In this document: positions 1 through 64,000 of the stretch, one piece after another
How positions within the stretch are numbered: the first letter of the stretch is position 1
Layout of the letters: every line of letters starts with the position of its first letter
Assembly: GCF_016278365.1 (NCBI RefSeq)
Contig: NZ_JADQBZ010000004.1
Location: 62,001-126,000, forward strand
Source of the DNA: Methanolobus sp.
GTDB lineage: Archaea; Halobacteriota; Methanosarcinia; Methanosarcinales; Methanosarcinaceae
Reading direction: 5' to 3'
Length of the DNA: 64,000 nt
The notes under the pieces: model-generated
Seen by the model: the letters and a program-made list of their open reading frames with translations, nothing else
The model's database searches: none
Told to the model about the DNA's origin: nothing
Position numbers and translations under genes: made by a program

Positions 1-48
1 GGCTATAGGTAACATCTCTTGTGAGAACGATATCAGGAAGGCCGGAAA

Positions 49-1449
49 ATGAAAGAGGAAATTGAAGCAGGCACTTCCGGGATGCGGGCAATGGCAGGTG
101 ATCCCAAAAAAGCCATACTTAAACTGGGCCTGCCGATGATGTTTGCGATGTCCATTCAGACCGTATATAATCTGGTTGACACTTTCTGGGTATCAGGCCT
201 GGGATCTGATGCACTTGCAGCAGTAGGTTTTGTTTTTCCATTCTTTTTTGCCTCGATAGCCATCTCCACGGGACTTGGCGTAGGCGGAGGCTCGGCCATA
301 TCCCGCAGGCTTGGTGCAAAAGATAAGCATGGGGCTGATAACGTTGCAGTGCACACGATGATTATAATGCTTATTCTGTCACTGCTGTTCGCTGTCCCTC
401 TGTTCCTTTTCGCAGAGAGTATCTTCGTTTCCATAGGCGCGGGAAGTACAGCAGATATGGCAACTTCATACGGGAAGATAATCTTTGCAGGTACTTTATT
501 CATATTCTTCCCCAACGTTGCAAATGCCATCCTCCGCAGCGAGGGAGACACCAAACGAGCCATGAATGCCATGATCCTGGGATCCATACTGAATATCATC
601 CTGGACCCGATACTGATATACGTGCTTGATATGGGTATAGCCGGTGCTGCATGGGCGACCGTGATCTCTCTTGCTGTCACTGCCGTTCTTATGTCCAACT
701 GGCTTTTTTTCCGCAAGGACACCTACATATCCTTTGATTTCAAGGACTTCAGCTTTGACAGGAGTATCCTGAAAGACATCTTCAGGGTGGGTTTCCCGGC
801 ATCTGTCCAGCAATCCTCAATGGCTTTGATGATGCTTGTCATGAACATGATACTGATAACAGTCAGCGACACTGATGGGGTGGCTGTCTATACAGTGGGC
901 TGGCGCGTTGCTACTATTGCTATCGCTCCTCTGATGGGGATCTCGACAGCTGTTGTTACGATGAGCGGATTTGCGTATGGGGAGCGATCTTACAGTAAGT
1001 TGTCTTCTTCACATCTTTATGCAACAAAGATATCCTTCATTGTGGAAACAGCCATAGCTGCCCTTACTTTCATCCTGGCTCCCCAGATAGCTTATGTTTT
1101 CACAATGTCAGAAAGTGCTTCCCACATCACCGGCGATCTGGTGATATTCATCAGGATCATCTGCCTCTTCTACCCAATGGTCTCTCTTGGAATGCTCTCG
1201 TCATCGCTCTTCCAAGGAATAGGTAAAGGTGTGAATGCACTTATCGCAACTATTCTGCGTGCTGTCATATTGGTTCCACTTTTTGCAGCACTTTTTGCTA
1301 TATACCTCGGACAGGGGCTTGTTGGGATCTGGTGGGGCATAGTGGTCGGTAATGTACTTGGGTCACTTGTGATCTTTATCTGGGCACGGTTGCACGTGGG
1401 GGCCTTGCTAAAGAAGGAGTCTGGTTTTTCAACTGCAGAGCCAGTGTGA
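49..1449 (+). CDS. MATE-family multidrug/toxin efflux transporter
   Basis: Predicted cation-coupled exporter of the MATE (NorM/DinF-like) family in the cytoplasmic membrane. At 466 aa it has the usual length and about 12 hydrophobic segments in two similar halves. The first half carries the family signature region around VYNLVDTFWVSGLG (about residues 40-53), followed by a glycine-rich GLGVGGGSAISRRLGA stretch. The start ATG at 49 follows an AGGAAGG Shine-Dalgarno (SD) about 10 nt upstream. It stands alone, with about 235 bp of AT-rich DNA before the next gene. Substrate cannot be inferred; the family exports drugs or metabolites. Confidence 0.9.
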   Translation: MKEEIEAGTSGMRAMAGDPKKAILKLGLPMMFAMSIQTVYNLVDTFWVSGLGSDALAAVGFVFPFFFASIAISTGLGVGGGSAISRRLGAKDKHGADNVAVHTMIIMLILSLLFAVPLFLFAESIFVSIGAGSTADMATSYGKIIFAGTLFIFFPNVANAILRSEGDTKRAMNAMILGSILNIILDPILIYVLDMGIAGAAWATVISLAVTAVLMSNWLFFRKDTYISFDFKDFSFDRSILKDIFRVGFPASVQQSSMALMMLVMNMILITVSDTDGVAVYTVGWRVATIAIAPLMGISTAVVTMSGFAYGERSYSKLSSSHLYATKISFIVETAIAALTFILAPQIAYVFTMSESASHITGDLVIFIRIICLFYPMVSLGMLSSSLFQGIGKGVNALIATILRAVILVPLFAALFAIYLGQGLVGIWWGIVVGNVLGSLVIFIWARLHVGALLKKESGFSTAEPV

Positions 1450-1685
1450 ACCATGACTGGGGAATGTTATCCTTATGTTATTCCTATACTCAGGTCTCTT
1501 GTGCAGGTCCCGCTCACTTTAAATATCTATTTAAGGTAGTCCTGATAACTACTTGTTATTAACACATAAAGATTTGATGTACCTTATTTACCAATGCCTC
1601 TATCTTCATAAACACTCATACTTAACGGCACTTAAATTGAACAATTCCACTTTACATATAATATCTATAAAATGAAGGTGATAGT

Positions 1686-2885
1686 ATAGGACAGAATCCG
1701 GGAGCAGAACCCCCTGTAACCCCTAATCCCGAAGAATGTGAGCCTTTACTCAATGAAGGAGCTGTACTCCTGTTAGAGACCTCCGGTGGTGAGATGATTT
1801 ACCGGCATAAGGATTCCATTGTCGTCATGCTGCCTGATGGCAGAAGCACTCTCACGACCTCATGGGTAGGCGGTGGGTATAGGGAAGACCTTCATGCTAT
1901 CTTCAATCATCACGTTCCCCGGGACAAGAACTCTGCAAAGGAACTTGAGGGTGGCAGTATACATGCTTACCTGGGTCTCATTTCCACGGGATTGGGACTT
2001 GACCCGGAGAGGTCCTCAGGATTGCTGACAGCAGCCGGTATGGAGAATGCTGCCATTGTCGTGCGTTCTTTCAGGGGTGTTGAGGTCACTGCCGTTGTCA
2101 CTGCAGGTGTCGAGATAAATGGTGGAAGAGTAGGTGACCCGGCCTCATACTACGAGGAGAACGGGTCATTCCAGTTCATACCGGGTACGATCAACACGAT
2201 ACTGCTTGTCGGCGCAAACCTGTCCCAGCATACGATGACGAGCGCTGTTGTCACAGCAACCGAGGCAAAGACCGCAGCTTTGCAGCAACTCATGGCCCCA
2301 AGCCGTTATTCACAAGGTATTGCCACCGGGTCCGGCACGGATATGATTGCAGTGGTCGCAGACAGGACAAGCCCTCACTGTCTGACGGATGCCGGTAAAC
2401 ATTCGAAGCTGGGGGAAATGATAGGCTTGTGTGTGCTTGAGGCGGTAGTCAAGGCACTTGAGCTACAATCCGAAATGACGGCTATTTCCCAAAGGGATAT
2501 GCTGGTGCGCCTTGAGAGGTTCGGTGTTGATGAAGCAATGTACTGGAAAGCGGCTTCGAGGATCGAAGGTGAGAACCGTAAGGTCGGTTTTTTAAAGGCA
2601 CTCAGGGCTGCTTCCAGGAGTCCGTCGCTTGTGGCAAGCACTTGCGCCGTCCTGCATGTGATGGATGAGATATCCTGGGGGCTTCTTCCTGAGACTGCCG
2701 GACGGAAGGCTGCAATATCTATAATGAAGGGCCTGCCGGAGCTTCTGGGATATAATGGGATTGTGCCGCTGGATGATCTGCTGGATGAAAAGGACTCCAT
2801 AATGGACAATTGGGTTCGGATCACTGCATGGCTAGTCAAGAATAGAAAATGTAATGAGTTGTCTCAGGTATTGGCCGAAGGCTGA
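1686..2885 (+). CDS. cbiZ: Adenosylcobinamide amidohydrolase CbiZ, probable ATA start
   Basis: CbiZ cleaves adenosylcobinamide to adenosylcobyric acid so that archaea can salvage cobinamide. The core (STSWVGGGYREDL, then ATEAKTAALQ, GSGTDMIAVV) matches the family. The first ATG is at 1794, but upstream codons in frame encode GAVLLLETSGGEMIYRH, which looks like the conserved CbiZ N-terminus, so the true start lies upstream. No ATG, GTG or TTG exists there before the in-frame stop at 1668. ATA at 1686 sits 3 nt after a GGTGAT SD (1677-1682) and would give 399 aa. A frameshift is the alternative: ATG 1672 is out of frame. CbiZ domains are about 220 aa; the C-terminal ~130 residues are helical and unrecognised. 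TIM-barrel and ArsR genes follow. Confidence 0.8.
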   Translation: MGQNPGAEPPVTPNPEECEPLLNEGAVLLLETSGGEMIYRHKDSIVVMLPDGRSTLTTSWVGGGYREDLHAIFNHHVPRDKNSAKELEGGSIHAYLGLISTGLGLDPERSSGLLTAAGMENAAIVVRSFRGVEVTAVVTAGVEINGGRVGDPASYYEENGSFQFIPGTINTILLVGANLSQHTMTSAVVTATEAKTAALQQLMAPSRYSQGIATGSGTDMIAVVADRTSPHCLTDAGKHSKLGEMIGLCVLEAVVKALELQSEMTAISQRDMLVRLERFGVDEAMYWKAASRIEGENRKVGFLKALRAASRSPSLVASTCAVLHVMDEISWGLLPETAGRKAAISIMKGLPELLGYNGIVPLDDLLDEKDSIMDNWVRITAWLVKNRKCNELSQVLAEG

Positions 2886-2898
2886 AAGGAAGATTGCT

Positions 2899-3906
2899 AT
2901 GAAGGAACTGATTAATCTCTCGACTTACAAGATCGAGATGGATATGTTTGACTCTGACTGGGGAACGGTGGAAAGTTTCCTGGATCGGCACCAGCTTGAC
3001 GGAATAGAGCTGTATGTAGACCAGTCTCCTCTCCCCGATGGTATCCCTGACCGCCTTATACAGGGTGTGCATCTTCCTTACTGGATGGGAAGGCATAGGG
3101 CCTGGCTGGATAATGATGCCTTCTCTTGCGAAATGGATGAGTCCGAAAAGATATACCTCTTCGGTGGACTCAGCCGCGGTGAAGTTATTGGGAATTTCCG
3201 CAGGGCCATGGAGAACGCGCATTTCCTGGATGCCGCATATGGGGTGTTCCATGTTACTTATGTAGAGCTTGAACATGTGTTCACCCGTTCCTTCAACTGC
3301 ACTGACAGAGAAGTAATGGACACAACTGCGGCCTTTTTGAATGAGTCCGTTTCATCTTTTCCCAATGGTGAACCGCCTGTGCGCCTCTTTTTTGAGAATC
3401 TCTGGTGGCCGGGTCTTACGTTCCTGGATCCGGGCGCTATATCATACTTTACTGAACAGCTTGATTTTGACAACTGGGCTTTTGTGCTTGATGTAGGTCA
3501 TCTGATGGCTGCAACTATGGATTGCAACAAAGAGGGAGATGCCGTAGATACCGTGCTTGAAGTGCTCTCAAAGCACTCTGATGACATCGTGGATCATATC
3601 GAAGGGATGCATTTCCATTGCAACCTCTCAGGTGAATACATGCGCGCATGCCTTGATATGGACATACCCGAAAACTTCGATAAAATGCCGTTCTACGACC
3701 GCTTAGGTAAAGTTATGCAGGTCGTTGAAAGAATGGACCGGCACATGCCTTTCACCGACGAGAGATGCTCTGAGATCGTTGACTATGTTTCTCCCGACTA
3801 TCTGACACATGAATTCATACTTCACGACCTGCAGTCAACAGAGCACAAGCTCAGGACTCAGAGGGATGCATTGAACAACGGAATGCGAAGAATATCAAAA
3901 ACATAA
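2899..3906 (+). CDS. TIM-barrel (xylose isomerase-like) protein of unknown function
   Basis: Soluble 335-aa protein of the AP-endonuclease-2/xylose-isomerase TIM-barrel type, judged from strand-ending motifs such as GIELYVD, GVHLPYW, RLFFENLWWPG, FVLDVGHL and GMHFHCNLSG. Conserved Glu, Asp and His residues at strand ends suggest a metal site, as in sugar-phosphate isomerases and endonuclease IV. The reading frame extends upstream, but ATG 2899 follows an AAGGAAG SD by 7 nt and is preferred. It begins 13 nt after cbiZ and is probably cotranscribed with it, so a role in cobamide metabolism is possible. That is context only; the substrate is unknown. Confidence 0.65.
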   Translation: MKELINLSTYKIEMDMFDSDWGTVESFLDRHQLDGIELYVDQSPLPDGIPDRLIQGVHLPYWMGRHRAWLDNDAFSCEMDESEKIYLFGGLSRGEVIGNFRRAMENAHFLDAAYGVFHVTYVELEHVFTRSFNCTDREVMDTTAAFLNESVSSFPNGEPPVRLFFENLWWPGLTFLDPGAISYFTEQLDFDNWAFVLDVGHLMAATMDCNKEGDAVDTVLEVLSKHSDDIVDHIEGMHFHCNLSGEYMRACLDMDIPENFDKMPFYDRLGKVMQVVERMDRHMPFTDERCSEIVDYVSPDYLTHEFILHDLQSTEHKLRTQRDALNNGMRRISKT

Positions 3907-3976
3907 TTCTTATGCCCTCGGAGTCTTTGTCATGTGCTATAAATCTTGTTCAATAGTATCCATTATCAGGAACATA

Positions 3977-3985
3977 TTTATATAA
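3977..3985 (+). promoter_or_regulatory. TATA box of the ArsR-type regulator gene
   Basis: TTTATATAA is centred about 26 bp before ATG 4007, the normal archaeal TATA-to-start-site distance. The transcript would therefore begin at or next to the start codon (leaderless or nearly so). No SD is visible before ATG 4007, which fits. Confidence 0.6.
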
Positions 3986-4006
3986 GTCTTTATATCCCTT
4001 ATATTT

Positions 4007-4573
4007 ATGAGCATGCCCGATAACAATGATATTGAAGACCCTGAACATCTGGATCGCCTGAAGCTGTTCAGTGCACTTGGTAGTGAGACACGCCTCAGGA
4101 TGCTGGAAAAGCTTACCGAGGGAGAGATGCATATCTCGGAACTTGCCCGAGAGCTTCATATTTCTGTCCCTGTTGCAGCGAAACATGCTAACATACTTGA
4201 AGCTGCCGCACTTATCCAGCGCAAGGTATATGGTAAGACGCACGTGCTTAAACTGAACAACAGGAATCTCTTCAATGCACTTGACATGTTCGCGCCATCC
4301 AAGACCGTTGAGGTCGAGAAAGGTGCTACACTGCTTGAAGCAATAAAGAAGGTAGCTGTAGTCGAAGTCCGGAATATAAGGGGGCAGGAAAATGTCGTTT
4401 CCACGAACGGTGAGGACGGCTTCTTTGTTTATGAAGTGAATGGTGAGTTCTCTGACAAGACAGTGAACAATTTCACATTCGATAAAAATTCTACGGTCAT
4501 GTGGAAAAAGCTTGAGCCTGTCAGCGTCCTGAAAGTCAAGGTCAGGGTCAAGGATAGCGACACTACGAGTTAA
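4007..4573 (+). CDS. ArsR-type HTH regulator with possible DUF4430-like C-terminal domain
   Basis: DNA-binding regulator of 188 aa. Residues about 17-80 form an ArsR-type winged helix (LFSALGSETRLRMLEKL, then HISELARELHISVPVAAKHANIL). The rest, about residues 105-188, has the look of a DUF4430/transcobalamin-C-like beta-grasp domain: FFVYEVNGEF, then a KTVNNFTF segment and VMWKKLEP. DUF4430 domains resemble the cobalamin-holding domain of transcobalamin. Because the gene follows cbiZ, it may sense a corrinoid and control salvage genes. The HTH call is firm; the C-terminal assignment comes from pattern memory and is weaker. A TATA box suggests its own leaderless promoter. Confidence 0.72.
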   Translation: MSMPDNNDIEDPEHLDRLKLFSALGSETRLRMLEKLTEGEMHISELARELHISVPVAAKHANILEAAALIQRKVYGKTHVLKLNNRNLFNALDMFAPSKTVEVEKGATLLEAIKKVAVVEVRNIRGQENVVSTNGEDGFFVYEVNGEFSDKTVNNFTFDKNSTVMWKKLEPVSVLKVKVRVKDSDTTS

Positions 4574-4763
4574 AGCTGAAGATTCAACTGAGAATGAAAA
4601 CAAAAGTTAAGTCTATGTTAACGTAGGCTGTTGTTTTCTTTGGATCATTAACTCGCATTCATTCCTTTTCTTTTCAAACTGATTTTTATCTTTATCCCTG
4701 CCCGGAATACTTTCACCCCGCATGGTTCCCGCTTATATATTCCGGGAAGGCAATTAGTATGCA

Positions 4764-5906
4764 ATGATAAATCGGCACACTGCTAATGAACATCACTTCA
4801 CCCTCACGGAAAGGATGAAAATACTTTCGGAGGGGACAAAGTATGATAGTTGCAACCAGAGTGCGGTGTGCCATGCATTTGGTCCCGACGGACGATGCAT
4901 ACAGCTCTACAAGACCCTTCTTACAAATTCATGTGCTGGTGAGTGTACATACTGCCCCAATAGGTGTGGCCGCCATTCCACGCGCACTTCCCTTACACCG
5001 GAAGAGATAGCAAAGATCACTTGGTCCTTTTACAGGAGAAATGCAGTTGAGGGGCTGTTCCTCTCTTCCGGGATAATCGGGGATGCCGAAAGGACCGCGG
5101 AAAAGCAGCTTGAAGTTGCAAAGCTCCTGCGCACTCAGGGGTTTACCGGGTACATTCATATGCGTGTGATGCCGGGCACCCCTCTGTACCTGCTGGAGGA
5201 AATTGCGGACTACGCCAACAAATTCGGTGTGAACGCCGAAACGACCAACTCCGTTAACTATTCGGAGATATGTCCCAATTTCGATTATACCAGCGATGTA
5301 CTCCAGCGCCTCAAATGGACAAGGGACCTGATAAACAAGAAACGGCGGGAAACTGGGTATGGGGGGCGAATTATTGGTGCCAACGACACACAGTTTGTCG
5401 TGGGGGCCCTGAGCGAACCTGACAGGGAGATAATCGGGACCGTGGACAAGTTCATGGTGGAGTATGAGCTGAGACGCCCTTATTTTATGAGCTTTGACCC
5501 GGTCCCCTCCACGCCCCTTGAGAATAATCTCCCCTCTCCTAAATGGAGGGAGATCCGGCTTTATCAAACATCCTATCTGCTGAAAGACTATGGCCTGAAA
5601 GCTTTTGATTTCGATGCTGTTTACGATGACAATGGCTTCCTGCTGGACACCGATCCCAAGCTCCTTCTGGCGATGTCGCATCCGGAGCGGTTCCCGGTGA
5701 ACGTGAACTCTGCAAGCAGGGATGAACTCTTACTTGTGCCGGGGATTGGCCCGGTAAGCGCGAACAGGATAATCCAGTCCCGGCCCATATCTTCCGAGAA
5801 GGAGCTCATGCGTATGGGCATTGTGGTCTCAAGGGCCAGGCCTTATATAGAGATCAACGGCTGCAGGCAGACAAATCTTTCCTCTTTCATGGGGGCCGGC
5901 GCATGA
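4764..5906 (+). CDS. Putative DNA modification/repair radical SAM protein with HhH tail
   Basis: Radical SAM protein of the family always found beside a UDG-like partner (TIGR03916 type). The cluster motif CAGECTYC lies near residues 57-64 and is followed by NRCGRHSTR. The C-terminus (about residues 312-350) has a ComEA-like helix-hairpin-helix, VNSASRDELLLVPGIGP, for DNA backbone binding. Its reaction is unknown; a role in DNA repair or modification is inferred from the HhH domain and partner. The stop overlaps the next start (ATGA), so translation is coupled. ATG 4764 is used; GGGAAGG lies 14 nt upstream and ATG 4815 is an alternative start. Confidence 0.85.
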   Translation: MINRHTANEHHFTLTERMKILSEGTKYDSCNQSAVCHAFGPDGRCIQLYKTLLTNSCAGECTYCPNRCGRHSTRTSLTPEEIAKITWSFYRRNAVEGLFLSSGIIGDAERTAEKQLEVAKLLRTQGFTGYIHMRVMPGTPLYLLEEIADYANKFGVNAETTNSVNYSEICPNFDYTSDVLQRLKWTRDLINKKRRETGYGGRIIGANDTQFVVGALSEPDREIIGTVDKFMVEYELRRPYFMSFDPVPSTPLENNLPSPKWREIRLYQTSYLLKDYGLKAFDFDAVYDDNGFLLDTDPKLLLAMSHPERFPVNVNSASRDELLLVPGIGPVSANRIIQSRPISSEKELMRMGIVVSRARPYIEINGCRQTNLSSFMGAGA

Positions 5907-6748
5907 GTCCACAGATTATAGCTTTTAAGGATAATGTGGAAGGAGTGCTCCTTGCATGTCATGAACTGTTGCAGCATCCTGATTCGGAACTTCTTTTTGC
6001 AAAGGATATGGATGAGCTCAGGAGCAAGATGTCTTTCTCCGGAATTGAACATGACCTGACGGCTGTGGGGTTCAGGCCAGTGGTAAACTGTTCTGTCCTT
6101 GTGCAAAGTCTTTTTGGTAAAAGGAAGAGCCGTATGTCCGGAAGAGACCCGGACGTGGGAGGCTATATCCGTCTGGTCCTCCGTCACTCTTCGTGCGAGC
6201 CTGCAGAGCTGGTTCGTTTCATGTGCTCCTGTGAAGGCAATGCAGATATGTTATATTCCGGCAAGACTCCCACAGGCAGGAAATATTACAATTATATGCG
6301 TGATGTGTCACGTTCCTATCACAGTTTGTCCATGTTTGCGCGGCCTGACTTTGTGAACGGCATACTTTCGGTGAAAGTAGATTCCCCTCACAGGATTGGC
6401 GATATGTTCTGCCGCTGGCTCTCAGGAAAGAACCCGGACCTTCCTGTTGCTGTCCTGGAAAAGGAAACTGCCTGGATCGGCAATGGGAGGTACTTGGGCC
6501 TTGAGAATTTCACGCATATTCGCTCCTCTTTCTTTGAGAGCCTGAGCTTTTCAAAGGAAAAGGATGATGTTGATGACCTTTGGGATGTCTATTATGATTC
6601 CCAGATGATACCTGTAAGAAGGAACAAAAAACATGCTCAGCATCTGCAGCCCAGGATTTCATCCGCCATTAGTGAGATGTCCGCACGGGACAGGTATAAG
6701 GTGGAAAGAGGCATCCCGAACTGCACCCTTGACAATTTTACCGGTTAA
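5903..6748 (+). CDS. Putative DNA repair protein, UDG-like (TIGR03915/DUF4130)
   Basis: A 281-aa partner of the upstream radical SAM protein. It belongs to the TIGR03915 family, whose C-terminal DUF4130 half is related to uracil-DNA glycosylases. Typical motifs include GGYIRLVLRHSS, KYYNYMRDVSRSYH and DDLWDVYYDSQMIPVRRN. It overlaps the upstream gene by 4 bp, which is the usual arrangement. The pair is thought to act on damaged or modified DNA, but no activity has been shown to my knowledge. The MutS-like gene follows by 31 bp, strengthening a repair context. Confidence 0.8.
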   Translation: MSPQIIAFKDNVEGVLLACHELLQHPDSELLFAKDMDELRSKMSFSGIEHDLTAVGFRPVVNCSVLVQSLFGKRKSRMSGRDPDVGGYIRLVLRHSSCEPAELVRFMCSCEGNADMLYSGKTPTGRKYYNYMRDVSRSYHSLSMFARPDFVNGILSVKVDSPHRIGDMFCRWLSGKNPDLPVAVLEKETAWIGNGRYLGLENFTHIRSSFFESLSFSKEKDDVDDLWDVYYDSQMIPVRRNKKHAQHLQPRISSAISEMSARDRYKVERGIPNCTLDNFTG

Positions 6749-6779
6749 TTGTTTATGTTTAAAAATGAAGGTAGTTTTC

Positions 6780-8894
6780 ATGTCGGTTGATATCAGGAGC
6801 TTACGTGATATACCCCGCATCGGGGACAAGATGGCCAAGCGCTTTATAGAGCATTTCGGCAGTGAGAGCCTGGCCCTCGAAGCTATAGTAAGTGGCGATA
6901 TCGCCAGCATTTCCGAGGTGGAAGGCATGGGGCAGCGTTATGCGATCTCCCTTGTACACGATGTACAGTCTAAAAAAGATGGTGTCACAGTCTCTGATCT
7001 ATTAAAGACCAGAGAAGCGATGGATGTGTATGAGAAAGTGCTTGATCTTGTGAAAGGTTTTGCTCATACTTCCTATGCCAGGGATAAAATGAACATTTTC
7101 ATCCCTTATCCTTCAAGCCGATCTGATCTCATTCTGGAGATGCGCAGGTCAGTATCTTCCTACATGGAGACTGCAGCTCTCCTGCAGGATGATAAGGAAA
7201 TAATATCTCTGCTTACGAAAGTAAAACAGCTCAATTTGAAATTCACAATCCCTAAGGTGCGGGACAGGGTAGTCATAACAGCTGATCAGAAGATCTTCGA
7301 GCATGCCAGGGAGAGATTTGGCTCGATGCTGGATGTGCATCTGGCAAGGTCCCTGTCAGAGTTCATTGATACTGCAAGAGGTTACTCCCATGTTATCGCA
7401 GCGGATGACACTTACATGGCCTTTGATTTTCCTGAAGATGTCAAACCTGAGTTCCTGTCTGACCTGAAAAGTGCCGGGAACTGGCAAATTATCCCTGAGA
7501 AAGATATATCGGTATTTGCCAAAAACCTTGAGAGCATCACCTGCTCTATACAGGCAGTGCAATTGCTCCGCTCAAAAGGTATTAAGTTCTATGCTGGTAT
7601 TCCTGATAGTGATCTGGTAAAACTCGCTTCTGTCCTTTCAGTGATAGATGAGAGCGGCAATATCACAACTGGTACGGACAAGGAGGTGGACAGGCTGCGC
7701 TCTGCCACAGCTGGCATTGATCAGTGTGTAACCGATGCCGTGAAGAATGCCAATTCAAAACTGGATGAATGTCTTCTGAACAGTGAGTTCACACTGCGCG
7801 GACAGGAAATGCTGAAAGTGATGAAAGGGTCGGTGGAATTGAAGGAGCTTGTCGGGAAAAAGCTTCGTATATCCTATCATGCCGTTGTGAAGGAATGTGC
7901 CAGCGAGATATGCAGCACGCTGGACCTGGAAAAGAAAGAAACTATCTTTATAGACTCATTATTCCCGGAAGAGATTACTCATCCGCTTGAGGCTGACCGC
8001 GAACATCTGACTTCCTTTAAACAGCATCTTGAGAAAAAGATCCTCAAAAGGCAGCTTGAGCACAAGCGCGAGGTTTCTAAGGTGTTTGCCTCCTCCTTTG
8101 GAATAGTCAGGGACATGGTACGGGAGGTGCTGGACTTTGATGTTGGTTTTGCCATCGGGTGTTTTGCATCCGCTCACGGCATGATCATGCCGGAAATAGT
8201 TGAAGGCCCTGGTTTTGGTTTTGAGAAGGGGAGGAACATGTTCATCCTTTCCAGGCATGGAAAGGTTGTCCCGATAGACTATTCGGTAGGTATGACCAGT
8301 TTCAGCCCACAGGGCGATGCAAATCGTGTTATACTTCTCAGCGGGGTGAACTCCGGAGGTAAGACTTCCATGCTTGAACTCCTTGCGCAGTCGGTCATCC
8401 TGGCACATATGGGCTTCCCGGTACCGGCCTCTGCATTTGAGATATCCTTTACTGACGGGATCTACTACTTTGCCAAATCAAAGGGTACCCTGGATGCAGG
8501 AGCCTTTGAGACAACCCTGACCGAGTTTGCCGTGGTTGCGGATGATTCAAGTAAGCTTGTGCTGGTTGATGAGCTTGAATCAATAACCGAACCGGGAGCT
8601 TCAGCAAAGATAATAGCCGGCATACTGGAAGTGTTGGCAGAGAATAAGCAGAGCATGGCTGTGTTCGTATCTCACCTGTCGGAATTGATACTGGAGAATA
8701 CGGAAAGTAGTATCCGCGTGGATGGTATCGAGGCCAGTGGGCTTGATGCCGACCTCAACCTTATTGTGGACCGAAGCCCCCGGTATAATTACATAGCAAA
8801 AAGTACGCCTGAACTCATAGTAGAGAGGCTTTCAAAGAAAACAAACGGCAGGGAACAGGCCTTTTATGCAAAACTGAGAGAAAAGTTCAGGTGA
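6780..8894 (+). CDS. MutS2-like ATPase with N-terminal helix-hairpin-helix
   Basis: A 704-aa DNA-structure ATPase of the archaeal MutS-related group. Residues about 5-60 hold a helix-hairpin-helix (IPRIGDKMAKRF, then EVEGMGQRYA). The long helical middle is the MutS clamp/lever. The C-terminal ATPase has Walker A GVNSGGKTS (about residue 521), the signature KGTLDAGAFETTLTEF, Walker B LVLVDELES and the switch VSHLSE. It lacks the mismatch-recognition domain of true MutS and no Smr domain is seen. ATG 6780 follows a GAAGGTAG SD by about 6 nt; longer frames run into the preceding gene. Likely role: recombination or repair intermediates. Confidence 0.85.
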   Translation: MSVDIRSLRDIPRIGDKMAKRFIEHFGSESLALEAIVSGDIASISEVEGMGQRYAISLVHDVQSKKDGVTVSDLLKTREAMDVYEKVLDLVKGFAHTSYARDKMNIFIPYPSSRSDLILEMRRSVSSYMETAALLQDDKEIISLLTKVKQLNLKFTIPKVRDRVVITADQKIFEHARERFGSMLDVHLARSLSEFIDTARGYSHVIAADDTYMAFDFPEDVKPEFLSDLKSAGNWQIIPEKDISVFAKNLESITCSIQAVQLLRSKGIKFYAGIPDSDLVKLASVLSVIDESGNITTGTDKEVDRLRSATAGIDQCVTDAVKNANSKLDECLLNSEFTLRGQEMLKVMKGSVELKELVGKKLRISYHAVVKECASEICSTLDLEKKETIFIDSLFPEEITHPLEADREHLTSFKQHLEKKILKRQLEHKREVSKVFASSFGIVRDMVREVLDFDVGFAIGCFASAHGMIMPEIVEGPGFGFEKGRNMFILSRHGKVVPIDYSVGMTSFSPQGDANRVILLSGVNSGGKTSMLELLAQSVILAHMGFPVPASAFEISFTDGIYYFAKSKGTLDAGAFETTLTEFAVVADDSSKLVLVDELESITEPGASAKIIAGILEVLAENKQSMAVFVSHLSELILENTESSIRVDGIEASGLDADLNLIVDRSPRYNYIAKSTPELIVERLSKKTNGREQAFYAKLREKFR

Positions 8895-8900
8895 GCTGAA

Positions 8901-9476
8901 CTAGAGTGTTCCCTTTGTGCTCTTTATGTCCTGCCCCTCAATAACTGTGGCTCTCTTAAGGGCGTATGCGAATGCCTTGAAAAGCGCCTCTATCTTATGG
9001 TGGTCATTATCTCCGCAGACGCTTGCATGCATGTTGATCTTTGCATGCTGGGCTACAGATTCGAAGAAGTGCCTGACCATCTGGGTGCTGAATTCGCCTA
9101 CTTTTGGAGATGTGAACGCTGCTTCAAGTACCAGGTAGCTGCGTCCTCCGATGTCGAGAGCCACACTTGCAAGCGCCTCGTCCATAGGAATACGGGCCTC
9201 TCCGAATCTGGCAATACCAGCCTTGTCCTCGAGGGCTTTTGCAATTGCCTGTCCCAGGACGATGCCTGCGTCTTCTATGAGGTGATGGTCATCCACGATA
9301 AGGTCACCCTTTGCATTAACAAGGAGATCGAATCCGCTGTGTTTTGAGAATGCCGTAAGCATGTGGTCGAGGAACCCTATTCCTGTATCAATGGTAGATG
9401 AGCCGGTTCCATCCAGGTTAAGTTCGATGCGGATGTCAGTTTCGCTGGTCTTGCGTGAAATCTTTGCCTCTCTCAT
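8901..9476 (-). CDS. hisB: Imidazoleglycerol-phosphate dehydratase
   Basis: Converts imidazole glycerol phosphate to imidazole acetol phosphate in histidine synthesis. The 191-aa chain carries both metal-binding repeats: [10 protein letters not shown] with DDHHLIED, and [12 protein letters not shown] with [10 protein letters not shown]. The frame opens at 9497, but ATG 9476 with a GAGGTG SD 4 nt upstream matches the family start MREAKISR. Third gene of hisG-hisA-hisB on the minus strand, 42 bp after hisA. Its 3' end is 6 bp from the convergent MutS-like gene. Confidence 0.95.
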
Positions 9477-9518
9477 GGTGCACCTCGTGTTTATCAATTT
9501 CTACGATTATTCTACAAT

Positions 9519-10259
9519 TCATATGTCTTTTTCAATAATAGTTATCGCTTCTGCCAGTGTGAACTTGCCTGTATAGAGGGCGCTTCCGACAACAACAGCT
9601 GAAGCGCCTGTTCTTTTGATGGTTATGAGGTCTGCAAGGCCTGTGACTCCGCCGGATGCGATGACAGGTACGCTGACGGACTTTACCAGTTCTTCAGTTG
9701 GTTTAGTGTTAACACCCTGCATAAGCCCCTCGGTATCTATATTGGTGAAAAGCAGGCTACCTGCGCCCAGTTTCTCGAACTTGATTCCCATCTCGACAGC
9801 AGTATGCTCGGATTGCTTTTTCCAGCCTTCAATGGATATTTTTCCGTTACGGGAGTCAAGAGCGACGTTGACACACTCACTACCAAATGAATCTGCCAGC
9901 TCCTTTACCAGTTGGGGATCATTGATGGCAGCAGTACTGAGTATCACCCTGTCAACCCCAAGCCTGAGCAGGCCTGCAGCATCCTCAAAAGAACGGATAC
10001 CTCCTCCAGCCTGGATGCTTATGCCCATAGGTTTACACTCTTTAACTATCTCCTCTATGATAGGGGCGTTGTGGCGTTTGCCCTCTATGGCACCGTCAAG
10101 GTCGATAAGATGGAGGGTCCTTGCACCCTGGGATACCCAGTCCTTTGCAACCGCTACAGGATCGTCAAGGCTTACAAGTTCGCTGCCAGGTACGCCCTGC
10201 ACAAGCTGAACGCACTTGCCGTTTCTCATGTCTACCGCGGGTATGATCTCAAAAGTCAT
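9519..10259 (-). CDS. hisA: ProFAR isomerase (HisA)
   Basis: Phosphoribosylformimino-5-aminoimidazole carboxamide ribotide isomerase, a (beta/alpha)8 barrel of histidine synthesis. The 246-aa protein has the catalytic Asp in EIIPAVDMRNGKCVQL, the phosphate-binding IQAGGGIRS and ASGGVTGL loops, and NIDTEGLMQGVN, which fits HisA rather than HisF. It sits 8 bp downstream of hisG and 42 bp upstream of hisB, so the three genes form one operon. Confidence 0.95.
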   Translation of the reverse strand: MTFEIIPAVDMRNGKCVQLVQGVPGSELVSLDDPVAVAKDWVSQGARTLHLIDLDGAIEGKRHNAPIIEEIVKECKPMGISIQAGGGIRSFEDAAGLLRLGVDRVILSTAAINDPQLVKELADSFGSECVNVALDSRNGKISIEGWKKQSEHTAVEMGIKFEKLGAGSLLFTNIDTEGLMQGVNTKPTEELVKSVSVPVIASGGVTGLADLITIKRTGASAVVVGSALYTGKFTLAEAITIIEKDI

Positions 10260-10267
10260 GGGAACAC

Positions 10268-11122
10268 CTAAGACATCATCCTTTCAATAGGCATTACCAG
10301 TATGTCTTTTGCCCCGGCCGCTTTAAGCTCGCTCACTGTTGCAAAGATCATATCTGACTGGACCACGGCATGGACTGCAAGCATGGCTTCATCAGACTCT
10401 ACTTTCATCACGGTCGGACCTGCAAGACCCGGAAGCACCTTCTTGACCTTCTCAAGGCTTTCGGCAGGTACGTTCATCATAAGATAGCGTTTTCCTTTCG
10501 CACGCAGCACACTTTCAACAGCAGTCTTTATCTGGCTGATCTTGCCATCCTTGTCCATGCTTTTTTTGTTCGCTATCAGGTAAACTGAAGAAGAGAATAC
10601 CTTTTCTATCATTTTGAGATGATTTGTGACAAGGGTGGTACCTGAACTTGAGATGTCCACTATCGCGTCGGCAATGCCGACATGCGGTGTCATCTCACAT
10701 GCGCCACTGACCTTTATTATTTCTATTCCCACTCCTGCGTTCTCGAAGTACTTACGGGTGATGTTTGGGAATTCAGTAGCCACACGCATGCCTTTAAGCT
10801 GCTCTGCGGATGTTATGGGCGAATCTTCCGGGACCGCCAGTACAAGATTGGCGCTTCCGAACTTAAGGTCCAGCAGCACTTCTACGCTGGCATCTGTTTC
10901 GTTTATCAGGTCAAGACCGGTGATGCCCACATCTGCTGCACCATCCTGGACGTACTCGGGTATGTCTGCAGCCCGCGCGAAAAGATACGTGATCTCAGGA
11001 TCAGTGGTTTTTGCAAAAAGCTTCCTTGTGCTGCCTTCGAGCACAGGGAGTCCCGCTTCCTTGAGCAGGGTGACTGTTGGGTCGTGCAGGCGCCCTTTGT
11101 TGGGTATGGCAATACGTATCAT
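10268..11122 (-). CDS. hisG: ATP phosphoribosyltransferase, long form
   Basis: First enzyme of histidine synthesis, joining ATP and PRPP. At 284 aa it is the long, hexameric form that needs no HisZ. The N-terminus IRIAIPNKGRLHDP and the PRPP-site VDISSSGTTL are present. The C-terminal ~75 residues (VESVLRAKGKRYLMMNVP onward) are the ferredoxin-like regulatory domain that binds histidine in this family, so feedback inhibition is likely. It is the promoter-proximal gene of the his cluster; an AAGGATAT SD precedes its ATG. It is divergent from mat across a 309 bp gap. Confidence 0.95.
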   Translation of the reverse strand: MIRIAIPNKGRLHDPTVTLLKEAGLPVLEGSTRKLFAKTTDPEITYLFARAADIPEYVQDGAADVGITGLDLINETDASVEVLLDLKFGSANLVLAVPEDSPITSAEQLKGMRVATEFPNITRKYFENAGVGIEIIKVSGACEMTPHVGIADAIVDISSSGTTLVTNHLKMIEKVFSSSVYLIANKKSMDKDGKISQIKTAVESVLRAKGKRYLMMNVPAESLEKVKKVLPGLAGPTVMKVESDEAMLAVHAVVQSDMIFATVSELKAAGAKDILVMPIERMMS

Positions 11123-11431
11123 GTATATCCTTCTGGTAAAAGTGAATACCGGGCATGTTATCGTTTAATGTGCCGGGCAGTTATATGGTATTGTCCGGTA
11201 ATGTCCGGTTGTTATTTGGAATGTTCTCACAAAGTCCTTTATATGATATAGATTTCACGCTGATGGATGTATCATTAACGATTGCTCCTATGCATATATA
11301 ATTACCCAGGGTAATAATGGTTGAGAGTTAATATTAAATAATACGTTGATAGTTGATACAGGAAGAATACTTAATTATCTGTCCGATTATTTATTCTTGC
11401 AGTTGTTATTTATTCATACGAGGGTCAAAAA
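11123..11431. other. Divergent promoter region between hisG and mat
   Basis: 309 bp, AT-rich, with no convincing ORF. It must hold the promoters of hisG (leftward) and mat (rightward). Visible elements are two CCGGGCA copies near 11147-11174, two TGTCCGGTA/T copies near 11192-11210, TATA-like runs around 11240-11300 and 11325-11345, and the palindrome listed separately. Confidence 0.5.
11301..11315. promoter_or_regulatory. Perfect palindrome upstream of mat
   Basis: ATTACCC-A-GGGTAAT is a perfect 7+1+7 inverted repeat about 117 bp before the mat start. It has operator form, or it could be a small hairpin in a long leader. No regulator is known to me for it. Confidence 0.35.
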
Positions 11432-12628
11432 ATGATGCGTAATATCAACGTCGAACACCTGATACAAACGCCTATTGAAAAGCAAAAGATCGAAATTGTG
11501 GAAAGAAAGGGTGTTGGCCACCCTGACAGCATTTCGGATGGCCTTTCAGAGGCAGTAAGCCGTGCATTATGTAAGGAATATATCAAAAAGTGCGGTGTCG
11601 TGCTGCATCACAATACTGATGAGACACAGATCGTGGCCGGCAGGTCCAGTCCTAAATTTGGTGGTGGAGAAGTTATCCAGCCCATTTATGCCCTGCTCGT
11701 GGGAAGGGCCACAAAAGAATTCGAAGGTGTAGAGATACCTGCGGAGTCAGTGGCCCTTTCAGCTGCGAGGGACTATATCCGCAAGAATATAATCGATCTG
11801 GACCTGGAAAGGGACATGATCATCGACTGTAAAATGGGTACGGGCTCATCCGACCTGAGGGATGTTTTCAACAGGACCAAAGTGCCGGTTGCAAACGACA
11901 CTTCTTTTGGCATCGGCCACGCTCCTTTCTCGGAACTTGAGCAGATCGTCTATGAGGCCGAGAGGAAACTCATCACTGACCTTAAAACGAAAATTCCGGG
12001 CATAGGGACCGATATCAAGGTCATGGGACTCAGAGATGATAATGATATCTCTCTTACGATCTGCTGCGGAATGGTAGGTCGCCATATCGATGATATGGAT
12101 CACTATATCAATCTCAAGGAAGAGATAGTGGATTATGTAACTGATCTTGCGATGAAGCGTACTGACAGGAACGTTTCTGCAGCGCTCAACACAGGAGACA
12201 ATGCAAGCTGTGGTTCTATTTTCCTGACCGTTACAGGTACATCTGCAGAGATGGGTGATGACGGCTCAGTAGGACGTGGTAATCGCTGTAACGGGCTAAT
12301 CACACCGGGCAGGCCTATGAGCATGGAAGCTACCAGCGGCAAGAACCCTATAAACCATATAGGTAAGATATACAACCTGCTGTCCACCCAGATGGCAAGA
12401 GATGTTGTAAAGGCCGTACCCGAGGTTCAGGATGTCTACATACGCCTGCTGTCCCAGATAGGCAAACCTATAGACCAGCCTCTTGTGGCAAGCGCCCAGA
12501 TTATCCCGGAAGACGGCGCAAACTTCGCATCCGTCAGGGCGGAAACCGAAGGTGTCATGGATGAATGGCTGTCCAACATCACCCGAATAACAGAGATGGT
12601 TAGCAAGGGCGAACTGGATACGTTCTGA
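11432..12628 (+). CDS. mat: S-adenosylmethionine synthetase, archaeal type
   Basis: Makes S-adenosylmethionine from methionine and ATP. The 398-aa protein belongs to the archaeal MAT family, which has little overall identity to bacterial MetK. Seen motifs: [60 protein letters not shown] 11432 follows a GAGGGT SD by 6 nt; a second ATG lies directly after it. It stands alone between the his operon and tRNA genes and ends in a strong hairpin. Confidence 0.95.
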
Positions 12629-12929
12629 TCCGTTGCTCTGTTAAGGTCCTAAGTCTCCCGGATAGTCCGGGAGACATGAAATATTTCCGTATGCTGGCCT
12701 CAGACTGGCAGAGGTTCCCTAAAAATGCTTATTTTTTGTATTTGTATTTGTATTTGTCTCATCTTGCTGTTGTCTTTGTTGCTATTGTTTTTAATCAACG
12801 CTTAATATTGTCCTGTTGCTATACCTTTCCAGGATCCAGTGGATTTTGCGGCGAAAGAGATAAGTATTATTGTGCGTATTGGAGTGTTACATCGCACAGC
12901 AATGCCGTGACGATTCATGGTTTGCAAGA
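12629..12929. other. Intergenic region after mat
   Basis: About 300 bp between mat and tRNA-Tyr. It contains the mat terminator hairpin and then AT-rich sequence with a short TTTGTA tandem run near 12736-12757. An open frame at 12676-12939 overlaps the tRNA and has no recognisable protein features; I do not call it a gene. Confidence 0.5.
12653..12675 (+). terminator. Hairpin downstream of mat
   Basis: A perfect 10-bp stem, GTCTCCCGGA pairing with TCCGGGAGAC around a TAG loop, starts 24 nt after the mat stop codon. It probably stabilises or ends the mat transcript. A pyrimidine-rich T run follows further down (12731-12759). Confidence 0.6.
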
Positions 12930-13039
12930 CCCGCCTTAACTCAGTGGTAGAGTGCGCGGCTGTAGTATGGTTCATGTGACTTGTTCACACATACCGCGCA
13001 GGCACCGCGATGTCCCCGGTTCGAGTCTGGGAGGCGGGA
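12930..13039 (+). tRNA. tRNA-Tyr (GTA) with a 38-nt intron
   Basis: Acceptor stem CCCGCCT/AGGCGGG with the archaeal Tyr C1-G72 pair and discriminator A (13039). Anticodon GTA is at 12962-12964; T-arm CCCGG TTCGAGT CTGGG is at 13015-13031. The intron, 12966-13003, lies between positions 37 and 38. A canonical bulge-helix-bulge is visible: bulge AGT (12964-12966), 4-bp helix CTGT/GCAG (12960-12963 with 12998-13001) and bulge GCA (13002-13004), with cuts between second and third bulge bases. No CCA is encoded. Confidence 0.95.
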
Positions 13040-13059
13040 CTTCCAAAACCAGAAAAAGG

Positions 13060-13067
13060 TTTATATG
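13060..13067 (+). promoter_or_regulatory. TATA box of tRNA-Asp
   Basis: TTTATATG lies about 50 bp before tRNA-Asp, predicting a 5' leader of roughly 25 nt. It starts 20 bp after tRNA-Tyr, so tRNA-Asp probably has its own promoter. Confidence 0.5.
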
Positions 13068-13112
13068 CTAAGAGTTCCTTTTAGGGGTGCTCAAAAGCGA
13101 TAACCTCCGCGT

Positions 13113-13185
13113 GTCCGAATAGTGTAGAGGCCTATCATGAAGCCCTGTCGAGGCTTCGACCCGGGTTCGAATCCCGGTTCGGGCG
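13113..13185 (+). tRNA. tRNA-Asp (GTC)
   Basis: Acceptor stem GTCCGAA/TTCGGGC, anticodon stem AAGCC/GGCTT with loop CTGTCGA (anticodon GTC at 13147-13149), T-loop TTCGAAT and discriminator G, as expected for archaeal tRNA-Asp. No intron, no encoded CCA. A terminator hairpin follows. Confidence 0.95.
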
Positions 13186-13195
13186 CTAAATCTTC

Positions 13196-13216
13196 AATCC
13201 CGGCTCTTCCGGGATT
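13196..13216 (+). terminator. Terminator after tRNA-Asp
   Basis: 8-bp stem AATCCCGG/CCGGGATT with a CTCTT loop, followed by GTTTTTAT. Position and T run fit transcription termination of tRNA-Asp. Confidence 0.75.
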
Positions 13217-13427
13217 GTTTTTATATTTCATCTGGCTTTTAATGTAAATTGTGGAAAAATTGTATCTTTTTTAAAATTTGACATGTCCCGGTATCTTGTG
13301 ATTGTTGTAGGTGTAAATGATGTATTTATTGTGAATAATTGCTTTGATGGTTTTTTAAATATGTACCCAGGGCACTCGCTGTTTTCTCAACTCTGGCTGA
13401 TCGGAGATTCATGGCAAAAACAATCTT

Positions 13428-14213
13428 TTAGATTTCATTAATAGGCACTGAATCTTTCAGATAATATTCAAAGAGCTCTTTCCCCCATTCAAGTGCAGAT
13501 GGTTTGGAACACAATATGTATTTTTGGTCTATCTCTCCATTATCCTTGAACAGATGCATGAAAAAGTAGTAATCGTTATATGCAAAAGTCAACAGGTTCA
13601 CTTTTTTAGGATATACGTATAATTTGAATAGATCATTCTCAAGAAGCTTTGCAAAATCAGGATCCGGCTTATCCCGTAACCTGTCAAGCACCTCTTGGGA
13701 AATGATTAGATAAATTTCAACATTGTGCTCCATCAGTATGGGATACAGAGTAGAATACATGGGATGAAAATATGTACTCACTCTAAATACAGAACTTGAT
13801 ACTTTGGAGCGTTCATAAAAATCATTATCAAATTCGTGTATGTCTGTAATTGCCGGGTTTATTATGTCGCATTTCCCAAGTCCGTTCATTTTTTTCAGAA
13901 GAGATGCTGGGATGAAGTCGAGGTTATGGGTACCCCAGTAATCAATATCCATTTCCAGGACTTCCAGTGTATCTATAAGGGGCGCCATCTTATTAACTAT
14001 CAGTTTCCCGAGAGTTGTCAATTTGTAGGTATCTTCATGACGGGAAATAAGATGGTGATCTTCGAGTATCCTTATCTGAGGAAGCAAGGCTTGTCTTGTT
14101 GTGTTAAGAGACTTGAGGATAGCCTCTGCCCTCGCGGAATCATTCTGTAGGGTCAAGAGTACGCTTTTTCTCTTCTCTGAGGCAAATAGAACATCAAGCA
14201 ATGCTTTTTTCAT
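13428..14213 (-). CDS. Msr-like HTH regulator (DUF1724 family)
   Basis: Transcription regulator of 261 aa in the methanogen-specific group with an ArsR-like winged helix (about residues 1-80, LNTTRQALLPQIRILEDHHLI) and a DUF1724 C-terminal domain (WGTHNLDFIPASLLKKMNGLG onward). In Methanosarcina, such proteins (MsrA-G) control methanol or methylamine methyltransferase genes. No methyltransferase gene lies in this window, so the target is not local. It is divergent from two related genes at 15137 and 15580 across a 0.9 kb gap. Confidence 0.85.
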   Translation of the reverse strand: MKKALLDVLFASEKRKSVLLTLQNDSARAEAILKSLNTTRQALLPQIRILEDHHLISRHEDTYKLTTLGKLIVNKMAPLIDTLEVLEMDIDYWGTHNLDFIPASLLKKMNGLGKCDIINPAITDIHEFDNDFYERSKVSSSVFRVSTYFHPMYSTLYPILMEHNVEIYLIISQEVLDRLRDKPDPDFAKLLENDLFKLYVYPKKVNLLTFAYNDYYFFMHLFKDNGEIDQKYILCSKPSALEWGKELFEYYLKDSVPINEI

Positions 14214-14389
14214 GCTGGCATATATCCTGTCGAGTGGTTGTAATTTTAGATGTCGATGTTTTGAATTAAAAGTTACTGTTATTTAAAATGAATTAAATCT
14301 TAATCTCTATAATTAATTTAAAAATATGTATCATGAATTATAAGTGTTGTAAAGATTCGGTGAAACCTTTCCATTATTCACATAACAGA

Positions 14390-14413
14390 ATATTTTTGTT
14401 CTCCGAAAAATAT
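14390..14413. repeat. Inverted repeat
   Basis: ATATTTTT and AAAAATAT flank an 8-nt spacer, a perfect 8-bp inverted repeat. It could be a terminator or operator; no flanking gene reads into it. Confidence 0.35.
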
Positions 14414-14438
14414 CGCTGATACAGCTACAAATCAAATC

Positions 14439-14461
14439 CTGCCAAGTGTGCAGTTTGGCAG
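14439..14461. promoter_or_regulatory. Operator-like inverted repeat
   Basis: CTGCCAA-N9-TTGGCAG, perfect 7-bp arms, about 225 bp before the start of the minus-strand Msr-like gene. The form suits a dimeric HTH protein; a small hairpin is equally possible. Confidence 0.35.
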
Positions 14462-14639
14462 ACGGATTAAGTCTTAGTTAATCTAGAAAGCTGATCATTT
14501 CGAAAGGGTATAAAATTAGTATTAATTAATGAGGAAGCTGAAATTATAGCGGCATTAAAAGAATTCTTGCAAGCAAAACTTAGTATTCTTGTTTAGATTA
14601 AACAGAGGTTAGGTTAAATAAGAACATGACTTACTATGT

Positions 14640-14765
14640 ATTGCGGGTCGTGGGGAATGAACCGTAAACCGGGAGTGGAATTGAAGAGATATTGGGGAAT
14701 ATCTCGGATTCGTTAGGAGAGAGGCGCCTTAAAGCGTGGTGGTTTCCAGGCGCCTCATCTTATCT
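14640..14765 (+). ncRNA. Candidate structured small RNA
   Basis: A GC-rich island of about 125 nt inside very AT-rich DNA. It contains a perfect 8-bp hairpin with a GGGG loop (14686-14705, arms GAGATATT/AATATCTC). Next is an 8-bp stem GAGGCGCC/GGCGCCTC (14721-14728 with 14749-14756) closing a 20-nt loop. There is no open frame with an SD. GC islands with stable stems in AT-rich archaeal spacers often mark RNA genes. I do not recognise the family and strand is uncertain. Confidence 0.4.
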
Positions 14766-15136
14766 CAAATTGCATTTAATATATAATCTATGATATAGAA
14801 GTCGTTATAGTATATAATAATTCTTAATATTAGTCATTATCTTTATTCAACCAGTTTTTCGTTTTTTCATATAATCAATGCTGTCAATTACTATGATCTA
14901 TAAAGCTTTGAGATTATATCTATAGAGTAGATGAGGGCATTATTTGTATTCATTTGTGGCTACAATTTATAGACTAACACCACGTTAGAAATATGGTTAT
15001 CATTATAATTTCAATTGTTTTTAGATATGCGCGGTATGATTAGAAATTAACACAAGATTATGTTAAGTATTATTGTTCCTTATGTGTTTCTTCAGTGGTG
15101 GCAACATTTACAGGGAATTTTATGATTTATTGATGT

Positions 15137-15439
15137 ATGACTGGTTCAGAGCGTGGTAATGTGAAACAAAGATCATTAACTAAAGTGCTGTTTGAATCGG
15201 AAATGACAATGAATTCGCTATTATTTCTGAAGGAGGGACCAAAAACACCGGAACAATTCTTTGCATATTTTAATACGCCAGAAAAAGAATTACTTTCCTG
15301 TCTGGCAGAGTTACAGGAATATCATCTCATAATCAAGAGTGATGATGAGGTGTATAAATTGACTATTATAGGGGAACTACTTGTTGATAAAATGACAAGT
15401 CTGCTAAATATGCTGGATAAGATTGAAGATACAGTTTAG
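15137..15439 (+). CDS. Truncated Msr-like HTH protein
   Basis: A 100-aa protein that matches only the N-terminal winged-helix part of its neighbours at 13428 and 15580 (SLTKVLFESEMTMNSLLFL, then ELQEYHLIIKSDDEVYKLTIIGELLVDKM). The whole DUF1724 domain is missing and no remnant of it follows. It may be a decayed paralogue or a small DNA-binding antagonist. GTG 15161 is an alternative start; no strong SD is seen at either. It lies 140 bp upstream of the full-length paralogue. Confidence 0.6.
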   Translation: MTGSERGNVKQRSLTKVLFESEMTMNSLLFLKEGPKTPEQFFAYFNTPEKELLSCLAELQEYHLIIKSDDEVYKLTIIGELLVDKMTSLLNMLDKIEDTV

Positions 15440-15579
15440 TAATACTCCTAATTGTATCTGGTATCATATCTAATTTGACTTATCTTAATCATTTCTTTTT
15501 TATACCTTAATGCAAATACTCATCTGGTCATATTACAATCGCAGGAGAGTTATCTTTTCTCTATGATCGGAGGTATTTA

Positions 15580-16392
15580 TTGAGAAGAACTTTACTTGAA
15601 TCCATATTCATGTCTGAAAAGCGTAAGATTGTGCTCTTGTTATTACAAGAGGGGCCAAAAGATATCGAGTATCTCATGGAATACCTGGATACGACAAGAA
15701 CGGCACTACTTCCACAGCTAAATGTTCTGCAGGATTCCCACCTTATCACCAAGGAAGGTAATATGTGTGAACTGACAACACTCGGTAAACTGGTGGTCAG
15801 TGAAATGGCGCCTCTGATAAGTACTGTGGCAACGCTGGAAAGTGACCTCAGTTACTGGGGAAGCCATCGCATGGATTTTATTCCTCCGCATTTGTTGGAA
15901 AGGTTGTATGAACTGGGAGAGTGCAAATTCGTAAAACCCACAATAACTGACATGATGGAACTCAACAGAGAGTTCATGGAGAATACCTATTCCTCAAAGT
16001 CTCTTTTCACGATCACGACTTTCCTGCACCCCAATTTCATTGAGATATACTCCGGGCTTGCAGACAAGGGGGTGGAAGTCTCTGTAATACTCTCTGATGA
16101 TCTTTTCCGCAAAGTCACAAAAGAAAACCCTGAAGGTCTCCGGCATCTGATAAAATCAGCCCGGACGAAGTTCTATGTGTATGACCGACCTATGAACTTC
16201 ATAACATTCTCTATGAATGACCATGCGTCCATCTTCCGCCTTCTAACAACATCAGGTGATTACGATGGGGTGCAACTCTTTTCATCCTTTTCCGGTACTG
16301 TCCGGTGGGGAAGGGAGTTTTTCGAGTGGTACCTGCAGGATTCAACTCCGGTTAGTGAAGTCCAGGTGCGGTTTCCGGATACGGTGCGTTGA
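15580..16392 (+). CDS. Msr-like HTH regulator (DUF1724 family), TTG start
   Basis: A 270-aa paralogue of the gene at 13428. Winged helix: residues about 1-80 (LDTTRTALLPQLNVLQDSHLI). DUF1724 domain: SYWGSHRMDFIPPHLLERLYELGE through the C-terminal VRWGREFFEWYLQDS. The start is TTG 15580 behind a perfect GGAGGT SD 5 nt upstream. It is probably a regulator of methyl-substrate methyltransferase genes, by family knowledge. It ends 9 bp from a convergent small gene. Confidence 0.85.
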   Translation: MRRTLLESIFMSEKRKIVLLLLQEGPKDIEYLMEYLDTTRTALLPQLNVLQDSHLITKEGNMCELTTLGKLVVSEMAPLISTVATLESDLSYWGSHRMDFIPPHLLERLYELGECKFVKPTITDMMELNREFMENTYSSKSLFTITTFLHPNFIEIYSGLADKGVEVSVILSDDLFRKVTKENPEGLRHLIKSARTKFYVYDRPMNFITFSMNDHASIFRLLTTSGDYDGVQLFSSFSGTVRWGREFFEWYLQDSTPVSEVQVRFPDTVR

Positions 16393-16401
16393 TCTTCCTG
16401 T

Positions 16402-16659
16402 TCATTGCGGATAAACACGCTCCATTATCTCATCCAGGATAGAATGATCGGCGCCGAGAATGAACATGGCCTGGTAAAGGCCAATTACCCTTTCTTTGTA
16501 ATCCTCCACGTCTTCTATCTCGCCTTCATTGTACTTTTCCCGGACCATGTAAACATTGTCTATAAAGCTCCTGCAGATATCTTTTGTCTTTTCGTCCGGA
16601 TTCTCGAACATCCCTATGCATGCTCTGATATCCCTGTCAAATTCATCTCTGTCTTTCAT
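16402..16659 (-). CDS. Small acidic protein of unknown function
   Basis: An 85-aa soluble, highly charged, helical protein that I do not recognise. An SD (AGGGAG) lies 5 nt before ATG 16659, and codon use looks like its neighbours, so it is probably real. No cysteine clusters or membrane segments. It is convergent with the Msr-like gene and divergent from the exported protein at 16837. Confidence 0.6.
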   Translation of the reverse strand: MKDRDEFDRDIRACIGMFENPDEKTKDICRSFIDNVYMVREKYNEGEIEDVEDYKERVIGLYQAMFILGADHSILDEIMERVYPQ

Positions 16660-16836
16660 CTCTGCTCCCTGCGGGAATAATCCCCGCCTGAGTTCCCATA
16701 ACCTAATAATGACTGCATTTTACAAGAGGATTACACATCATAAAGGACAATTGGAATTAAACCAAAGCCAATCCAAATCTTACACAAACTACATGAATCC
16801 TAAGTTACACTATCAGTTAAAAACAGGAGGCATCCG

Positions 16837-17262
16837 GTGGGCGATATATTAAAAGTTCTTGGAATCTCTTTTCTGATCCTGGTGGCAATAACTGCTGCAG
16901 GCAACTATTCCTACGGCGCGGGAGGATGCATGCAGGTTATCAGTGTGGATGAAAAGCACCAGAATAGTGACAGGTTCGTGGCTGAGGTGAATGCTTACGA
17001 TGACAGGCTTGTGTTCAGCTATGTCCCGCGTACTGTCGATGCAGCTGGTGATTATTATGTTACTTACAACATCAAGGCTGACGGAAATATTCTGACAGTA
17101 TCCGACCGTGAATCATACGAGAATATTTCAGTTGATGAGCCGGTAGTTGTCGAGATTACCCGGCAAAGCTCTTCCTTGTATGAGATTGAGATGCTCATCG
17201 AGGATGCACAGGAAAACATTGCGCACAGAAGTAGTATCAGGGTAGGGCCGCAAGAGCAGTAA
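16837..17262 (+). CDS. Exported or membrane-anchored protein of unknown function, GTG start
   Basis: A 141-aa protein with an N-terminal hydrophobic segment (about residues 5-22, VLGISFLILVAITAAG) acting as signal or anchor, then a beta-rich soluble domain outside the cell. GTG 16837 lies 6 nt behind a perfect AGGAGG. No domain is recognised. It precedes the M24 peptidase genes by about 90 bp. Confidence 0.65.
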   Translation: MGDILKVLGISFLILVAITAAGNYSYGAGGCMQVISVDEKHQNSDRFVAEVNAYDDRLVFSYVPRTVDAAGDYYVTYNIKADGNILTVSDRESYENISVDEPVVVEITRQSSSLYEIEMLIEDAQENIAHRSSIRVGPQEQ

Positions 17263-17353
17263 AGTATACTGTCACCTGGCAGGATACATGAGGGACTTTC
17301 CCACATATGAACCTTAACAACAATTTTGTACTAGCAGGTACAAGATAGTCAAT

Positions 17354-26820: not shown

Positions 26821-27032
26821 ATGCAGGTCTTCCTCTGGCCGTAAATGTTCACTTCCCTATATATGTGTTCCTGTTTGGTTTTCTATTGCTCCGTGTCTGT
26901 AGCTCTCTTTTTTCTTTCCTGGTGATTATCCATGAATATCATTGAACCAGCTGTAAAATGTATATATTATGGGGCATCTTTCTTTAACCAAAAAGAAAAA
27001 TTATTATAGATGATGTTGTTCCCTTGTTATCC

Positions 27033-28310
27033 ATGGATTACTACTCAGCAGATTTTAACGCAGGAGTATCAAAAAAGCAGTATGTTCTTGGCGGGGACGG
27101 CTCACAGGAGGGTGCCATGCTGTATCTTGGAAGGTACCTTGCGCGCGACAGGTCAGCAGGCTCCCATGTGAAGCTGGATGTTCGCAGGCCTCATGCTATC
27201 CTGGTCAGCGGCAAGAGAGGATATGGTAAGTCCTACACGATGTCTATCATTATTGAGGAACTGCTTATGTTGCCGGAAGTTGCAAGAATGGACATAGCAC
27301 CTGTTGTTATTGACACTATGGGAATATTCTGGACTTTCGCAAAAGGGAACGACATGCAACTTCGGTCCCTGCAGGATTGGGGACTCGAACCTGCGGGTTT
27401 TCATACAAATGTATTTGTCCCGCAAAACAGTCAAGAAAGCTATGTTCAGAGAGGCATAAATGTAAAGCCTGTTGCTATTCCTCTCTCCCACATGGATGGT
27501 TACGAGTGGTGCCAGCTGTTTGGCATTGACCCGATATCTTCTGCCGGTGTCCTGATCGTGAGGGTTCTGGAGTTCCTGAGAGAAAGGTCATCTTCTTTTT
27601 CATTTGAGGACGTGATGGATGCATTGATGGAAGATGAGCGTTCTGATGTGGTTTCCAGGACTGCCGCGAACAATTATTTCAGGACTGCCATGTCATGGGG
27701 TGTATTTGCGGCAGAGGGATGGGATACATCCGATCTTGTAAAAGGGGGATCTCTTGCGGTTATCGACGTAAGCACTATCCGGAACCGTGATGTACGATCG
27801 GCTATTGTTGGTTTTATTGCAAAGGATATTTACCATAAAAGACTGGAAGCAAGGCGTTCATATGAGAGGATGCTTATGGGTGACAGGACCGTTGGGAAAG
27901 GAATTCCTATGGTATGGATGTTCATCGATGAAGCCCAGCAATTCGTGCCCCGCGAGGGAAGCACGCTGGCTTCAGATATCCTCATAAACGAATGGTTGAG
28001 GCAGGGCCGCCAGCCTGGCTTGTCACTGGTCATGGCAACACAGCGCCCCTCTTCTCTTCATCCGGATGTGATGTCCCAGTCTGATATTGTGATCTGCCAC
28101 AGGCTTACATCCAGGGAGGATATCATTGCTCTTGAATCAGCCAGGCCTACTTATATGAGAGAGGATTTCGGCGAATCACTTCGAAAAATGGGAAATGAAA
28201 GGGGAACTGCCCTTGTGGTGGATGATACCACCGAGACAGCTCATATTATACGGATGAGGCCCCGCTTAAGCTGGCACGGTGGCAGTGAGCAGCTTGTGGA
28301 CATCGGATGA
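27033..28310 (+). CDS. HerA-like DNA translocase ATPase (DUF87)
   Basis: A 425-aa HerA/FtsK-superfamily ATPase. Walker A SGKRGYGKSYT (about residues 61-71), Walker B PMVWMFIDEAQQFVP and the sensor region SLVMATQRPSSLHPDVMSQ are clear. HerA pumps DNA for the NurA nuclease in end resection, but no NurA gene is adjacent here. The missing neighbour and the divergent N-terminus leave its partner open. ATG 27033 is chosen over TTG 27024; neither has a good SD. Confidence 0.8.
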   Translation: MDYYSADFNAGVSKKQYVLGGDGSQEGAMLYLGRYLARDRSAGSHVKLDVRRPHAILVSGKRGYGKSYTMSIIIEELLMLPEVARMDIAPVVIDTMGIFWTFAKGNDMQLRSLQDWGLEPAGFHTNVFVPQNSQESYVQRGINVKPVAIPLSHMDGYEWCQLFGIDPISSAGVLIVRVLEFLRERSSSFSFEDVMDALMEDERSDVVSRTAANNYFRTAMSWGVFAAEGWDTSDLVKGGSLAVIDVSTIRNRDVRSAIVGFIAKDIYHKRLEARRSYERMLMGDRTVGKGIPMVWMFIDEAQQFVPREGSTLASDILINEWLRQGRQPGLSLVMATQRPSSLHPDVMSQSDIVICHRLTSREDIIALESARPTYMREDFGESLRKMGNERGTALVVDDTTETAHIIRMRPRLSWHGGSEQLVDIG

Positions 28311-28501
28311 TTGCTTCATCCTTTTCAGCAGAAAAAGCATCTTTTTTCCTCGGATTCTTAAAATTAATTATATAAGGACTGAAACGAAGATTATCATATC
28401 AGATGGATAACCCATCTGCTGAACAACCATTGCTCTAAAAGTTACTAATCTATTAACTCCAGTATTGTAATACAGCATATCATAGCATATCGTGTTCTAA
28501 T

Positions 28502-28531
28502 CCAAGTTTTCAGAACTTGGGCATTTATAAA
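28502..28531 (+). promoter_or_regulatory. Palindrome plus TATA box upstream of ablA
   Basis: CCAAGTT-N5-AACTTGG is a perfect 7-bp inverted repeat (28502-28520) ending 2-3 bp before the TATA-like ATTTATAAATT (from 28523). The predicted transcription start is near 28550, just before ATG 28562. An operator touching the TATA/BRE region could control osmolyte synthesis. Confidence 0.45.
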
Positions 28532-28561
28532 TTAAACTTTTAAACAACGGATAGTGATCCG

Positions 28562-29875
28562 ATGAAAACACATCTTAAAAGACAGCAAGACATTGCAGAG
28601 AAAATTAATCCTGACGTCGTCATTTCTAACTGGAAAGACTGGAAATGGCAGGTCAAGCATTGTGTCAGAGATATAGCCACCTTTGAAAAACTGCTTAATA
28701 TCGAGTTTGAACCTGAAGAGAAAGAAGCACTCAAGTCCACGCTTGAAAAATTCCCCTTGTCCATAACACCTTACTATCTTTCACTTATCGAAGTTGAAGA
28801 CATAAATAACGATCCCATATTCATGCAGGCATTTCCCTCACCAAAGGAACTGATAGTTTCAGAGGATGACATGCACGATCCCCTTTCCGAGGACAAGGAT
28901 AGTCCTGCACCAGGAATAACGCACAGGTATCCTGACAGGGTGCTTTTCCATGTGAGCAACGTATGCGCTATGTACTGCCGGCATTGCACTCGCAAAAGAA
29001 AGGTAGGAGATATTGATCATATTCCTGACAAGTATATTGTGCAGCAGGGAATCGATTACATTGCAAGCAATCCCTACATAAGGGATGTGCTTCTGTCCGG
29101 CGGGGATCCGTTCATGCTTCCGGATGACTATCTTGACTGGATACTCACGGAATTGCGCTCAATATCTCATGTAGAGGTTATAAGGATAGGTACAAGAACT
29201 CCTGTAGTACTACCTTACCGCATAACCGATGAACTTGTGAGTATGCTGAGCAAGCATCATCCTATATGGGTGAATACTCATTTCAACCATCCCCGTGAGA
29301 TCACATCCTCTTCCAAGGAAGCCTTGAGAAAACTGGCAGATGCTGGTATACCTCTGGGGAACCAGACCGTACTTCTCAGTGGGGTCAACGATTGCTATAG
29401 GATATTGAAGCGACTTTTCCACAAGCTTGTGGCAAATCGTGTGCGTCCATATTACCTGTACCAGTGCGACCTTTCCGAAGGCCTGACACATTTCAGGACA
29501 TCTGTCGGGAAAGGCATTGAGATCATGGAAAACCTTATCGGCCATACAAGTGGTTTTGCAGTTCCCAGGTACGTGATCGATGCGCCTGAAGGAGGAGGTA
29601 AGATACCTATACTTCCTTCCTATATGATATCCAGGTCCACCCATAAAGTAATCCTCCGTAACTACGAAGGGGTGATCACATCCTATAAGGAGCCTAAAGA
29701 ATACAGGCCTGTATATTGTGACCGCGATTGTGAGGAGTGTAAGCTCCAATTAAAACTTGATGATGCACCTGAATACCGATCAGTAGGAATCGCAGAGCTT
29801 CTTTCAGATAGTGAGAAAACGCAGAGCCTGATCCCTGGAAATACGATACGGGTGGAGAGAAGGTCCATTGACTGA
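28562..29875 (+). CDS. ablA: Lysine 2,3-aminomutase
   Basis: Radical SAM, PLP-dependent enzyme that turns L-lysine into beta-lysine for the compatible solute N-epsilon-acetyl-beta-lysine. 437 aa, KamA family. The [4Fe-4S] motif CAMYCRHC spans residues 135-142, with [14 protein letters not shown] following and the C-terminal PLP/zinc-type region CDRDCEECK. The last codons overlap ablB, whose product acetylates beta-lysine. The pair points to salt adaptation, known in Methanosarcina and relatives. Confidence 0.95.
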
Positions 29876-30710
29876 TGCTATAATACGTCTGGGTGATTCG
29901 GTAGTCCAGCACGGCAGGCATAATGACAGGGTGTACCTGATGAGCCTGTCCTCTTCGGATTCTGACCCTATACATCCGGTACTTGAAGCTGTGGAGTCTC
30001 TGGCATCTGAAAACAGCTATTCGAAGATATTCTGCAAAATCCCTTCCTCCCTGAAGGATGATTTCCTCTCAGGAGGATATGTGGAGGAAGCACATATACC
30101 AGGCTTTTTCGGCGGTTCAGAGGATGCAAGCTTCATGTGCAGGTATCTTTCTCAATACCGTATGTATGATGAAAGCTCTGAGGAGAATTGCAAGGTCCTG
30201 AATATTGCGCTGGGGAGACAGGATGAAGAAAAAGAGGTCAGACTTCCGATGAATGCCAGTTGCGATATCTGTACCCCTGCTGATGTGGTGGAGATGGCCG
30301 GTGTTTTCACGGAAGTGTTCCCCACTTATCCATTTCCGGTGTTCGACCCGGAGTATCTTTTACAGACTATGACAGAAGGCTTTGTGTACTTCTGTATCAG
30401 GACTGAAGGCAGGATAGTTGCACTGTCATCCTGTGAGATGGATACTGAGAACATGACTGTGGAGATGACGGATTTTGCGACGCTGCCTTCATATCGGGGC
30501 AGGGGTTACTCGCACTTTCTCCTTAACGAGATGGAACGGGAGATGCTCAGGCGTGATATGCGTGTAGCTTATACCATCGCAAGAGCTCGTTCTTACGGGA
30601 TGAATATAGTGTTCTCGAGTAACTCCTACAGGTATGCAGGAACCCTTGTAAACAATACGAACATCTCGGGCGGGTTTGAAAGCATGAACGTCTGGCACAA
30701 GAAGCTCTGA
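29868..30710 (+). CDS. ablB: Beta-lysine N-acetyltransferase
   Basis: GNAT-fold acetyltransferase (280 aa) making N-epsilon-acetyl-beta-lysine. The GNAT part is C-terminal: [20 protein letters not shown] carries the acetyl-CoA R/Q-x-x-G-x-G/A loop, preceded by [22 protein letters not shown] 29868 is the start and lies within the ablA 3' end, behind GGAGAGAAGG, so the two are translationally coupled. Its stop is adjacent to the stop of the convergent Lrp gene. Confidence 0.92.
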
Positions 30711-31154
30711 TCAGACACTATATATGCCGTCCTTGATACTTTTGGTGATTATCTCGACACTGTAGTTCTGGATAGGTATCTCCTGCAGGAGCCTGTCGTT
30801 AATGAAATCAGTAAGGTCTTCTTCATCATCGAAAAGCCCGAAAGCTTTTATTGAGTATTGCCCTGTTGTCTGATATATCTTTATCAGGTCTTCGATCTCG
30901 GCCAGTTTCCTGATGCTGGTCTTTATCTGTTTGTTCTCCAGTTCAAGGTTGAAGATGGCAAAAGTCTTTTTCCCGAACTTTCTGGGATTGAGCAGGACGA
31001 CATAGTTCTTTATGTATCCTTCTTCCTCCAGTTTTTCCAGCCTGTACCTGACACCATTCTCACTAAGACCGACCTTCTTGGCTATCTCAGAGATAGGTAT
31101 CCTGGCACCATTCTGTAGGATAGAGAGTATTATCAGGTCTTTTTTGTTCACCAT
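30711..31154 (-). CDS. Lrp/AsnC-family regulator
   Basis: A 147-aa regulator with N-terminal HTH (LSILQNGARIPISEIAKKVG, then LSENGVRYRLEKLEEEGYI) and a C-terminal RAM/AsnC ligand domain. Such proteins usually sense amino acids as octamers. Divergent from leuD across about 170 bp, and convergent with ablB, it could control branched-chain or lysine-related genes; this is inference from position only. Confidence 0.88.
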   Translation of the reverse strand: MVNKKDLIILSILQNGARIPISEIAKKVGLSENGVRYRLEKLEEEGYIKNYVVLLNPRKFGKKTFAIFNLELENKQIKTSIRKLAEIEDLIKIYQTTGQYSIKAFGLFDDEEDLTDFINDRLLQEIPIQNYSVEIITKSIKDGIYSV

Positions 31155-31322
31155 TGATAATAAGTAATGGGTACTAATATTAAGGCTTTATTAAGTCTCT
31201 CTTGTATCTGCCTGTAATATTTATACAAAAGTTCTTTTTAACCATTACCATTTAGTATGATAGTATGTATTATATGCTCTCAACGTTGACTATGATAATC
31301 TAAGTTTCAATCCGGTGTTAAA

Positions 31323-31802
31323 ATGAAAGGAAGAGTCTGGAAATTCGGAGATGATATAGATACGGATGCTGTTATTCCCGGTAGGTATCTTATCCTCAAT
31401 ACCCCAAAAGAACTTGCAGCCCATGCCTTTGAAGGCGTGAGGCCGGAATTTGCAAAGCAGGTAAAAGAAGGCGATATTATCGTCGCAGGGAATAACTTTG
31501 GTTGTGGCTCCTCAAGGGAACACGCACCTATAGCCCTGAAGGGTACTAAGATATCTTGCGTGATAGCCAAATCCTTTGCACGTATCTTCTTCAGGAACTC
31601 CATCAATATCGGTGTAGCACTTCTCGAATGTCCTGACACCGACAGGATATTGGATGGTGACGAGCTGGATGTGGACTTTGCAACAGGTGTTATCACCAAT
31701 GTAACAAGGAATGAAAAATATCAGGCAACTCCGCTTCCTGACTTCGTAAGGGGTATCATGGACGCCGGCGGCCTGATAGAATATACCAGGAAAACCATCT
31801 GA
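31323..31802 (+). CDS. leuD: 3-isopropylmalate dehydratase small subunit
   Basis: A 159-aa swivel-domain subunit of isopropylmalate isomerase (or homoaconitase) with [31 protein letters not shown] and the [16 protein letters not shown] signature. The substrate loop reads YLIL; archaeal homoaconitase has an Arg in this loop (YLRT), so the leucine pathway is more likely. The large subunit is not in the window. It is 28 bp upstream of the dehydrogenase gene. Confidence 0.88.
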
Positions 31803-31830
31803 TTCCATTATAACGATTAAGGAGAATAAC

Positions 31831-32958
31831 ATGACACAATATAAGATCCCGGTAATACCCGGTGACGGTATCGGGCCAGAGATCATTGCTGAGGGCTGCA
31901 AAGTTATCGATGCGGCAGGAGAGAAGTTTGGCTTTGATGTAGAGTGGACCGAGTATCCACATGGGGCTGACCACTACCTGAAAACAGGTGAGCTTATCTC
32001 CGAGGATACGCTTGCAGAACTCAATAAGAACCCTGTGATCTACCTGGGTTCCATAGGTGACCCAAGGGTGGCACCCGGTGTCCTTGAGAAGGGTATACTG
32101 CTAGCTGCCAGGTTCTATTTCGATGAATACGTGAACCTGCGCCCGATCAAGTTGCTTGAGGGAGTCTGGACACCTATCAAGGACAAGACGCCCAAAGATA
32201 TTGACTTTGTAGTTGTCAGGGAAAATACAGAGGACTTCTATATCGGCATAGGTGGAAAAGCCAGCCGTGGAACCAGTAAGGATCTGTTGGAAGTCTCCAG
32301 GAGCCTTTACTCAGCCAAGTTTGGTCTTGACATTGAGACCGACAGTGAGGAAATAGCCTACCAGATAGGCATGATCTCAAAGGAAGGTACCCAAAGGGTC
32401 ATCGAGTATGCATTCGACCTGTCTGAAAAGAGGGGGAAACATGTATCCTCTGTTGACAAAGCAAACGTGCTCTCTGACATCTATGGCTTCTGGAGGAAGG
32501 AATTTGAGGCTGTCTCAGCTAAGCATCCCGGAGTGACCACTGATTTCAATTATGTGGATGCTATGACCATGTGGTTTGTGAAGAATCCTGAGTGGTTTGA
32601 CGTGGTCGTAACACCTAATATGTTCGGTGACATCATCACTGATCTTGGTGCAATGGTCCAGGGCGGACTCGGACTGGCTCCGGGAGGTAACATCAACCCC
32701 AACGGTACCAGCATGTTCGAGCCTATCCATGGTTCGGCACCCAAGTACAAGGGCCAGAACAAGGTTAACCCTATAGCCACTATCTGGGCAGGTGCCATGA
32801 TGATGGAGCAACTCGGTGAAAAAGAAGCTGCAGATTCTATCGTTTCTGCCATTGAGACCAACATCCTTGATGCCAAGGTAAGGACCTATGATATGGGCGG
32901 TTCTTCCACCACTTCCGATGTCGGCAGCGATATCGCAAGGATAGTACTGGGCAAATAA
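31831..32958 (+). CDS. leuB: 3-isopropylmalate dehydrogenase (isocitrate/isopropylmalate family)
   Basis: A 375-aa NAD(P)-dependent beta-decarboxylating dehydrogenase. Motifs: [48 protein letters not shown] and the cofactor loop [18 protein letters not shown]. The neighbouring leuD favours isopropylmalate; isocitrate and homoisocitrate enzymes are close relatives. An AAGGAGAAT SD precedes ATG 31831. A terminator hairpin follows. Confidence 0.87.
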
Positions 32959-32967
32959 CTTCCTTAC

Positions 32968-32987
32968 TTGCATCCGAAAGGGTGCAA
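32968..32987 (+). terminator. Terminator after leuB
   Basis: 8-bp stem TTGCATCC/GGGTGCAA closed by a GAAA tetraloop, followed by TCTATTTTTTC. Placed 10 nt after the leuB stop codon. Confidence 0.75.
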
Positions 32988-33146
32988 TCTATTTTTTCTT
33001 CTATTTTTCTATGTTGTTTACCGCAAACTCTACAGTTAGCGCTCGTTTTCAATTAATACCTCATCATCATTATAACCATTATATACTAATGTATAGATAT
33101 TTTTAAATACAAGTAACATCACTTTAAGTTATAACTGACATTGATA

Positions 33147-33211
33147 TATCAGCTACGGGGGGAAAGGATTTGAGTCCTGCTCTAATCTGGTGCGTTGATT
33201 CCCTGCTGATA
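33147..33211 (+). ncRNA. Candidate structured 5' leader
   Basis: A GC-rich segment between an AT-rich promoter (TATA-like TTTTTAAATAC near 33100-33110) and the next gene. Nested pairings are visible. P1 is TATCAGC/GCTGATA (33147-33153 with 33205-33211). P2 is GGGAA/TTCCC (33160-33164 with 33199-33203). P3 is AGGA/TCCT (33165-33168 with 33175-33178). It may be a regulatory leader or a small RNA; no known riboswitch is recognised. Confidence 0.35.
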
Positions 33212-33234
33212 ATTTGCTTATTGAGGTGCATGTA

Positions 33235-33546
33235 ATGGTAAGATCAATTGAAGACCTTGAAAAGGACCTGGATACGATGAACGAGATGTTCCGAAAATAT
33301 GTGAAAATCTCTCAGCATTACCAGCAGCAGGTCGATAGCGCGAACATACCTGAAGAGCAGCGTAAAGCACTGCTGGAAAAGCTAACACAGGAAAATGAAA
33401 AAGTACAGAAGGCAAAGTTACAGATAGATACCTTCGAGAGGACTATCCGGACACTGAAAGATTCCAGGGAAAAATTGAAAGAAGTCATCCACAAGACTGA
33501 AAAGCCGGATTACGAGAAACCGGAATATCTTGTGGCTTATAACTGA
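33235..33546 (+). CDS. Small coiled-coil protein
   Basis: A 103-aa, highly charged helical protein that looks like one continuous coiled coil (SIEDLEKDLDTMNEMFRKYV; LEKLTQENEKVQKAKLQIDT). No domain is recognised; prefoldin-like or scaffold roles are possible. ATG 33235 follows a GAGGTG SD by 6 nt; the longer TTG frame at 33214 lacks an SD. A structured leader may precede it. Confidence 0.7.
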   Translation: MVRSIEDLEKDLDTMNEMFRKYVKISQHYQQQVDSANIPEEQRKALLEKLTQENEKVQKAKLQIDTFERTIRTLKDSREKLKEVIHKTEKPDYEKPEYLVAYN

Positions 33547-33568
33547 AATTACATTTTTATGACAATGT

Positions 33569-34273
33569 TCATCCTCTGATGCGGGTGCCCAAGTGGGCTC
33601 CTTTCAGAGGTTCGGTCATTATACTTTCCTGGATGATTGCCTGCAGTACGTCCTGGGCGTCGCTGCCATCCATCACTATGGTTTCTATGTTACAGCGCTC
33701 AATGATCTTTGCTGCAAGAGGGTCGACAGGTGACTTGGACCCGGCTTTCATTTCGATGGTCATGACGATGTTGACAAGTTCCTTTGGTGACATTACTTCA
33801 TACTTTCTTGCATCCGTATATTGCTTTGGATCTGCGGTGTATACGCCGTCAACGGCTGTTGCGATAACGAACAGGTCAGCCCTTAGGTATTCTGCCAGTA
33901 TGGCTGCAACCGCATCAGTTGTCTGCCCGGGGATGACACCTCCCATAACAACTATCTTCCCTGAGGACAGAGCTTCCCTGGCTTCCACATAGTCATGTGG
34001 TGGCTGAGGATAGGCTTCATTTCCCAATGCCGATATGAGTAGCTTTGCATTCAGACGGGTTATGTCGATACCGATATAATCACATTCTACTTCATTACAC
34101 CCGACGCTGCGCGCCGCATCGATATAATCACGTGCAGCAGTTCCGCCGCCTGTTACAACTATTATGGTGTTTTCCTTTGCAAGTTCTTTAAGTGCAACAG
34201 CATACGCCCGAAAACTTTCCGGCTTCAGATCCTTTGCTAGAATGGATCCACCAACAGATAATACGACCAGCAT
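33569..34273 (-). CDS. pyrH: UMP kinase
   Basis: Phosphorylates UMP to UDP. The 234-aa amino-acid-kinase fold protein is the archaeal short form with VVLSVGGSILA, VVTGGGTAARDYI, MGGVIPGQTTDAVAA and AVDGVYTADPK. It is the last gene of a minus-strand run after asd and a secreted OB-fold-like protein, with 15 bp to the latter, so the run may be cotranscribed. Confidence 0.93.
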   Translation of the reverse strand: MLVVLSVGGSILAKDLKPESFRAYAVALKELAKENTIIVVTGGGTAARDYIDAARSVGCNEVECDYIGIDITRLNAKLLISALGNEAYPQPPHDYVEAREALSSGKIVVMGGVIPGQTTDAVAAILAEYLRADLFVIATAVDGVYTADPKQYTDARKYEVMSPKELVNIVMTIEMKAGSKSPVDPLAAKIIERCNIETIVMDGSDAQDVLQAIIQESIMTEPLKGAHLGTRIRG

Positions 34274-34288
34274 GATAATCTTTAGTCG

Positions 34289-35023
34289 TTAACGCTTTCT
34301 TTGGCTTAAAAGTATCGCCACCGCTCCAAGGGCAGCAAGAGCTGCCATGAATGAAAAACCAGGAACAAGGGATGTTATTGATAAGGGTGAGAGGTTCTTT
34401 GCCATGCTTTCGCTATGGAGGATACCGCCGTTGTAAAGGCCATGTATCTTTATGTCCTCTCCCGGTTTAAGGTCAGTTGCCCCGTAATAGAATATCCGGA
34501 TGTGTTCATTTGTCCCTGTTTCAGCAACGATGGCCGTATAGCGTCCCACTGACAGCTCTATACTTGTAAGGTTCCCTGTGACAGTGACATATTTGCCGTT
34601 ATACGAGGCCGGATTCCCGTTTATGTCACTTATATTGACCTGTCCCACGTCCTGTACCGGATAGCGCAGCACGTAGTTAGGGTACATGATATCATCTCCG
34701 ATTGGATTATGCTTGAATTCGCCGGTGAGCATAATCTGCTCTCCCTGTTCAAAACCGTTGAAAAGTCCAATCTTTGTAACATCGGTCTTCAAAACTATAT
34801 CGCCATCTGCAAGAACTGCGGAATATTTGCTGATCTCAGAAAGGTTGCCTACGACACTTATTTTACGGTAGGCCGTGGTACTGTCATATACCGAAGGTTT
34901 CTCAATGAGCTTTGAGATAGGTACTATCTCGAGTTCGAACATCGAGGCATTTGCAAAAGTGGCAGTACATGCGATAAGAAGCAACAAGATAGCTATCACT
35001 CTGAATGTACTGCCTTTTTTCAA
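34289..35023 (-). CDS. Secreted OB-fold-like protein with PGF-CTERM-type tail
   Basis: A 244-aa surface protein: N-terminal signal peptide (VIAILLLLIACTATFANA), two beta-rich repeats resembling OB/tRNA-binding folds (ISVVGNLSEIS... and VTVTGNLTSIE...), and a C-terminal tail VPGFSFMAALAALGAVAILL ending SQRKR. That PGF plus hydrophobic helix plus basic end is the PGF-CTERM form, which archaeosortase A processes for lipid anchoring. Function is unknown. It lies 9 bp after asd on the same strand. Confidence 0.7.
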   Translation of the reverse strand: MKKGSTFRVIAILLLLIACTATFANASMFELEIVPISKLIEKPSVYDSTTAYRKISVVGNLSEISKYSAVLADGDIVLKTDVTKIGLFNGFEQGEQIMLTGEFKHNPIGDDIMYPNYVLRYPVQDVGQVNISDINGNPASYNGKYVTVTGNLTSIELSVGRYTAIVAETGTNEHIRIFYYGATDLKPGEDIKIHGLYNGGILHSESMAKNLSPLSITSLVPGFSFMAALAALGAVAILLSQRKR

Positions 35024-35032
35024 TATATCACC

Positions 35033-36064
35033 TTAGAGTTTTCCCATCTTGTGTAGGAGTTCAGCATTAAGCACACTTGCACCTGCAGCTCCGCGAACGG
35101 TGTTGTGTCCCATTGCTGTGTAGCGGATACCCTCTCTTATCCTGCCAACTGTGATGCTCATGCCCTTGCCCATATTCCTGTCAAGGCGGGGTTGTGGCCT
35201 GTCCAGCTCGTCTCTGACGATGAGGACCTGCTTTGGTTCTGTCGGGAGATCTCCCAGTTTTGGATTGAAATCAAGAAATACCTGCCTGACCTGTTCAGGG
35301 GTCGGGTTGTCTGTCATCTTCGCCCAGATGGCTTCTGTATGGCCGTCCATAACAGGGACTCTGTTGCATGATGCACTGATCATGATGTCCGCAGGGATAA
35401 TTTCAGACCCGTCAAACTCTCCCAGAAGTTTCAGTGGCTCGGTTTCCATCTTTTCTTCTTCGCCACCGATGTATGGGATTATGTTGTCCATTATTGCCAT
35501 AGAAGCAACGCCGTCATAACCTGCGCCGGATACGGCCTGCATAGTGGCAACCTGAACTGATTCAAGTCCAAATTGCATAAGAGGCTTGAGGGTAGGCACC
35601 ATGATAATGGTCGAACAGTTAGGATTTGTCACAATGTATCCGTCCCATCCGCGGTTGTCCTGCTGTACGTCTATCAGCCCGAGATGGTCAGCATTGACCT
35701 CTGGTACTACCAGGGGAATATCTTTTTCCATCCTGTAAGCAGATGCATTGCTTGCTACCACAAAGCCTTCTTTTGCAAACTCTGCTTCAACTGTTTTGGC
35801 AAAGCTTGAAGGCATTGCTGAGAATACAACGTCAGCATCAACTTTTTTTGGATCAACTGGCACGATCTCCATGTCTGTTACTATATCAGGCATTTTGCTT
35901 TCAAGCCTCCAGTTGGCTGCTTTAGCATACTTCTTGCCTGCACTCTTCTCTGATGCTGCAAGACATGTGATCTCGAACCATGGGTGGTTCTCCAATGCCT
36001 GTACAAATCTCTGTCCTACCGCGCCGGTAGCACCCAGGATACCTGCTCTGATCGTTTCTGGCAT
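35033..36064 (-). CDS. asd: Aspartate-semialdehyde dehydrogenase
   Basis: Reduces aspartyl phosphate to aspartate semialdehyde for lysine, threonine and methionine. The 343-aa protein is the archaeal/fungal type. NADP loop [12 protein letters not shown] (about residues 10-21), catalytic Cys in [10 protein letters not shown], and [10 protein letters not shown] are present. It follows the small ferredoxin gene by about 70 bp on the same strand. Confidence 0.95.
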
Positions 36065-36134
36065 AACCTTTCCTCGGGGAATGATAAAAAGTTTAAAAGT
36101 TTAAAAATAGGAAATCCCGGAATAAGCAGTGTGC

Positions 36135-36311
36135 TTATTCCATTTTGATTGCGTCTGTCGGGCACACGTCAACACATGCACCGCAATCCAGACATTCGTC
36201 TGCAACTACGACTGCAATGTTGTCACCATTCATGCTTATCGCTTCTGAAGGACATTCATCAACGCATGTTCCGCAACCTACACACTCATCGACAATTATT
36301 ATTGCTACCAT
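36135..36311 (-). CDS. 2[4Fe-4S] ferredoxin, 58 aa
   Basis: Small electron carrier with two full cluster motifs: [12 protein letters not shown] and [21 protein letters not shown] lies 8 nt before ATG 36311; the stop codon is at 36135-36137. It is just upstream of asd on the same strand. In methanogens, ferredoxins of this size serve many oxidoreductases; the partner here is unknown. Confidence 0.92.
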
Positions 36312-36590
36312 TTTAGTTTTCTCCTTTTACATTCGATCTGCAATTGTATACTAGTCTTCACTATATTAGTACAAATCTACACTCTATCATAACAGAAATG
36401 AAATAAAAAGTTATCGTTGCTCATCTAAAAAAGGCACGCGTTCGGAGGATAATGTACCTTTGCTTTTGATTCTCCCTATGCTATTTCTTTTAAATATTTG
36501 TTGTTTAAAGCATATTTATCATTGAATTAAGGTAAAATTATAATAAATTCATTAAGCAAAATTCATATAGTTGCATTTAAACGTCTCACT

Positions 36591-37262
36591 ATGAAAAAAA
36601 CATTGCCTGCAACTCTTGGACCCTCCGATATAAGTACAAATAATACTGCCATCTCTCCGGTAATCGGTATCGTATTACTGATACTACTCACACTTTTACT
36701 TGCAGGTATCACCGTTTCTTCGGTTTATGGGAAAGACTATTCGTCTTCACTGCAGCCTGCCCCGATGGCAGTGATAGAAGTCGAGAGCGTGGTGGGCGGG
36801 GTGCCATATATAGGGTATCCCAATGGTATAGGGTATGAGAAAAACCTTATTGTTTTTCAACATACTAGCGGGAGCCCTTTGCACACAAACTCTACATATA
36901 TCATAATTACTGGCGAAGGTGCCAGTACTATAGGTGCGTGGCCTCATAACACAATACCCAAGGGGGAGTTATTCATCAGATATGAAAATCTTGAATACGG
37001 TGGGAAAGCTTCACAATATGCTTCACGGAATCCGGACCTGTCTGACGGCGTTTGGTCTGCGGGGGAACGACTTCTTCTGAACGGCAAGGACAGCATAGGT
37101 GGAAATGCGGCATCTTCCGTACTTGTAAATATCAAAGGCATGAGCAGTACTTCCGACAATTATGGCCTCAAAGAAGATAGTGTCATCACTATAAAAGTGT
37201 TTGACCGGGACACTAACAAGATCATCGCTGAGGCAAAGCACAAAGTCACTCCTGCAAAGTGA
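36591..37262 (+). CDS. Type IV pilin-like protein (DUF1628 N-terminus)
   Basis: A 223-aa archaeal pilin. The N-terminal segment NTAISPVIGIVLLILLTLLL (about residues 18-37) is the DUF1628/type IV pilin class III signal. A prepilin peptidase would cut just before or in the polar segment, and the helix would build the pilus core. The rest is a beta-rich extracellular domain. It stands alone, 49 bp before the helicase gene, without pilus assembly genes in the window. Confidence 0.85.
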   Translation: MKKTLPATLGPSDISTNNTAISPVIGIVLLILLTLLLAGITVSSVYGKDYSSSLQPAPMAVIEVESVVGGVPYIGYPNGIGYEKNLIVFQHTSGSPLHTNSTYIIITGEGASTIGAWPHNTIPKGELFIRYENLEYGGKASQYASRNPDLSDGVWSAGERLLLNGKDSIGGNAASSVLVNIKGMSSTSDNYGLKEDSVITIKVFDRDTNKIIAEAKHKVTPAK

Positions 37263-37310
37263 CATTATTATCAAAACCGTTTAAGTAATGTGAGGTCATA
37301 GGAGTGTTCA

Positions 37311-39491
37311 ATGAGCGAGAAACGCGGTTATATGAAATATTTCCCCAAGGGCACCTGCTACCCTAATCAGCAGGACGCGATGGATAAGATACATACCTCA
37401 TTGATGAACAAGGAGATCATCCTGTTCGAGGGAGCCTGCGGTACTGGCAAGACCCTCAGTGCGCTTGCACCATCACTGCATGTGGGCAGACAACTCCAGA
37501 AGACCGTGATAATTGCAACTAATGTACATCAGCAGATGGTACAATTCATTAATGAGGCCCGCGAGATAAAACAATCAAACGAGGTCAAAGTGGCTGTGGT
37601 CAAGGGCAAGACCAGCATGTGTCCAAATGGTGTGGACTACGATGAGTGTGCCCTGAAAAGAGACAACACTTTTGAGTTGCTTGAAACAGAGCGCGAGATA
37701 GCCTTGAAAAAGCAAGAGATGAAATCTGCGAGTGAGAACTACAAGCGTTCAAAGGATCTCTCGCTGGTAGCCCTGCGTGATGCCCTTGCAAAAGAGCTGG
37801 ACGTTGCAGAGGAAAAGATGAAAGACATGAGGGACAGGTCCTGCAACCATCTGTACGAAGTCCTGCGTTCAGACAGTGAATCCTTCAGGCAGTGGCTCTT
37901 TGCGGATGTGCGCACACCGGAAGAGGTGAACGACTACGCTTTCCAGAAAGGAATGTGCGGGTACGAGCTGCTCAAGCGCGAGCTAAAGCATGCTGACTTT
38001 GTGATCTGCAACTATCACCATGTATTGAATGCAGATATCTTCTCCACGGTCCTGAACTGGCTGGAAAAGGAGCCACAGGATATTATCGTTATCTTTGACG
38101 AAGCCCATAATATCGAGTCTGCTGCAAGATCACACTCATCGATAACCATCACGGAGCATACGATCGACAAGGCCATTTCGGAGATCGAGGCCAATCTTGA
38201 CCAGATGCCTGATGGTGGTGCTCACAACCTTTTCAAGATACTGCTCAATGTGATAAGGGACACTTACACCTCACGTTTCAAGTTCGGGGAGCGGGAGCGG
38301 GTTGGAAGGAACTGGTATGATATACGCATAAGCGATCCCTATGAGCGCAACGACATGATAAGCGGTAAGTTCCTCAAGCTTGCAAAAGAGGCGGGATTCG
38401 GAGATGAGCCCGATATACAGATCAATCTCTCGGAAGCAAGTGCTTTTGGTTCCATGCTTGATGAGAACTATAAAGACCAGTACAAGAAAGGTCTCAGCAA
38501 GGTCCTGAAAAAATCCCATATACGCTACACCGCGGATTTCCTTTCCTCATACCTTGTGCTCGCGAACAATCTCAGCTACTATCCCATACTCAATGTAAAA
38601 AGGGATATGAATGATGATATATACGGCCGTGTGGAGCTTTTTACATGCATTCCCAAGAACGTTACCGAGCCGCTCTTTGAGTCGGTGTTCTCGGCTATAC
38701 TCATGTCTGCGACATTGCGTCCCTTTGATATGGTGAAGTCAACCTTCGGCATCCGCAGGGATACCTGTGAAATAGCCTACAGCACATCTTTTCCTCTGGA
38801 AAGGCGCCTGACAATTGCGGTATCTGTTCCGCCTCTTTTTGCAAAGAACAGGGATGATCCGCACACTTCCCAGGCAATTGAGGAAACTATTTTTGATGCG
38901 GTGGAGAACACTCCAGGCAACATCATCATCTTCTTCCAGAGCTACTTTGAGGCCAAACGTTACTATGGCAAACTGAACGAGCAGCTCGATATACCCGTTT
39001 TCCTTGATGAGGTGGGTGTCTCATCCCAGGAAGTAAGGGAGGAATTCTTTAAAATTGGTGAGCAGAATGGAAAAGCTGTGCTGGTGTCATATTTGTGGGG
39101 CACGCTCAGTGAAGGTATAGACTATCGTGATGGCAGGGGGAGGACCGTCATAGTCGTAGGCGTGGGATATCCGGCCCTGAATGACCGGATGAATGCTGTT
39201 GAATCGGCATACGACCACATGTTCAGCTATGGTGCAGGATGGGATTATGCGGTGCAGATACCTACCATACGCAAAATCCGGCAGGCTATGGGAAGGGTCG
39301 TGCGCTCGCCCGCTGACTATGGTGTAAGAATATTGCTGGACGGGCGTTTCCTGACAGATGCTCCCAGGAAGTTTGGTAAGTTCTCTGTTTTTGAGGTATT
39401 CCCACCCGAGGAAAGAGAGGAGTTCATAAACGTGGAACCTGAGAAAGTAAAATACTCTCTGCTTAACTTTTTCCAGGATAACAGGACTTAA
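37311..39491 (+). CDS. XPD/Rad3-like superfamily 2 DNA helicase
   Basis: A 726-aa helicase of the XPD/DinG group. Walker A GACGTGKTLSALAP (about residues 42-55), DEAH box IVIFDEAHNIES, four cysteines in the region between (SMCPNGVDYDEC; RSCNH; KGMCGYE) that fit the XPD [4Fe-4S] domain, and helicase motif VI IRQAMGRVVRS. The arch-like insert is coiled. Likely role in DNA repair. ATG 37311 lies behind TAGGAGT. No nuclease partner is adjacent. Confidence 0.88.
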   Translation: MSEKRGYMKYFPKGTCYPNQQDAMDKIHTSLMNKEIILFEGACGTGKTLSALAPSLHVGRQLQKTVIIATNVHQQMVQFINEAREIKQSNEVKVAVVKGKTSMCPNGVDYDECALKRDNTFELLETEREIALKKQEMKSASENYKRSKDLSLVALRDALAKELDVAEEKMKDMRDRSCNHLYEVLRSDSESFRQWLFADVRTPEEVNDYAFQKGMCGYELLKRELKHADFVICNYHHVLNADIFSTVLNWLEKEPQDIIVIFDEAHNIESAARSHSSITITEHTIDKAISEIEANLDQMPDGGAHNLFKILLNVIRDTYTSRFKFGERERVGRNWYDIRISDPYERNDMISGKFLKLAKEAGFGDEPDIQINLSEASAFGSMLDENYKDQYKKGLSKVLKKSHIRYTADFLSSYLVLANNLSYYPILNVKRDMNDDIYGRVELFTCIPKNVTEPLFESVFSAILMSATLRPFDMVKSTFGIRRDTCEIAYSTSFPLERRLTIAVSVPPLFAKNRDDPHTSQAIEETIFDAVENTPGNIIIFFQSYFEAKRYYGKLNEQLDIPVFLDEVGVSSQEVREEFFKIGEQNGKAVLVSYLWGTLSEGIDYRDGRGRTVIVVGVGYPALNDRMNAVESAYDHMFSYGAGWDYAVQIPTIRKIRQAMGRVVRSPADYGVRILLDGRFLTDAPRKFGKFSVFEVFPPEEREEFINVEPEKVKYSLLNFFQDNRT

Positions 39492-39582
39492 AATCCGTAT
39501 AATTCTCCAGATACACTTTTTTAGTAGAAGTATCAATATTAATTCAGGAAGAAATTCTTCTTCAGTTAAAAGGGGTTGTAAT

Positions 39583-40020
39583 ATGGCACTTGAAGATGTA
39601 ATTAAAGGGGTATCCTGTGAACTGGAACGACTTGTGAATACAAAGACCATCATCGGGGAGCCGATGGTATTTGGGGCCAACACCATCATACCTGTAAGTA
39701 AAATCTCTTTTGGATTCGGTACAGGCGGTGGAGAGGGGAAGACGAAAGGAGAGGACGAAGGTTTTGGTGGCGGCGGAGGAGCTGGTGCCAAGATCGAACC
39801 AGTTGCATTCATCCTGATCTCTCCCGAAGGTGTAAAGTTGATGCCGGTCTCGGGCAAAGCCGATATAGGCCAGATTATCGATTCTGTCCCGGATCTTATC
39901 GATAAGATGAAGTCCATGAAGGACAAGGTCAAAAAGGGAAAAGATGGCGGAAACCAGGATGCAGGCCAGATGCCGGAAGAGGAATGCGAGATCATAATTG
40001 AGCCAGTCGAAAGAAGATAA
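39583..40020 (+). CDS. GerW/YtfJ-family protein
   Basis: A 145-aa protein of the GerW (YtfJ) family, first known from Bacillus spores and widespread in archaea. Features: DVIKGVSCELERLVNTKTIIGEP, then ISFGFGTGGGEG with a glycine-rich loop, then AFILISPEGVKLMPV. The C-terminus is charged. ATG 39583 follows an AAAGGGG SD. The next gene is a DUF2953 protein, the same pairing as ytfJ-ytfI in Bacillus. Confidence 0.88.
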   Translation: MALEDVIKGVSCELERLVNTKTIIGEPMVFGANTIIPVSKISFGFGTGGGEGKTKGEDEGFGGGGGAGAKIEPVAFILISPEGVKLMPVSGKADIGQIIDSVPDLIDKMKSMKDKVKKGKDGGNQDAGQMPEEECEIIIEPVERR

Positions 40021-40067
40021 GGCTAAGCCTTTCTTCTTTCCATACTTATTATAGGTGAGAGGGGCCT

Positions 40068-40799
40068 ATGATCCTGGAAACAATCATATTATTGATAGCG
40101 TTGCTGATACTCTTGGTCCTGTTTGTTTCATTCCATGTACTACTTGAGGCTGATAAGGCCGGGAAGCAAGCATCTTACAAGGTAAAGATAAAATGGCTCT
40201 TCCTGAGTTATACCATCAACACCCGTATGATAGGCGGCCCGGATGAGCCTGTTAAGGGTGAGATCCTAGGGGAGCCTGTACCCTGTAAGGTCCGTGAAGG
40301 CCCGGAGTCCAGGGAATGGGAGAAAGATCTCTCCCAAGGAAAGATTCTCGGGGCTGAATCCACAGAAGACCAAAAACCTGCTGATGAAGATGTTATAGGT
40401 CTGAAAAAGGAAAAAAAGCAGAAATGGACCTTCAGAAAGATAGTCAATCTTGCCCGGATGCTTCTAAGTCCTGTACTCCGGCTTGTTGAAGATATTTTGA
40501 AGGCTATACACATATCGGAGATGAAATTCAATCTACTGTATGGTTTAGATAATCCGGCCGATACAGGAATAGTAAGCGGCTACATATATGCTCTCAGGGG
40601 CTACCTGAACACCCAGTACGAGAGAATCAGGCTATACGCAGAGCCGACCTTCACAGAGGAGAAAATGGATATGCACATGCTTGCCGACGTGAGTTTCAGG
40701 GTAGTGAACCTGTTGCCTGCGGTTGTGACATTCCTGCTCAACAGAGATGTAAGGCGGGTCTCATGGGCGCTTATCAGGAAAAAGGAGCTTCCTGGTTGA
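40068..40799 (+). CDS. DUF2953 (YtfI-like) membrane protein
   Basis: 243 aa. An N-terminal membrane helix (about residues 2-26) precedes a charged linker and the DUF2953 domain (FNLLYGLDNPADTGIVSGYI is its signature). Function unknown. It follows the YtfJ-like gene by 47 bp; the two are paired in both bacteria and archaea, suggesting a shared membrane-associated role. Confidence 0.8.
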   Translation: MILETIILLIALLILLVLFVSFHVLLEADKAGKQASYKVKIKWLFLSYTINTRMIGGPDEPVKGEILGEPVPCKVREGPESREWEKDLSQGKILGAESTEDQKPADEDVIGLKKEKKQKWTFRKIVNLARMLLSPVLRLVEDILKAIHISEMKFNLLYGLDNPADTGIVSGYIYALRGYLNTQYERIRLYAEPTFTEEKMDMHMLADVSFRVVNLLPAVVTFLLNRDVRRVSWALIRKKELPG

Positions 40800-40854
40800 A
40801 ATACTTCACTTGAGTGCTAATGTTTAATAGTATGCTGAACTGATAGACATCTTC

Positions 40855-41814
40855 ATGATCAGAATAACGTCACCTTCCAGGTTACATCTGACACTTATCG
40901 ATATGAACGCATCGCAGGGCCGGATAGATGGCGGTGCGGGCATATCGCTGAGTTCTCCTCAGGTGGTCATATCAGCACAAAAGTCTGATGTGGTAGAGGT
41001 CACAGGCGGACCCATACTGAAGGACAGGATAGAAACTGCAGCCAGGAAGGTTCTTCCTGACGGTGAGGGTGTACGTATAGTTATTGAAGAGGACATGTTC
41101 GCACACGTTGGCCTTGGTTCAGGGACCCAGGCAGCATTGTCAGCTGCAGCTGCTGTAAATGAACTTTACAGCCTCGGGATGAGTGTGCGGGAGCTTGCAA
41201 TCGCCGCAGGTCGCGGAGGTACGTCCGGTATAGGTGTAGCTTCTTTTGAGACCGGCGGTTTTATCGTTGACGGGGGCCACAGATTCAGTGACAAGGGCTC
41301 TTTCTCACCGTCATCTGCGAGCAGAGCAGACCCGGCACCGGTACTTTTCAGGCATGACTTCCCCGACTGGGAAATAGTACTTGCTCTTCCGGATGTACAG
41401 GGTGCCTATGATGCAAATGAGGTTGATATCTTCCGCAAGGCCTGCCCTGTACCTCTGGAACAGGTGCAGGAACTATCCCATATTATTCTTACGAAAATGA
41501 TGCCCGCTGTAATTGAAAAAGATATTGAGGCTTTTGGACATGCTGTTAATCACATACAGGGGCTGGGCTTCAAGCGATATGAAGTGGAACTGCAGCATCA
41601 GGTTGTAAGGGATGTGATGGCACTTATGCAGGAATCAGGTGCATACGGGGCAGGTATGAGCTCGTTCGGACCTGCAGTGTATGCGGTTGTGGACAATAAA
41701 GAGGATGCTTCCAACATTATGCAGGATGCACAGGACCTGCTGGATAGTACTATCGGTGGGAAGGTTATGATCACAAGGGCAAACAATACGGGCGCAGAAA
41801 TAAAGGAGGTATAG
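40855..41814 (+). CDS. Beta-ribofuranosylaminobenzene 5'-phosphate synthase
   Basis: GHMP-fold enzyme joining p-hydroxybenzoate or p-aminobenzoate and PRPP in tetrahydromethanopterin synthesis. The 319-aa chain has the start RITSPSRLHLTLIDMN, the GHMP loop HVGLGSGTQAALSAAAAVN and GRGGTSGIGVASFETGGFIV, all typical. This supports a methanogen host. Its last codons contain the GGAGGT SD of the NOP5 gene, 2 bp downstream. Confidence 0.92.
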   Translation: MIRITSPSRLHLTLIDMNASQGRIDGGAGISLSSPQVVISAQKSDVVEVTGGPILKDRIETAARKVLPDGEGVRIVIEEDMFAHVGLGSGTQAALSAAAAVNELYSLGMSVRELAIAAGRGGTSGIGVASFETGGFIVDGGHRFSDKGSFSPSSASRADPAPVLFRHDFPDWEIVLALPDVQGAYDANEVDIFRKACPVPLEQVQELSHIILTKMMPAVIEKDIEAFGHAVNHIQGLGFKRYEVELQHQVVRDVMALMQESGAYGAGMSSFGPAVYAVVDNKEDASNIMQDAQDLLDSTIGGKVMITRANNTGAEIKEV

Positions 41815-41816
41815 GC

Positions 41817-42851
41817 CTGGAATTCATTGCATGGTTTGGCAGGCTTAACGTCAACGAACAGGGAGAGGTAACGGACTGCCAGCTTTTCGGGAAGGACCCG
41901 GCTGAGCTGGCTGAGAGGCTTCTGGCAGTGCAGGAGAGCGGCCAGAGTGCCGCGCTGCAAGACCTTGACCTGAGGCAGGCTGCTATTGACTCCTGTTTTG
42001 TTGAACTGGATGAAGAGTATGATATCCTCCTGCGGGAAGTCTGTATAAGAGCGGCCAAGAGCAGGATATCAAGTAATGATACCGATGACAGACGCATCAT
42101 ACAGGCGGTCCAGGCGCTGGATGATATCGACAGGAACTCCAATGAGCTCAGTGAACGCCTGCTCGAATGGTACGGCGCCTATTTCCCTGAGCTGGAGCTG
42201 ACGGGCGAGCCACTGGCACGGTTTGTTTCCACTTTCGGTTCGCGGGCAAATGTGCCTGAAAGCCACCCGATGTTTGTGAAGGCGTCAATGTCCATGGGCT
42301 CTGAACTCTCTTTTGCAGATGAGGAACTGCTGAGAACCTTCGCCCTGAACATCTGCAGTCTCTATGACACACGCAGGCACATCGAGAGCTACATCGTGAC
42401 GGCTATGGGCTCCCTGGCACCGAACCTGTCAGATATTGCAGGTGCACTGCTTGGAGCCAGACTGATAAGCATGGCTGGAAGCCTGCAGAAGCTTGCCAGT
42501 TTCCCTTCGAGCACAGTGCAGGTCATAGGCGCACACCGAGCTCTCTTCAAGCACCTTCGGGGCAATACACCACCTCCAAAGCATGGCATAATCTTCAATA
42601 ACGTTGTTATCAAGAACGCACCCTGGTGGCAGAGGGGTAAACTTGCCAGATCTTTTGCTTCAAAGATAAGCCTTGCAGCAAGGACGGACTTCTATACAGG
42701 CAAGCGGGATCCATCTATCAGGGAAAGCATGGATAAGAAACTGAACGCTATTCGCGCAGCTAATCCCTCTCCGCCTAAAAGGGAGTCAAAACCTGCGGGG
42801 AAACCCGGTTCCAGAGGCAAAAGCAGAAATAAGAAAGGAGGCAGACGATAA
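41817..42851 (+). CDS. NOP5/NOP56 core protein of C/D box RNPs, probable CTG start
   Basis: Scaffold of archaeal C/D box sRNP that bridges L7Ae/sRNA and fibrillarin. The first GTG (41928) is inside the conserved protein: upstream codons give EFIAWFGRLNVNEQGEV, the expected NOP5 N-terminus. No ATG, GTG or TTG exists there. CTG 41817 sits 6 nt behind a perfect GGAGGT (41805-41810) and gives 344 aa. The NOP domain shows GAHRALFKHLRGNTPPPKHG (about residue 238) and a basic C-terminal tail. The stop overlaps the fibrillarin start by one base. Confidence 0.88.
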   Translation: MEFIAWFGRLNVNEQGEVTDCQLFGKDPAELAERLLAVQESGQSAALQDLDLRQAAIDSCFVELDEEYDILLREVCIRAAKSRISSNDTDDRRIIQAVQALDDIDRNSNELSERLLEWYGAYFPELELTGEPLARFVSTFGSRANVPESHPMFVKASMSMGSELSFADEELLRTFALNICSLYDTRRHIESYIVTAMGSLAPNLSDIAGALLGARLISMAGSLQKLASFPSSTVQVIGAHRALFKHLRGNTPPPKHGIIFNNVVIKNAPWWQRGKLARSFASKISLAARTDFYTGKRDPSIRESMDKKLNAIRAANPSPPKRESKPAGKPGSRGKSRNKKGGRR

Positions 42852-43546
42852 TGCCGGTTGAAGAATTGAGTGACGGTATATTCCGTATTAATATCGATGA
42901 CAGGGAAATGCTTGCCACGAAAAACCTCGTGTCGGGAATCAGTGTGTACGGTGAGCGCCTGATTGTTGAGGAAGGCGTGGAATATCGCCAGTGGGACCCC
43001 AACAGAAGCAAGCTCGGAGCCATGGTGCTCAAGAATTTTGAGATTCCCCTTCATTATGATTCCACGGTGCTCTACCTTGGAGCAGCATCGGGCACTACAG
43101 TAAGCCATGTCTCCGATATACTTCGGGATGGCCTGGTCTACGCGGTGGAATTCTCCCCCCGTACCATGCGTGACCTGCTGCAGCTCTGCGACCAGCGCCC
43201 CAACATCATCCCGATACTCGCAGACGCCAACAAACCCCAATCCTACACCCACATAGTGGAAAAAGTGGATGCCATTTTCCAGGACGTGGCCCAGCCCAAC
43301 CAGGCCGAGATAGCCGCCGTCAACTCAAAGTACTTCCTCGAACAGCACGGTCACCTCATGCTCTCCATCAAGTCAAGAAGCATCGACACAGTAGCCAGCC
43401 CCAAACGCATATTCAAGGAAGAGGTCCAGAAACTGGAAACTGGCTTTGATGTGGAGTTCGAAGTATTGCAGAGAAAAGAACTGGAGCCCTTCCACGAGGA
43501 TCACCTGGGTCTGGTGGCGCGGATGTTCGTGGAAGATGAGGAATGA
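42851..43546 (+). CDS. flpA: Fibrillarin-like rRNA/tRNA 2'-O-methyltransferase
   Basis: Catalytic subunit of C/D box RNPs, SAM-dependent 2'-O-methylation guided by sRNA. The 231-aa protein has VLYLGAASGTTVSHVSDI (SAM loop), VYAVEFSPRTMRDLL, IIPILADANKP and DAIFQDVAQPNQAEI, all fibrillarin hallmarks. Translation is coupled to NOP5 (TAATG). A hairpin terminator follows. A decayed copy of its 3' end lies about 0.6 kb downstream. Confidence 0.96.
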   Translation: MPVEELSDGIFRINIDDREMLATKNLVSGISVYGERLIVEEGVEYRQWDPNRSKLGAMVLKNFEIPLHYDSTVLYLGAASGTTVSHVSDILRDGLVYAVEFSPRTMRDLLQLCDQRPNIIPILADANKPQSYTHIVEKVDAIFQDVAQPNQAEIAAVNSKYFLEQHGHLMLSIKSRSIDTVASPKRIFKEEVQKLETGFDVEFEVLQRKELEPFHEDHLGLVARMFVEDEE

Positions 43547-43600
43547 GCTGAAACTGCTTATGGGGTATACTCCTCTTAGACTTAAAGCCAACATGACCGC

Positions 43601-43626
43601 CCGCCGCAGGCGGCAATTCCATTTTT
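43601..43626 (+). terminator. Terminator after flpA
   Basis: GC-rich hairpin CCGCC-GCA-GGCGG followed by AATTCCATTTTT, about 55 nt after the flpA stop codon. Confidence 0.6.
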
Positions 43627-43666
43627 CCGATACTTTTAATGCTCTTCAATTTTCAGCATGTTTTTC

Positions 43667-43896
43667 TCAGGATTGCCTTTCCTTTTTCAGAAACTCTTCG
43701 GAATCGACATTTTCCCATACTTCTTTATGAAGGCCACGAAGTATGTCAGTGTAATTTCCAATCTTCTTTAAAAGAATCAGTTTATCCCCTTCAATCTGAA
43801 CAAGAATCTCATCATTTGTTTTAAATGTATTTTCTTTATAAGTTCTTCAGGGAGGGCAATTGTATGTTCACTGCTGAGTCTGACAATTGTGTTCAT
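43667..43896 (-). pseudogene. Frameshifted AbrB/SpoVT-like antitoxin gene
   Basis: Reading leftward from ATG 43896: MNTIVRLSSEHTIALPEEL, an AbrB-type swapped-hairpin start. The frame then fails near 43834-43846, and a one-base shift restores TNDEILVQIEGDKLILLKK, then LHKEVWENVDSEEFLKKERQ and a stop at 43667-43669. Together this is a complete ~75-aa AbrB-type antitoxin broken by a single indel. No toxin gene is adjacent. It may be a relic of a toxin-antitoxin pair, or a sequencing error could explain the indel. Confidence 0.65.
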
Positions 43897-44022
43897 AATC
43901 CCTCGCAGTCATAATTACTTTTATAAGTTAAATGTTTCTCAATAGCAACGATGAGTCATTTTTACTATGGCTCATTTGAACATCTGTTTAAGGCCGCCAA
44001 TACAGACTTGTTTTTTGACGTC

Positions 44023-44046
44023 TATTTGGTTTACTAAGCCAAATAT
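44023..44046. promoter_or_regulatory. 24-bp palindrome, copy 1
   Basis: TATTTGG-N10-CCAAATA (plus one T) with further symmetry inside. It is nearly the same as copy 2, 8 bp downstream. Two such boxes in tandem resemble an operator for a dimeric regulator. The adjoining genes are relics, so its target is unclear. Confidence 0.5.
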
Positions 44047-44054
44047 AATCAGTT

Positions 44055-44078
44055 TATTTGGCCTATTAGACCAAATAT
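44055..44078. promoter_or_regulatory. 24-bp palindrome, copy 2
   Basis: Same outer arms as copy 1 (TATTTGG and CCAAATA). The spacer differs at four positions, in the main with matched pairs (TT/AA changed to CC/GA), so the inner symmetry is largely kept. A further half-site, ATGGCCAAAT, occurs at 44107-44116 just before the flpA relic. Confidence 0.5.
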
Positions 44079-44116
44079 GCTTATTAATCTTGTTTTATGC
44101 CTACATATGGCCAAAT

Positions 44117-44243
44117 AGTATCGACACCATCGCTAATCCAAAGAAGATTCAAGGGCAAGGTCAGCAAACCGGGAAGCGGCTTTGGGATGGTATTCTAGGT
44201 ATTCAAAAGGAAAAAGCTTGGTGTGTTCCACGAGGATAGAATT
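44117..44243 (+). pseudogene. Relic of a fibrillarin (flpA) 3' end
   Basis: Codon by codon this stretch follows the flpA segment 43381-43506. SIDTIANPKK matches SIDTVASPKR. After a one-base loss, KGKV and SGFG align with EEVQ and TGFD, and an in-frame TAG follows. KRKKLGVFHED then aligns with QRKELEPFHED. It is clearly divergent from the resident gene and only the tail is present. Either an old tandem duplicate or a foreign copy has decayed here. Confidence 0.7.
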
Positions 44244-44391
44244 ATATCTCAAAAGATTGATGTGTTGTAGATGCTTTTGCCATCTCCTTTTCCAATTTAT
44301 CGATTGCATCTTCACAAGTTTCCGGCACTTGCTTCAGAGGATTTACTGAATGAGTTAGACTAAGCAACTGGTCTGATATGAACACCAGCAT
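44242..44391 (-). CDS. Possible 49-aa small protein
   Basis: Reading leftward from ATG 44391: MLVFISDQLLSLTHSVNPLK, a helical middle, and the end STTHQSFEI. The composition looks protein-like, but there is no SD and no recognised family. It may be a fragment of a larger gene in this decayed zone. Confidence 0.25.
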   Translation of the reverse strand: MLVFISDQLLSLTHSVNPLKQVPETCEDAIDKLEKEMAKASTTHQSFEI

Positions 44392-44392
44392 A

Positions 44393-44428
44393 TGAAAAAA
44401 AGAAAACTATAATAAAAAAGAAAAAGTA
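44393..44428 (-). terminator. Oligo-T terminator of the actin-like operon
   Basis: Downstream of the minus-strand stop at 44439, the transcript strand carries several runs of 4-7 T (44393-44428) with no hairpin. This is the usual archaeal intrinsic terminator form. Confidence 0.55.
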
Positions 44429-44438
44429 AAGAGAGGAA

Positions 44439-45491
44439 TTAAGCTGTGACTGCCTTTTGAGGCTTTTCCTCTGCAGCAGGAACAGCTTCTGCATCTTCTC
44501 TTGTAAGGGCTGCGATCAGGCATCCTCTTGCAATTGAATAGATCGGGTCCTTAGAATCAGCTGTGGTAGACCTGTTCCTTTTGACTTTCGAGACATTTAT
44601 GGGGAGGTTCGCTTCTGATATCCTCTTTTCGAATACGTCCAGGAATCCCCTTGCACGGCTGCTGCCACCTGCGACGGCTATTGGGAATTCGACATCTGGG
44701 GGTGCTACTTCCAGGAGTTTCTTCTTCAGGTTGGCAATGATGTAAGTTATCAGGGCGTCATAATAGAGAGCGAGTGCACCCTGGATGCTTCCGATCTCAT
44801 AGTCGGAGTTGAACGAGAAGTCGGTTTCCTTAATTGCCGTTACTCTCTCGTTAGGTACGCCTGTGGCGCTGGAGACCTGTTCGTCTATCCAATCCCCACC
44901 TCTTGCAATACTGAATGAGACTATTGGAGTTGCAAGATAAGCGACAGTAATGTTTGTCATACCTGCGCCCACACTTATACCGATACCTGTGAAGTTGAAG
45001 TCGCCGAGTTCCGAGAACACAACAGCCAATCCCTCATCTATCAGGTTTGTCTGGTAACCCACTCTCTTTGCCAGGGCTTCAACGGTTTTGCTGTGATACA
45101 GGACATTGACTTTGCTGTCAACAGGACTTGCAGGGACTGAGATATAAACGATCTCTCCTTCCTTCTCAGGCTTACCTAGCACTCTTTCAATGATCAGTTT
45201 GATCATCGGTATGGACTCTTTCTCATCGGGACTGATGATGCCCTGTTTCATCGGTCTTCTGATGGGCTTGTTGAATACGTTCGAAAACTTAAAAGCATCT
45301 TCACCAAGCACGTTGATGGTCTCATCCTTCTGCGTGTAAAGTATCTTGGCGCTGTCCAGCATGTTTTGTGCCAAGTCGCCAGCTTCCATTTTCAAAAATG
45401 CGTTCCTCTGTTGTGCAAATGTAATGGAATCGCCCTTTCCTTTCTCTGCACAGATAATGTTCATTGTTCCGACGTCCAATCCTTTTGCCAT
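44439..45491 (-). CDS. Actin/MreB-like ATPase
   Basis: A 350-aa actin-superfamily protein. Phosphate-1 loop GLDVGTMNII (residues 4-13), phosphate-2 loop GIGISVGAGMTNITV, and adenosine motif PIAVAGGSSRARGF are in the right order. It is neither a classical MreB nor ParM by motif; it resembles archaeal MreB-like proteins such as haloarchaeal volactin. The tail is acidic and Ala-rich. It follows a membrane-protein gene by 2 bp, so the pair is probably one operon and may form a membrane-linked cytoskeletal filament. Confidence 0.85.
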   Translation of the reverse strand: MAKGLDVGTMNIICAEKGKGDSITFAQQRNAFLKMEAGDLAQNMLDSAKILYTQKDETINVLGEDAFKFSNVFNKPIRRPMKQGIISPDEKESIPMIKLIIERVLGKPEKEGEIVYISVPASPVDSKVNVLYHSKTVEALAKRVGYQTNLIDEGLAVVFSELGDFNFTGIGISVGAGMTNITVAYLATPIVSFSIARGGDWIDEQVSSATGVPNERVTAIKETDFSFNSDYEIGSIQGALALYYDALITYIIANLKKKLLEVAPPDVEFPIAVAGGSSRARGFLDVFEKRISEANLPINVSKVKRNRSTTADSKDPIYSIARGCLIAALTREDAEAVPAAEEKPQKAVTA

Positions 45492-45493
45492 AT

Positions 45494-46279
45494 TTACCGC
45501 CTCATAGAGTTCAATTTCATCTTAAGTTTGTTTGACATCTTCTTGTTCTGTTCTTCTGTCTGCTGCTTCATTGTTGCACTCAGCATTTTCGTTGTCAGAT
45601 CGATAGCATAATCGTTCACTTTGACCTTTCCATTGATGGCGCTTTGCAGGGATTCAACTTCTCTGATACTATCTTTTATCTCAATTCTGTCCTGCGGTGA
45701 TTCTTTCAGAGTTTTCCCATGGACAAAAACCGTTTCATCTTCTTTTATATCCAGATTAAATGCAGAAAACCGGCTGCCATCGGAAAAGGATTTGTTTAAA
45801 GTCTCTTCAACTTCTTTCTCAATATCCTCTGTCGTGTAATGGCAGGCTGCATTTTCATGCAATTGCACAGAACGTTCTTCAATAAGCTTTAGCACTGCGT
45901 TCCCAAATGCATTTCCTGAAAGCAAACAGATACCAGAAGCATATGCAAAAGACACATAGCTGACAGTTGGATATACCCAGTTGCTTGTATAGGTCATCGC
46001 AAAGGAACCTACTCCAATAATCGAGAACAGAAAACCGGTTATCATGACCCCGCTGCTGTAAAGACCGTAAGGCCTGCGCTGGCTCATCATGAGGTTTATT
46101 CCAAAGAGTGTGAAGGAAAGCCCAACACCCAGAAAGCCATAAGTGGTGATTATTTCCGAGGGATCAGATGTTCTCCTGAGATGAACCATAATAGCAAACG
46201 CTATTGCACCTATAGATAAAATGAGGCCTGATAGGAATACCATTGACCCAAAATAGTATCTAAATTTAGATTCCATCAC
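45494..46279 (-). CDS. Polytopic membrane protein paired with the actin-like ATPase
   Basis: 261 aa. Four or five membrane helices fill residues about 8-145 (MVFLSGLILSIGAIAFAIMV; YGFLGVGLSFTLFGINLMM; SGVMITGFLFSIIGVGSFAM; SYVSFAYASGICLLSGNAFG). A charged cytosolic tail of about 110 residues ends very basic (NKKMSNKLKMKLNSMRR). Domain family not firmly recognised. The 2-bp gap to the actin-like gene suggests the tail binds or anchors the filament. Confidence 0.75.
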   Translation of the reverse strand: MMESKFRYYFGSMVFLSGLILSIGAIAFAIMVHLRRTSDPSEIITTYGFLGVGLSFTLFGINLMMSQRRPYGLYSSGVMITGFLFSIIGVGSFAMTYTSNWVYPTVSYVSFAYASGICLLSGNAFGNAVLKLIEERSVQLHENAACHYTTEDIEKEVEETLNKSFSDGSRFSAFNLDIKEDETVFVHGKTLKESPQDRIEIKDSIREVESLQSAINGKVKVNDYAIDLTTKMLSATMKQQTEEQNKKMSNKLKMKLNSMRR

Positions 46280-46444
46280 TATTATTAAATATTATGTTTA
46301 ATATATAGGTTGCGCTATTATTATAAATATTATATAATTAAATACATATATATAAAAGTTATATATAAAAGTCTACTAGAGATATTCAAAAAACACTATA
46401 TGCTTTTTATCACGCACGATACTGATTCAACAAATTTGCGTTTC

Positions 46445-46639
46445 TTAGTGACCCGTTTGTGGGTGTGCTTTGACTCTTAGAAACTCCAGAATTGTATCTC
46501 CTCTCTTCTGGAACTCGTAGCTCACCTTCTCTTCACTGATCTGGTATTCTTTATCAAAAACATGGTCAACAACTTCATCAACATACAGTGAACACCTTGA
46601 GTTCAGGCCAATTAATGGATATATTATTATAGACTCCAT
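46445..46639 (-). CDS. Small protein, possibly a gene remnant
   Basis: A 64-aa frame (MESIIIYPLIGLNSRCSLYV start, FLRVKAHPQTGH end) of unknown function. The strong GGAGGT SD upstream (46653-46658) actually serves ATG 46649, which overlaps the previous stop (ATGA) but runs in a different frame and stops after 23 codons. So the gene may have suffered a frameshift near 46610-46640. It belongs to the same decayed cluster as the lipoprotein remnant. Confidence 0.4.
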   Translation of the reverse strand: MESIIIYPLIGLNSRCSLYVDEVVDHVFDKEYQISEEKVSYEFQKRGDTILEFLRVKAHPQTGH

Positions 46640-46645
46640 TGAGTA

Positions 46646-47031
46646 TCATGTCAGCACCTCCGGAAATCTGGTTATTCTCCATTCCTCTTCCTGTTTAACC
46701 AGTTCTATCTGTTTTGTAGTTTGTTCTATTTTTGGCGAAATTTCTAGAATGTTTCCCGCGAGAACTCGAGACTTACTGTGGATTCGTTGACCCGAATATC
46801 GACCAGCGCAGCATCCTGGTCAACGTATTCTTTTGTGACCTCGATGAACTCGTACTTGTCAGGGTTCACATTCTTACATGTGCTTACGAATGCTGCAAGG
46901 TCAGTGTTTTCTTTATAAGTGTATGACATGAAGCCATAGCGTGTATCGTAATTCCCTTTCTTAAACTCGGAAGCAAACTTCTCTACTGTCCCTGAAGGGT
47001 TGTTCCCAACACCAAAACACCCGGCAGTCAT
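46646..47031 (-). pseudogene. Broken lipoprotein gene
   Basis: The frame from 47031 starts at what should be a lipobox (MTAGCFG): the hydrophobic signal peptide that belongs in front is missing, with a stop just upstream. The body (NPSGTVEKFASEFKKGNYDT onward) resembles small secreted DUF4878-type proteins. At about 46744 the frame stops; a one-base shift continues LEISPKIEQTTKQIELVKQE and ends at 46646 with FPEVLT. It is thus both 5'-truncated and frameshifted. The 5' loss coincides with the edge of the IS1-like relic. Confidence 0.65.
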
Positions 47032-47052
47032 AATGACCGCTTATTTTTAAAT

Positions 47053-47542
47053 ATGGACTCCCCAATTGCAATAGCTTTAATCACAAAAAGAACGGTATAG
47101 TTAACGAACGTCAACATTATAAATGCCGCCACTGTGGATATAATTACACAGTAGAACTTAAATCAACTCCTTTCCCCTTATATTAAACGGCAAGCATTAC
47201 AGCTATGCCTTGAAGGATTGGGATTCCGTTAGATAGGACATTATTTAGGAGTTAGTCATGTCTCTGTCCAAAACTGGACAAAAGCTCTGGAAAGAACTAG
47301 AGAAGGAGATCGGAGAAGTAATGACCGATAACTGGGGAGCGTACGCAGAGTTTATTCCAGAGGACATTCATGCCCGGTCAAAAGCAGAAATCTATGCATC
47401 AGAATGATACAATAGCATATTCAGACATTTTCTGGCAAGATTGAGAAGAAAAACGAAGTGTTATACTAAAAGTCTTGAAATGCTAAAATACTCTTCTTCT
47501 TTTGATAAAGTATGGAGTAAAGAATTAACTATACTTAATTAA
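47053..47542 (+). mobile_element. Degenerate IS1-family transposase
   Basis: Pieces of one IS1-type transposase in several frames. They are an N-terminal zinc ribbon (HYKCRHCGYNYTVE near 47125-47160), the HTH region (KRQALQLCLEGLGFR, stop, IGHYLGVSHVSVQNW), DDE-domain parts (EIGEVMTDNWGAYAEFIPED), and a well-kept C-terminus (YNSIFRHFLARLRRKTKCYT, KSLEMLKYS, ELTILN) ending at 47540-47542. Several frameshifts and stops, and a shortened middle, make it inactive. Terminal inverted repeats were not found by eye. Confidence 0.8.
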
Positions 47543-47612
47543 CAATACCAAAATTCTATTTAATTTTAATATACTGAAAATAAAAATGGTGGTGTGAATA
47601 CACCATCATTTG

Positions 47613-48875
47613 TTAAGCAAATATCAGTTCTTCGCCACGCATGATAATCATGTTATCCTTGATAGGGAGAAGTATCTTGCCGTAAAGTTCCCAATGGTAA
47701 CTTCCATCTGCTTCGGTGACTGTCCAGATGTCATAGTTCCAGTATTCTCTGTCTCCGTTCTCATTGAGTATTGTCCATCCACTAATTCCAAAATATGTAT
47801 CTGTAATGGTATCCATTGCCATTTTGATACTTTCTTCGTCATCCGGGAGGGCATCCAGGTCAACAAATGTAGCTATCCAGCAAGCATCATATGTGGTCAA
47901 TGCGTAAGACTCAGGAACTCTTCCAAGCTGTTCTTCGATTCTTGGTACAATCTCCTGATATCTGTCATTCGCTCTCACGTATCCGTACATTGGTGCCTTG
48001 AGATTGGTTGCTGCAGCAAAACCGGCTGCATCATCATTGTTGATCAGTCCCTTGTTCAGTGCTATACCGTCGGTGCCATACCAGTCGACCTCTGAAAGGG
48101 CAGGATAGTTCTGGGCTAGCGTAAAGATCTCTGTTACCTCTCCATAGGAACAAAGAACCACAGCTATGGACCCCTCGTCGTATTCTGAAGTGGCTGCTAC
48201 TACTTTCTCATTGAGTGACTCTACTTCTGTGGAAAGGTCCAGGTTATCTGTTTCGTATGTAACTCCTTCAAGAACTGTGCCATCAAGAATCTCCAAACTC
48301 TTTTTTATCTCATCAACGAGTCCGTTACCCCATACATCATTCCTGTACATCGGGATCACAATACTAATCTCATCTTCTTGCATGAATTTAGCCAATGCCA
48401 TTCCCTGATTTATGTCATCAGGCACAAGCCTGAACAGGTTATCTTCAGGGATTCCTAAAGATGGAGCTGTTGATGCAGTACTCAGAAGGATGATTCCATT
48501 CTCGTTTGCATAGTCCAGAACAGCTTCTACCTCATTACTTGCCTGCGGGCCGATGACCATCGTTATCCCCATCTCATCAAGTTCCTTGAGCTGTTCCAGA
48601 GCCTTTTCTGGATTGCTTTCTGTATCCTTCACAATTACTTCTACGTTCTTTCCGGAACCGAGTCCTGAGAAATAGTCGTTTATATCCTTGGCTGAGACTT
48701 CAAGTGCTACCTGGCTTGCTTCTCCGATAGAGGCAAGATTTCCTGTAAGCGGTAAAAGTGCTCCAATGGTTATATCCTCAGATTCATCGGTAGCCTCTCC
48801 GGTCGATTCAATACAACCTGACCATAGAGTTGCGATAAGTAATATACCTATTAAAATACTCGTTGTTCTTTTCAT
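47613..48875 (-). CDS. ABC-type substrate-binding lipoprotein (branched-chain amino acid/amide type)
   Basis: A 420-aa extracellular binding protein of the Peripla_BP_6 (LivJ-like) fold. Signal peptide and lipobox: SILIGILLIATLWSGC (Cys near residue 21). Core: ITIGALLPLTGNLASIGEAS, VIGPQASNEVEAVL and ISIVIPMYRNDVWGNGLVDE. ATG 48875 (MKRTTS) gives a normal signal peptide; the frame extends to 48902. No permease or ATPase gene is nearby, so it is an orphan receptor or its transporter is elsewhere. An IS1 relic lies 70 bp downstream. Confidence 0.87.
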   Translation of the reverse strand: MKRTTSILIGILLIATLWSGCIESTGEATDESEDITIGALLPLTGNLASIGEASQVALEVSAKDINDYFSGLGSGKNVEVIVKDTESNPEKALEQLKELDEMGITMVIGPQASNEVEAVLDYANENGIILLSTASTAPSLGIPEDNLFRLVPDDINQGMALAKFMQEDEISIVIPMYRNDVWGNGLVDEIKKSLEILDGTVLEGVTYETDNLDLSTEVESLNEKVVAATSEYDEGSIAVVLCSYGEVTEIFTLAQNYPALSEVDWYGTDGIALNKGLINNDDAAGFAAATNLKAPMYGYVRANDRYQEIVPRIEEQLGRVPESYALTTYDACWIATFVDLDALPDDEESIKMAMDTITDTYFGISGWTILNENGDREYWNYDIWTVTEADGSYHWELYGKILLPIKDNMIIMRGEELIFA

Positions 48876-49118
48876 TAGATCACATAAGTTCATACAGCGC
48901 ATCTGTATTTATATGTTTATATTTTTATACTACTTTTAGTCTTTGTTCATTTTAATATGTTGTTGGCATCTTCCTCCTATGCAATATTTCTAAGACTAAT
49001 CTCAAAACAAGATTCGGAAACTTCAGTTTGACTACATTTATTAATTTAATCTGACCATCAGCACCTACAGTAGTTTTATTTTATTCGCTTCCTAAAACAA
49101 AACATTTATCTACTCTCT

Positions 49119-49149
49119 TCTCATAAATGAGATTCTACTCAAATATGAG
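49119..49149 (+). promoter_or_regulatory. Tandem operators upstream of the riboflavin genes
   Basis: Two near-identical 12-bp palindromes, CTCATAAATGAG (49120-49131) and CTCAAATATGAG (49138-49149), spaced 18 bp start to start, end 17 bp before ATG 49167. The gene behind them encodes an HTH-riboflavin kinase of the RbkR type, known to repress riboflavin genes in archaea. These are therefore probable autoregulatory sites. Confidence 0.55.
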
Positions 49150-49166
49150 AATAACGTGGTAGATGA

Positions 49167-49838
49167 ATGTACACAACAAAGTCCCTTAAAAAGCTGGCAT
49201 TGCTCGGTGCGATCGAGAAACCTGTGAAGATATCTTCCACTGGGTTCATGCACCACATATCCGCCAGTTCTAAGACTGCTGCAAGGGTGCTCAAACAGCT
49301 TGAGGAGGAAGGTTACATTTCCCGAAAGCTTGTTGTCGGCGGACAGCTTGTCCAGCTTACAAATATCGGTATCGAGCTTCTCAAAAAAGAGTATGTTGAT
49401 TACCAGCAGATATTCTGCAAAGACTATGCTGACCTTGAACTATACGGACATGTCATAACAGGTCTTGGAGAAGGGCAGTATTATATTTCAAAAGAGGGTT
49501 ACATGTCCCAGTTCAGGGACAAACTGGGTTTTAAGCCCTATCCGGGAACCCTTAATGTCAGACTCGATGGTTCGAGTGCGGAGATGAGGGACAGGATAAC
49601 TCTCATAAGGCCTGTAGTTGTCCACGGCTTCAGTGACGGTGAGCGCAGTTTTGGAGGAGGGAAATGCTATCAGATAGAGATAGAGGGCATCAAGGGGGCG
49701 GTCATTATCCCGGACAGGACACATTACCCGGCGGACCTGCTTGAGATAATAGCTCCTGTGAAGCTGCGGGAAATGCTACGGATAAATGATGATGACAAGG
49801 TCAGGATAGTGGTAAGGGATCCACAAAGGTGTGAATGA
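49167..49838 (+). CDS. ribK: HTH regulator fused to CTP-dependent riboflavin kinase (RbkR type)
   Basis: A 223-aa bifunctional protein. Residues about 1-85 are a winged helix (LALLGAIEKPVKISSTGFMH; SKTAARVLKQLEEEGYISRK). Residues about 95-223 are the DUF120 CTP-dependent riboflavin kinase (YGHVITGLGEGQYYIS; GFKPYPGTLNVRLDG; IPDRTHYPADLLEIIAPVKL). It makes FMN using CTP, and RbkR homologues use the HTH to control riboflavin synthesis and transport. It overlaps ribB by 4 bp, and tandem palindromes lie in its promoter. Confidence 0.92.
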   Translation: MYTTKSLKKLALLGAIEKPVKISSTGFMHHISASSKTAARVLKQLEEEGYISRKLVVGGQLVQLTNIGIELLKKEYVDYQQIFCKDYADLELYGHVITGLGEGQYYISKEGYMSQFRDKLGFKPYPGTLNVRLDGSSAEMRDRITLIRPVVVHGFSDGERSFGGGKCYQIEIEGIKGAVIIPDRTHYPADLLEIIAPVKLREMLRINDDDKVRIVVRDPQRCE

Positions 49839-50566
49839 AGATGAGTGCGGTTACAAACGGATACAGCGAGAATATAAGCAAGGCTATAGAAGCCTTGCAA
49901 AATGGCAGAATGATACTTCTTTTCGATCTGGAAGGGCGTGAGGCTGAGACCGACTTCACGATCCCTGCGAAATCTGTCACCCCGGCTGATGTGAAATGGA
50001 TGCGCAAGGATGCAGGCGGCCTTATATGTGTGGCCCTTGACCCGCAGGCCTCTGAAAAGCTGGGCCTGCCTTTCATGGCGGATGTCCTTCGGGATGCAAG
50101 CCAGAGCACTGATTCCCTGAACAACATCGTGGAAAAGGGCGGAGACCTCAAGTACGATTCACGCTCCTCATTTTCAATATGGGTCAATCACAGGGACACT
50201 CGCACAGGCATTCCTGACAATGACAGGGCACTGACCATCAATAAACTGGGAGAGATAGTCGACCGGGCCCTTGATGGTGAGATTCCTGATTTCGGTAAAG
50301 AGTTCCGTACACCAGGACATGTTGCAACCCTGCGTGCAGCAAGGACTCTTGTTCATGAACGCATGGGACAGACCGAACTATCCATTGCTCTTGCAAAGAT
50401 CGCAGGCATAACTCCGGCCATGGTCGTATGTGAGATGCTTGACGATAATACCGGACGTGCGCTTTCAAAAGAAGATGCTATTAAATATGGAAAGAATCAG
50501 GATCTGGTCTTTGTCGAAGGCGGGGAAGTCGTTAAGGCTTATGATCTGTGGCTGAGCAGGGCCTGA
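49835..50566 (+). CDS. ribB: 3,4-dihydroxy-2-butanone 4-phosphate synthase
   Basis: Makes the four-carbon precursor of riboflavin from ribulose 5-phosphate. The 243-aa protein shows ILLFDLEGREAETDF (acidic metal-site loop), FSIWVNHRDTRTGIPDNDRA and FRTPGHVATLRA. ATG 49835 overlaps the ribK stop (ATGA); an in-frame ATG follows at 49841. Likely under RbkR control with ribK. Confidence 0.93.
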   Translation: MKMSAVTNGYSENISKAIEALQNGRMILLFDLEGREAETDFTIPAKSVTPADVKWMRKDAGGLICVALDPQASEKLGLPFMADVLRDASQSTDSLNNIVEKGGDLKYDSRSSFSIWVNHRDTRTGIPDNDRALTINKLGEIVDRALDGEIPDFGKEFRTPGHVATLRAARTLVHERMGQTELSIALAKIAGITPAMVVCEMLDDNTGRALSKEDAIKYGKNQDLVFVEGGEVVKAYDLWLSRA

Positions 50567-50615
50567 CCATCAGAAAGAGTGAAATACTGGTACGCGTATT
50601 AAGTATCATTCCCGC

Positions 50616-50693
50616 GGGATCGTAGGGTAGCCTGGTCCATCCTGTTAGGCTGGGGGTCTAGCGACCGGAGTTCAAATCTCCGCGGTCCCACCA
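50616..50693 (+). tRNA. tRNA-Pro (GGG), CCA encoded
   Basis: Acceptor GGGATCG/CGGTCCC, anticodon loop CTGGGGG with GGG at 50652-50654, T-loop TTCAAAT, discriminator A and an encoded CCA (50691-50693). The other tRNAs in the window lack CCA. The 3' end is duplicated 97 bp downstream. Confidence 0.93.
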
Positions 50694-50696
50694 TTT
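50676..50696 (+). repeat. Direct repeat at the tRNA-Pro 3' end (att-like, copy 1)
   Basis: A 21-bp sequence from the T-arm through CCA and TTT is repeated exactly at 50773-50793. Integrases of archaeal and bacterial elements recombine at tRNA 3' ends and leave such duplications. Confidence 0.6.
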
Positions 50697-50772
50697 TAAT
50701 CATTTGCTGTTGAGGTGTTACACGAAGTGTTACGCCTCTTCTCGCGCTCCAGAAGCGTTATCTGGGTTGCAG

Positions 50773-50793
50773 ATCTCCGCGGTCCCACCATTT
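50773..50793 (+). repeat. Direct repeat of the tRNA-Pro 3' end (att-like, copy 2)
   Basis: Exact 21-bp copy of 50676-50696, with weaker similarity for another ~10 bp upstream. Only 76 bp separates the copies (including an imperfect hairpin at 50712-50738), so any element once between them has been lost. Confidence 0.6.
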
Positions 50794-50827
50794 ATTCACA
50801 AAAAGTCCTGCTCAAAAAAGTATACTA

Positions 50828-50850
50828 TAAGCCAGAAGTATCCTGGCTTA
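50828..50850. terminator. Hairpin between tRNA-Pro and the zinc-ribbon gene
   Basis: 8-bp stem TAAGCCAG/CTGGCTTA with a 7-nt loop. Placed between convergent transcription units; it could end either. T-rich runs lie on both sides. Confidence 0.4.
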
Positions 50851-50945
50851 AGATCTTGTCTTAAATTGTTCCCTTTTAGTAGATCCTGTTTTTCAATCAG
50901 GCAATACAAAGCCAATAACCATGTACAGTAGTGATCTCCTGCATA

Positions 50946-51125
50946 TCAATATCTATCAGGCCTGCTGGGTTTATGGCTCTGGTAACATTCCCTGCAATAC
51001 ACGGGTCTGTCGGGATCCGGTAGAAAAGGAACCTCCGTTTCCTGGCCACAGTCTGCGCACTTTGCTTTGTGCATCTCTCTTGGACCACTCGGTCTGAAAC
51101 CGCCACCGCTTCTTCTGTCACTCAT
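50946..51125 (-). CDS. Small CxxC...CxxC zinc-ribbon protein
   Basis: A 59-aa protein with CADCGQETEVPFLPDPDRPV followed by YCRECYQ, a zinc ribbon common in methanogens and many bacteria. The N-terminus is Arg/Gly-rich (MSDRRSGGGFRP). An AGGTGGAT SD lies 6 nt before ATG 51125. Function unknown; nucleic-acid binding is plausible from the basic RG-rich start. Confidence 0.85.
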   Translation of the reverse strand: MSDRRSGGGFRPSGPREMHKAKCADCGQETEVPFLPDPDRPVYCRECYQSHKPSRPDRY

Positions 51126-51260
51126 TATTTAATCCACCTATTTGATCAACCGGTCAAAAAGAGTGCTATTAGGATATGTTGCCCTGGTGCATTCTGTAAG
51201 AGCGATCGATACTACTATTTAGACATCTCTGGCTTAAAGAACTTTTGTCACAGTGTCTAC

Positions 51261-51668
51261 TTAGGGTATAAGTATCTCATCAATTGCATGGATAATGCCG
51301 TTAGTGCACTCGATATCTGCTTCGACTATTTTCGCGCTATCTATTTTGAATCCGTCGTTTGATGTTATCTTTAGTACTTTACCGCTGACAGTCTCAAGTG
51401 AAGTAAAGTTCTGCAGGTCATTTGTTGTGTATTTCCCCTTAACTATATGATAATTGATTATCCCCAGCAGATATGGGTGGTCCTCAAATGATTCATCTAT
51501 CACTTCGGCAGGGATTGCTTCAAAAGCCGACTCTAAGGGCGCGAACACCGTGTATGGTCCTTCCTTACTGTACTTTCCAGTAAGCTCAAGCACTTCAGCA
51601 GCTTTAACAAGGGTTGAGAATGAACCTTTCTTTCTGGCGGTATCTATCAGGTTATTCAATTCAGCCAT
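51261..51668 (-). CDS. Fasciclin (FAS1) domain protein
   Basis: A 135-aa protein made of one FAS1 domain: TLVKAAEVLELTGKYSKEGP, YTVFAPLESAFEAIP, then the H-box-like INYHIVKGKYT and the terminal ECTNGIIHAIDEIL. No signal peptide is seen, so it may act in the cytoplasm or leave by another route. FAS1 domains usually mediate adhesion. Start at ATG 51668. Confidence 0.9.
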   Translation of the reverse strand: MAELNNLIDTARKKGSFSTLVKAAEVLELTGKYSKEGPYTVFAPLESAFEAIPAEVIDESFEDHPYLLGIINYHIVKGKYTTNDLQNFTSLETVSGKVLKITSNDGFKIDSAKIVEADIECTNGIIHAIDEILIP

Positions 51669-51802
51669 TTTGTTTCTCCGGGTCTTAATTGTACCTTAAT
51701 TGTATCTTTTCATTAAAAACCGGTTCGCTTCCGGTGCAGTTACAGAGCCTACATCGAAAAGAATAAGAACGTTCCACACAACTTCCATAAGGGTGATGAT
51801 TT

Positions 51803-52711
51803 ATAGTAGCGGTTATAGTTGCCAGGGAACTTGTCAAGAAATACAAGGACCTGGTTGCAGTAGATAATGTCAGCTTCACTATCGAGGAAGGTGAAATGTT
51901 TGGTTTTCTGGGGCCAAACGGTGCCGGTAAGACCACTACCATGCGCATGATCCAGTGTGTGTCTCCTCTTACATCCGGAAACCTGGAGATATTCGGGCTG
52001 GATGCCATGTCGCGCCCCAGGGAAATAAAGTCCCATATAGGCGTGGTTCCTCAGGAGAACAATCTCGATATGGATTTCACCGTGTATGAGAACCTCCTTG
52101 TATTCTCAAGATATTTTGACATACCCCGTGATGAAGCTGAAAGAAGGGCCAATGAACTGCTGGAATTCGTCCATCTTGAAGACAAGAAGGATACAATGAC
52201 CGAGAGCCTCTCCGGAGGCATGAAACGCCGTCTTATCCTTGCCCGTGCGCTTATAAACCGTCCTAAAATGCTCATACTCGATGAACCTACGGTAGGTCTT
52301 GATCCCCAGGCACGCCATATGATCTGGGACAAGCTCCGCTCTCTCAAGAAACAGGGAGTGACAATAGTACTGACCTCACACTATCTTGATGAAATAGAAA
52401 AGCTATGTGACAGGCTGGTTGTGATGGATTATGGTAAAATCCTTGTGGAAGGCAGCCCTGCGCAGGTCATTGAAAAATATGTGGGTTCAGGTATCGTAGA
52501 AGCTGAGCACAATCCGGAACTTATCGATTGCCTGGAGAAGAAGGAGGCCAACTATGAGGTCATAGGTGACCTTGTGCATATCTACACCGACAATCCCAAA
52601 CAGATAGCAGAGTACCTGACAATGGAGTGCTCTCTTTCAAAGCTGAGTGCAAGGCCGGCAACCCTTGAAGATGTCTTTCTCAAGCTGACGGGCAGGAGGC
52701 TTCGGGAATGA
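51803..52711 (+). CDS. ABC transporter ATP-binding protein, probable ATA start
   Basis: 302-aa ATPase of an ABC-2 exporter. Walker A FLGPNGAGKTTTMRMI, signature TESLSGGMKRRLILARAL, Walker B MLILDEPTVGLDPQ. The first ATG (51896) falls directly before Walker A; upstream codons encode VARELVKKYKDLVAVDNVSF, the obligatory first beta sheet. No ATG, GTG or TTG is in frame before the stop at 51797. ATA 51803 lies 5 nt after a GGTGAT SD and gives MVAVIVARELVKKY. A frameshift from ATG 51796 is the alternative. The gene overlaps its permease by 4 bp. Confidence 0.88.
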   Translation: MVAVIVARELVKKYKDLVAVDNVSFTIEEGEMFGFLGPNGAGKTTTMRMIQCVSPLTSGNLEIFGLDAMSRPREIKSHIGVVPQENNLDMDFTVYENLLVFSRYFDIPRDEAERRANELLEFVHLEDKKDTMTESLSGGMKRRLILARALINRPKMLILDEPTVGLDPQARHMIWDKLRSLKKQGVTIVLTSHYLDEIEKLCDRLVVMDYGKILVEGSPAQVIEKYVGSGIVEAEHNPELIDCLEKKEANYEVIGDLVHIYTDNPKQIAEYLTMECSLSKLSARPATLEDVFLKLTGRRLRE

Positions 52712-53499
52712 GGATTTCCGAGTATTTCAGTCTTCCAAAAGTCAGCTCCAAGTCTTACAAAGTCTGGCAGCGGAACAAGGACGTTTTCATGAAGGATATC
52801 AAGCTTAACTTCCTTCCTCCTTTCCTTGAGCCTCTCCTCTACCTGTCAGCTCTTGGCTTTGGGCTTGGCAGGTTTGTCGAGGACATCGACGGCGTGCCAT
52901 ATGCTAATTTCATCGCTCCTGCACTCATAGCTATTTCCGTGATGTACGCATCGTTCTTTGAATGCAGTTACAGTTCCTATGTGCGTATGTACTACCAGAA
53001 GACTTTCGATGCAATTATCGCAACCCCTGTAACTATTGAGGATGTGATTGCGGGAGAATTGCTCTGGGGCGCTACCAGGAGCATGGTCAATGCGGCGGTG
53101 ATGATACCTGTGATAGCACTGTTTGGCTTGATAGATATAAGATATGCACTATTGATAATACCCTTCGCCTTCCTGGGAGGCTTACTCTTTGCAGCAATAG
53201 GCATGTGTTTCACCGCAGTTACTCCCAATATAATGTCTATCAATTATCCTGTACTGCTTTTTATCACTCCCATGTTCCTGTTCAGCGGTACTTTCTTCCC
53301 CCTGAGCGCACTGCCTCTGCCCGTTCAGTATTTTGCCATTGCCTTCCTTCCGCTTACACACATAGTCAACGGTATCCGCCTGATCGGGTACGGGACACTT
53401 GAACCTGTGCTCCTGTTCGATCTCGCATGGATCATAGTTGTCTGCGCTGTCCTGCTCCTGGTGTCAATAAATATGATGAAGAAGAGGCTTATCGTTTGA
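52708..53499 (+). CDS. ABC-2 type permease
   Basis: A 263-aa permease with six membrane helices of the NodJ/DrrB type: LSALGFGLGRFV, NFIAPALIAISVMYASFFE, TPVTIEDVIAGELLWGATRS and the conserved FPLSALPLPVQYFAIAFLPL. It forms an exporter with the ATPase upstream (ATGA overlap). Substrate unknown; relatives move drugs, polysaccharides or lipids. Confidence 0.9.
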   Translation: MRISEYFSLPKVSSKSYKVWQRNKDVFMKDIKLNFLPPFLEPLLYLSALGFGLGRFVEDIDGVPYANFIAPALIAISVMYASFFECSYSSYVRMYYQKTFDAIIATPVTIEDVIAGELLWGATRSMVNAAVMIPVIALFGLIDIRYALLIIPFAFLGGLLFAAIGMCFTAVTPNIMSINYPVLLFITPMFLFSGTFFPLSALPLPVQYFAIAFLPLTHIVNGIRLIGYGTLEPVLLFDLAWIIVVCAVLLLVSINMMKKRLIV

Positions 53500-53576
53500 A
53501 CCTTCATTTTTGGGAAGAATCCTCCATTTCCATGAAACGTAGCGATATCTTGATAAAATACATCACCGATTGTGTA

Positions 53577-54503
53577 ATGATGAAAAAAAGGATCACACTG
53601 GCATTTTGCATCCTAATGTTCGTTCTATTTGCAGGGGGATGTATCGACGAGCTTGTTCCCGTTGATCAGCAGACCAGCATAGGAAACATATCTGTATATG
53701 AATTTGAAGCCTTCACCAATTACAGTTTTATCGATGAGGAGTTTATACCTACCTCCACTTTCTATCTCACAGGAGAAGGGCTCACAAAAGCAGTCTATAT
53801 GGTAGAAAATGAGTCTGTGATCGATATAATTCCTCTTGAGGACCTGCGTTCTTCAAATGAGGATCCTGTAAACAATATCGTAGTATTGGGTGATTATTCA
53901 AGTAATCTGGAAGCATCTGTCCCGACCTTTATGAACCTTTCAAGGTCAGTTGAGCCTGCTTATATCAATTATACTCTTTCAGAGGATGTGATACGCGGAC
54001 AAAAGCATATTTACATTACCTTCAGCGAACCAATTACCGGCTTTGTAGCATTCACAATGACCACCCCGCGCGGACAGGATTTTCTGTATATCACGACACC
54101 GCCTTCTGTCGTGCGCTTTGTTCTCCCTGAAGGATACACCACCGGTAATCCCCTTATCGGGAAGACCTCTCCTACGCCTGATGATACGTATTATGATTCC
54201 TCTGGCAGGAATAATCTGGTATGGGTGAATCAGGGGACAGCTACGGGCAGTATAACCGAAAGGTTACAGATCTTCTCTAATAGTACTATCTCCCAGGTAA
54301 ACCAGGCGCCAAGAGCAATAAGCATCAAGTACTACTCAGAATCAGCTCCCATGGGCCTGATGGCTGCAGGCGGTATCCTTGGTCTGGCGGCATTCGTTGT
54401 ACTTTCCAGAAGCAGGCGGGAAAGAAAACGCCTTGCCAGAATAAGGGAAAGTGTTGAGGAAAGTTTCCCCGGTAAGGATAAAAATAAAAAAGGTAAGAAT
54501 TGA
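53577..54503 (+). CDS. Lipoprotein with C-terminal membrane helix (DUF5803-like)
   Basis: 308 aa. Signal peptide and lipobox ITLAFCILMFVLFAGGC give a lipid-anchored start; the body is extracellular and beta-rich; a second helix (MGLMAAGGILGLAAFVVL) and a basic cytosolic tail (RSRRERKRLARIRES) end the protein. The layout fits the DUF5803 family of methanogens and haloarchaea. ATG 53577 is chosen because it gives a normal signal peptide; ATG 53532 is possible. It follows the exporter by 77 bp. Confidence 0.7.
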   Translation: MMKKRITLAFCILMFVLFAGGCIDELVPVDQQTSIGNISVYEFEAFTNYSFIDEEFIPTSTFYLTGEGLTKAVYMVENESVIDIIPLEDLRSSNEDPVNNIVVLGDYSSNLEASVPTFMNLSRSVEPAYINYTLSEDVIRGQKHIYITFSEPITGFVAFTMTTPRGQDFLYITTPPSVVRFVLPEGYTTGNPLIGKTSPTPDDTYYDSSGRNNLVWVNQGTATGSITERLQIFSNSTISQVNQAPRAISIKYYSESAPMGLMAAGGILGLAAFVVLSRSRRERKRLARIRESVEESFPGKDKNKKGKN

Positions 54504-54530
54504 TAAATTAATATCTCCAATTTGTTTTTT

Positions 54531-55271
54531 CTATAGTTCAAAGACCATTCCGTCATAGGCCAGAGGATAGACCTCTACGGCCTCAGCGTGTGGTTTAAAG
54601 AAATGGCTCAGATGCGTGAACACTACGTCCTTTGCTCCCGTCTCCCTGGCAAGGTCCATTGCTTCGTCGGTGTTCATGTGTTTTTTGACCCCGACCGTGG
54701 GAGGTACTATCGCATCTGCTATAAGGAGATCTGGGTTCATGATGTGCTGCATGCTTTCCTGTGGTATGTTTCTCTGGCAATCTCCCGTAATCACTACCTT
54801 CTTTCCTGCATGCCTGATGATGACCCCCACCGGCTTTTTTGAAGGCGGGTGCACCACTTCAAAGAGTGTGAATTCCAGCCCTATCAGATTAAAAGGTTTA
54901 TATAAAGGTATATTGTGTCTCTTGGGATGCATGAATTTCAGGTACTCGAAAATGTAATCCAGGGTTTCCCCTAATCCATAGACATCCACATTGTACTGTA
55001 CCCTATGGAATTCGGCAAAACCTGCAAAGTGGTCATAGTGGCCGTGTGTCCATATTACGCCATCGATACGTCCTATATTGTTTTTCAGCATCTGGGTGCG
55101 AAGGTCGGGCCCGGTGTCTATCAGGACCGCGCCCTTGTCAGACTCCACAAGTATTGCAGATCTGGTCCTCTGACTTCTCCCTCCCCGATGTCCATCCTGA
55201 CATGTCGGGCAGTTACATCCGATAACGGGTGTCCCTGTAGCATCGCCTGTACCGAGAAGCGTTATTCTCAT
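54531..55271 (-). CDS. PhnP-like metallo-beta-lactamase-fold phosphodiesterase
   Basis: 246 aa. Start MRITLLGTGDATGTPVIGCN, a cysteine cluster CNCPTCQ, metal motif THGHYDHFAGF, then VITGDCQRN and FTHLSHFFKPH. PhnP hydrolyses cyclic ribose phosphates; archaeal relatives probably act on small cyclic phosphodiesters. The frame opens at GTG 55280; ATG 55271 matches the family start. It follows the AAA ATPase gene by 11 bp and is likely cotranscribed. Confidence 0.88.
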   Translation of the reverse strand: MRITLLGTGDATGTPVIGCNCPTCQDGHRGGRSQRTRSAILVESDKGAVLIDTGPDLRTQMLKNNIGRIDGVIWTHGHYDHFAGFAEFHRVQYNVDVYGLGETLDYIFEYLKFMHPKRHNIPLYKPFNLIGLEFTLFEVVHPPSKKPVGVIIRHAGKKVVITGDCQRNIPQESMQHIMNPDLLIADAIVPPTVGVKKHMNTDEAMDLARETGAKDVVFTHLSHFFKPHAEAVEVYPLAYDGMVFEL

Positions 55272-55282
55272 GGACATCACAT

Positions 55283-56560
55283 TTACATCGTAGCATCGTA
55301 TTCGTTGGTTTTCAGCACAGCTCGCTCGTCAAACTTTGCAACAGCACTGAGCAGGTCTTTCTGTGTAAGCTCCATGCGTTCGGTCATCAGCGCACTGAGA
55401 ACACATTCCCGGATGACCATGCGAAGATCGGAGCCGCTGTAGCCATGTGTGAGTGATGCGACCTCGTGTGTGTCAAATTCTCCCTGGATCTCTTTCATAA
55501 CAATGTCAAGTATCTTCTTGCGCATGTCCGTGTCTGGAAGCGGAAATTGCATAATGTCATCAAAGCGCCTCCATGCAGCCGAATCAAGCATCTTGGGATG
55601 GTTAGTTGCAGCCAGCAGGAGCACACCGTCATTTGTAAGGCTGATGCCATCTATGGCCTTGAGCAATGTATTGACAGCTCTCTTAAGGGCAGCGTGCTCA
55701 TCTGAAGAACGGGTCTTTGCGATAAAATCGAACTCGTCAATGAAAAGTATGCAAGGGCTCAATTTCTTTGCAAGTGAGAACACTCTGTCGATGTTCTTGG
55801 CAGTCTCACCGAGGTACTGGTCGGTTATCATGGACAGCCTTACTTCCACAAACGGAATGGCAAGGTGCTCTGACATTGCCTTTGCAAGTGAGGTTTTTCC
55901 GGTCCCCGGTGGCCCGACCATGAGAATCTTGCCCACATCATAGAGACCGATGCGTTTCAGATATTCCCTGTATTGGATGGCTTTGACGATCTTTTTGACA
56001 TCTTCTTCCTGGGCAGGTGTAAGGATGAATTCCTTAAGTGTCTGCCTGATGTCTTCTGGAGCGCTTATTTCGGCAAGTTTGACCATGTCCTCGCCACCCT
56101 CTTCCTTCTGTATGTCCATTATGAGGGATTCTATCCACTCCCTGTCAACTTCCTTGGGTCTGGCCTTAGACTTGGCGGTACCATAATCTGCGCCCTGGAC
56201 ATGTTTCTTTTCGTAGTAAAAAGCAAGGGTGGGATTCTGGGCGATCTTATCCATTGAACCTTCCCTTTTCTGGAACCAGTCCGCTCCCACATCAAGGGCC
56301 GTGATCTTCACAGAGAATTCCATGTCGTCTATACTGACGAATGGCAGTGAGTTCAGCATGCCATTGACCTTGCTGATCTCAAATATCTTTTCAAGATCCA
56401 GTGTTTTGACTCTGATAGGTTTTGGGACCGTTCTCTGTTCCCTGCTCCAGTAGTATTTACGGATGCTCTTTGGGAGGTCATTTACATCCAGTTCCGGGTA
56501 CTTATTATAAATTTGTGCAGTAAGCAGCAGTTCAATGATATCAGACGTTGTATCGGACAT
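55283..56560 (-). CDS. AAA ATPase with uncharacterised N-terminal domain
   Basis: 425 aa. A single AAA module: Walker A VGPPGTGKTSLAKAM (about residue 215), Walker B ILFIDEFDFIAKTR, sensor 1 LLAATNHPKML, and arginine fingers in AAWRRFDDIMQFPL. The N-terminal ~180 residues are not the PAN/Cdc48 type. It resembles katanin/Vps4-like archaeal AAA proteins. No Vps/ESCRT partner is nearby. Divergent upstream region of about 150 bp. Confidence 0.85.
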   Translation of the reverse strand: MSDTTSDIIELLLTAQIYNKYPELDVNDLPKSIRKYYWSREQRTVPKPIRVKTLDLEKIFEISKVNGMLNSLPFVSIDDMEFSVKITALDVGADWFQKREGSMDKIAQNPTLAFYYEKKHVQGADYGTAKSKARPKEVDREWIESLIMDIQKEEGGEDMVKLAEISAPEDIRQTLKEFILTPAQEEDVKKIVKAIQYREYLKRIGLYDVGKILMVGPPGTGKTSLAKAMSEHLAIPFVEVRLSMITDQYLGETAKNIDRVFSLAKKLSPCILFIDEFDFIAKTRSSDEHAALKRAVNTLLKAIDGISLTNDGVLLLAATNHPKMLDSAAWRRFDDIMQFPLPDTDMRKKILDIVMKEIQGEFDTHEVASLTHGYSGSDLRMVIRECVLSALMTERMELTQKDLLSAVAKFDERAVLKTNEYDATM

Positions 56561-56712
56561 GTTCTTACCTATAGAATAAAGTTAAACTATGGATATGCAG
56601 GGTTTTGCAATCGTTGAGACATTACATATAAGGTCTCATTTCAAATATATCTTTTGTATCGTAATTTAATCCAATTTTTAATATCCCAGAACACGGGCAT
56701 ATTATTTTATTC

Positions 56713-57210
56713 CTATGCAAGGCAGAGCTTTCCTGTGAAGGGCTCGTAGATCTCTCCAGTGCTTTTGAGTTTTTCAAGAATGGCTTCCAGTTTCTGCTCA
56801 TCTATCCCTTGTTCCTTTGCCAGGAATGTCAGAGATTCGATCTCCATTCCCTCTTCATTTGACCTTAACAGCTGGAGAATCACTTGTGCAGGGTTCTTTT
56901 TTTGGGGCTGCCTTCTGTCCTGCCAGAGCATGGGGGAAACTGGGTTTTCTTCTTTTGTATCATTGGCTCTCTTTCCTTCTCTTGCAAGCACATTTTCCAT
57001 CTCTCCCTCCAACTTATGAACTCTGGCCTGAAGGAGCGTCCTTGCGGATACTGCTTCTTCAAGCGTGTCGGATAAGAACAGGATTCGCAGTTTCCTGACT
57101 TCAAGCGGTGCTCCGCATTTCTGGCATCTTGTCCTCTTTGCGCCGGCAAGTTCAAGTATCTGGGCATGCTTCCTGCATCTGGGACAGACTATCACTCCAA
57201 AGGCTGGCAT
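56713..57210 (-). CDS. Zinc-ribbon plus winged-helix protein (DUF5817-like)
   Basis: 165 aa. Residues 9-33 form a zinc ribbon (CPRCRKHAQILELAGAKRTR and CQKC). A helical linker with a short coiled coil follows. The last ~60 residues (PAQVILQLLRSNEEGMEIES, then AILEKLKSTGEIYEPFTGK) look like the winged helix that ends MCM proteins. Known in methanogens and haloarchaea without a function. Likely nucleic-acid binding. Confidence 0.72.
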   Translation of the reverse strand: MPAFGVIVCPRCRKHAQILELAGAKRTRCQKCGAPLEVRKLRILFLSDTLEEAVSARTLLQARVHKLEGEMENVLAREGKRANDTKEENPVSPMLWQDRRQPQKKNPAQVILQLLRSNEEGMEIESLTFLAKEQGIDEQKLEAILEKLKSTGEIYEPFTGKLCLA

Positions 57211-57269
57211 GTTTGCTCCTTAGTCATAATGTATCCAGGAAGTATTACCTATATATACCAGTTGTATAA

Positions 57270-57710
57270 ATGATTCGCCGGGATAAGAGTATAATACGCA
57301 GGGCAACCCTAGCCGATGTTCCTCTGATAGTGAAGGTCGAGGAACTGTCTTTCGATGTGCCATGGCCTGACTTCCTTTTCAAGGCCCATCTTAACAATCC
57401 GGGTTTTGTAGCATACGAGAAGGAAGGCAATATCCTTGGTTATGCCATGGTCGGGGATTCCGAAGGGAAAGCGCACCTCCAGAACATTGCTGTACATCCT
57501 CAGTGCCGCAGGCAGGGTATTGGTACGGAACTCCTTGAATGGTGTATCGACCTTGTTAAGCTTTATGGATATCGCGAGATGATTCTTGAAGTACGACAAA
57601 AGAAGACCAGCTCTCAGGCTTTTTATGCAAACAACGGCTTTAAAATAAGCGGCACCGTTGCAGGCTACTATGTGGATGACGATGCTATCATTATGACCAA
57701 GAACATATAG
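57270..57710 (+). CDS. rimI: N-terminal (ribosomal-protein) acetyltransferase RimI
   Basis: A 146-aa GNAT enzyme that acetylates protein N-termini; archaeal RimI acts like the Naa10/Naa50 catalytic subunit. Motifs: LSFDVPWPDFLFKAHL, HLQNIAVHPQCRRQGIGTEL (acetyl-CoA loop) and QAFYANNGFKISGTVAGYY. Start ATG 57270; divergent from the zinc-ribbon gene over 59 bp containing a TATA-like TATATATA. Confidence 0.93.
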   Translation: MIRRDKSIIRRATLADVPLIVKVEELSFDVPWPDFLFKAHLNNPGFVAYEKEGNILGYAMVGDSEGKAHLQNIAVHPQCRRQGIGTELLEWCIDLVKLYGYREMILEVRQKKTSSQAFYANNGFKISGTVAGYYVDDDAIIMTKNI

Positions 57711-57742
57711 TCCTGAGTTCTTTTCAGGCTGTCCATTGGCGC

Positions 57743-58408
57743 CTATCTGCCAAACCTTCTTTGCCTTTTCTGAAAATCCCTTATTATCCTCAGTATGTCT
57801 AACTTTCTCATGTTGCGCCAGTTCACATCTGTAAAATATAACTCTGAATACACTGCCTGCCAGATAAGGAAGTCTGACAGGTGCTTGCCACCTGAACGGA
57901 TGAATATGTCCGGTTCGTGTTTTACCTTCAGCCGGGATTCAATAGTTGCTTCCGTGATGTGGGAGGGTTGTATCCTGCCCTCCTTAACATCCGCTAAAAT
58001 GGAAAGCACAGCTTTTGTAACCTCTTTCCTCCCCCCGAATCCCACAGAGATGTACACCAGGAGTTCTGTGCCATCTCTTCTGGCACTGAGTTCCCCGTCA
58101 GCGGTGTAAACCTCAAAACCAATCTCCTCGGGTATTTTTGACAGCATCTCGGAGAATTTTCGTGTGAGCTGTCCGATCATCTCTGTTCTGAGCTGTTCTT
58201 CCGTGTCCAGTACATCTACATAGATGCTTGTGATCCTTATGTTAAGCTGTCTGCACCAGGTTATGTAGTCCCTGAACTTTCCGAAACCTCCCGGATGAAG
58301 GAGATCAGTTTCGGAAAGCACCAGGGACACATGTTCAGGAACCTTTGCAGAGGTTCTGTTTATCTGTCCCAGGAGGTACTTTTCATAGAGGGAGGTGATG
58401 ATACTCAT
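57743..58408 (-). CDS. Cis-prenyltransferase-like protein lacking the catalytic Asp motif
   Basis: 221 aa, close in C-terminal half to undecaprenyl diphosphate synthase: DIFIRSGGKHLSDFLIWQ, YSELYFTDVNW and FQKRQRRFG are standard. But the invariant N-terminal MDGNGRWA loop, which holds the catalytic Asp and binds the diphosphate, is replaced by SETDLLHPGGFGKFRD (about residues 32-47). It is also slightly short. It may be a non-catalytic partner, like NgBR/Nus1 in eukaryotes, or use another substrate. It lies 36 bp downstream of the GTPase gene. Confidence 0.8.
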   Translation of the reverse strand: MSIITSLYEKYLLGQINRTSAKVPEHVSLVLSETDLLHPGGFGKFRDYITWCRQLNIRITSIYVDVLDTEEQLRTEMIGQLTRKFSEMLSKIPEEIGFEVYTADGELSARRDGTELLVYISVGFGGRKEVTKAVLSILADVKEGRIQPSHITEATIESRLKVKHEPDIFIRSGGKHLSDFLIWQAVYSELYFTDVNWRNMRKLDILRIIRDFQKRQRRFGR

Positions 58409-58444
58409 TTAGTTTCCTGAAAGATATTATCTCATCCTGTGTGT

Positions 58445-59626
58445 TCATTTTGCAGTGGAAACTATCTTCACGACGTCGCCGTTGTTAAGTTCGTGCTTTT
58501 CCCCAAGGCGCATCTTGGTCTTCGCATCGACTGCGTAGAGGAACCTGTCGCCTATGTCCGAGTGGATCTTATATGCAAGGTCGTGGGCTGTTGAGCCTTT
58601 TTTCATGAGGAATGCATCCGGAAGCATCCTGTCGCTCTTGTCGGACCATTTACCTTCGTCCTCCACCGGATATACCACTATGAGGCTAAGCAGTTCGAAC
58701 ACGGCTTTGTTGACGCACTCCTGTATCCCGGTGCCGCCTGTCTTTTTGATGAGTGCATGCACGCTCTCAAGGCCTTTTCTCTGAGCAGGGGTAAGGTCTT
58801 CCTTGATTATGCTGAAGTCGTCGTCCCCGGAGTTGTACTTGATAGCACCGCCCTTTGATGCGGATTTGAGCACTACTTCGGCGGCAGCACTTGTGGGGAC
58901 TACTATCCGGTCCAGTGACTTGAGGTCATTGATAAACTTGGCAGGGGCAATATCTGCTTTGTTTGCTGCTATCATCATGGGTTTGCTGATGACACGCATA
59001 GCATCACAGAGCATTATGAGATCCTCGTCTCCCCATTTGATGTGGTTGTGGTCGATCTTGCAAGCAGAAATTGAGCATATGACCTGGTACTCGTCAACTC
59101 CTGCGCCTGCAAGCTGTTCAGCGAGCACTTTCTCTATCTTGAGCCCTTCGGCCTGGATCTTGCGTGACAGCCTGTCCCAGTTGCGTTTGAGGATGCCGAC
59201 CATCCACATGGTTATCTCGCGGTTGAGGAAGTCGATGTCATCCATGGGATTGTGGCTTCCTATGTCTACGGGATTGCCTTCGATGTCAGTGCCTCCGGAT
59301 GCATCAACAACATGGATGATGGCATGCGCCTGCCTCAGTTCATCAAGGAAGGTGTTACCAAGCCCCTTTCCCAGATGTGCATCGGGTACGAGTCCTGCAA
59401 CATCGATGAGCTCTATGGGTACATAGCGGATGCCGTCTACACAGTGCCCGCAACGCTTGCTGCGTGTGACACAAGGGCATTCGGCACGCACATAAGTGAC
59501 TCCGCGGTTGGCATTAATAGTGGTGAAAGGGTAATTCGCGATCTCCACATCCGCCATTGTAGCGGCCTTAAAGAATGTGGATTTCCCGGAATTAGGTTTC
59601 CCTGCAAGTCCTATGATCATTGACAT
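58445..59626 (-). CDS. OBG/YchF-type GTPase with TGS domain
   Basis: 393-aa translation-factor-like NTPase of the archaeal YchF-related group. P-loop GLAGKPNSGKSTFF (residues 6-19), G2/G3 region NYPFTTINANRG and IELIDVAGLVPDAHLGKGLG, G4-like AANKAD. A C-terminal TGS domain ends the protein (HSDIGDRFLYAVDAKTKMRL). A cysteine group CPCVTRSKRC is typical of archaeal members. It probably binds ribosomes. Confidence 0.92.
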   Translation of the reverse strand: MSMIIGLAGKPNSGKSTFFKAATMADVEIANYPFTTINANRGVTYVRAECPCVTRSKRCGHCVDGIRYVPIELIDVAGLVPDAHLGKGLGNTFLDELRQAHAIIHVVDASGGTDIEGNPVDIGSHNPMDDIDFLNREITMWMVGILKRNWDRLSRKIQAEGLKIEKVLAEQLAGAGVDEYQVICSISACKIDHNHIKWGDEDLIMLCDAMRVISKPMMIAANKADIAPAKFINDLKSLDRIVVPTSAAAEVVLKSASKGGAIKYNSGDDDFSIIKEDLTPAQRKGLESVHALIKKTGGTGIQECVNKAVFELLSLIVVYPVEDEGKWSDKSDRMLPDAFLMKKGSTAHDLAYKIHSDIGDRFLYAVDAKTKMRLGEKHELNNGDVVKIVSTAK

Positions 59627-59749
59627 GATTACTAATCACTGTTGCAGGATTTAACTGTTATCAATGCTTTCCCCTCCCACTCGCAAGTTCAATATCCCTT
59701 CAGGCAATAATCTTTATATCTAAGCAGGACATTAGAACACGAACCAAGT

Positions 59750-59821
59750 GTCCCGGTAGGGTAGCGGATATCCTTGAGGCCTGCGGAGCCTTAGACCCGA
59801 GTTCGATCCTCGGTCGGGACG
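59750..59821 (+). tRNA. tRNA-Arg (GCG)
   Basis: Acceptor GTCCCGG/TCGGGAC, anticodon loop CTGCGGA with GCG at 59783-59785, T-arm CCGAG TTCGATC CTCGG, discriminator G. A TATA-like CTTTATATC at 59712-59720 gives a short leader, and a T run (59824-59836) follows. The AT-rich accessory island begins right after it, a common integration position. Confidence 0.93.
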
Positions 59822-60056
59822 TATATTTCTTTTTTACAGTTTAAAGATTTAGTTTCTTATTTAGTCATATTGAAATGTACTTAAGAGGCAAGGATTCTAT
59901 AGCTAAGAACTAGTCTACTACTTGATATTTATGCTATTCTGTGTTTTATGGTTTCTCTTCGGCAGTTGATTGCGCAGAATACACTAAAGCACAACTAGGC
60001 TACGTTCTGTGGACATGACTGGGTTACGGTTGTATTGACTTTGGTACATTGTCACA

Positions 60057-60067
60057 TTTATATATTA
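60057..60067 (+). promoter_or_regulatory. TATA box of the accessory operon
   Basis: TTTATATATTA centred about 26 bp before ATG 60087. No SD precedes this ATG, so the operon mRNA is probably leaderless. Imperfect direct repeats (ACTAGGCTACG near 59993 and ACTGGGTTACG near 60019) lie upstream and could be regulatory. Confidence 0.65.
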
Positions 60068-60086
60068 AGAATACATTGTTTGTTCA

Positions 60087-62627
60087 ATGAGTAAGGTTCC
60101 TTTCAAAGTCTCAGCGAGGACAGCAAGACTAATAGGCAGAGAAAATGTAGCTAATGCTAACGGAGCTGTCGTAGAGTTAGTTAAAAACACATATGATGCT
60201 GATGCAGAAAACTGTATTATTTATTTTGATAACAAATATCATTCAATACCACACACTTTGTCAAGTGGTGAATATTCTAAACTCTCTACTATGTCTGATA
60301 TTATTGAGACTCATTACATTGCTGATATAGAAGGGAACTATACTTTAAATTTAAATGCCAATGCATCAACTATTGGGCTCAACACTTTCTTTTCAAATCT
60401 GTGCTGCATTTACATCATTGATAATGGAACGGGAATGAATGATTCGATTATCCAAAATCATTGGATGACAATAGGTACTGACATTAAAGATAAGGATTAT
60501 ATTTCACCAAAGAGCCGCGTTAAAACAGGTGCTAAAGGGATTGGAAGATTCGCACTTGATAGACTAGGTAAAGTGTGTGAAATGTATACATTACCAGCTG
60601 GTAAGACGAATGGATATTTGTGGAAAGTAGACTGGTCTGAATTTGAAAAACCGAATCTATCTATAGACCAGATTTTAGCAGATTTGACTGAAATTCCAAA
60701 TATGGATTTGAAACAGACGATCAAATCGATAACTAATGACTATTCTTTACTGTCTGATTTGATACAAGATCTCAAATTAGATAGTGGAACTATACTTAAA
60801 ATTTGCTTACTGAATGATGACTGGGATCAATATTTGGTCAGTAAAATATTTGAGAACTTAGAAATACTTGTTCCTCCAAAAGAAATATCTGATTTTAAAA
60901 TAACTCTATTGAGTTCTCTTGAAGAAAAAGAGTATGGGGACGTCTCGCCCGATTTTTGTGATGAATACGATTACAAAGTAAGTGCAAAATATTTGGATGG
61001 TGCTAACAAAACTGTTAAAATTACAATAGAGAGAAATGAGTTAGACATCTCATCGATTGAAACAAAATATATGAACGTAATTGAACATGAAAAAATGAAA
61101 GAGTTCCCATACAATTTTGAAACATTTAAAAATAAATCTTTTATCATTGAGAGGACACTTTCAAGTCTTCTGCCAGGATTCAAAGATGTAGATGAAAAAA
61201 AAACACTTGATAAAATAGGTGACTTCAGTTTTACATTCTATTACTTAAAAAATCAAGTTCCAACAGATGAAAAAGGAGTTTATCCCTATAAATCTATCCA
61301 TTCGTCTTTTCGCAAAGAGTGGTTGCAAAAGTTTGGTGGAATCAAAATATTTAGGGATGGTTTTCGTATTCGGCCATATGGAGAACCAGGTTATGATTGG
61401 CTCGATTTAGGAAACAGAGCTGCAAAAAGCCCAGGTAGTGCAGGGCAAACATTGGGTGGTTATAGAGTACGTCCTACTCAAATCTCTGGCTCACTTCATA
61501 TTTCAAGAATAACTAATGTAAACTTTCAAGATAAATCTGGTAGAGAAGGAATTCAAGAAAATGATGAGTTTAAAGTGCTAAAAGAACTTCTTCTCGGAAT
61601 TATCTCTGTTTTTGAAAATGACAGAAATCATATAATGTATTACTTTAACAAGGTTCATAAAAGCACCGTTGCAGCTAAGAAAAAACAAGCAGAGGAGTTA
61701 GCAAAAAAAATAGCTGAGGAAGAAACAAGAAAAAAAGATGAAGATAAAGCCGACAATACTTCTCAAGAATCTAACGGTAAAACCGAGGCCAGTGAAGATA
61801 AGGACGAAGATGTTATCATACTTGCAAACGGATTTGCAGCCCAGAAAAATGAATTAGATGAAAAAAATGAAGAGATTAGAATTTCAAGGAGCCTTAGTAG
61901 TTCTGGCTTGCTCATAGCATCTTTTGCACATGAATTCAAAACATTACATAGAAAATTATCAAGTAGGACTGCCTCATTAAGGGATTTATTAGAAGATACA
62001 TTGCCTAAAACAAAAGTCGAGCACTTACCGGCTTTTAAAAACCCTTACGTTCTAATTGACGAAATGGAAAACCAAGATGCTAAATTATCTCAATGGCTTA
62101 AAATTTCTCTTTTAACTTTGAAAAAGGACAAGAGAAAACGTACAAATATTGATATAAAAGAGTATTTTAAAGAATTGCATGCCACGTGGAATGTGTTACT
62201 ATCTCAACGTTCTATTCTACTTGTTACTCCTTCAGGGGAAGAGTCTTGCGAAATAAAGGTATTACCCATAGATTTGGATAGTATATTCTCAAATTTAATA
62301 GCAAATTCGATTGATGCATTCAAGCGTGATGGTGCTTCCAAGGAAAGGATTATAACAATAACTTGGGAAAAAAAGAACGACAATTTGATAATATTCTATT
62401 CTGATACAGGTTGTGGGCTCTCAGCAGATTATGAAAATCCTGAAGTTATATTCAATGCTTTTGTAACCACAAAAAGAGACAAACATGGCAATATCATAGG
62501 CACTGGACTTGGGATGTGGATAGTAAAAAATATAATTGACGATTACGCCGGAAAGATAAATATTTTAAAACCTGAAGTTGGGTTTGGCTTAGAAATTATT
62601 TTGCCAATAAGGGGAAGAGGAGAGTAA
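60087..62627 (+). CDS. Dual GHKL protein: MutL/Hsp90-like ATPase plus histidine-kinase module
   Basis: 846 aa, soluble. N-terminal GHKL ATPase: N-box ELVKNTYDADA (residues 30-40), G1 IIDNGTGM (110-117), G2 KTGAKGIGRFALDRLG (146-161). The middle (about 400-560) has GGIKIFRDGFRIRPYGEPGY, SGREGIQ, then a Lys/Glu-rich linker. The C-terminus is a histidine kinase: H-box IASFAHEFKTL with His615, N-box SNLIANSIDAF (Asn740), G1 YSDTGCGL, G2 IGTGLGMWIV. No sensor or membrane domain is seen. A receiver protein, an HNH nuclease and a DNA methylase follow in the same operon. GHKL proteins occur in several phage-defence systems; this exact layout I do not recognise. Confidence 0.85.
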   Translation: MSKVPFKVSARTARLIGRENVANANGAVVELVKNTYDADAENCIIYFDNKYHSIPHTLSSGEYSKLSTMSDIIETHYIADIEGNYTLNLNANASTIGLNTFFSNLCCIYIIDNGTGMNDSIIQNHWMTIGTDIKDKDYISPKSRVKTGAKGIGRFALDRLGKVCEMYTLPAGKTNGYLWKVDWSEFEKPNLSIDQILADLTEIPNMDLKQTIKSITNDYSLLSDLIQDLKLDSGTILKICLLNDDWDQYLVSKIFENLEILVPPKEISDFKITLLSSLEEKEYGDVSPDFCDEYDYKVSAKYLDGANKTVKITIERNELDISSIETKYMNVIEHEKMKEFPYNFETFKNKSFIIERTLSSLLPGFKDVDEKKTLDKIGDFSFTFYYLKNQVPTDEKGVYPYKSIHSSFRKEWLQKFGGIKIFRDGFRIRPYGEPGYDWLDLGNRAAKSPGSAGQTLGGYRVRPTQISGSLHISRITNVNFQDKSGREGIQENDEFKVLKELLLGIISVFENDRNHIMYYFNKVHKSTVAAKKKQAEELAKKIAEEETRKKDEDKADNTSQESNGKTEASEDKDEDVIILANGFAAQKNELDEKNEEIRISRSLSSSGLLIASFAHEFKTLHRKLSSRTASLRDLLEDTLPKTKVEHLPAFKNPYVLIDEMENQDAKLSQWLKISLLTLKKDKRKRTNIDIKEYFKELHATWNVLLSQRSILLVTPSGEESCEIKVLPIDLDSIFSNLIANSIDAFKRDGASKERIITITWEKKNDNLIIFYSDTGCGLSADYENPEVIFNAFVTTKRDKHGNIIGTGLGMWIVKNIIDDYAGKINILKPEVGFGLEIILPIRGRGE

Positions 62628-62628
62628 T

Positions 62629-63270
62629 ATAATTACTGAAAAAAAGTTTTATAAGGTTGGCTATATTGATGAAGACGAGGATGACATTCATGAATTTCAG
62701 CGTGCTTTCGATAAGTACTTTGAAATAATCGTGTTTAAACCAGACCTAAAAACAGAACTAAATGACATCTTATCATGGATGAATGAGAAAAACATTGATA
62801 TAATCATAGTCGATTTTAACTTAAAAGAAAATGATTCAGTGAATATATTTGGAAACCAGATTCTTGAAATGATAAACAATAGATATCTCAACTTTCCAAT
62901 GTTTATGTTTACAGGTCATGAGCTAGATGCTATTAACACATCAGATCCTTCCATAGATGATTTAATTCATGAAAAGGATTCTGTTTATGAAAATAAGGAG
63001 TTGATGGCTCAGCGCATCACTAATAAAATTGAAAACTACAACACAAAATTGGAATCAGCTCATTTAGAATATAGTGCTCTTGTTAAAAAGGAAAAATTAA
63101 GCTTGGAAGAAGAAGAACAACTGCTTAGGTTGGACTTATTTCTGGAAGAAAGTCATGATAAAACGCAAGCAAAAGCAGTACTATCAAAACGTAGTGAGTA
63201 TCTGGAAGAGTTGACTAAATTAGTTGAAAAAGCAGATGCAATATTAAAAGAGATTGATCAAAATGAGTGA
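62629..63270 (+). CDS. Response-regulator receiver protein, ATA (or ATT) start
   Basis: 213 aa. Residues about 8-125 form a receiver: acidic pocket YIDEDEDD, phospho-acceptor Asp in IIIVDFNLKEND, Thr in MFTGHE, Lys in HEKDSVYEN. The rest is a helical, coiled-coil tail (LSLEEEEQLLRLDLFLEESH) rather than a DNA-binding domain, so output is probably by protein contact. The first canonical codon (GTG 62731) would delete half the receiver. Upstream only ATA 62629 and ATT 62632 fit; ATA is 6 nt after GGAG. It follows the kinase by 1 bp and overlaps the HNH gene, and is its likely phospho-partner. Confidence 0.83.
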   Translation: MITEKKFYKVGYIDEDEDDIHEFQRAFDKYFEIIVFKPDLKTELNDILSWMNEKNIDIIIVDFNLKENDSVNIFGNQILEMINNRYLNFPMFMFTGHELDAINTSDPSIDDLIHEKDSVYENKELMAQRITNKIENYNTKLESAHLEYSALVKKEKLSLEEEEQLLRLDLFLEESHDKTQAKAVLSKRSEYLEELTKLVEKADAILKEIDQNE

Positions 63271-63853
63271 TTTCAGGCTTATCTCTCCAAAAAGAAGAAA
63301 TCAAACTAAAGAAGTTAAAGACTATAGATTACATAAGAATGATTTGTGCGAGGACTTCAAAAACAGTTGCGGATACTGTGGTGATAATGATGCCTTTTCG
63401 GGAGGGAAAAGGTTCTATCAAATTGACCATTTTGTACCAAAGTCCTTCGAAGAAATTGATCGCGCGGAATATTCGAATTTAGTGTATTCATGCTTTTTTT
63501 GCAACAATAGAAAAAGAAAAGATTGGCCAACTGGCAATATTAATCAGCATAATGATGGAATACGAGGATACATCGATCCTTGTCACGACGATTTCCCAGG
63601 GCATTTCAAAAGAAATGAAAGAGGGGATATTATCCCCTGTTCTCAGCTTGGTGATTACATGCATCTTCACTTAAATTTGGGATTACGAAGACATGCCTTA
63701 ATATGGAATTTATCCCGTTTTGAGATTCGAATAGAAAGACTCAAAAAGCTTAAAGAAAAAGGTTTATTAAAAGATCACATTTTAGAATACTGCACTCTAT
63801 TAGAAAAATATTATGAAGAAATGATGTACTTACGTGTTATAAATAATGAGTGA
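63263..63853 (+). CDS. HNH endonuclease
   Basis: 196 aa. Zinc-finger HNH nuclease: CGYCGD (about residues 33-38), the catalytic-type QIDHFVPKSFEEI, NLVYSCFFCNNRKRKDWP with the second Cys pair. The C-terminal helical part is unassigned. ATG 63263 lies inside the receiver gene's end (8-bp overlap), so both are translated together. Similar HNH proteins serve as effectors in Septu (PtuB) and other defence systems; here it probably cuts nucleic acid when signalled by the kinase-receiver pair, which is inference. Confidence 0.85.
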   Translation: MSDFRLISPKRRNQTKEVKDYRLHKNDLCEDFKNSCGYCGDNDAFSGGKRFYQIDHFVPKSFEEIDRAEYSNLVYSCFFCNNRKRKDWPTGNINQHNDGIRGYIDPCHDDFPGHFKRNERGDIIPCSQLGDYMHLHLNLGLRRHALIWNLSRFEIRIERLKKLKEKGLLKDHILEYCTLLEKYYEEMMYLRVINNE

Positions 63854-63873
63854 TATTTGGTATGAGGTACCAA

Positions 63874-64000
63874 ATGGAAAATCAAAAACAGAACGGAAGT
63901 TACTATACATCTCCATTACTAGCAAATTTTATAGTAAAGCATATTTTTGAACATTATGTACTCCCTAAGAAAGTAAAAATACTAGAGCCTAGTTGTGGGG
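63874..64000 (+). CDS. N6-adenine DNA methyltransferase, N-terminal fragment
   Basis: Only 42 codons are in the window. MENQKQNGSYYTSPLLANFI (ATG 63874, GAGGT SD 5 nt upstream) followed by KILEPSCG is the classic opening of N-6 DNA methylases of type I, IIG and BREX-like systems: the YYTS/P pre-motif and SAM motif I. A longer start at ATG 63862 is possible. It lies 20 bp after the HNH gene. A long protein continuing past the edge is expected. Confidence 0.82.
   Translation, partial: MENQKQNGSYYTSPLLANFIVKHIFEHYVLPKKVKILEPSCG

Follow-up and report, generated by a model that had tools for sequence, protein, structure and literature searches.

A volactin gene co-inherited with a DUF7139-family membrane protein, a candidate filament anchor, in Methanolobus and other Halobacteriota

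Volactin is one of the few archaeal actins to have been observed acting in living cells. In Haloferax volcanii (VolA, HVO_2015), excerpts of PMC10869688 describe dynamic filaments in vivo that reach the membrane by their tips, a behavior for which the authors invoke unknown binding factors. In the same excerpts, the filaments were not seen lengthwise on the membrane, which argues against lateral anchoring. A contribution to cell shape, and an involvement in the tissue-like state of compressed cells, are described in parts of PMC10869688 and PMC7617734. Excerpts of the open PMC papers on volactin, PMC10869688 included, name no membrane partner, and none of the open PMC papers searched mentions DUF7139, HVO_2016, HVO_2014, or HVO_2017.

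Salactin (PF25229), like volactin, is an archaeal actin that has been imaged as a dynamically unstable polymer. It nevertheless constitutes a separate family, listed apart from Volactin by Pfam: against the Salactin profile, two salactins reach 308 and 586 bits, and only 25 bits against that of Volactin. Excerpts of PMC10746226 have its authors reporting poor synteny, whereas volactins have a clear and conserved neighbor. At one salactin locus (L185, 1380-3856), the genes directly after salactin encode a coiled-coil protein and an ATPase of the ParA/MinD type, not DUF7139, an arrangement that fits the published role of salactin in DNA partition.

The linkage of an actin-fold filament to a membrane protein recalls MreB and RodZ, and MreB is among the best structural matches of volactin. 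RodZ is a single-pass protein with a helix-turn-helix domain, whereas the membrane protein considered here is predicted to have four membrane helices and is without that domain. In the PilM-PilN and FtsA-FtsN systems, judging by the entry titles, an actin-like protein binds a short peptide from the cytoplasmic part of a membrane protein, and the volactin model has both 5eou and 7q6i among its structural matches; the peptide is N-terminal there (again by entry titles), whereas here the motif would lie inside the C-terminal tail. The arcadins that partner crenactin are soluble proteins. Excerpts of PMC7613921 describe them as encoded near this archaeal actin, and the likeness extends that far, but volactin is paired here with a membrane protein.

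The window, by which we mean the whole stretch of 64,000 nucleotides of Methanolobus sp. DNA that was analyzed, carries an actin gene beside a gene for a membrane protein at a distance of 2 bp, just as the original prediction had it. Both lie on the minus strand, with the membrane protein (46279-45494) preceding the actin (45491-44439) and 2 bp between the stop codon of the former and the ATG of the latter:

44439..45491, minus strand: volactin-family actin of 350 aa (open reading frame; PF25216; residues conserved with 29 other volactins)
45494..46279, minus strand: DUF7139-family membrane protein of the volactin-linked type, predicted four-helix (open reading frame; PF23600; profile A2)
45497..45503, minus strand: Shine-Dalgarno-like GAGGCGG within the final codons of the membrane-protein gene, shortly 5' of the volactin ATG (read directly)

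The reading frame of the membrane protein is listed with a GTG at 46279, giving 261 aa, and an ATG follows directly at 46276. As this ATG corresponds to the ATG start of the Methanolobus profundi homolog, a start at 46276 and a length of 260 aa are likelier. The Shine-Dalgarno-like site reads AGGAGA in M. profundi and AGGAGGT in M. vulcani, and the occurrence of such a sequence inside the end of the membrane-protein gene at several Methanolobus loci suggests that translation of volactin is likely coupled to that of the membrane protein. Whereas the Methanolobus pair forms a tight bicistron, the gap at haloarchaeal loci is mostly 80-170 bp, and several of these loci have a TATA-like TTTATAAT or similar box ~30 bp 5' of the volactin ATG, so that volactin there probably has a promoter of its own.

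The original prediction had an actin homolog and set it beside the MreB-like volactin of haloarchaea. An actin it is, but more than MreB-like: its identity is that of volactin proper, the Pfam family (PF25216) to which the Haloferax volcanii protein also belongs: it scores 382.6 bits (cut-off 35) over positions 1-321 of the 321 in the Volactin profile, compared with only 33.4 bits for MreB_Mbl, and is a full-length volactin. It falls under the NCBIfam cut-offs for MreB (30.5 versus 365.75 bits for TIGR00904 and 29.7 versus 293 bits for NF010539) and for MamK (26.1 versus 400 bits for NF040964), and gives no match to Salactin at E 0.1. Its named relatives are from Methanolobus, with 95% identity to a Methanolobus MAG. 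MreB carries an N-terminal membrane helix; volactins start straight at the first strand (MAKGLDVGT), leaving no room for a helix of that type. Residues 262-598 of the M. profundi model form an actin fold, which matches MamK with Z 26.5 (rmsd 3.1 over 296 aligned residues), with BeeR (Z 26.4) and MreB (Z 24.8) as further PDB matches. MamK is nearest both by structure and by PDB profile search, in agreement with the placement of salactin near MamK in excerpts of PMC10746226.

The membrane protein passes the cut-off of DUF7139 (PF23600) barely, at 31.7 bits against 30. All 46 homologs in our alignment (A4) match the family at E 0.01, with that of M. profundi slightly under the cut-off at 29.8 bits, and both PF23600 and PF25216 find matches in the Haloferax volcanii control genome, at family level. 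Profile A2, built from 29 DUF7139 proteins of the volactin type (27 linked to volactin, two unlinked), scores 307.5 bits in the genome from which the window comes. Within the protein, the following parts may be distinguished:

45872..46258, minus strand: membrane domain, approximately residues 8-136; modeled as four helices in the M. profundi homolog, and common to DUF7139 paralogs
45782..45838, minus strand: tail motif 1, approximately residues 148-166, acidic amphipathic helix YTTEDIEKEVEETLNKSFS (conservation)
45629..45694, minus strand: tail motif 2, approximately residues 196-217, QDRIEIKDSIREVESLQSAING, proposed volactin-docking segment (conservation; fused model)
45554..45607, minus strand: tail motif 3, approximately residues 225-242 (conservation; profile of motifs 2 and 3)
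45497..45544, minus strand: basic C-terminal segment (charge of the last 25 residues)

That the protein is polytopic, as had been proposed, is supported by the AlphaFold2 model of the M. profundi homolog alone (46 rows; mean pLDDT 74.7, no strands), in which four long helices occupy the N-terminal 141 residues (2-31, 39-64, 71-99, and 104-141), most block means lying at pLDDT 74-96. In the window protein itself, three of the four are recovered by a simple hydropathy scan with a threshold of 1.35. The even number of helices, and a tail suited to a cytoplasmic actin, imply that both termini would be cytoplasmic. None of the 687 Foldseek matches of the membrane domain reaches E 0.001; the best, at E 0.1, are four-helix proteins that include IncA and LTC4 synthase, and we do not assign it to a known fold. 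The membrane protein has no significant PDB match; its top profile match there, to a LysM protein (E 0.089), we treated as a chance hit.

The tail is indeed long, but the expectation that it would be basic holds only for its last ~25 residues, the net charge of which averages +3.2 across the 46 homologs and is positive in 40 of them, whereas the remainder averages -8.3 (-19 in haloarchaea). Conservation is concentrated in the three motifs, at 1.8-2.2 bits per column compared with 1.6-2.1 for the membrane helices, and is weaker in residues 167-195 and at the C terminus (1.2-1.3). Motif 1, at 2.18 bits per column, is comparable with the membrane helices and is weak in Archaeoglobaceae; L211 of motif 2 and L233 of motif 3 are invariant in all 46 proteins.

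When the M. profundi protein is modeled by itself, most of the tail between residues 168 and 203 has pLDDT values below 50. Since the gap between the two M. profundi genes is an in-frame 3 bp, the pair could be read through the stop codon as a single chain of 617 residues, and this was modeled from an alignment (A3) with 21 fused rows among 55, the chains being joined by two residues and some haloarchaeal tail ends being slightly misaligned; pLDDT and DSSP served as the read-out. With volactin joined, the mean pLDDT rises from 46 to 68 for residues 181-190, from 44 to 79 for 191-200, from 53 to 85 for 201-210, and from 51 to 65 for 211-220. Two elements absent from the protein alone appear, a strand over residues 198-202 and a helix over 207-216 (pLDDT 79 and 85), together with a short bridge at 186-187. 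Confidence falls elsewhere, from 76 to 52 in the motif 1 block 151-160 and from 74-76 to 41-51 in the C-terminal helix blocks 231-260. As DSSP strands need a partner, and the protein alone offers none, pairing of motif 2 with volactin would be the simplest reading of the new strand. Carried out in this fused form, the co-folding of actin and tail that was proposed at the outset as a check gives a predicted interaction, and we consider direct docking of the tail on volactin to be likely.

Taken as a whole, the two genes are probably a cassette of volactin and a dedicated, volactin-docking membrane anchor or receptor. Its four helices would hold the receptor in the membrane and leave both termini cytoplasmic, and its flexible and mostly acidic tail of ~120 residues would bear the short docking motif at approximately residues 196-217. 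On binding, this motif would add a strand and a short helix to a volactin subunit. A number of such receptors could then tether, and perhaps nucleate or stabilize, the ends of filaments at the membrane, and the cassette may have a role in cell shape. Confidence differs between the parts of this proposal: a dedicated functional partnership of volactin and the DUF7139 protein is very probable indeed, whereas the role of tip anchor is one that we favor by a modest degree. The dedicated membrane anchor of the original prediction has thus been upheld as a dedicated partner, through co-inheritance and the predicted interaction; that it anchors, rather than nucleates or regulates, is what we infer. 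The partner is new, but membrane-tethered actin-like filaments are a known kind.

The strongest competing explanation casts the membrane protein as a dedicated regulator or sensor, whose membrane domain senses the state of the membrane or a ligand and whose tail nucleates, caps, or disassembles volactin. Excerpts of PMC10869688 have dynamic instability and patches requiring binding factors, three conserved tail motifs exceed the needs of simple tethering, and the best conserved stretch of the whole protein, at 2.57 bits, is a W-YP segment at the junction of helices 3 and 4. However, domain scans of the membrane protein reveal no sensor or enzymatic domain, and we regard regulation in place of anchoring as unlikely; the two are in any case compatible rather than exclusive.

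Much less probable is that the two proteins serve a shared process without touching one another, for example in surface-layer or lipid work, and owe their co-inheritance to this. Co-occurrence by itself does indicate functional linkage and not binding, but the ordering of one tail motif only when volactin is joined, as predicted by the fused model, speaks for contact. So does the distribution of the motifs. Across 11 proteins of the volactin type (seven linked and four unlinked), a profile of motifs 2 and 3 gives 17-65 bits, with 64.7 bits for the window protein, and it scores below zero or finds no match in all 15 paralogs of the selected test set, itself a subset of the paralogs (CHAD fusions, DUF7140 type, and repeat type), which have the membrane domain alone in common (49-70 bits). 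By this profile, motifs 2 and 3 are specific to the volactin-linked type of DUF7139. Moreover, no third gene was found traveling with the pair, either in the 80 named loci described below or in those of Methanolobus.

A survey of co-conservation, also proposed at the outset, finds the genes linked well beyond the window. A sample of 294 Halobacteriota genomes was searched with Pfam Volactin, Pfam DUF7139, and profile A2. Pfam Volactin has a match at E 0.001 in 77 genomes, 69 of them over its cut-off, and Pfam DUF7139 in 94; profile A2 at 1e-10 has one in 95, of which 68 score 189-313 bits and all others at most 89 bits. The 68 genomes with volactin-type DUF7139 are identical to the 68 with intact volactin (Fisher p 1e-66, ancestry not corrected for). 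In 59 of the 68, DUF7139 lies directly upstream of volactin on the same strand; the other nine, eight of which belong to genus g53, keep both genes unlinked. The 69th volactin genome (G156:C75:129-701; L089) has a volactin in pieces, with in-frame stops and apparently decaying. No DUF7139 was found in it, but the volactin lies at a contig edge beyond which DUF7139 may have been cut off; joint decay was therefore rejected as a reading, and the genome was left out of the evidence.

Because profile A2 includes rows from sampled genomes, the test was repeated on 148 genomes of the haloarchaeal family f24, which contributes only three A2 rows (at least 16 of these genomes overlap with the phylum sample). 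Volactin is present in 66 and DUF7139 in 67, and 147 of the 148 agree, the sole disagreement being a draft genome in 180 contigs (G441) with DUF7139 and without volactin. The pair is linked in 44 of the 66, four of them with gaps of 307-1706 bp, and not adjacent in 22, of which 21 are from g53.

Among the best 80 of 277 named volactin loci, three are cut by contig ends. DUF7139 lies directly upstream, within 226 bp, in 73 of the 77 that can be evaluated, and upstream at 862 and 1700 bp in two more; one (L147) has it downstream only, as a weak match of 126 bits, and one (L162) has none within 6 kb. With a presence in 76 of these best 80 loci, DUF7139 is the sole resolved neighbor to span haloarchaeal and other loci. 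Membership of other neighbors in the cassette was rejected. Two further spanning clusters consist wholly of minus-strand open reading frames: one is antisense over volactin, and the other, with 158 frames in 41 loci, was left unassigned. The pairing of the two genes is far beyond chance. Although the cassette is indeed present in a methanogen, it is not peculiar to one: its range takes in Methanosarcinales, ANME-1, Archaeoglobi, and Halobacteria, and eight of the 80 named loci are from MAGs with the NCBI label 'Thermoplasmatota'. A viral origin was also considered and rejected, the cassette being without a relative in viral_contigs.

Of the 27 Methanolobus genomes, 10 carry both genes and 17 carry neither, most of the latter retaining a longer DUF7139 paralog. 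On a tree of fibrillarin DNA from 26 of the 27 (G014, with a fragment only, was left out), presence changes for both genes at once, at least five times on supported branches and seven times on the best tree; the count covers gain and loss alike, without telling direction apart. That the genes adjoin by chance, or as an operon of convenience, might seem to be suggested by the separation of the genes throughout g53 (21 of 21 volactin genomes), but presence still matches there bar one draft genome, and the 68 of 68 co-occurrence already refutes this explanation, to which the five or more independent changes within one genus leave next to no probability.

The pair makes up the sole open reading frame families common to the loci of nine volactin-bearing Methanolobus genomes. 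Three of these (G000, G006, and G023) have one setting in common and three (G008, G013, and G016) another, unrelated one, and the remaining three (G004, G005, and G022, the last with only 7.6 kb) have no common neighbors at the thresholds used. In a near relative (G288), the flanks are kept and window positions 43942-46646 are without a counterpart. The joint changes, the sharing of the pair alone, and this empty site identify a two-gene block of roughly 2 kb as the unit that is gained or lost.

Other features were observed around the cassette. Decayed 3' ends of fibrillarin lie downstream of the fibrillarin gene in the window (44105-44243) and in relatives (L219, 3970-4081; L227, 2566-2630), and lie beside the volactin cassette in G006; the site looks like an integration or recombination hotspot. 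Upstream of the cassette, two short minus-strand open reading frames (46445-47031) resemble one broken gene, with a weak match to MecA_N (E 0.044, under the cut-off), and positions 46646-47040 are conserved at 89% in the cassette-less G288.

Both families also occur in other architectures. Several haloarchaea have a second volactin in which the actin domain is followed by 380-870 residues matching many coiled-coil families (L074, 2902-6429; L076, 3001-6564; L077, 3001-5136; L078, 3001-5328; also L097-L100), so that actin and long coiled coil form one fusion protein. In Methanosarcinaceae, Methanolobus included, a DUF7139 paralog is fused to a CHAD domain (L086, 3004-4827; L085, 1582-3387), apparently the same membrane base with a different cytoplasmic module. 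Haloarchaeal proteins of ~950-1000 aa join the DUF7139 membrane domain to a row of ~70-residue repeats (L091, 559-3465; L096, 2887-5844), which we take to resemble DUF1508.

For the piece that fastens volactin filaments to the membrane, the DUF7139 protein of the volactin type is so far the best candidate, and with a near-perfectly co-inherited membrane protein and a short candidate docking motif, the question of how volactin relates to the membrane becomes a testable one. A broader reading, which we put forward tentatively, would make DUF7139 the tip anchor of volactin across the Halobacteriota and the first identified membrane anchor of an archaeal actin, as well as a modular base that bears, according to lineage, a volactin-docking tail, a CHAD domain, DUF7140, or DUF1508-like repeats. 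If this is true, the archaeal actins would split into two systems: volactin with DUF7139, for membrane-tethered cell shape, and salactin with a coiled-coil protein and a ParA-like ATPase, for the partition of DNA.

What the first reader, a model, noticed from the sequence alone, without database searches (positions are those of the whole stretch)
60087..62627. One protein with two different GHKL ATPase modules
The N-terminal module looks MutL/Hsp90-like (ELVKNTYDADA, G2 with TGAKGIGRF). The C-terminal module is a full histidine kinase with an H-box His and its own N, G1 and G2 boxes. A dimeric clamp-type ATPase that senses DNA or protein and drives a kinase would be an unusual cytosolic sensor, because no sensory or membrane domain is present.
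Basis: partly seen in the sequence, partly recalled or inferred. Interest (0 to 1): 0.6.

Follow-up and report, generated by a model that had tools for sequence, protein, structure and literature searches.

The report
MORC-kinase signalling restriction cassette in archaea
The protein really does join a MORC/MutL-type DNA-clamp ATPase to a complete histidine kinase, and it is the first gene of a mobile cassette (kinase, receiver, HNH nuclease, DNA methylase) that looks like a DNA-defence system switched on by phosphate signalling, a variant of an arrangement published for bacteria in 2021.

Summary
ORF 60087-62627 (846 aa) carries two separate GHKL modules (PF13589, E 6e-14; PF02518, E 8e-15). 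All ATP motifs of both modules and His615 are conserved across 19 relatives, except for one relative with a truncated N-terminus. An AlphaFold model (pLDDT 81) matches human MORC2 ATPase structures and histidine-kinase cores (HK853, ZraS). No membrane segment was found.

The gene starts a cassette beside tRNA-Arg: kinase, a receiver protein with no DNA-binding domain, an HNH nuclease, and an Eco57I-type adenine methylase that runs off the window. The same order occurs in Bacteroidota, Alphaproteobacteria, Deinococcota, Verrucomicrobia, IMG/VR contigs and two other archaea. In viral contigs and plasmids, every strong match to the nuclease sat next to the kinase and/or receiver. Its GC is 33% against 46% around it.

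Best reading: a restriction-modification-like defence cassette in which a MORC clamp senses foreign DNA and a phosphorelay licenses the nuclease. The first part is well supported; the phosphate gating is inferred.

The two-GHKL kinase plus receiver layout near restriction systems was published in 2021 (PMC8011034). This is a separate clade, missed by those Pfam models, with its own fixed nuclease.

The parts
59749..59822 (+). tRNA-Arg (GCG); insertion hotspot for the cassette
   Evidence: ARAGORN. Alignment to four congeneric genomes stops just after it (L009 1824-1863); in three of them it resumes downstream of the cassette, the fourth contig ends there.
60057..60064 (+). archaeal TATA-box-like TTTATATA about 25 nt before the ATG; would fit a leaderless transcript
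   Evidence: read from sequence; inference, not tested
60087..62627 (+). MORC-like ATPase/histidine kinase, 846 aa
60087..60686 (+). N-terminal GHKL (MORC-like) ATPase module, residues 1-200: E30/N34/D37, D112NGTGM, TGAKGIGRF
   Evidence: PF13589; motifs conserved; MORC2 fold matches
60687..61556 (+). transducer/S5-like region, residues ~201-490, with GGIKIFRDGFRIRPYG
   Evidence: AF2 secondary structure and MORC2 alignment span of ~550 columns; domain label is inference
61563..62114 (+). long helices running into DHp, residues 493-676; phospho-acceptor His615 at 61929-61931
   Evidence: AF2 helices 493-556, 570-638, 653-676; H615 invariant
62265..62606 (+). C-terminal catalytic HATPase_c domain, residues 727-840 (N, G1, G2 boxes)
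   Evidence: PF02518 E 8.3e-15; PDB histidine-kinase matches
62632..63270 (+). receiver (response-regulator-like) protein with helical C-terminus; acidic D13-E14, phospho-acceptor D61 (62812-62814), T94. No ATG/GTG/TTG start in position: ATT 62632 or ATA 62629 follows the kinase stop
   Evidence: PF00072 24.5 bits, below the 30.2 cut-off; profile hits PDB receivers; AF2 pLDDT 86, fold matches = receivers; D61/T94 19 of 19
63263..63853 (+). HNH endonuclease, PtuB-like: CxxC, DH56, N72, CxxCN81
   Evidence: PF01844 E 6.4e-8; nearest solved structures PtuB; H56/N72/N81 19 of 19
63850..64000 (+). Eco57I-type N6-adenine methyltransferase, 547 aa, continues past the window end (L009 5851-7494)
   Evidence: PF07669 E 2.6e-14, PF22837 E 2.3e-34

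Best explanation
The gene is the sensor of a four-gene, laterally mobile restriction-modification-like defence cassette. The N-terminal MORC-like ATPase dimerises on ATP and closes as a clamp on DNA (inferred from MORC/MutL relatives). The long helices carry that state to the DHp bundle, where the C-terminal kinase domain phosphorylates His615 in the dimer (inferred from intact boxes). Phosphate passes to Asp61 of the receiver (inferred). The receiver has no recognisable DNA-binding domain, so it probably acts by protein contact, most likely licensing or recruiting the HNH nuclease encoded by the overlapping next gene, which cuts foreign DNA. The adenine methylase marks self DNA. Shown: the protein anatomy, intact catalytic residues, the fixed gene set, and signs of horizontal spread. 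Not shown: DNA sensing, phosphotransfer, nuclease control, or phage protection.
For: Two intact GHKL modules and His615. Model matches MORC2, including DNA-bound entries, and histidine-kinase cores. Receiver fold with an invariant Asp and only helices after it. HNH catalytic residues invariant. The kinase-receiver-HNH set is together in 19 aligned loci. Reciprocal searches started from the HNH found it beside kinase and/or receiver in 10 of 10 strong viral-contig hits, in 5 of 5 plasmid records that also have the kinase, and in 3 of 3 archaeal genomes. Kinase, receiver and HNH distances correlate at r 0.83-0.89. An Eco57I-type methylase is adjacent in 16 of 18 loci with room to see it. Hotspot at tRNA-Arg, GC 33% vs 46%, archaeal members inside bacterial branches.
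Against: No experiment. Nothing shows phosphotransfer or that the receiver touches the HNH; no receiver-HNH fusion was seen. Methylases differ between cassettes (15-19% identity in some, sometimes upstream), so the methylase may be a looser partner. The window's receiver lacks a standard start codon, so this copy could be weakly expressed or decaying. Mantel correlation alone would also arise from simple co-inheritance.
Confidence: 0.5

Rival explanations
1. The kinase and receiver do not gate cleavage; they tune or time expression of the nuclease and methylase (a regulatory pair beside an R-M system).
For: Proposed for the related family in PMC8011034. Relatives with other receiver proteins sit beside many different R-M genes.
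Against: The receiver has no DNA-binding domain recognisable by sequence or model. Strong HNH matches never occur without kinase and/or receiver in the scanned sets, closer than a regulator needs to be. The genes overlap, so they are probably co-expressed.
Confidence: 0.15
2. The histidine-kinase half is used structurally: the protein is a paraMORC-type restriction subunit and ATP-driven clamping directly loads the HNH nuclease, with phosphate playing no part.
For: MORC/paraMORC proteins in R-M operons are described without a kinase (PMC2292703). PADLOC REase_II and NCBIfam BbrUII models match the N-terminal half or relatives.
Against: His615, the N/G1/G2 boxes and the receiver Asp61 are invariant in 19 of 19 loci, hard to explain without phosphotransfer.
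Confidence: 0.15
3. An abortive-infection system: phage infection triggers the kinase, the phosphorylated receiver unleashes an HNH that degrades DNA non-specifically, and the methylase is protection or a passenger.
For: HNH nearest solved relatives are PtuB effectors of retron/Septu systems. The methylase is variable.
Against: An Eco57I-type methylase is adjacent in 16 of 18 loci, as expected for self/non-self discrimination by methylation.
Confidence: 0.2

Closest known systems
HEF_HK (PF19191) / Response_reg_2 (PF19192) two-component-like pairs, PMC8011034
   Same: N-terminal HATPase_c_3, a His-Glu-Phe type H-box, C-terminal HATPase_c, no membrane segment, adjacent receiver gene, R-M neighbourhood
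   Different: Neither Pfam model matches: best HEF_HK E 0.13 among 27 relatives, no Response_reg_2 match among 14 receivers. Fixed HNH plus adenine methylase rather than C5-methylase/Vsr. Here in archaea, whereas that study covered bacteria.
paraMORC/MORC ATPases of R-M systems (PMC2292703); human MORC2
   Same: GHKL plus transducer fold, motifs, R-M company, mobile hotspots
   Different: Fused to a complete histidine kinase; no helicase in the operon
PtuB (Septu, retron Ec78) HNH effectors
   Same: HNH domain sequence and size
   Different: Partner is a kinase-receiver pair, not the PtuA ATPase; NCBIfam scores are below the family cut-offs
Detocs two-component phage defence (from my own knowledge)
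   Same: Histidine kinase plus receiver used for defence rather than transcription
   Different: No PADLOC match naming it for the kinase or receiver; nuclease is a separate gene; MORC-type sensor
Eco57I-type R-M methylases
   Same: Methylase family
   Different: The Eco57I system carries its nuclease in its own polypeptides (own knowledge); here a separate HNH with a signalling pair

Membership tests
Histidine kinase | H-box His in DHp plus N, G1, G2 boxes in HATPase_c | tested here: met
Histidine kinase | autophosphorylation on the H-box His | not testable with these tools
   needs biochemistry
MORC/paraMORC ATPase | GHKL with motif I catalytic Glu/Asn, DxGxG, GxKGxG followed by an S5-like domain | tested here: met
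   motifs; fold matches to MORC2 ATPase over ~550 columns; TM-scores moderate
[quoted passage not shown]
   motif not given in the text read
paraMORC R-M operons | superfamily II helicase in the operon | tested here: not met
   no helicase gene in the cassette
HEF_HK / Response_reg_2 pair | PF19191 match | tested here: not met
   no match for this protein; 1 of 27 relatives at E 0.13
HEF_HK / Response_reg_2 pair | PF19192 match in the adjacent receiver | tested here: not met
   a true PF19192 archaeal protein exists elsewhere and is different
HEF_HK / Response_reg_2 pair | HATPase_c_3 + H-box + HATPase_c order, soluble, receiver gene adjacent, R-M genes near | tested here: met
Response regulator | (beta-alpha)5 receiver with acidic pair, Asp, Thr, Lys | tested here: met
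   fold, D13/D61/T94; the Lys column is not strictly conserved and PF00072 is below cut-off
Type II restriction-modification | DNA methylase and nuclease in one operon | tested here: met
Type II restriction-modification | methylase and nuclease share a recognition site | not testable with these tools
   needs methylome and cleavage assays
PtuB / TIGR02646 | score above family cut-off and PtuA partner | tested here: not met
   31 bits vs 52 (TIGR02646), 22.6 vs 150 (PtuB); no PtuA in the cassette
Detocs | receiver fused to its effector | tested here: not met
   receiver has only helices after REC; HNH is a separate gene in all loci. The defining feature is from my own knowledge.

The most novel reading that the evidence does not exclude
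A restriction system whose cutting is licensed by a phosphorelay: a MORC-type DNA clamp recognises non-self DNA, its fused histidine kinase phosphorylates a receiver with no DNA-binding domain, and the receiver switches on a separate HNH nuclease, a signalling layer not described for restriction enzymes in the papers I could search.
Probability: 0.4. Interest if true: 0.82.

Novelty: new variant of a known kind. Interest (0 to 1): 0.56.

Why it matters
It would tie a MORC-family ATPase, whose eukaryotic members silence genes by handling DNA, to a readable output (phosphate on a receiver). Clamp closure on DNA could then be followed by a simple phosphorylation assay. It also offers a compact cassette for asking whether nucleic-acid immunity can be gated by two-component signalling, and it shows that this class of systems moves between bacteria and archaea.

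Tried and rejected
Chance or mis-called second GHKL: rejected, both modules are conserved and folded. Membership of the published Pfam families HEF_HK/Response_reg_2: models tested, not met, though the layout is the same. Receiver-nuclease fusion as direct proof: I looked at longer receiver proteins of related cassettes (~340-465 aa); no nuclease domain was recognised in the five scanned with Pfam and no fusion with HNH was found. Direct repeats marking an integrated element at the tRNA: none found. A mobile copy in E. coli for easy testing: the Klebsiella cassette has no near match in E. coli genomes, and that copy is broken. Setting the search centre on the Verrucomicrobia genome was not possible. 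Literature: seven searches found no experimental study of this protein class; a 2026 predictor paper (PMC13092281) mentions HATPase and REC domains in predicted systems only in a figure legend, and whether they are this clade is unknown.

Full report
Observation. The ORF at 60087-62627 encodes 846 aa. Pfam finds HATPase_c_3 near the N-terminus (E 6e-14) and HATPase_c at residues 728-840 (E 8.3e-15). Alignment of 19 homologues that share the same downstream genes shows full conservation of both nucleotide sites, except that L057 has lost motif I (truncated N-terminus beside an IS66 element). These are E30, N34, D37, D112xGxG and GxKGxG in the first module, and N736, N740, D773xGxG and GxGxG (805-809) in the second, with His615 in 19 of 19. 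In a wider set of 27 two-GHKL proteins His615 is still invariant.

Structure. AlphaFold2 with 27 sequences gave mean pLDDT 81.4 and pTM 0.62. The PDB fold search gave two independent groups of matches: histidine-kinase cores (ZraS, HK853, CpxA, YycG) and human MORC2 ATPase, including entries with DNA (9cdj, 9cdh, 9cdg, 5of9; E about 1e-11 to 1e-10 over about 550 columns). The two halves are joined by long helices (493-556, 570-638); the second carries His615 and, with helix 653-676, forms the DHp hairpin. TM-scores to MORC2 are moderate (0.38-0.45 by target length), so 'MORC-like' is a fold-level statement. No segment reaches membrane hydrophobicity.

The rest of the cassette. The next gene encodes a receiver protein. 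Its sequence matches Response_reg below the cut-off (24.5 vs 30.2 bits), but a profile of 10 relatives finds solved response regulators, and its model (pLDDT 86) is a receiver followed by three helices with no recognisable helix-turn-helix. The acidic residue D13, the phospho-acceptor D61 and T94 are conserved (D13 in 18, the others in 19 of 19). The third gene is an HNH nuclease whose nearest solved relatives are PtuB proteins, with H56, N72 and N81 conserved in all 19. The fourth, mostly beyond the window, is an Eco57I-type adenine methylase (PF07669, PF22837). The receiver/HNH and HNH/methylase genes overlap.

Is the set fixed? From the kinase I found the same order in a Verrucomicrobia MAG, an unassigned bacterial MAG (followed there by HsdM), plasmids of Bacteroides, Ensifer, Salipiger and Deinococcus (methylase upstream), and IMG/VR contigs. 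Searching from the HNH instead, all ten strong viral-contig hits (HNH profile E below 1e-40) sat beside the receiver, nine with the kinase as well (the tenth contig starts inside the cassette), and the weak hits did not. All five plasmid records with an HNH match were records already found with the kinase, and in 393 genomes of the archaeal phylum three had the HNH, each with kinase, receiver and a methylase. Protein distances correlate: kinase-receiver 0.89, kinase-HNH 0.86, receiver-HNH 0.83, with the methylase lower (0.67-0.71). An Eco57I-type methylase is adjacent in 16 of 18 loci with room to see it, upstream in some, and of different sequence in several. The core is therefore kinase-receiver-HNH, with an adenine methylase as the usual partner.

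Mobility. The cassette begins just after tRNA-Arg. Four congeneric genomes align up to that tRNA and not into the cassette; in one (G247) a different module with a DprA-like protein and another HNH protein occupies the same spot. GC is 33% against 46% outside, about five standard deviations from same-sized windows. In a maximum-likelihood tree the HNH-linked kinases form one clade (98/95). The archaeal members fall in two places, this one and G387 beside a Bacteroides/IMG-VR pair, and G354 beside a bacterial MAG. The two long-branch members (Deinococcus, L068) are less surely placed.

Relation to what is known. A 2021 study (PMC8011034) described soluble proteins with HATPase_c_3 + HEF_HK + HATPase_c, linked in 91.6% of regions to a Response_reg_2 gene and enriched near R-M genes, and proposed descent from paraMORCs. 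The window protein has that layout and a His-Glu-Phe H-box. But neither Pfam model matches it or its clade, and the one clear archaeal Response_reg_2 protein I found is a different kind of receiver. Related two-GHKL proteins with longer receiver partners also sit beside methylases and a DUF4420 nuclease, so the class is broader than the published families. paraMORC operons in PMC2292703 have no kinase fusion in the text searched. PADLOC has no model that names this cassette; its REase_II models match many relatives.

Mechanism. I propose that the MORC clamp reads foreign DNA and the phosphorelay licenses the HNH nuclease (confidence 0.5). The sensing, phosphotransfer and nuclease steps are inferred from intact residues and gene fixation. 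The strongest argument for phosphate use is that His615 and receiver Asp61 are kept in every cassette; the strongest argument against transcriptional control is the absence of a recognisable DNA-binding domain in the receiver.

Caveats. The receiver in this genome has no ATG, GTG or TTG at the expected start. ATT 62632 or ATA 62629 lies right after the kinase stop, behind a purine-rich stretch, and the nearest GTG (62731) would remove the first strand and its acidic pair. Its closest relatives use ATG at this place. It may be a rare start codon or a decaying gene.

Noticed in passing
window 62629-62634: Receiver gene lacks a standard start codon (ATA/ATT in place of ATG), while its closest archaeal relative (L140) has ATG; rare start or decay.
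   Followed up: partly
L059 8986-11256; L056 8941-11568; L057 around 9094: Kinase genes in the Klebsiella and Rhizobium plasmids are split by frame breaks, and the Salipiger copy has a truncated N-terminus beside an IS66 element; suggests the cassette is often lost or costly.
   Followed up: partly
L072 6433-8392, L069, L073, L084, L089, L090, L047, L051, L052: A sister group of two-GHKL kinases is followed by a longer receiver protein (~335-410 aa) and a ~230-315 aa protein with a conserved HxD...PxxH...PR pattern; the two of these third proteins that were scanned (L047, L051) have no Pfam match.
   Followed up: partly
L086, L070, L071, L074-L080, L082, L085, L087: Another sister group has a receiver protein of ~440-465 aa, most with a CDxAQxK-like motif and a C-terminal SRPG, no recognised domain so far, and usually no third gene.
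   Followed up: partly
L133 1922-4570 (G247): At the same tRNA-Arg site a related archaeon carries a phosphoribosyltransferase-like protein, a DprA-family protein and an HNH protein: possibly another defence module.
   Followed up: partly
L146 2538-4912 (G175): A true Response_reg_2 protein in an archaeon with an adjacent truncated HEF-type kinase fragment, flanked by transposase-like genes.
   Followed up: partly
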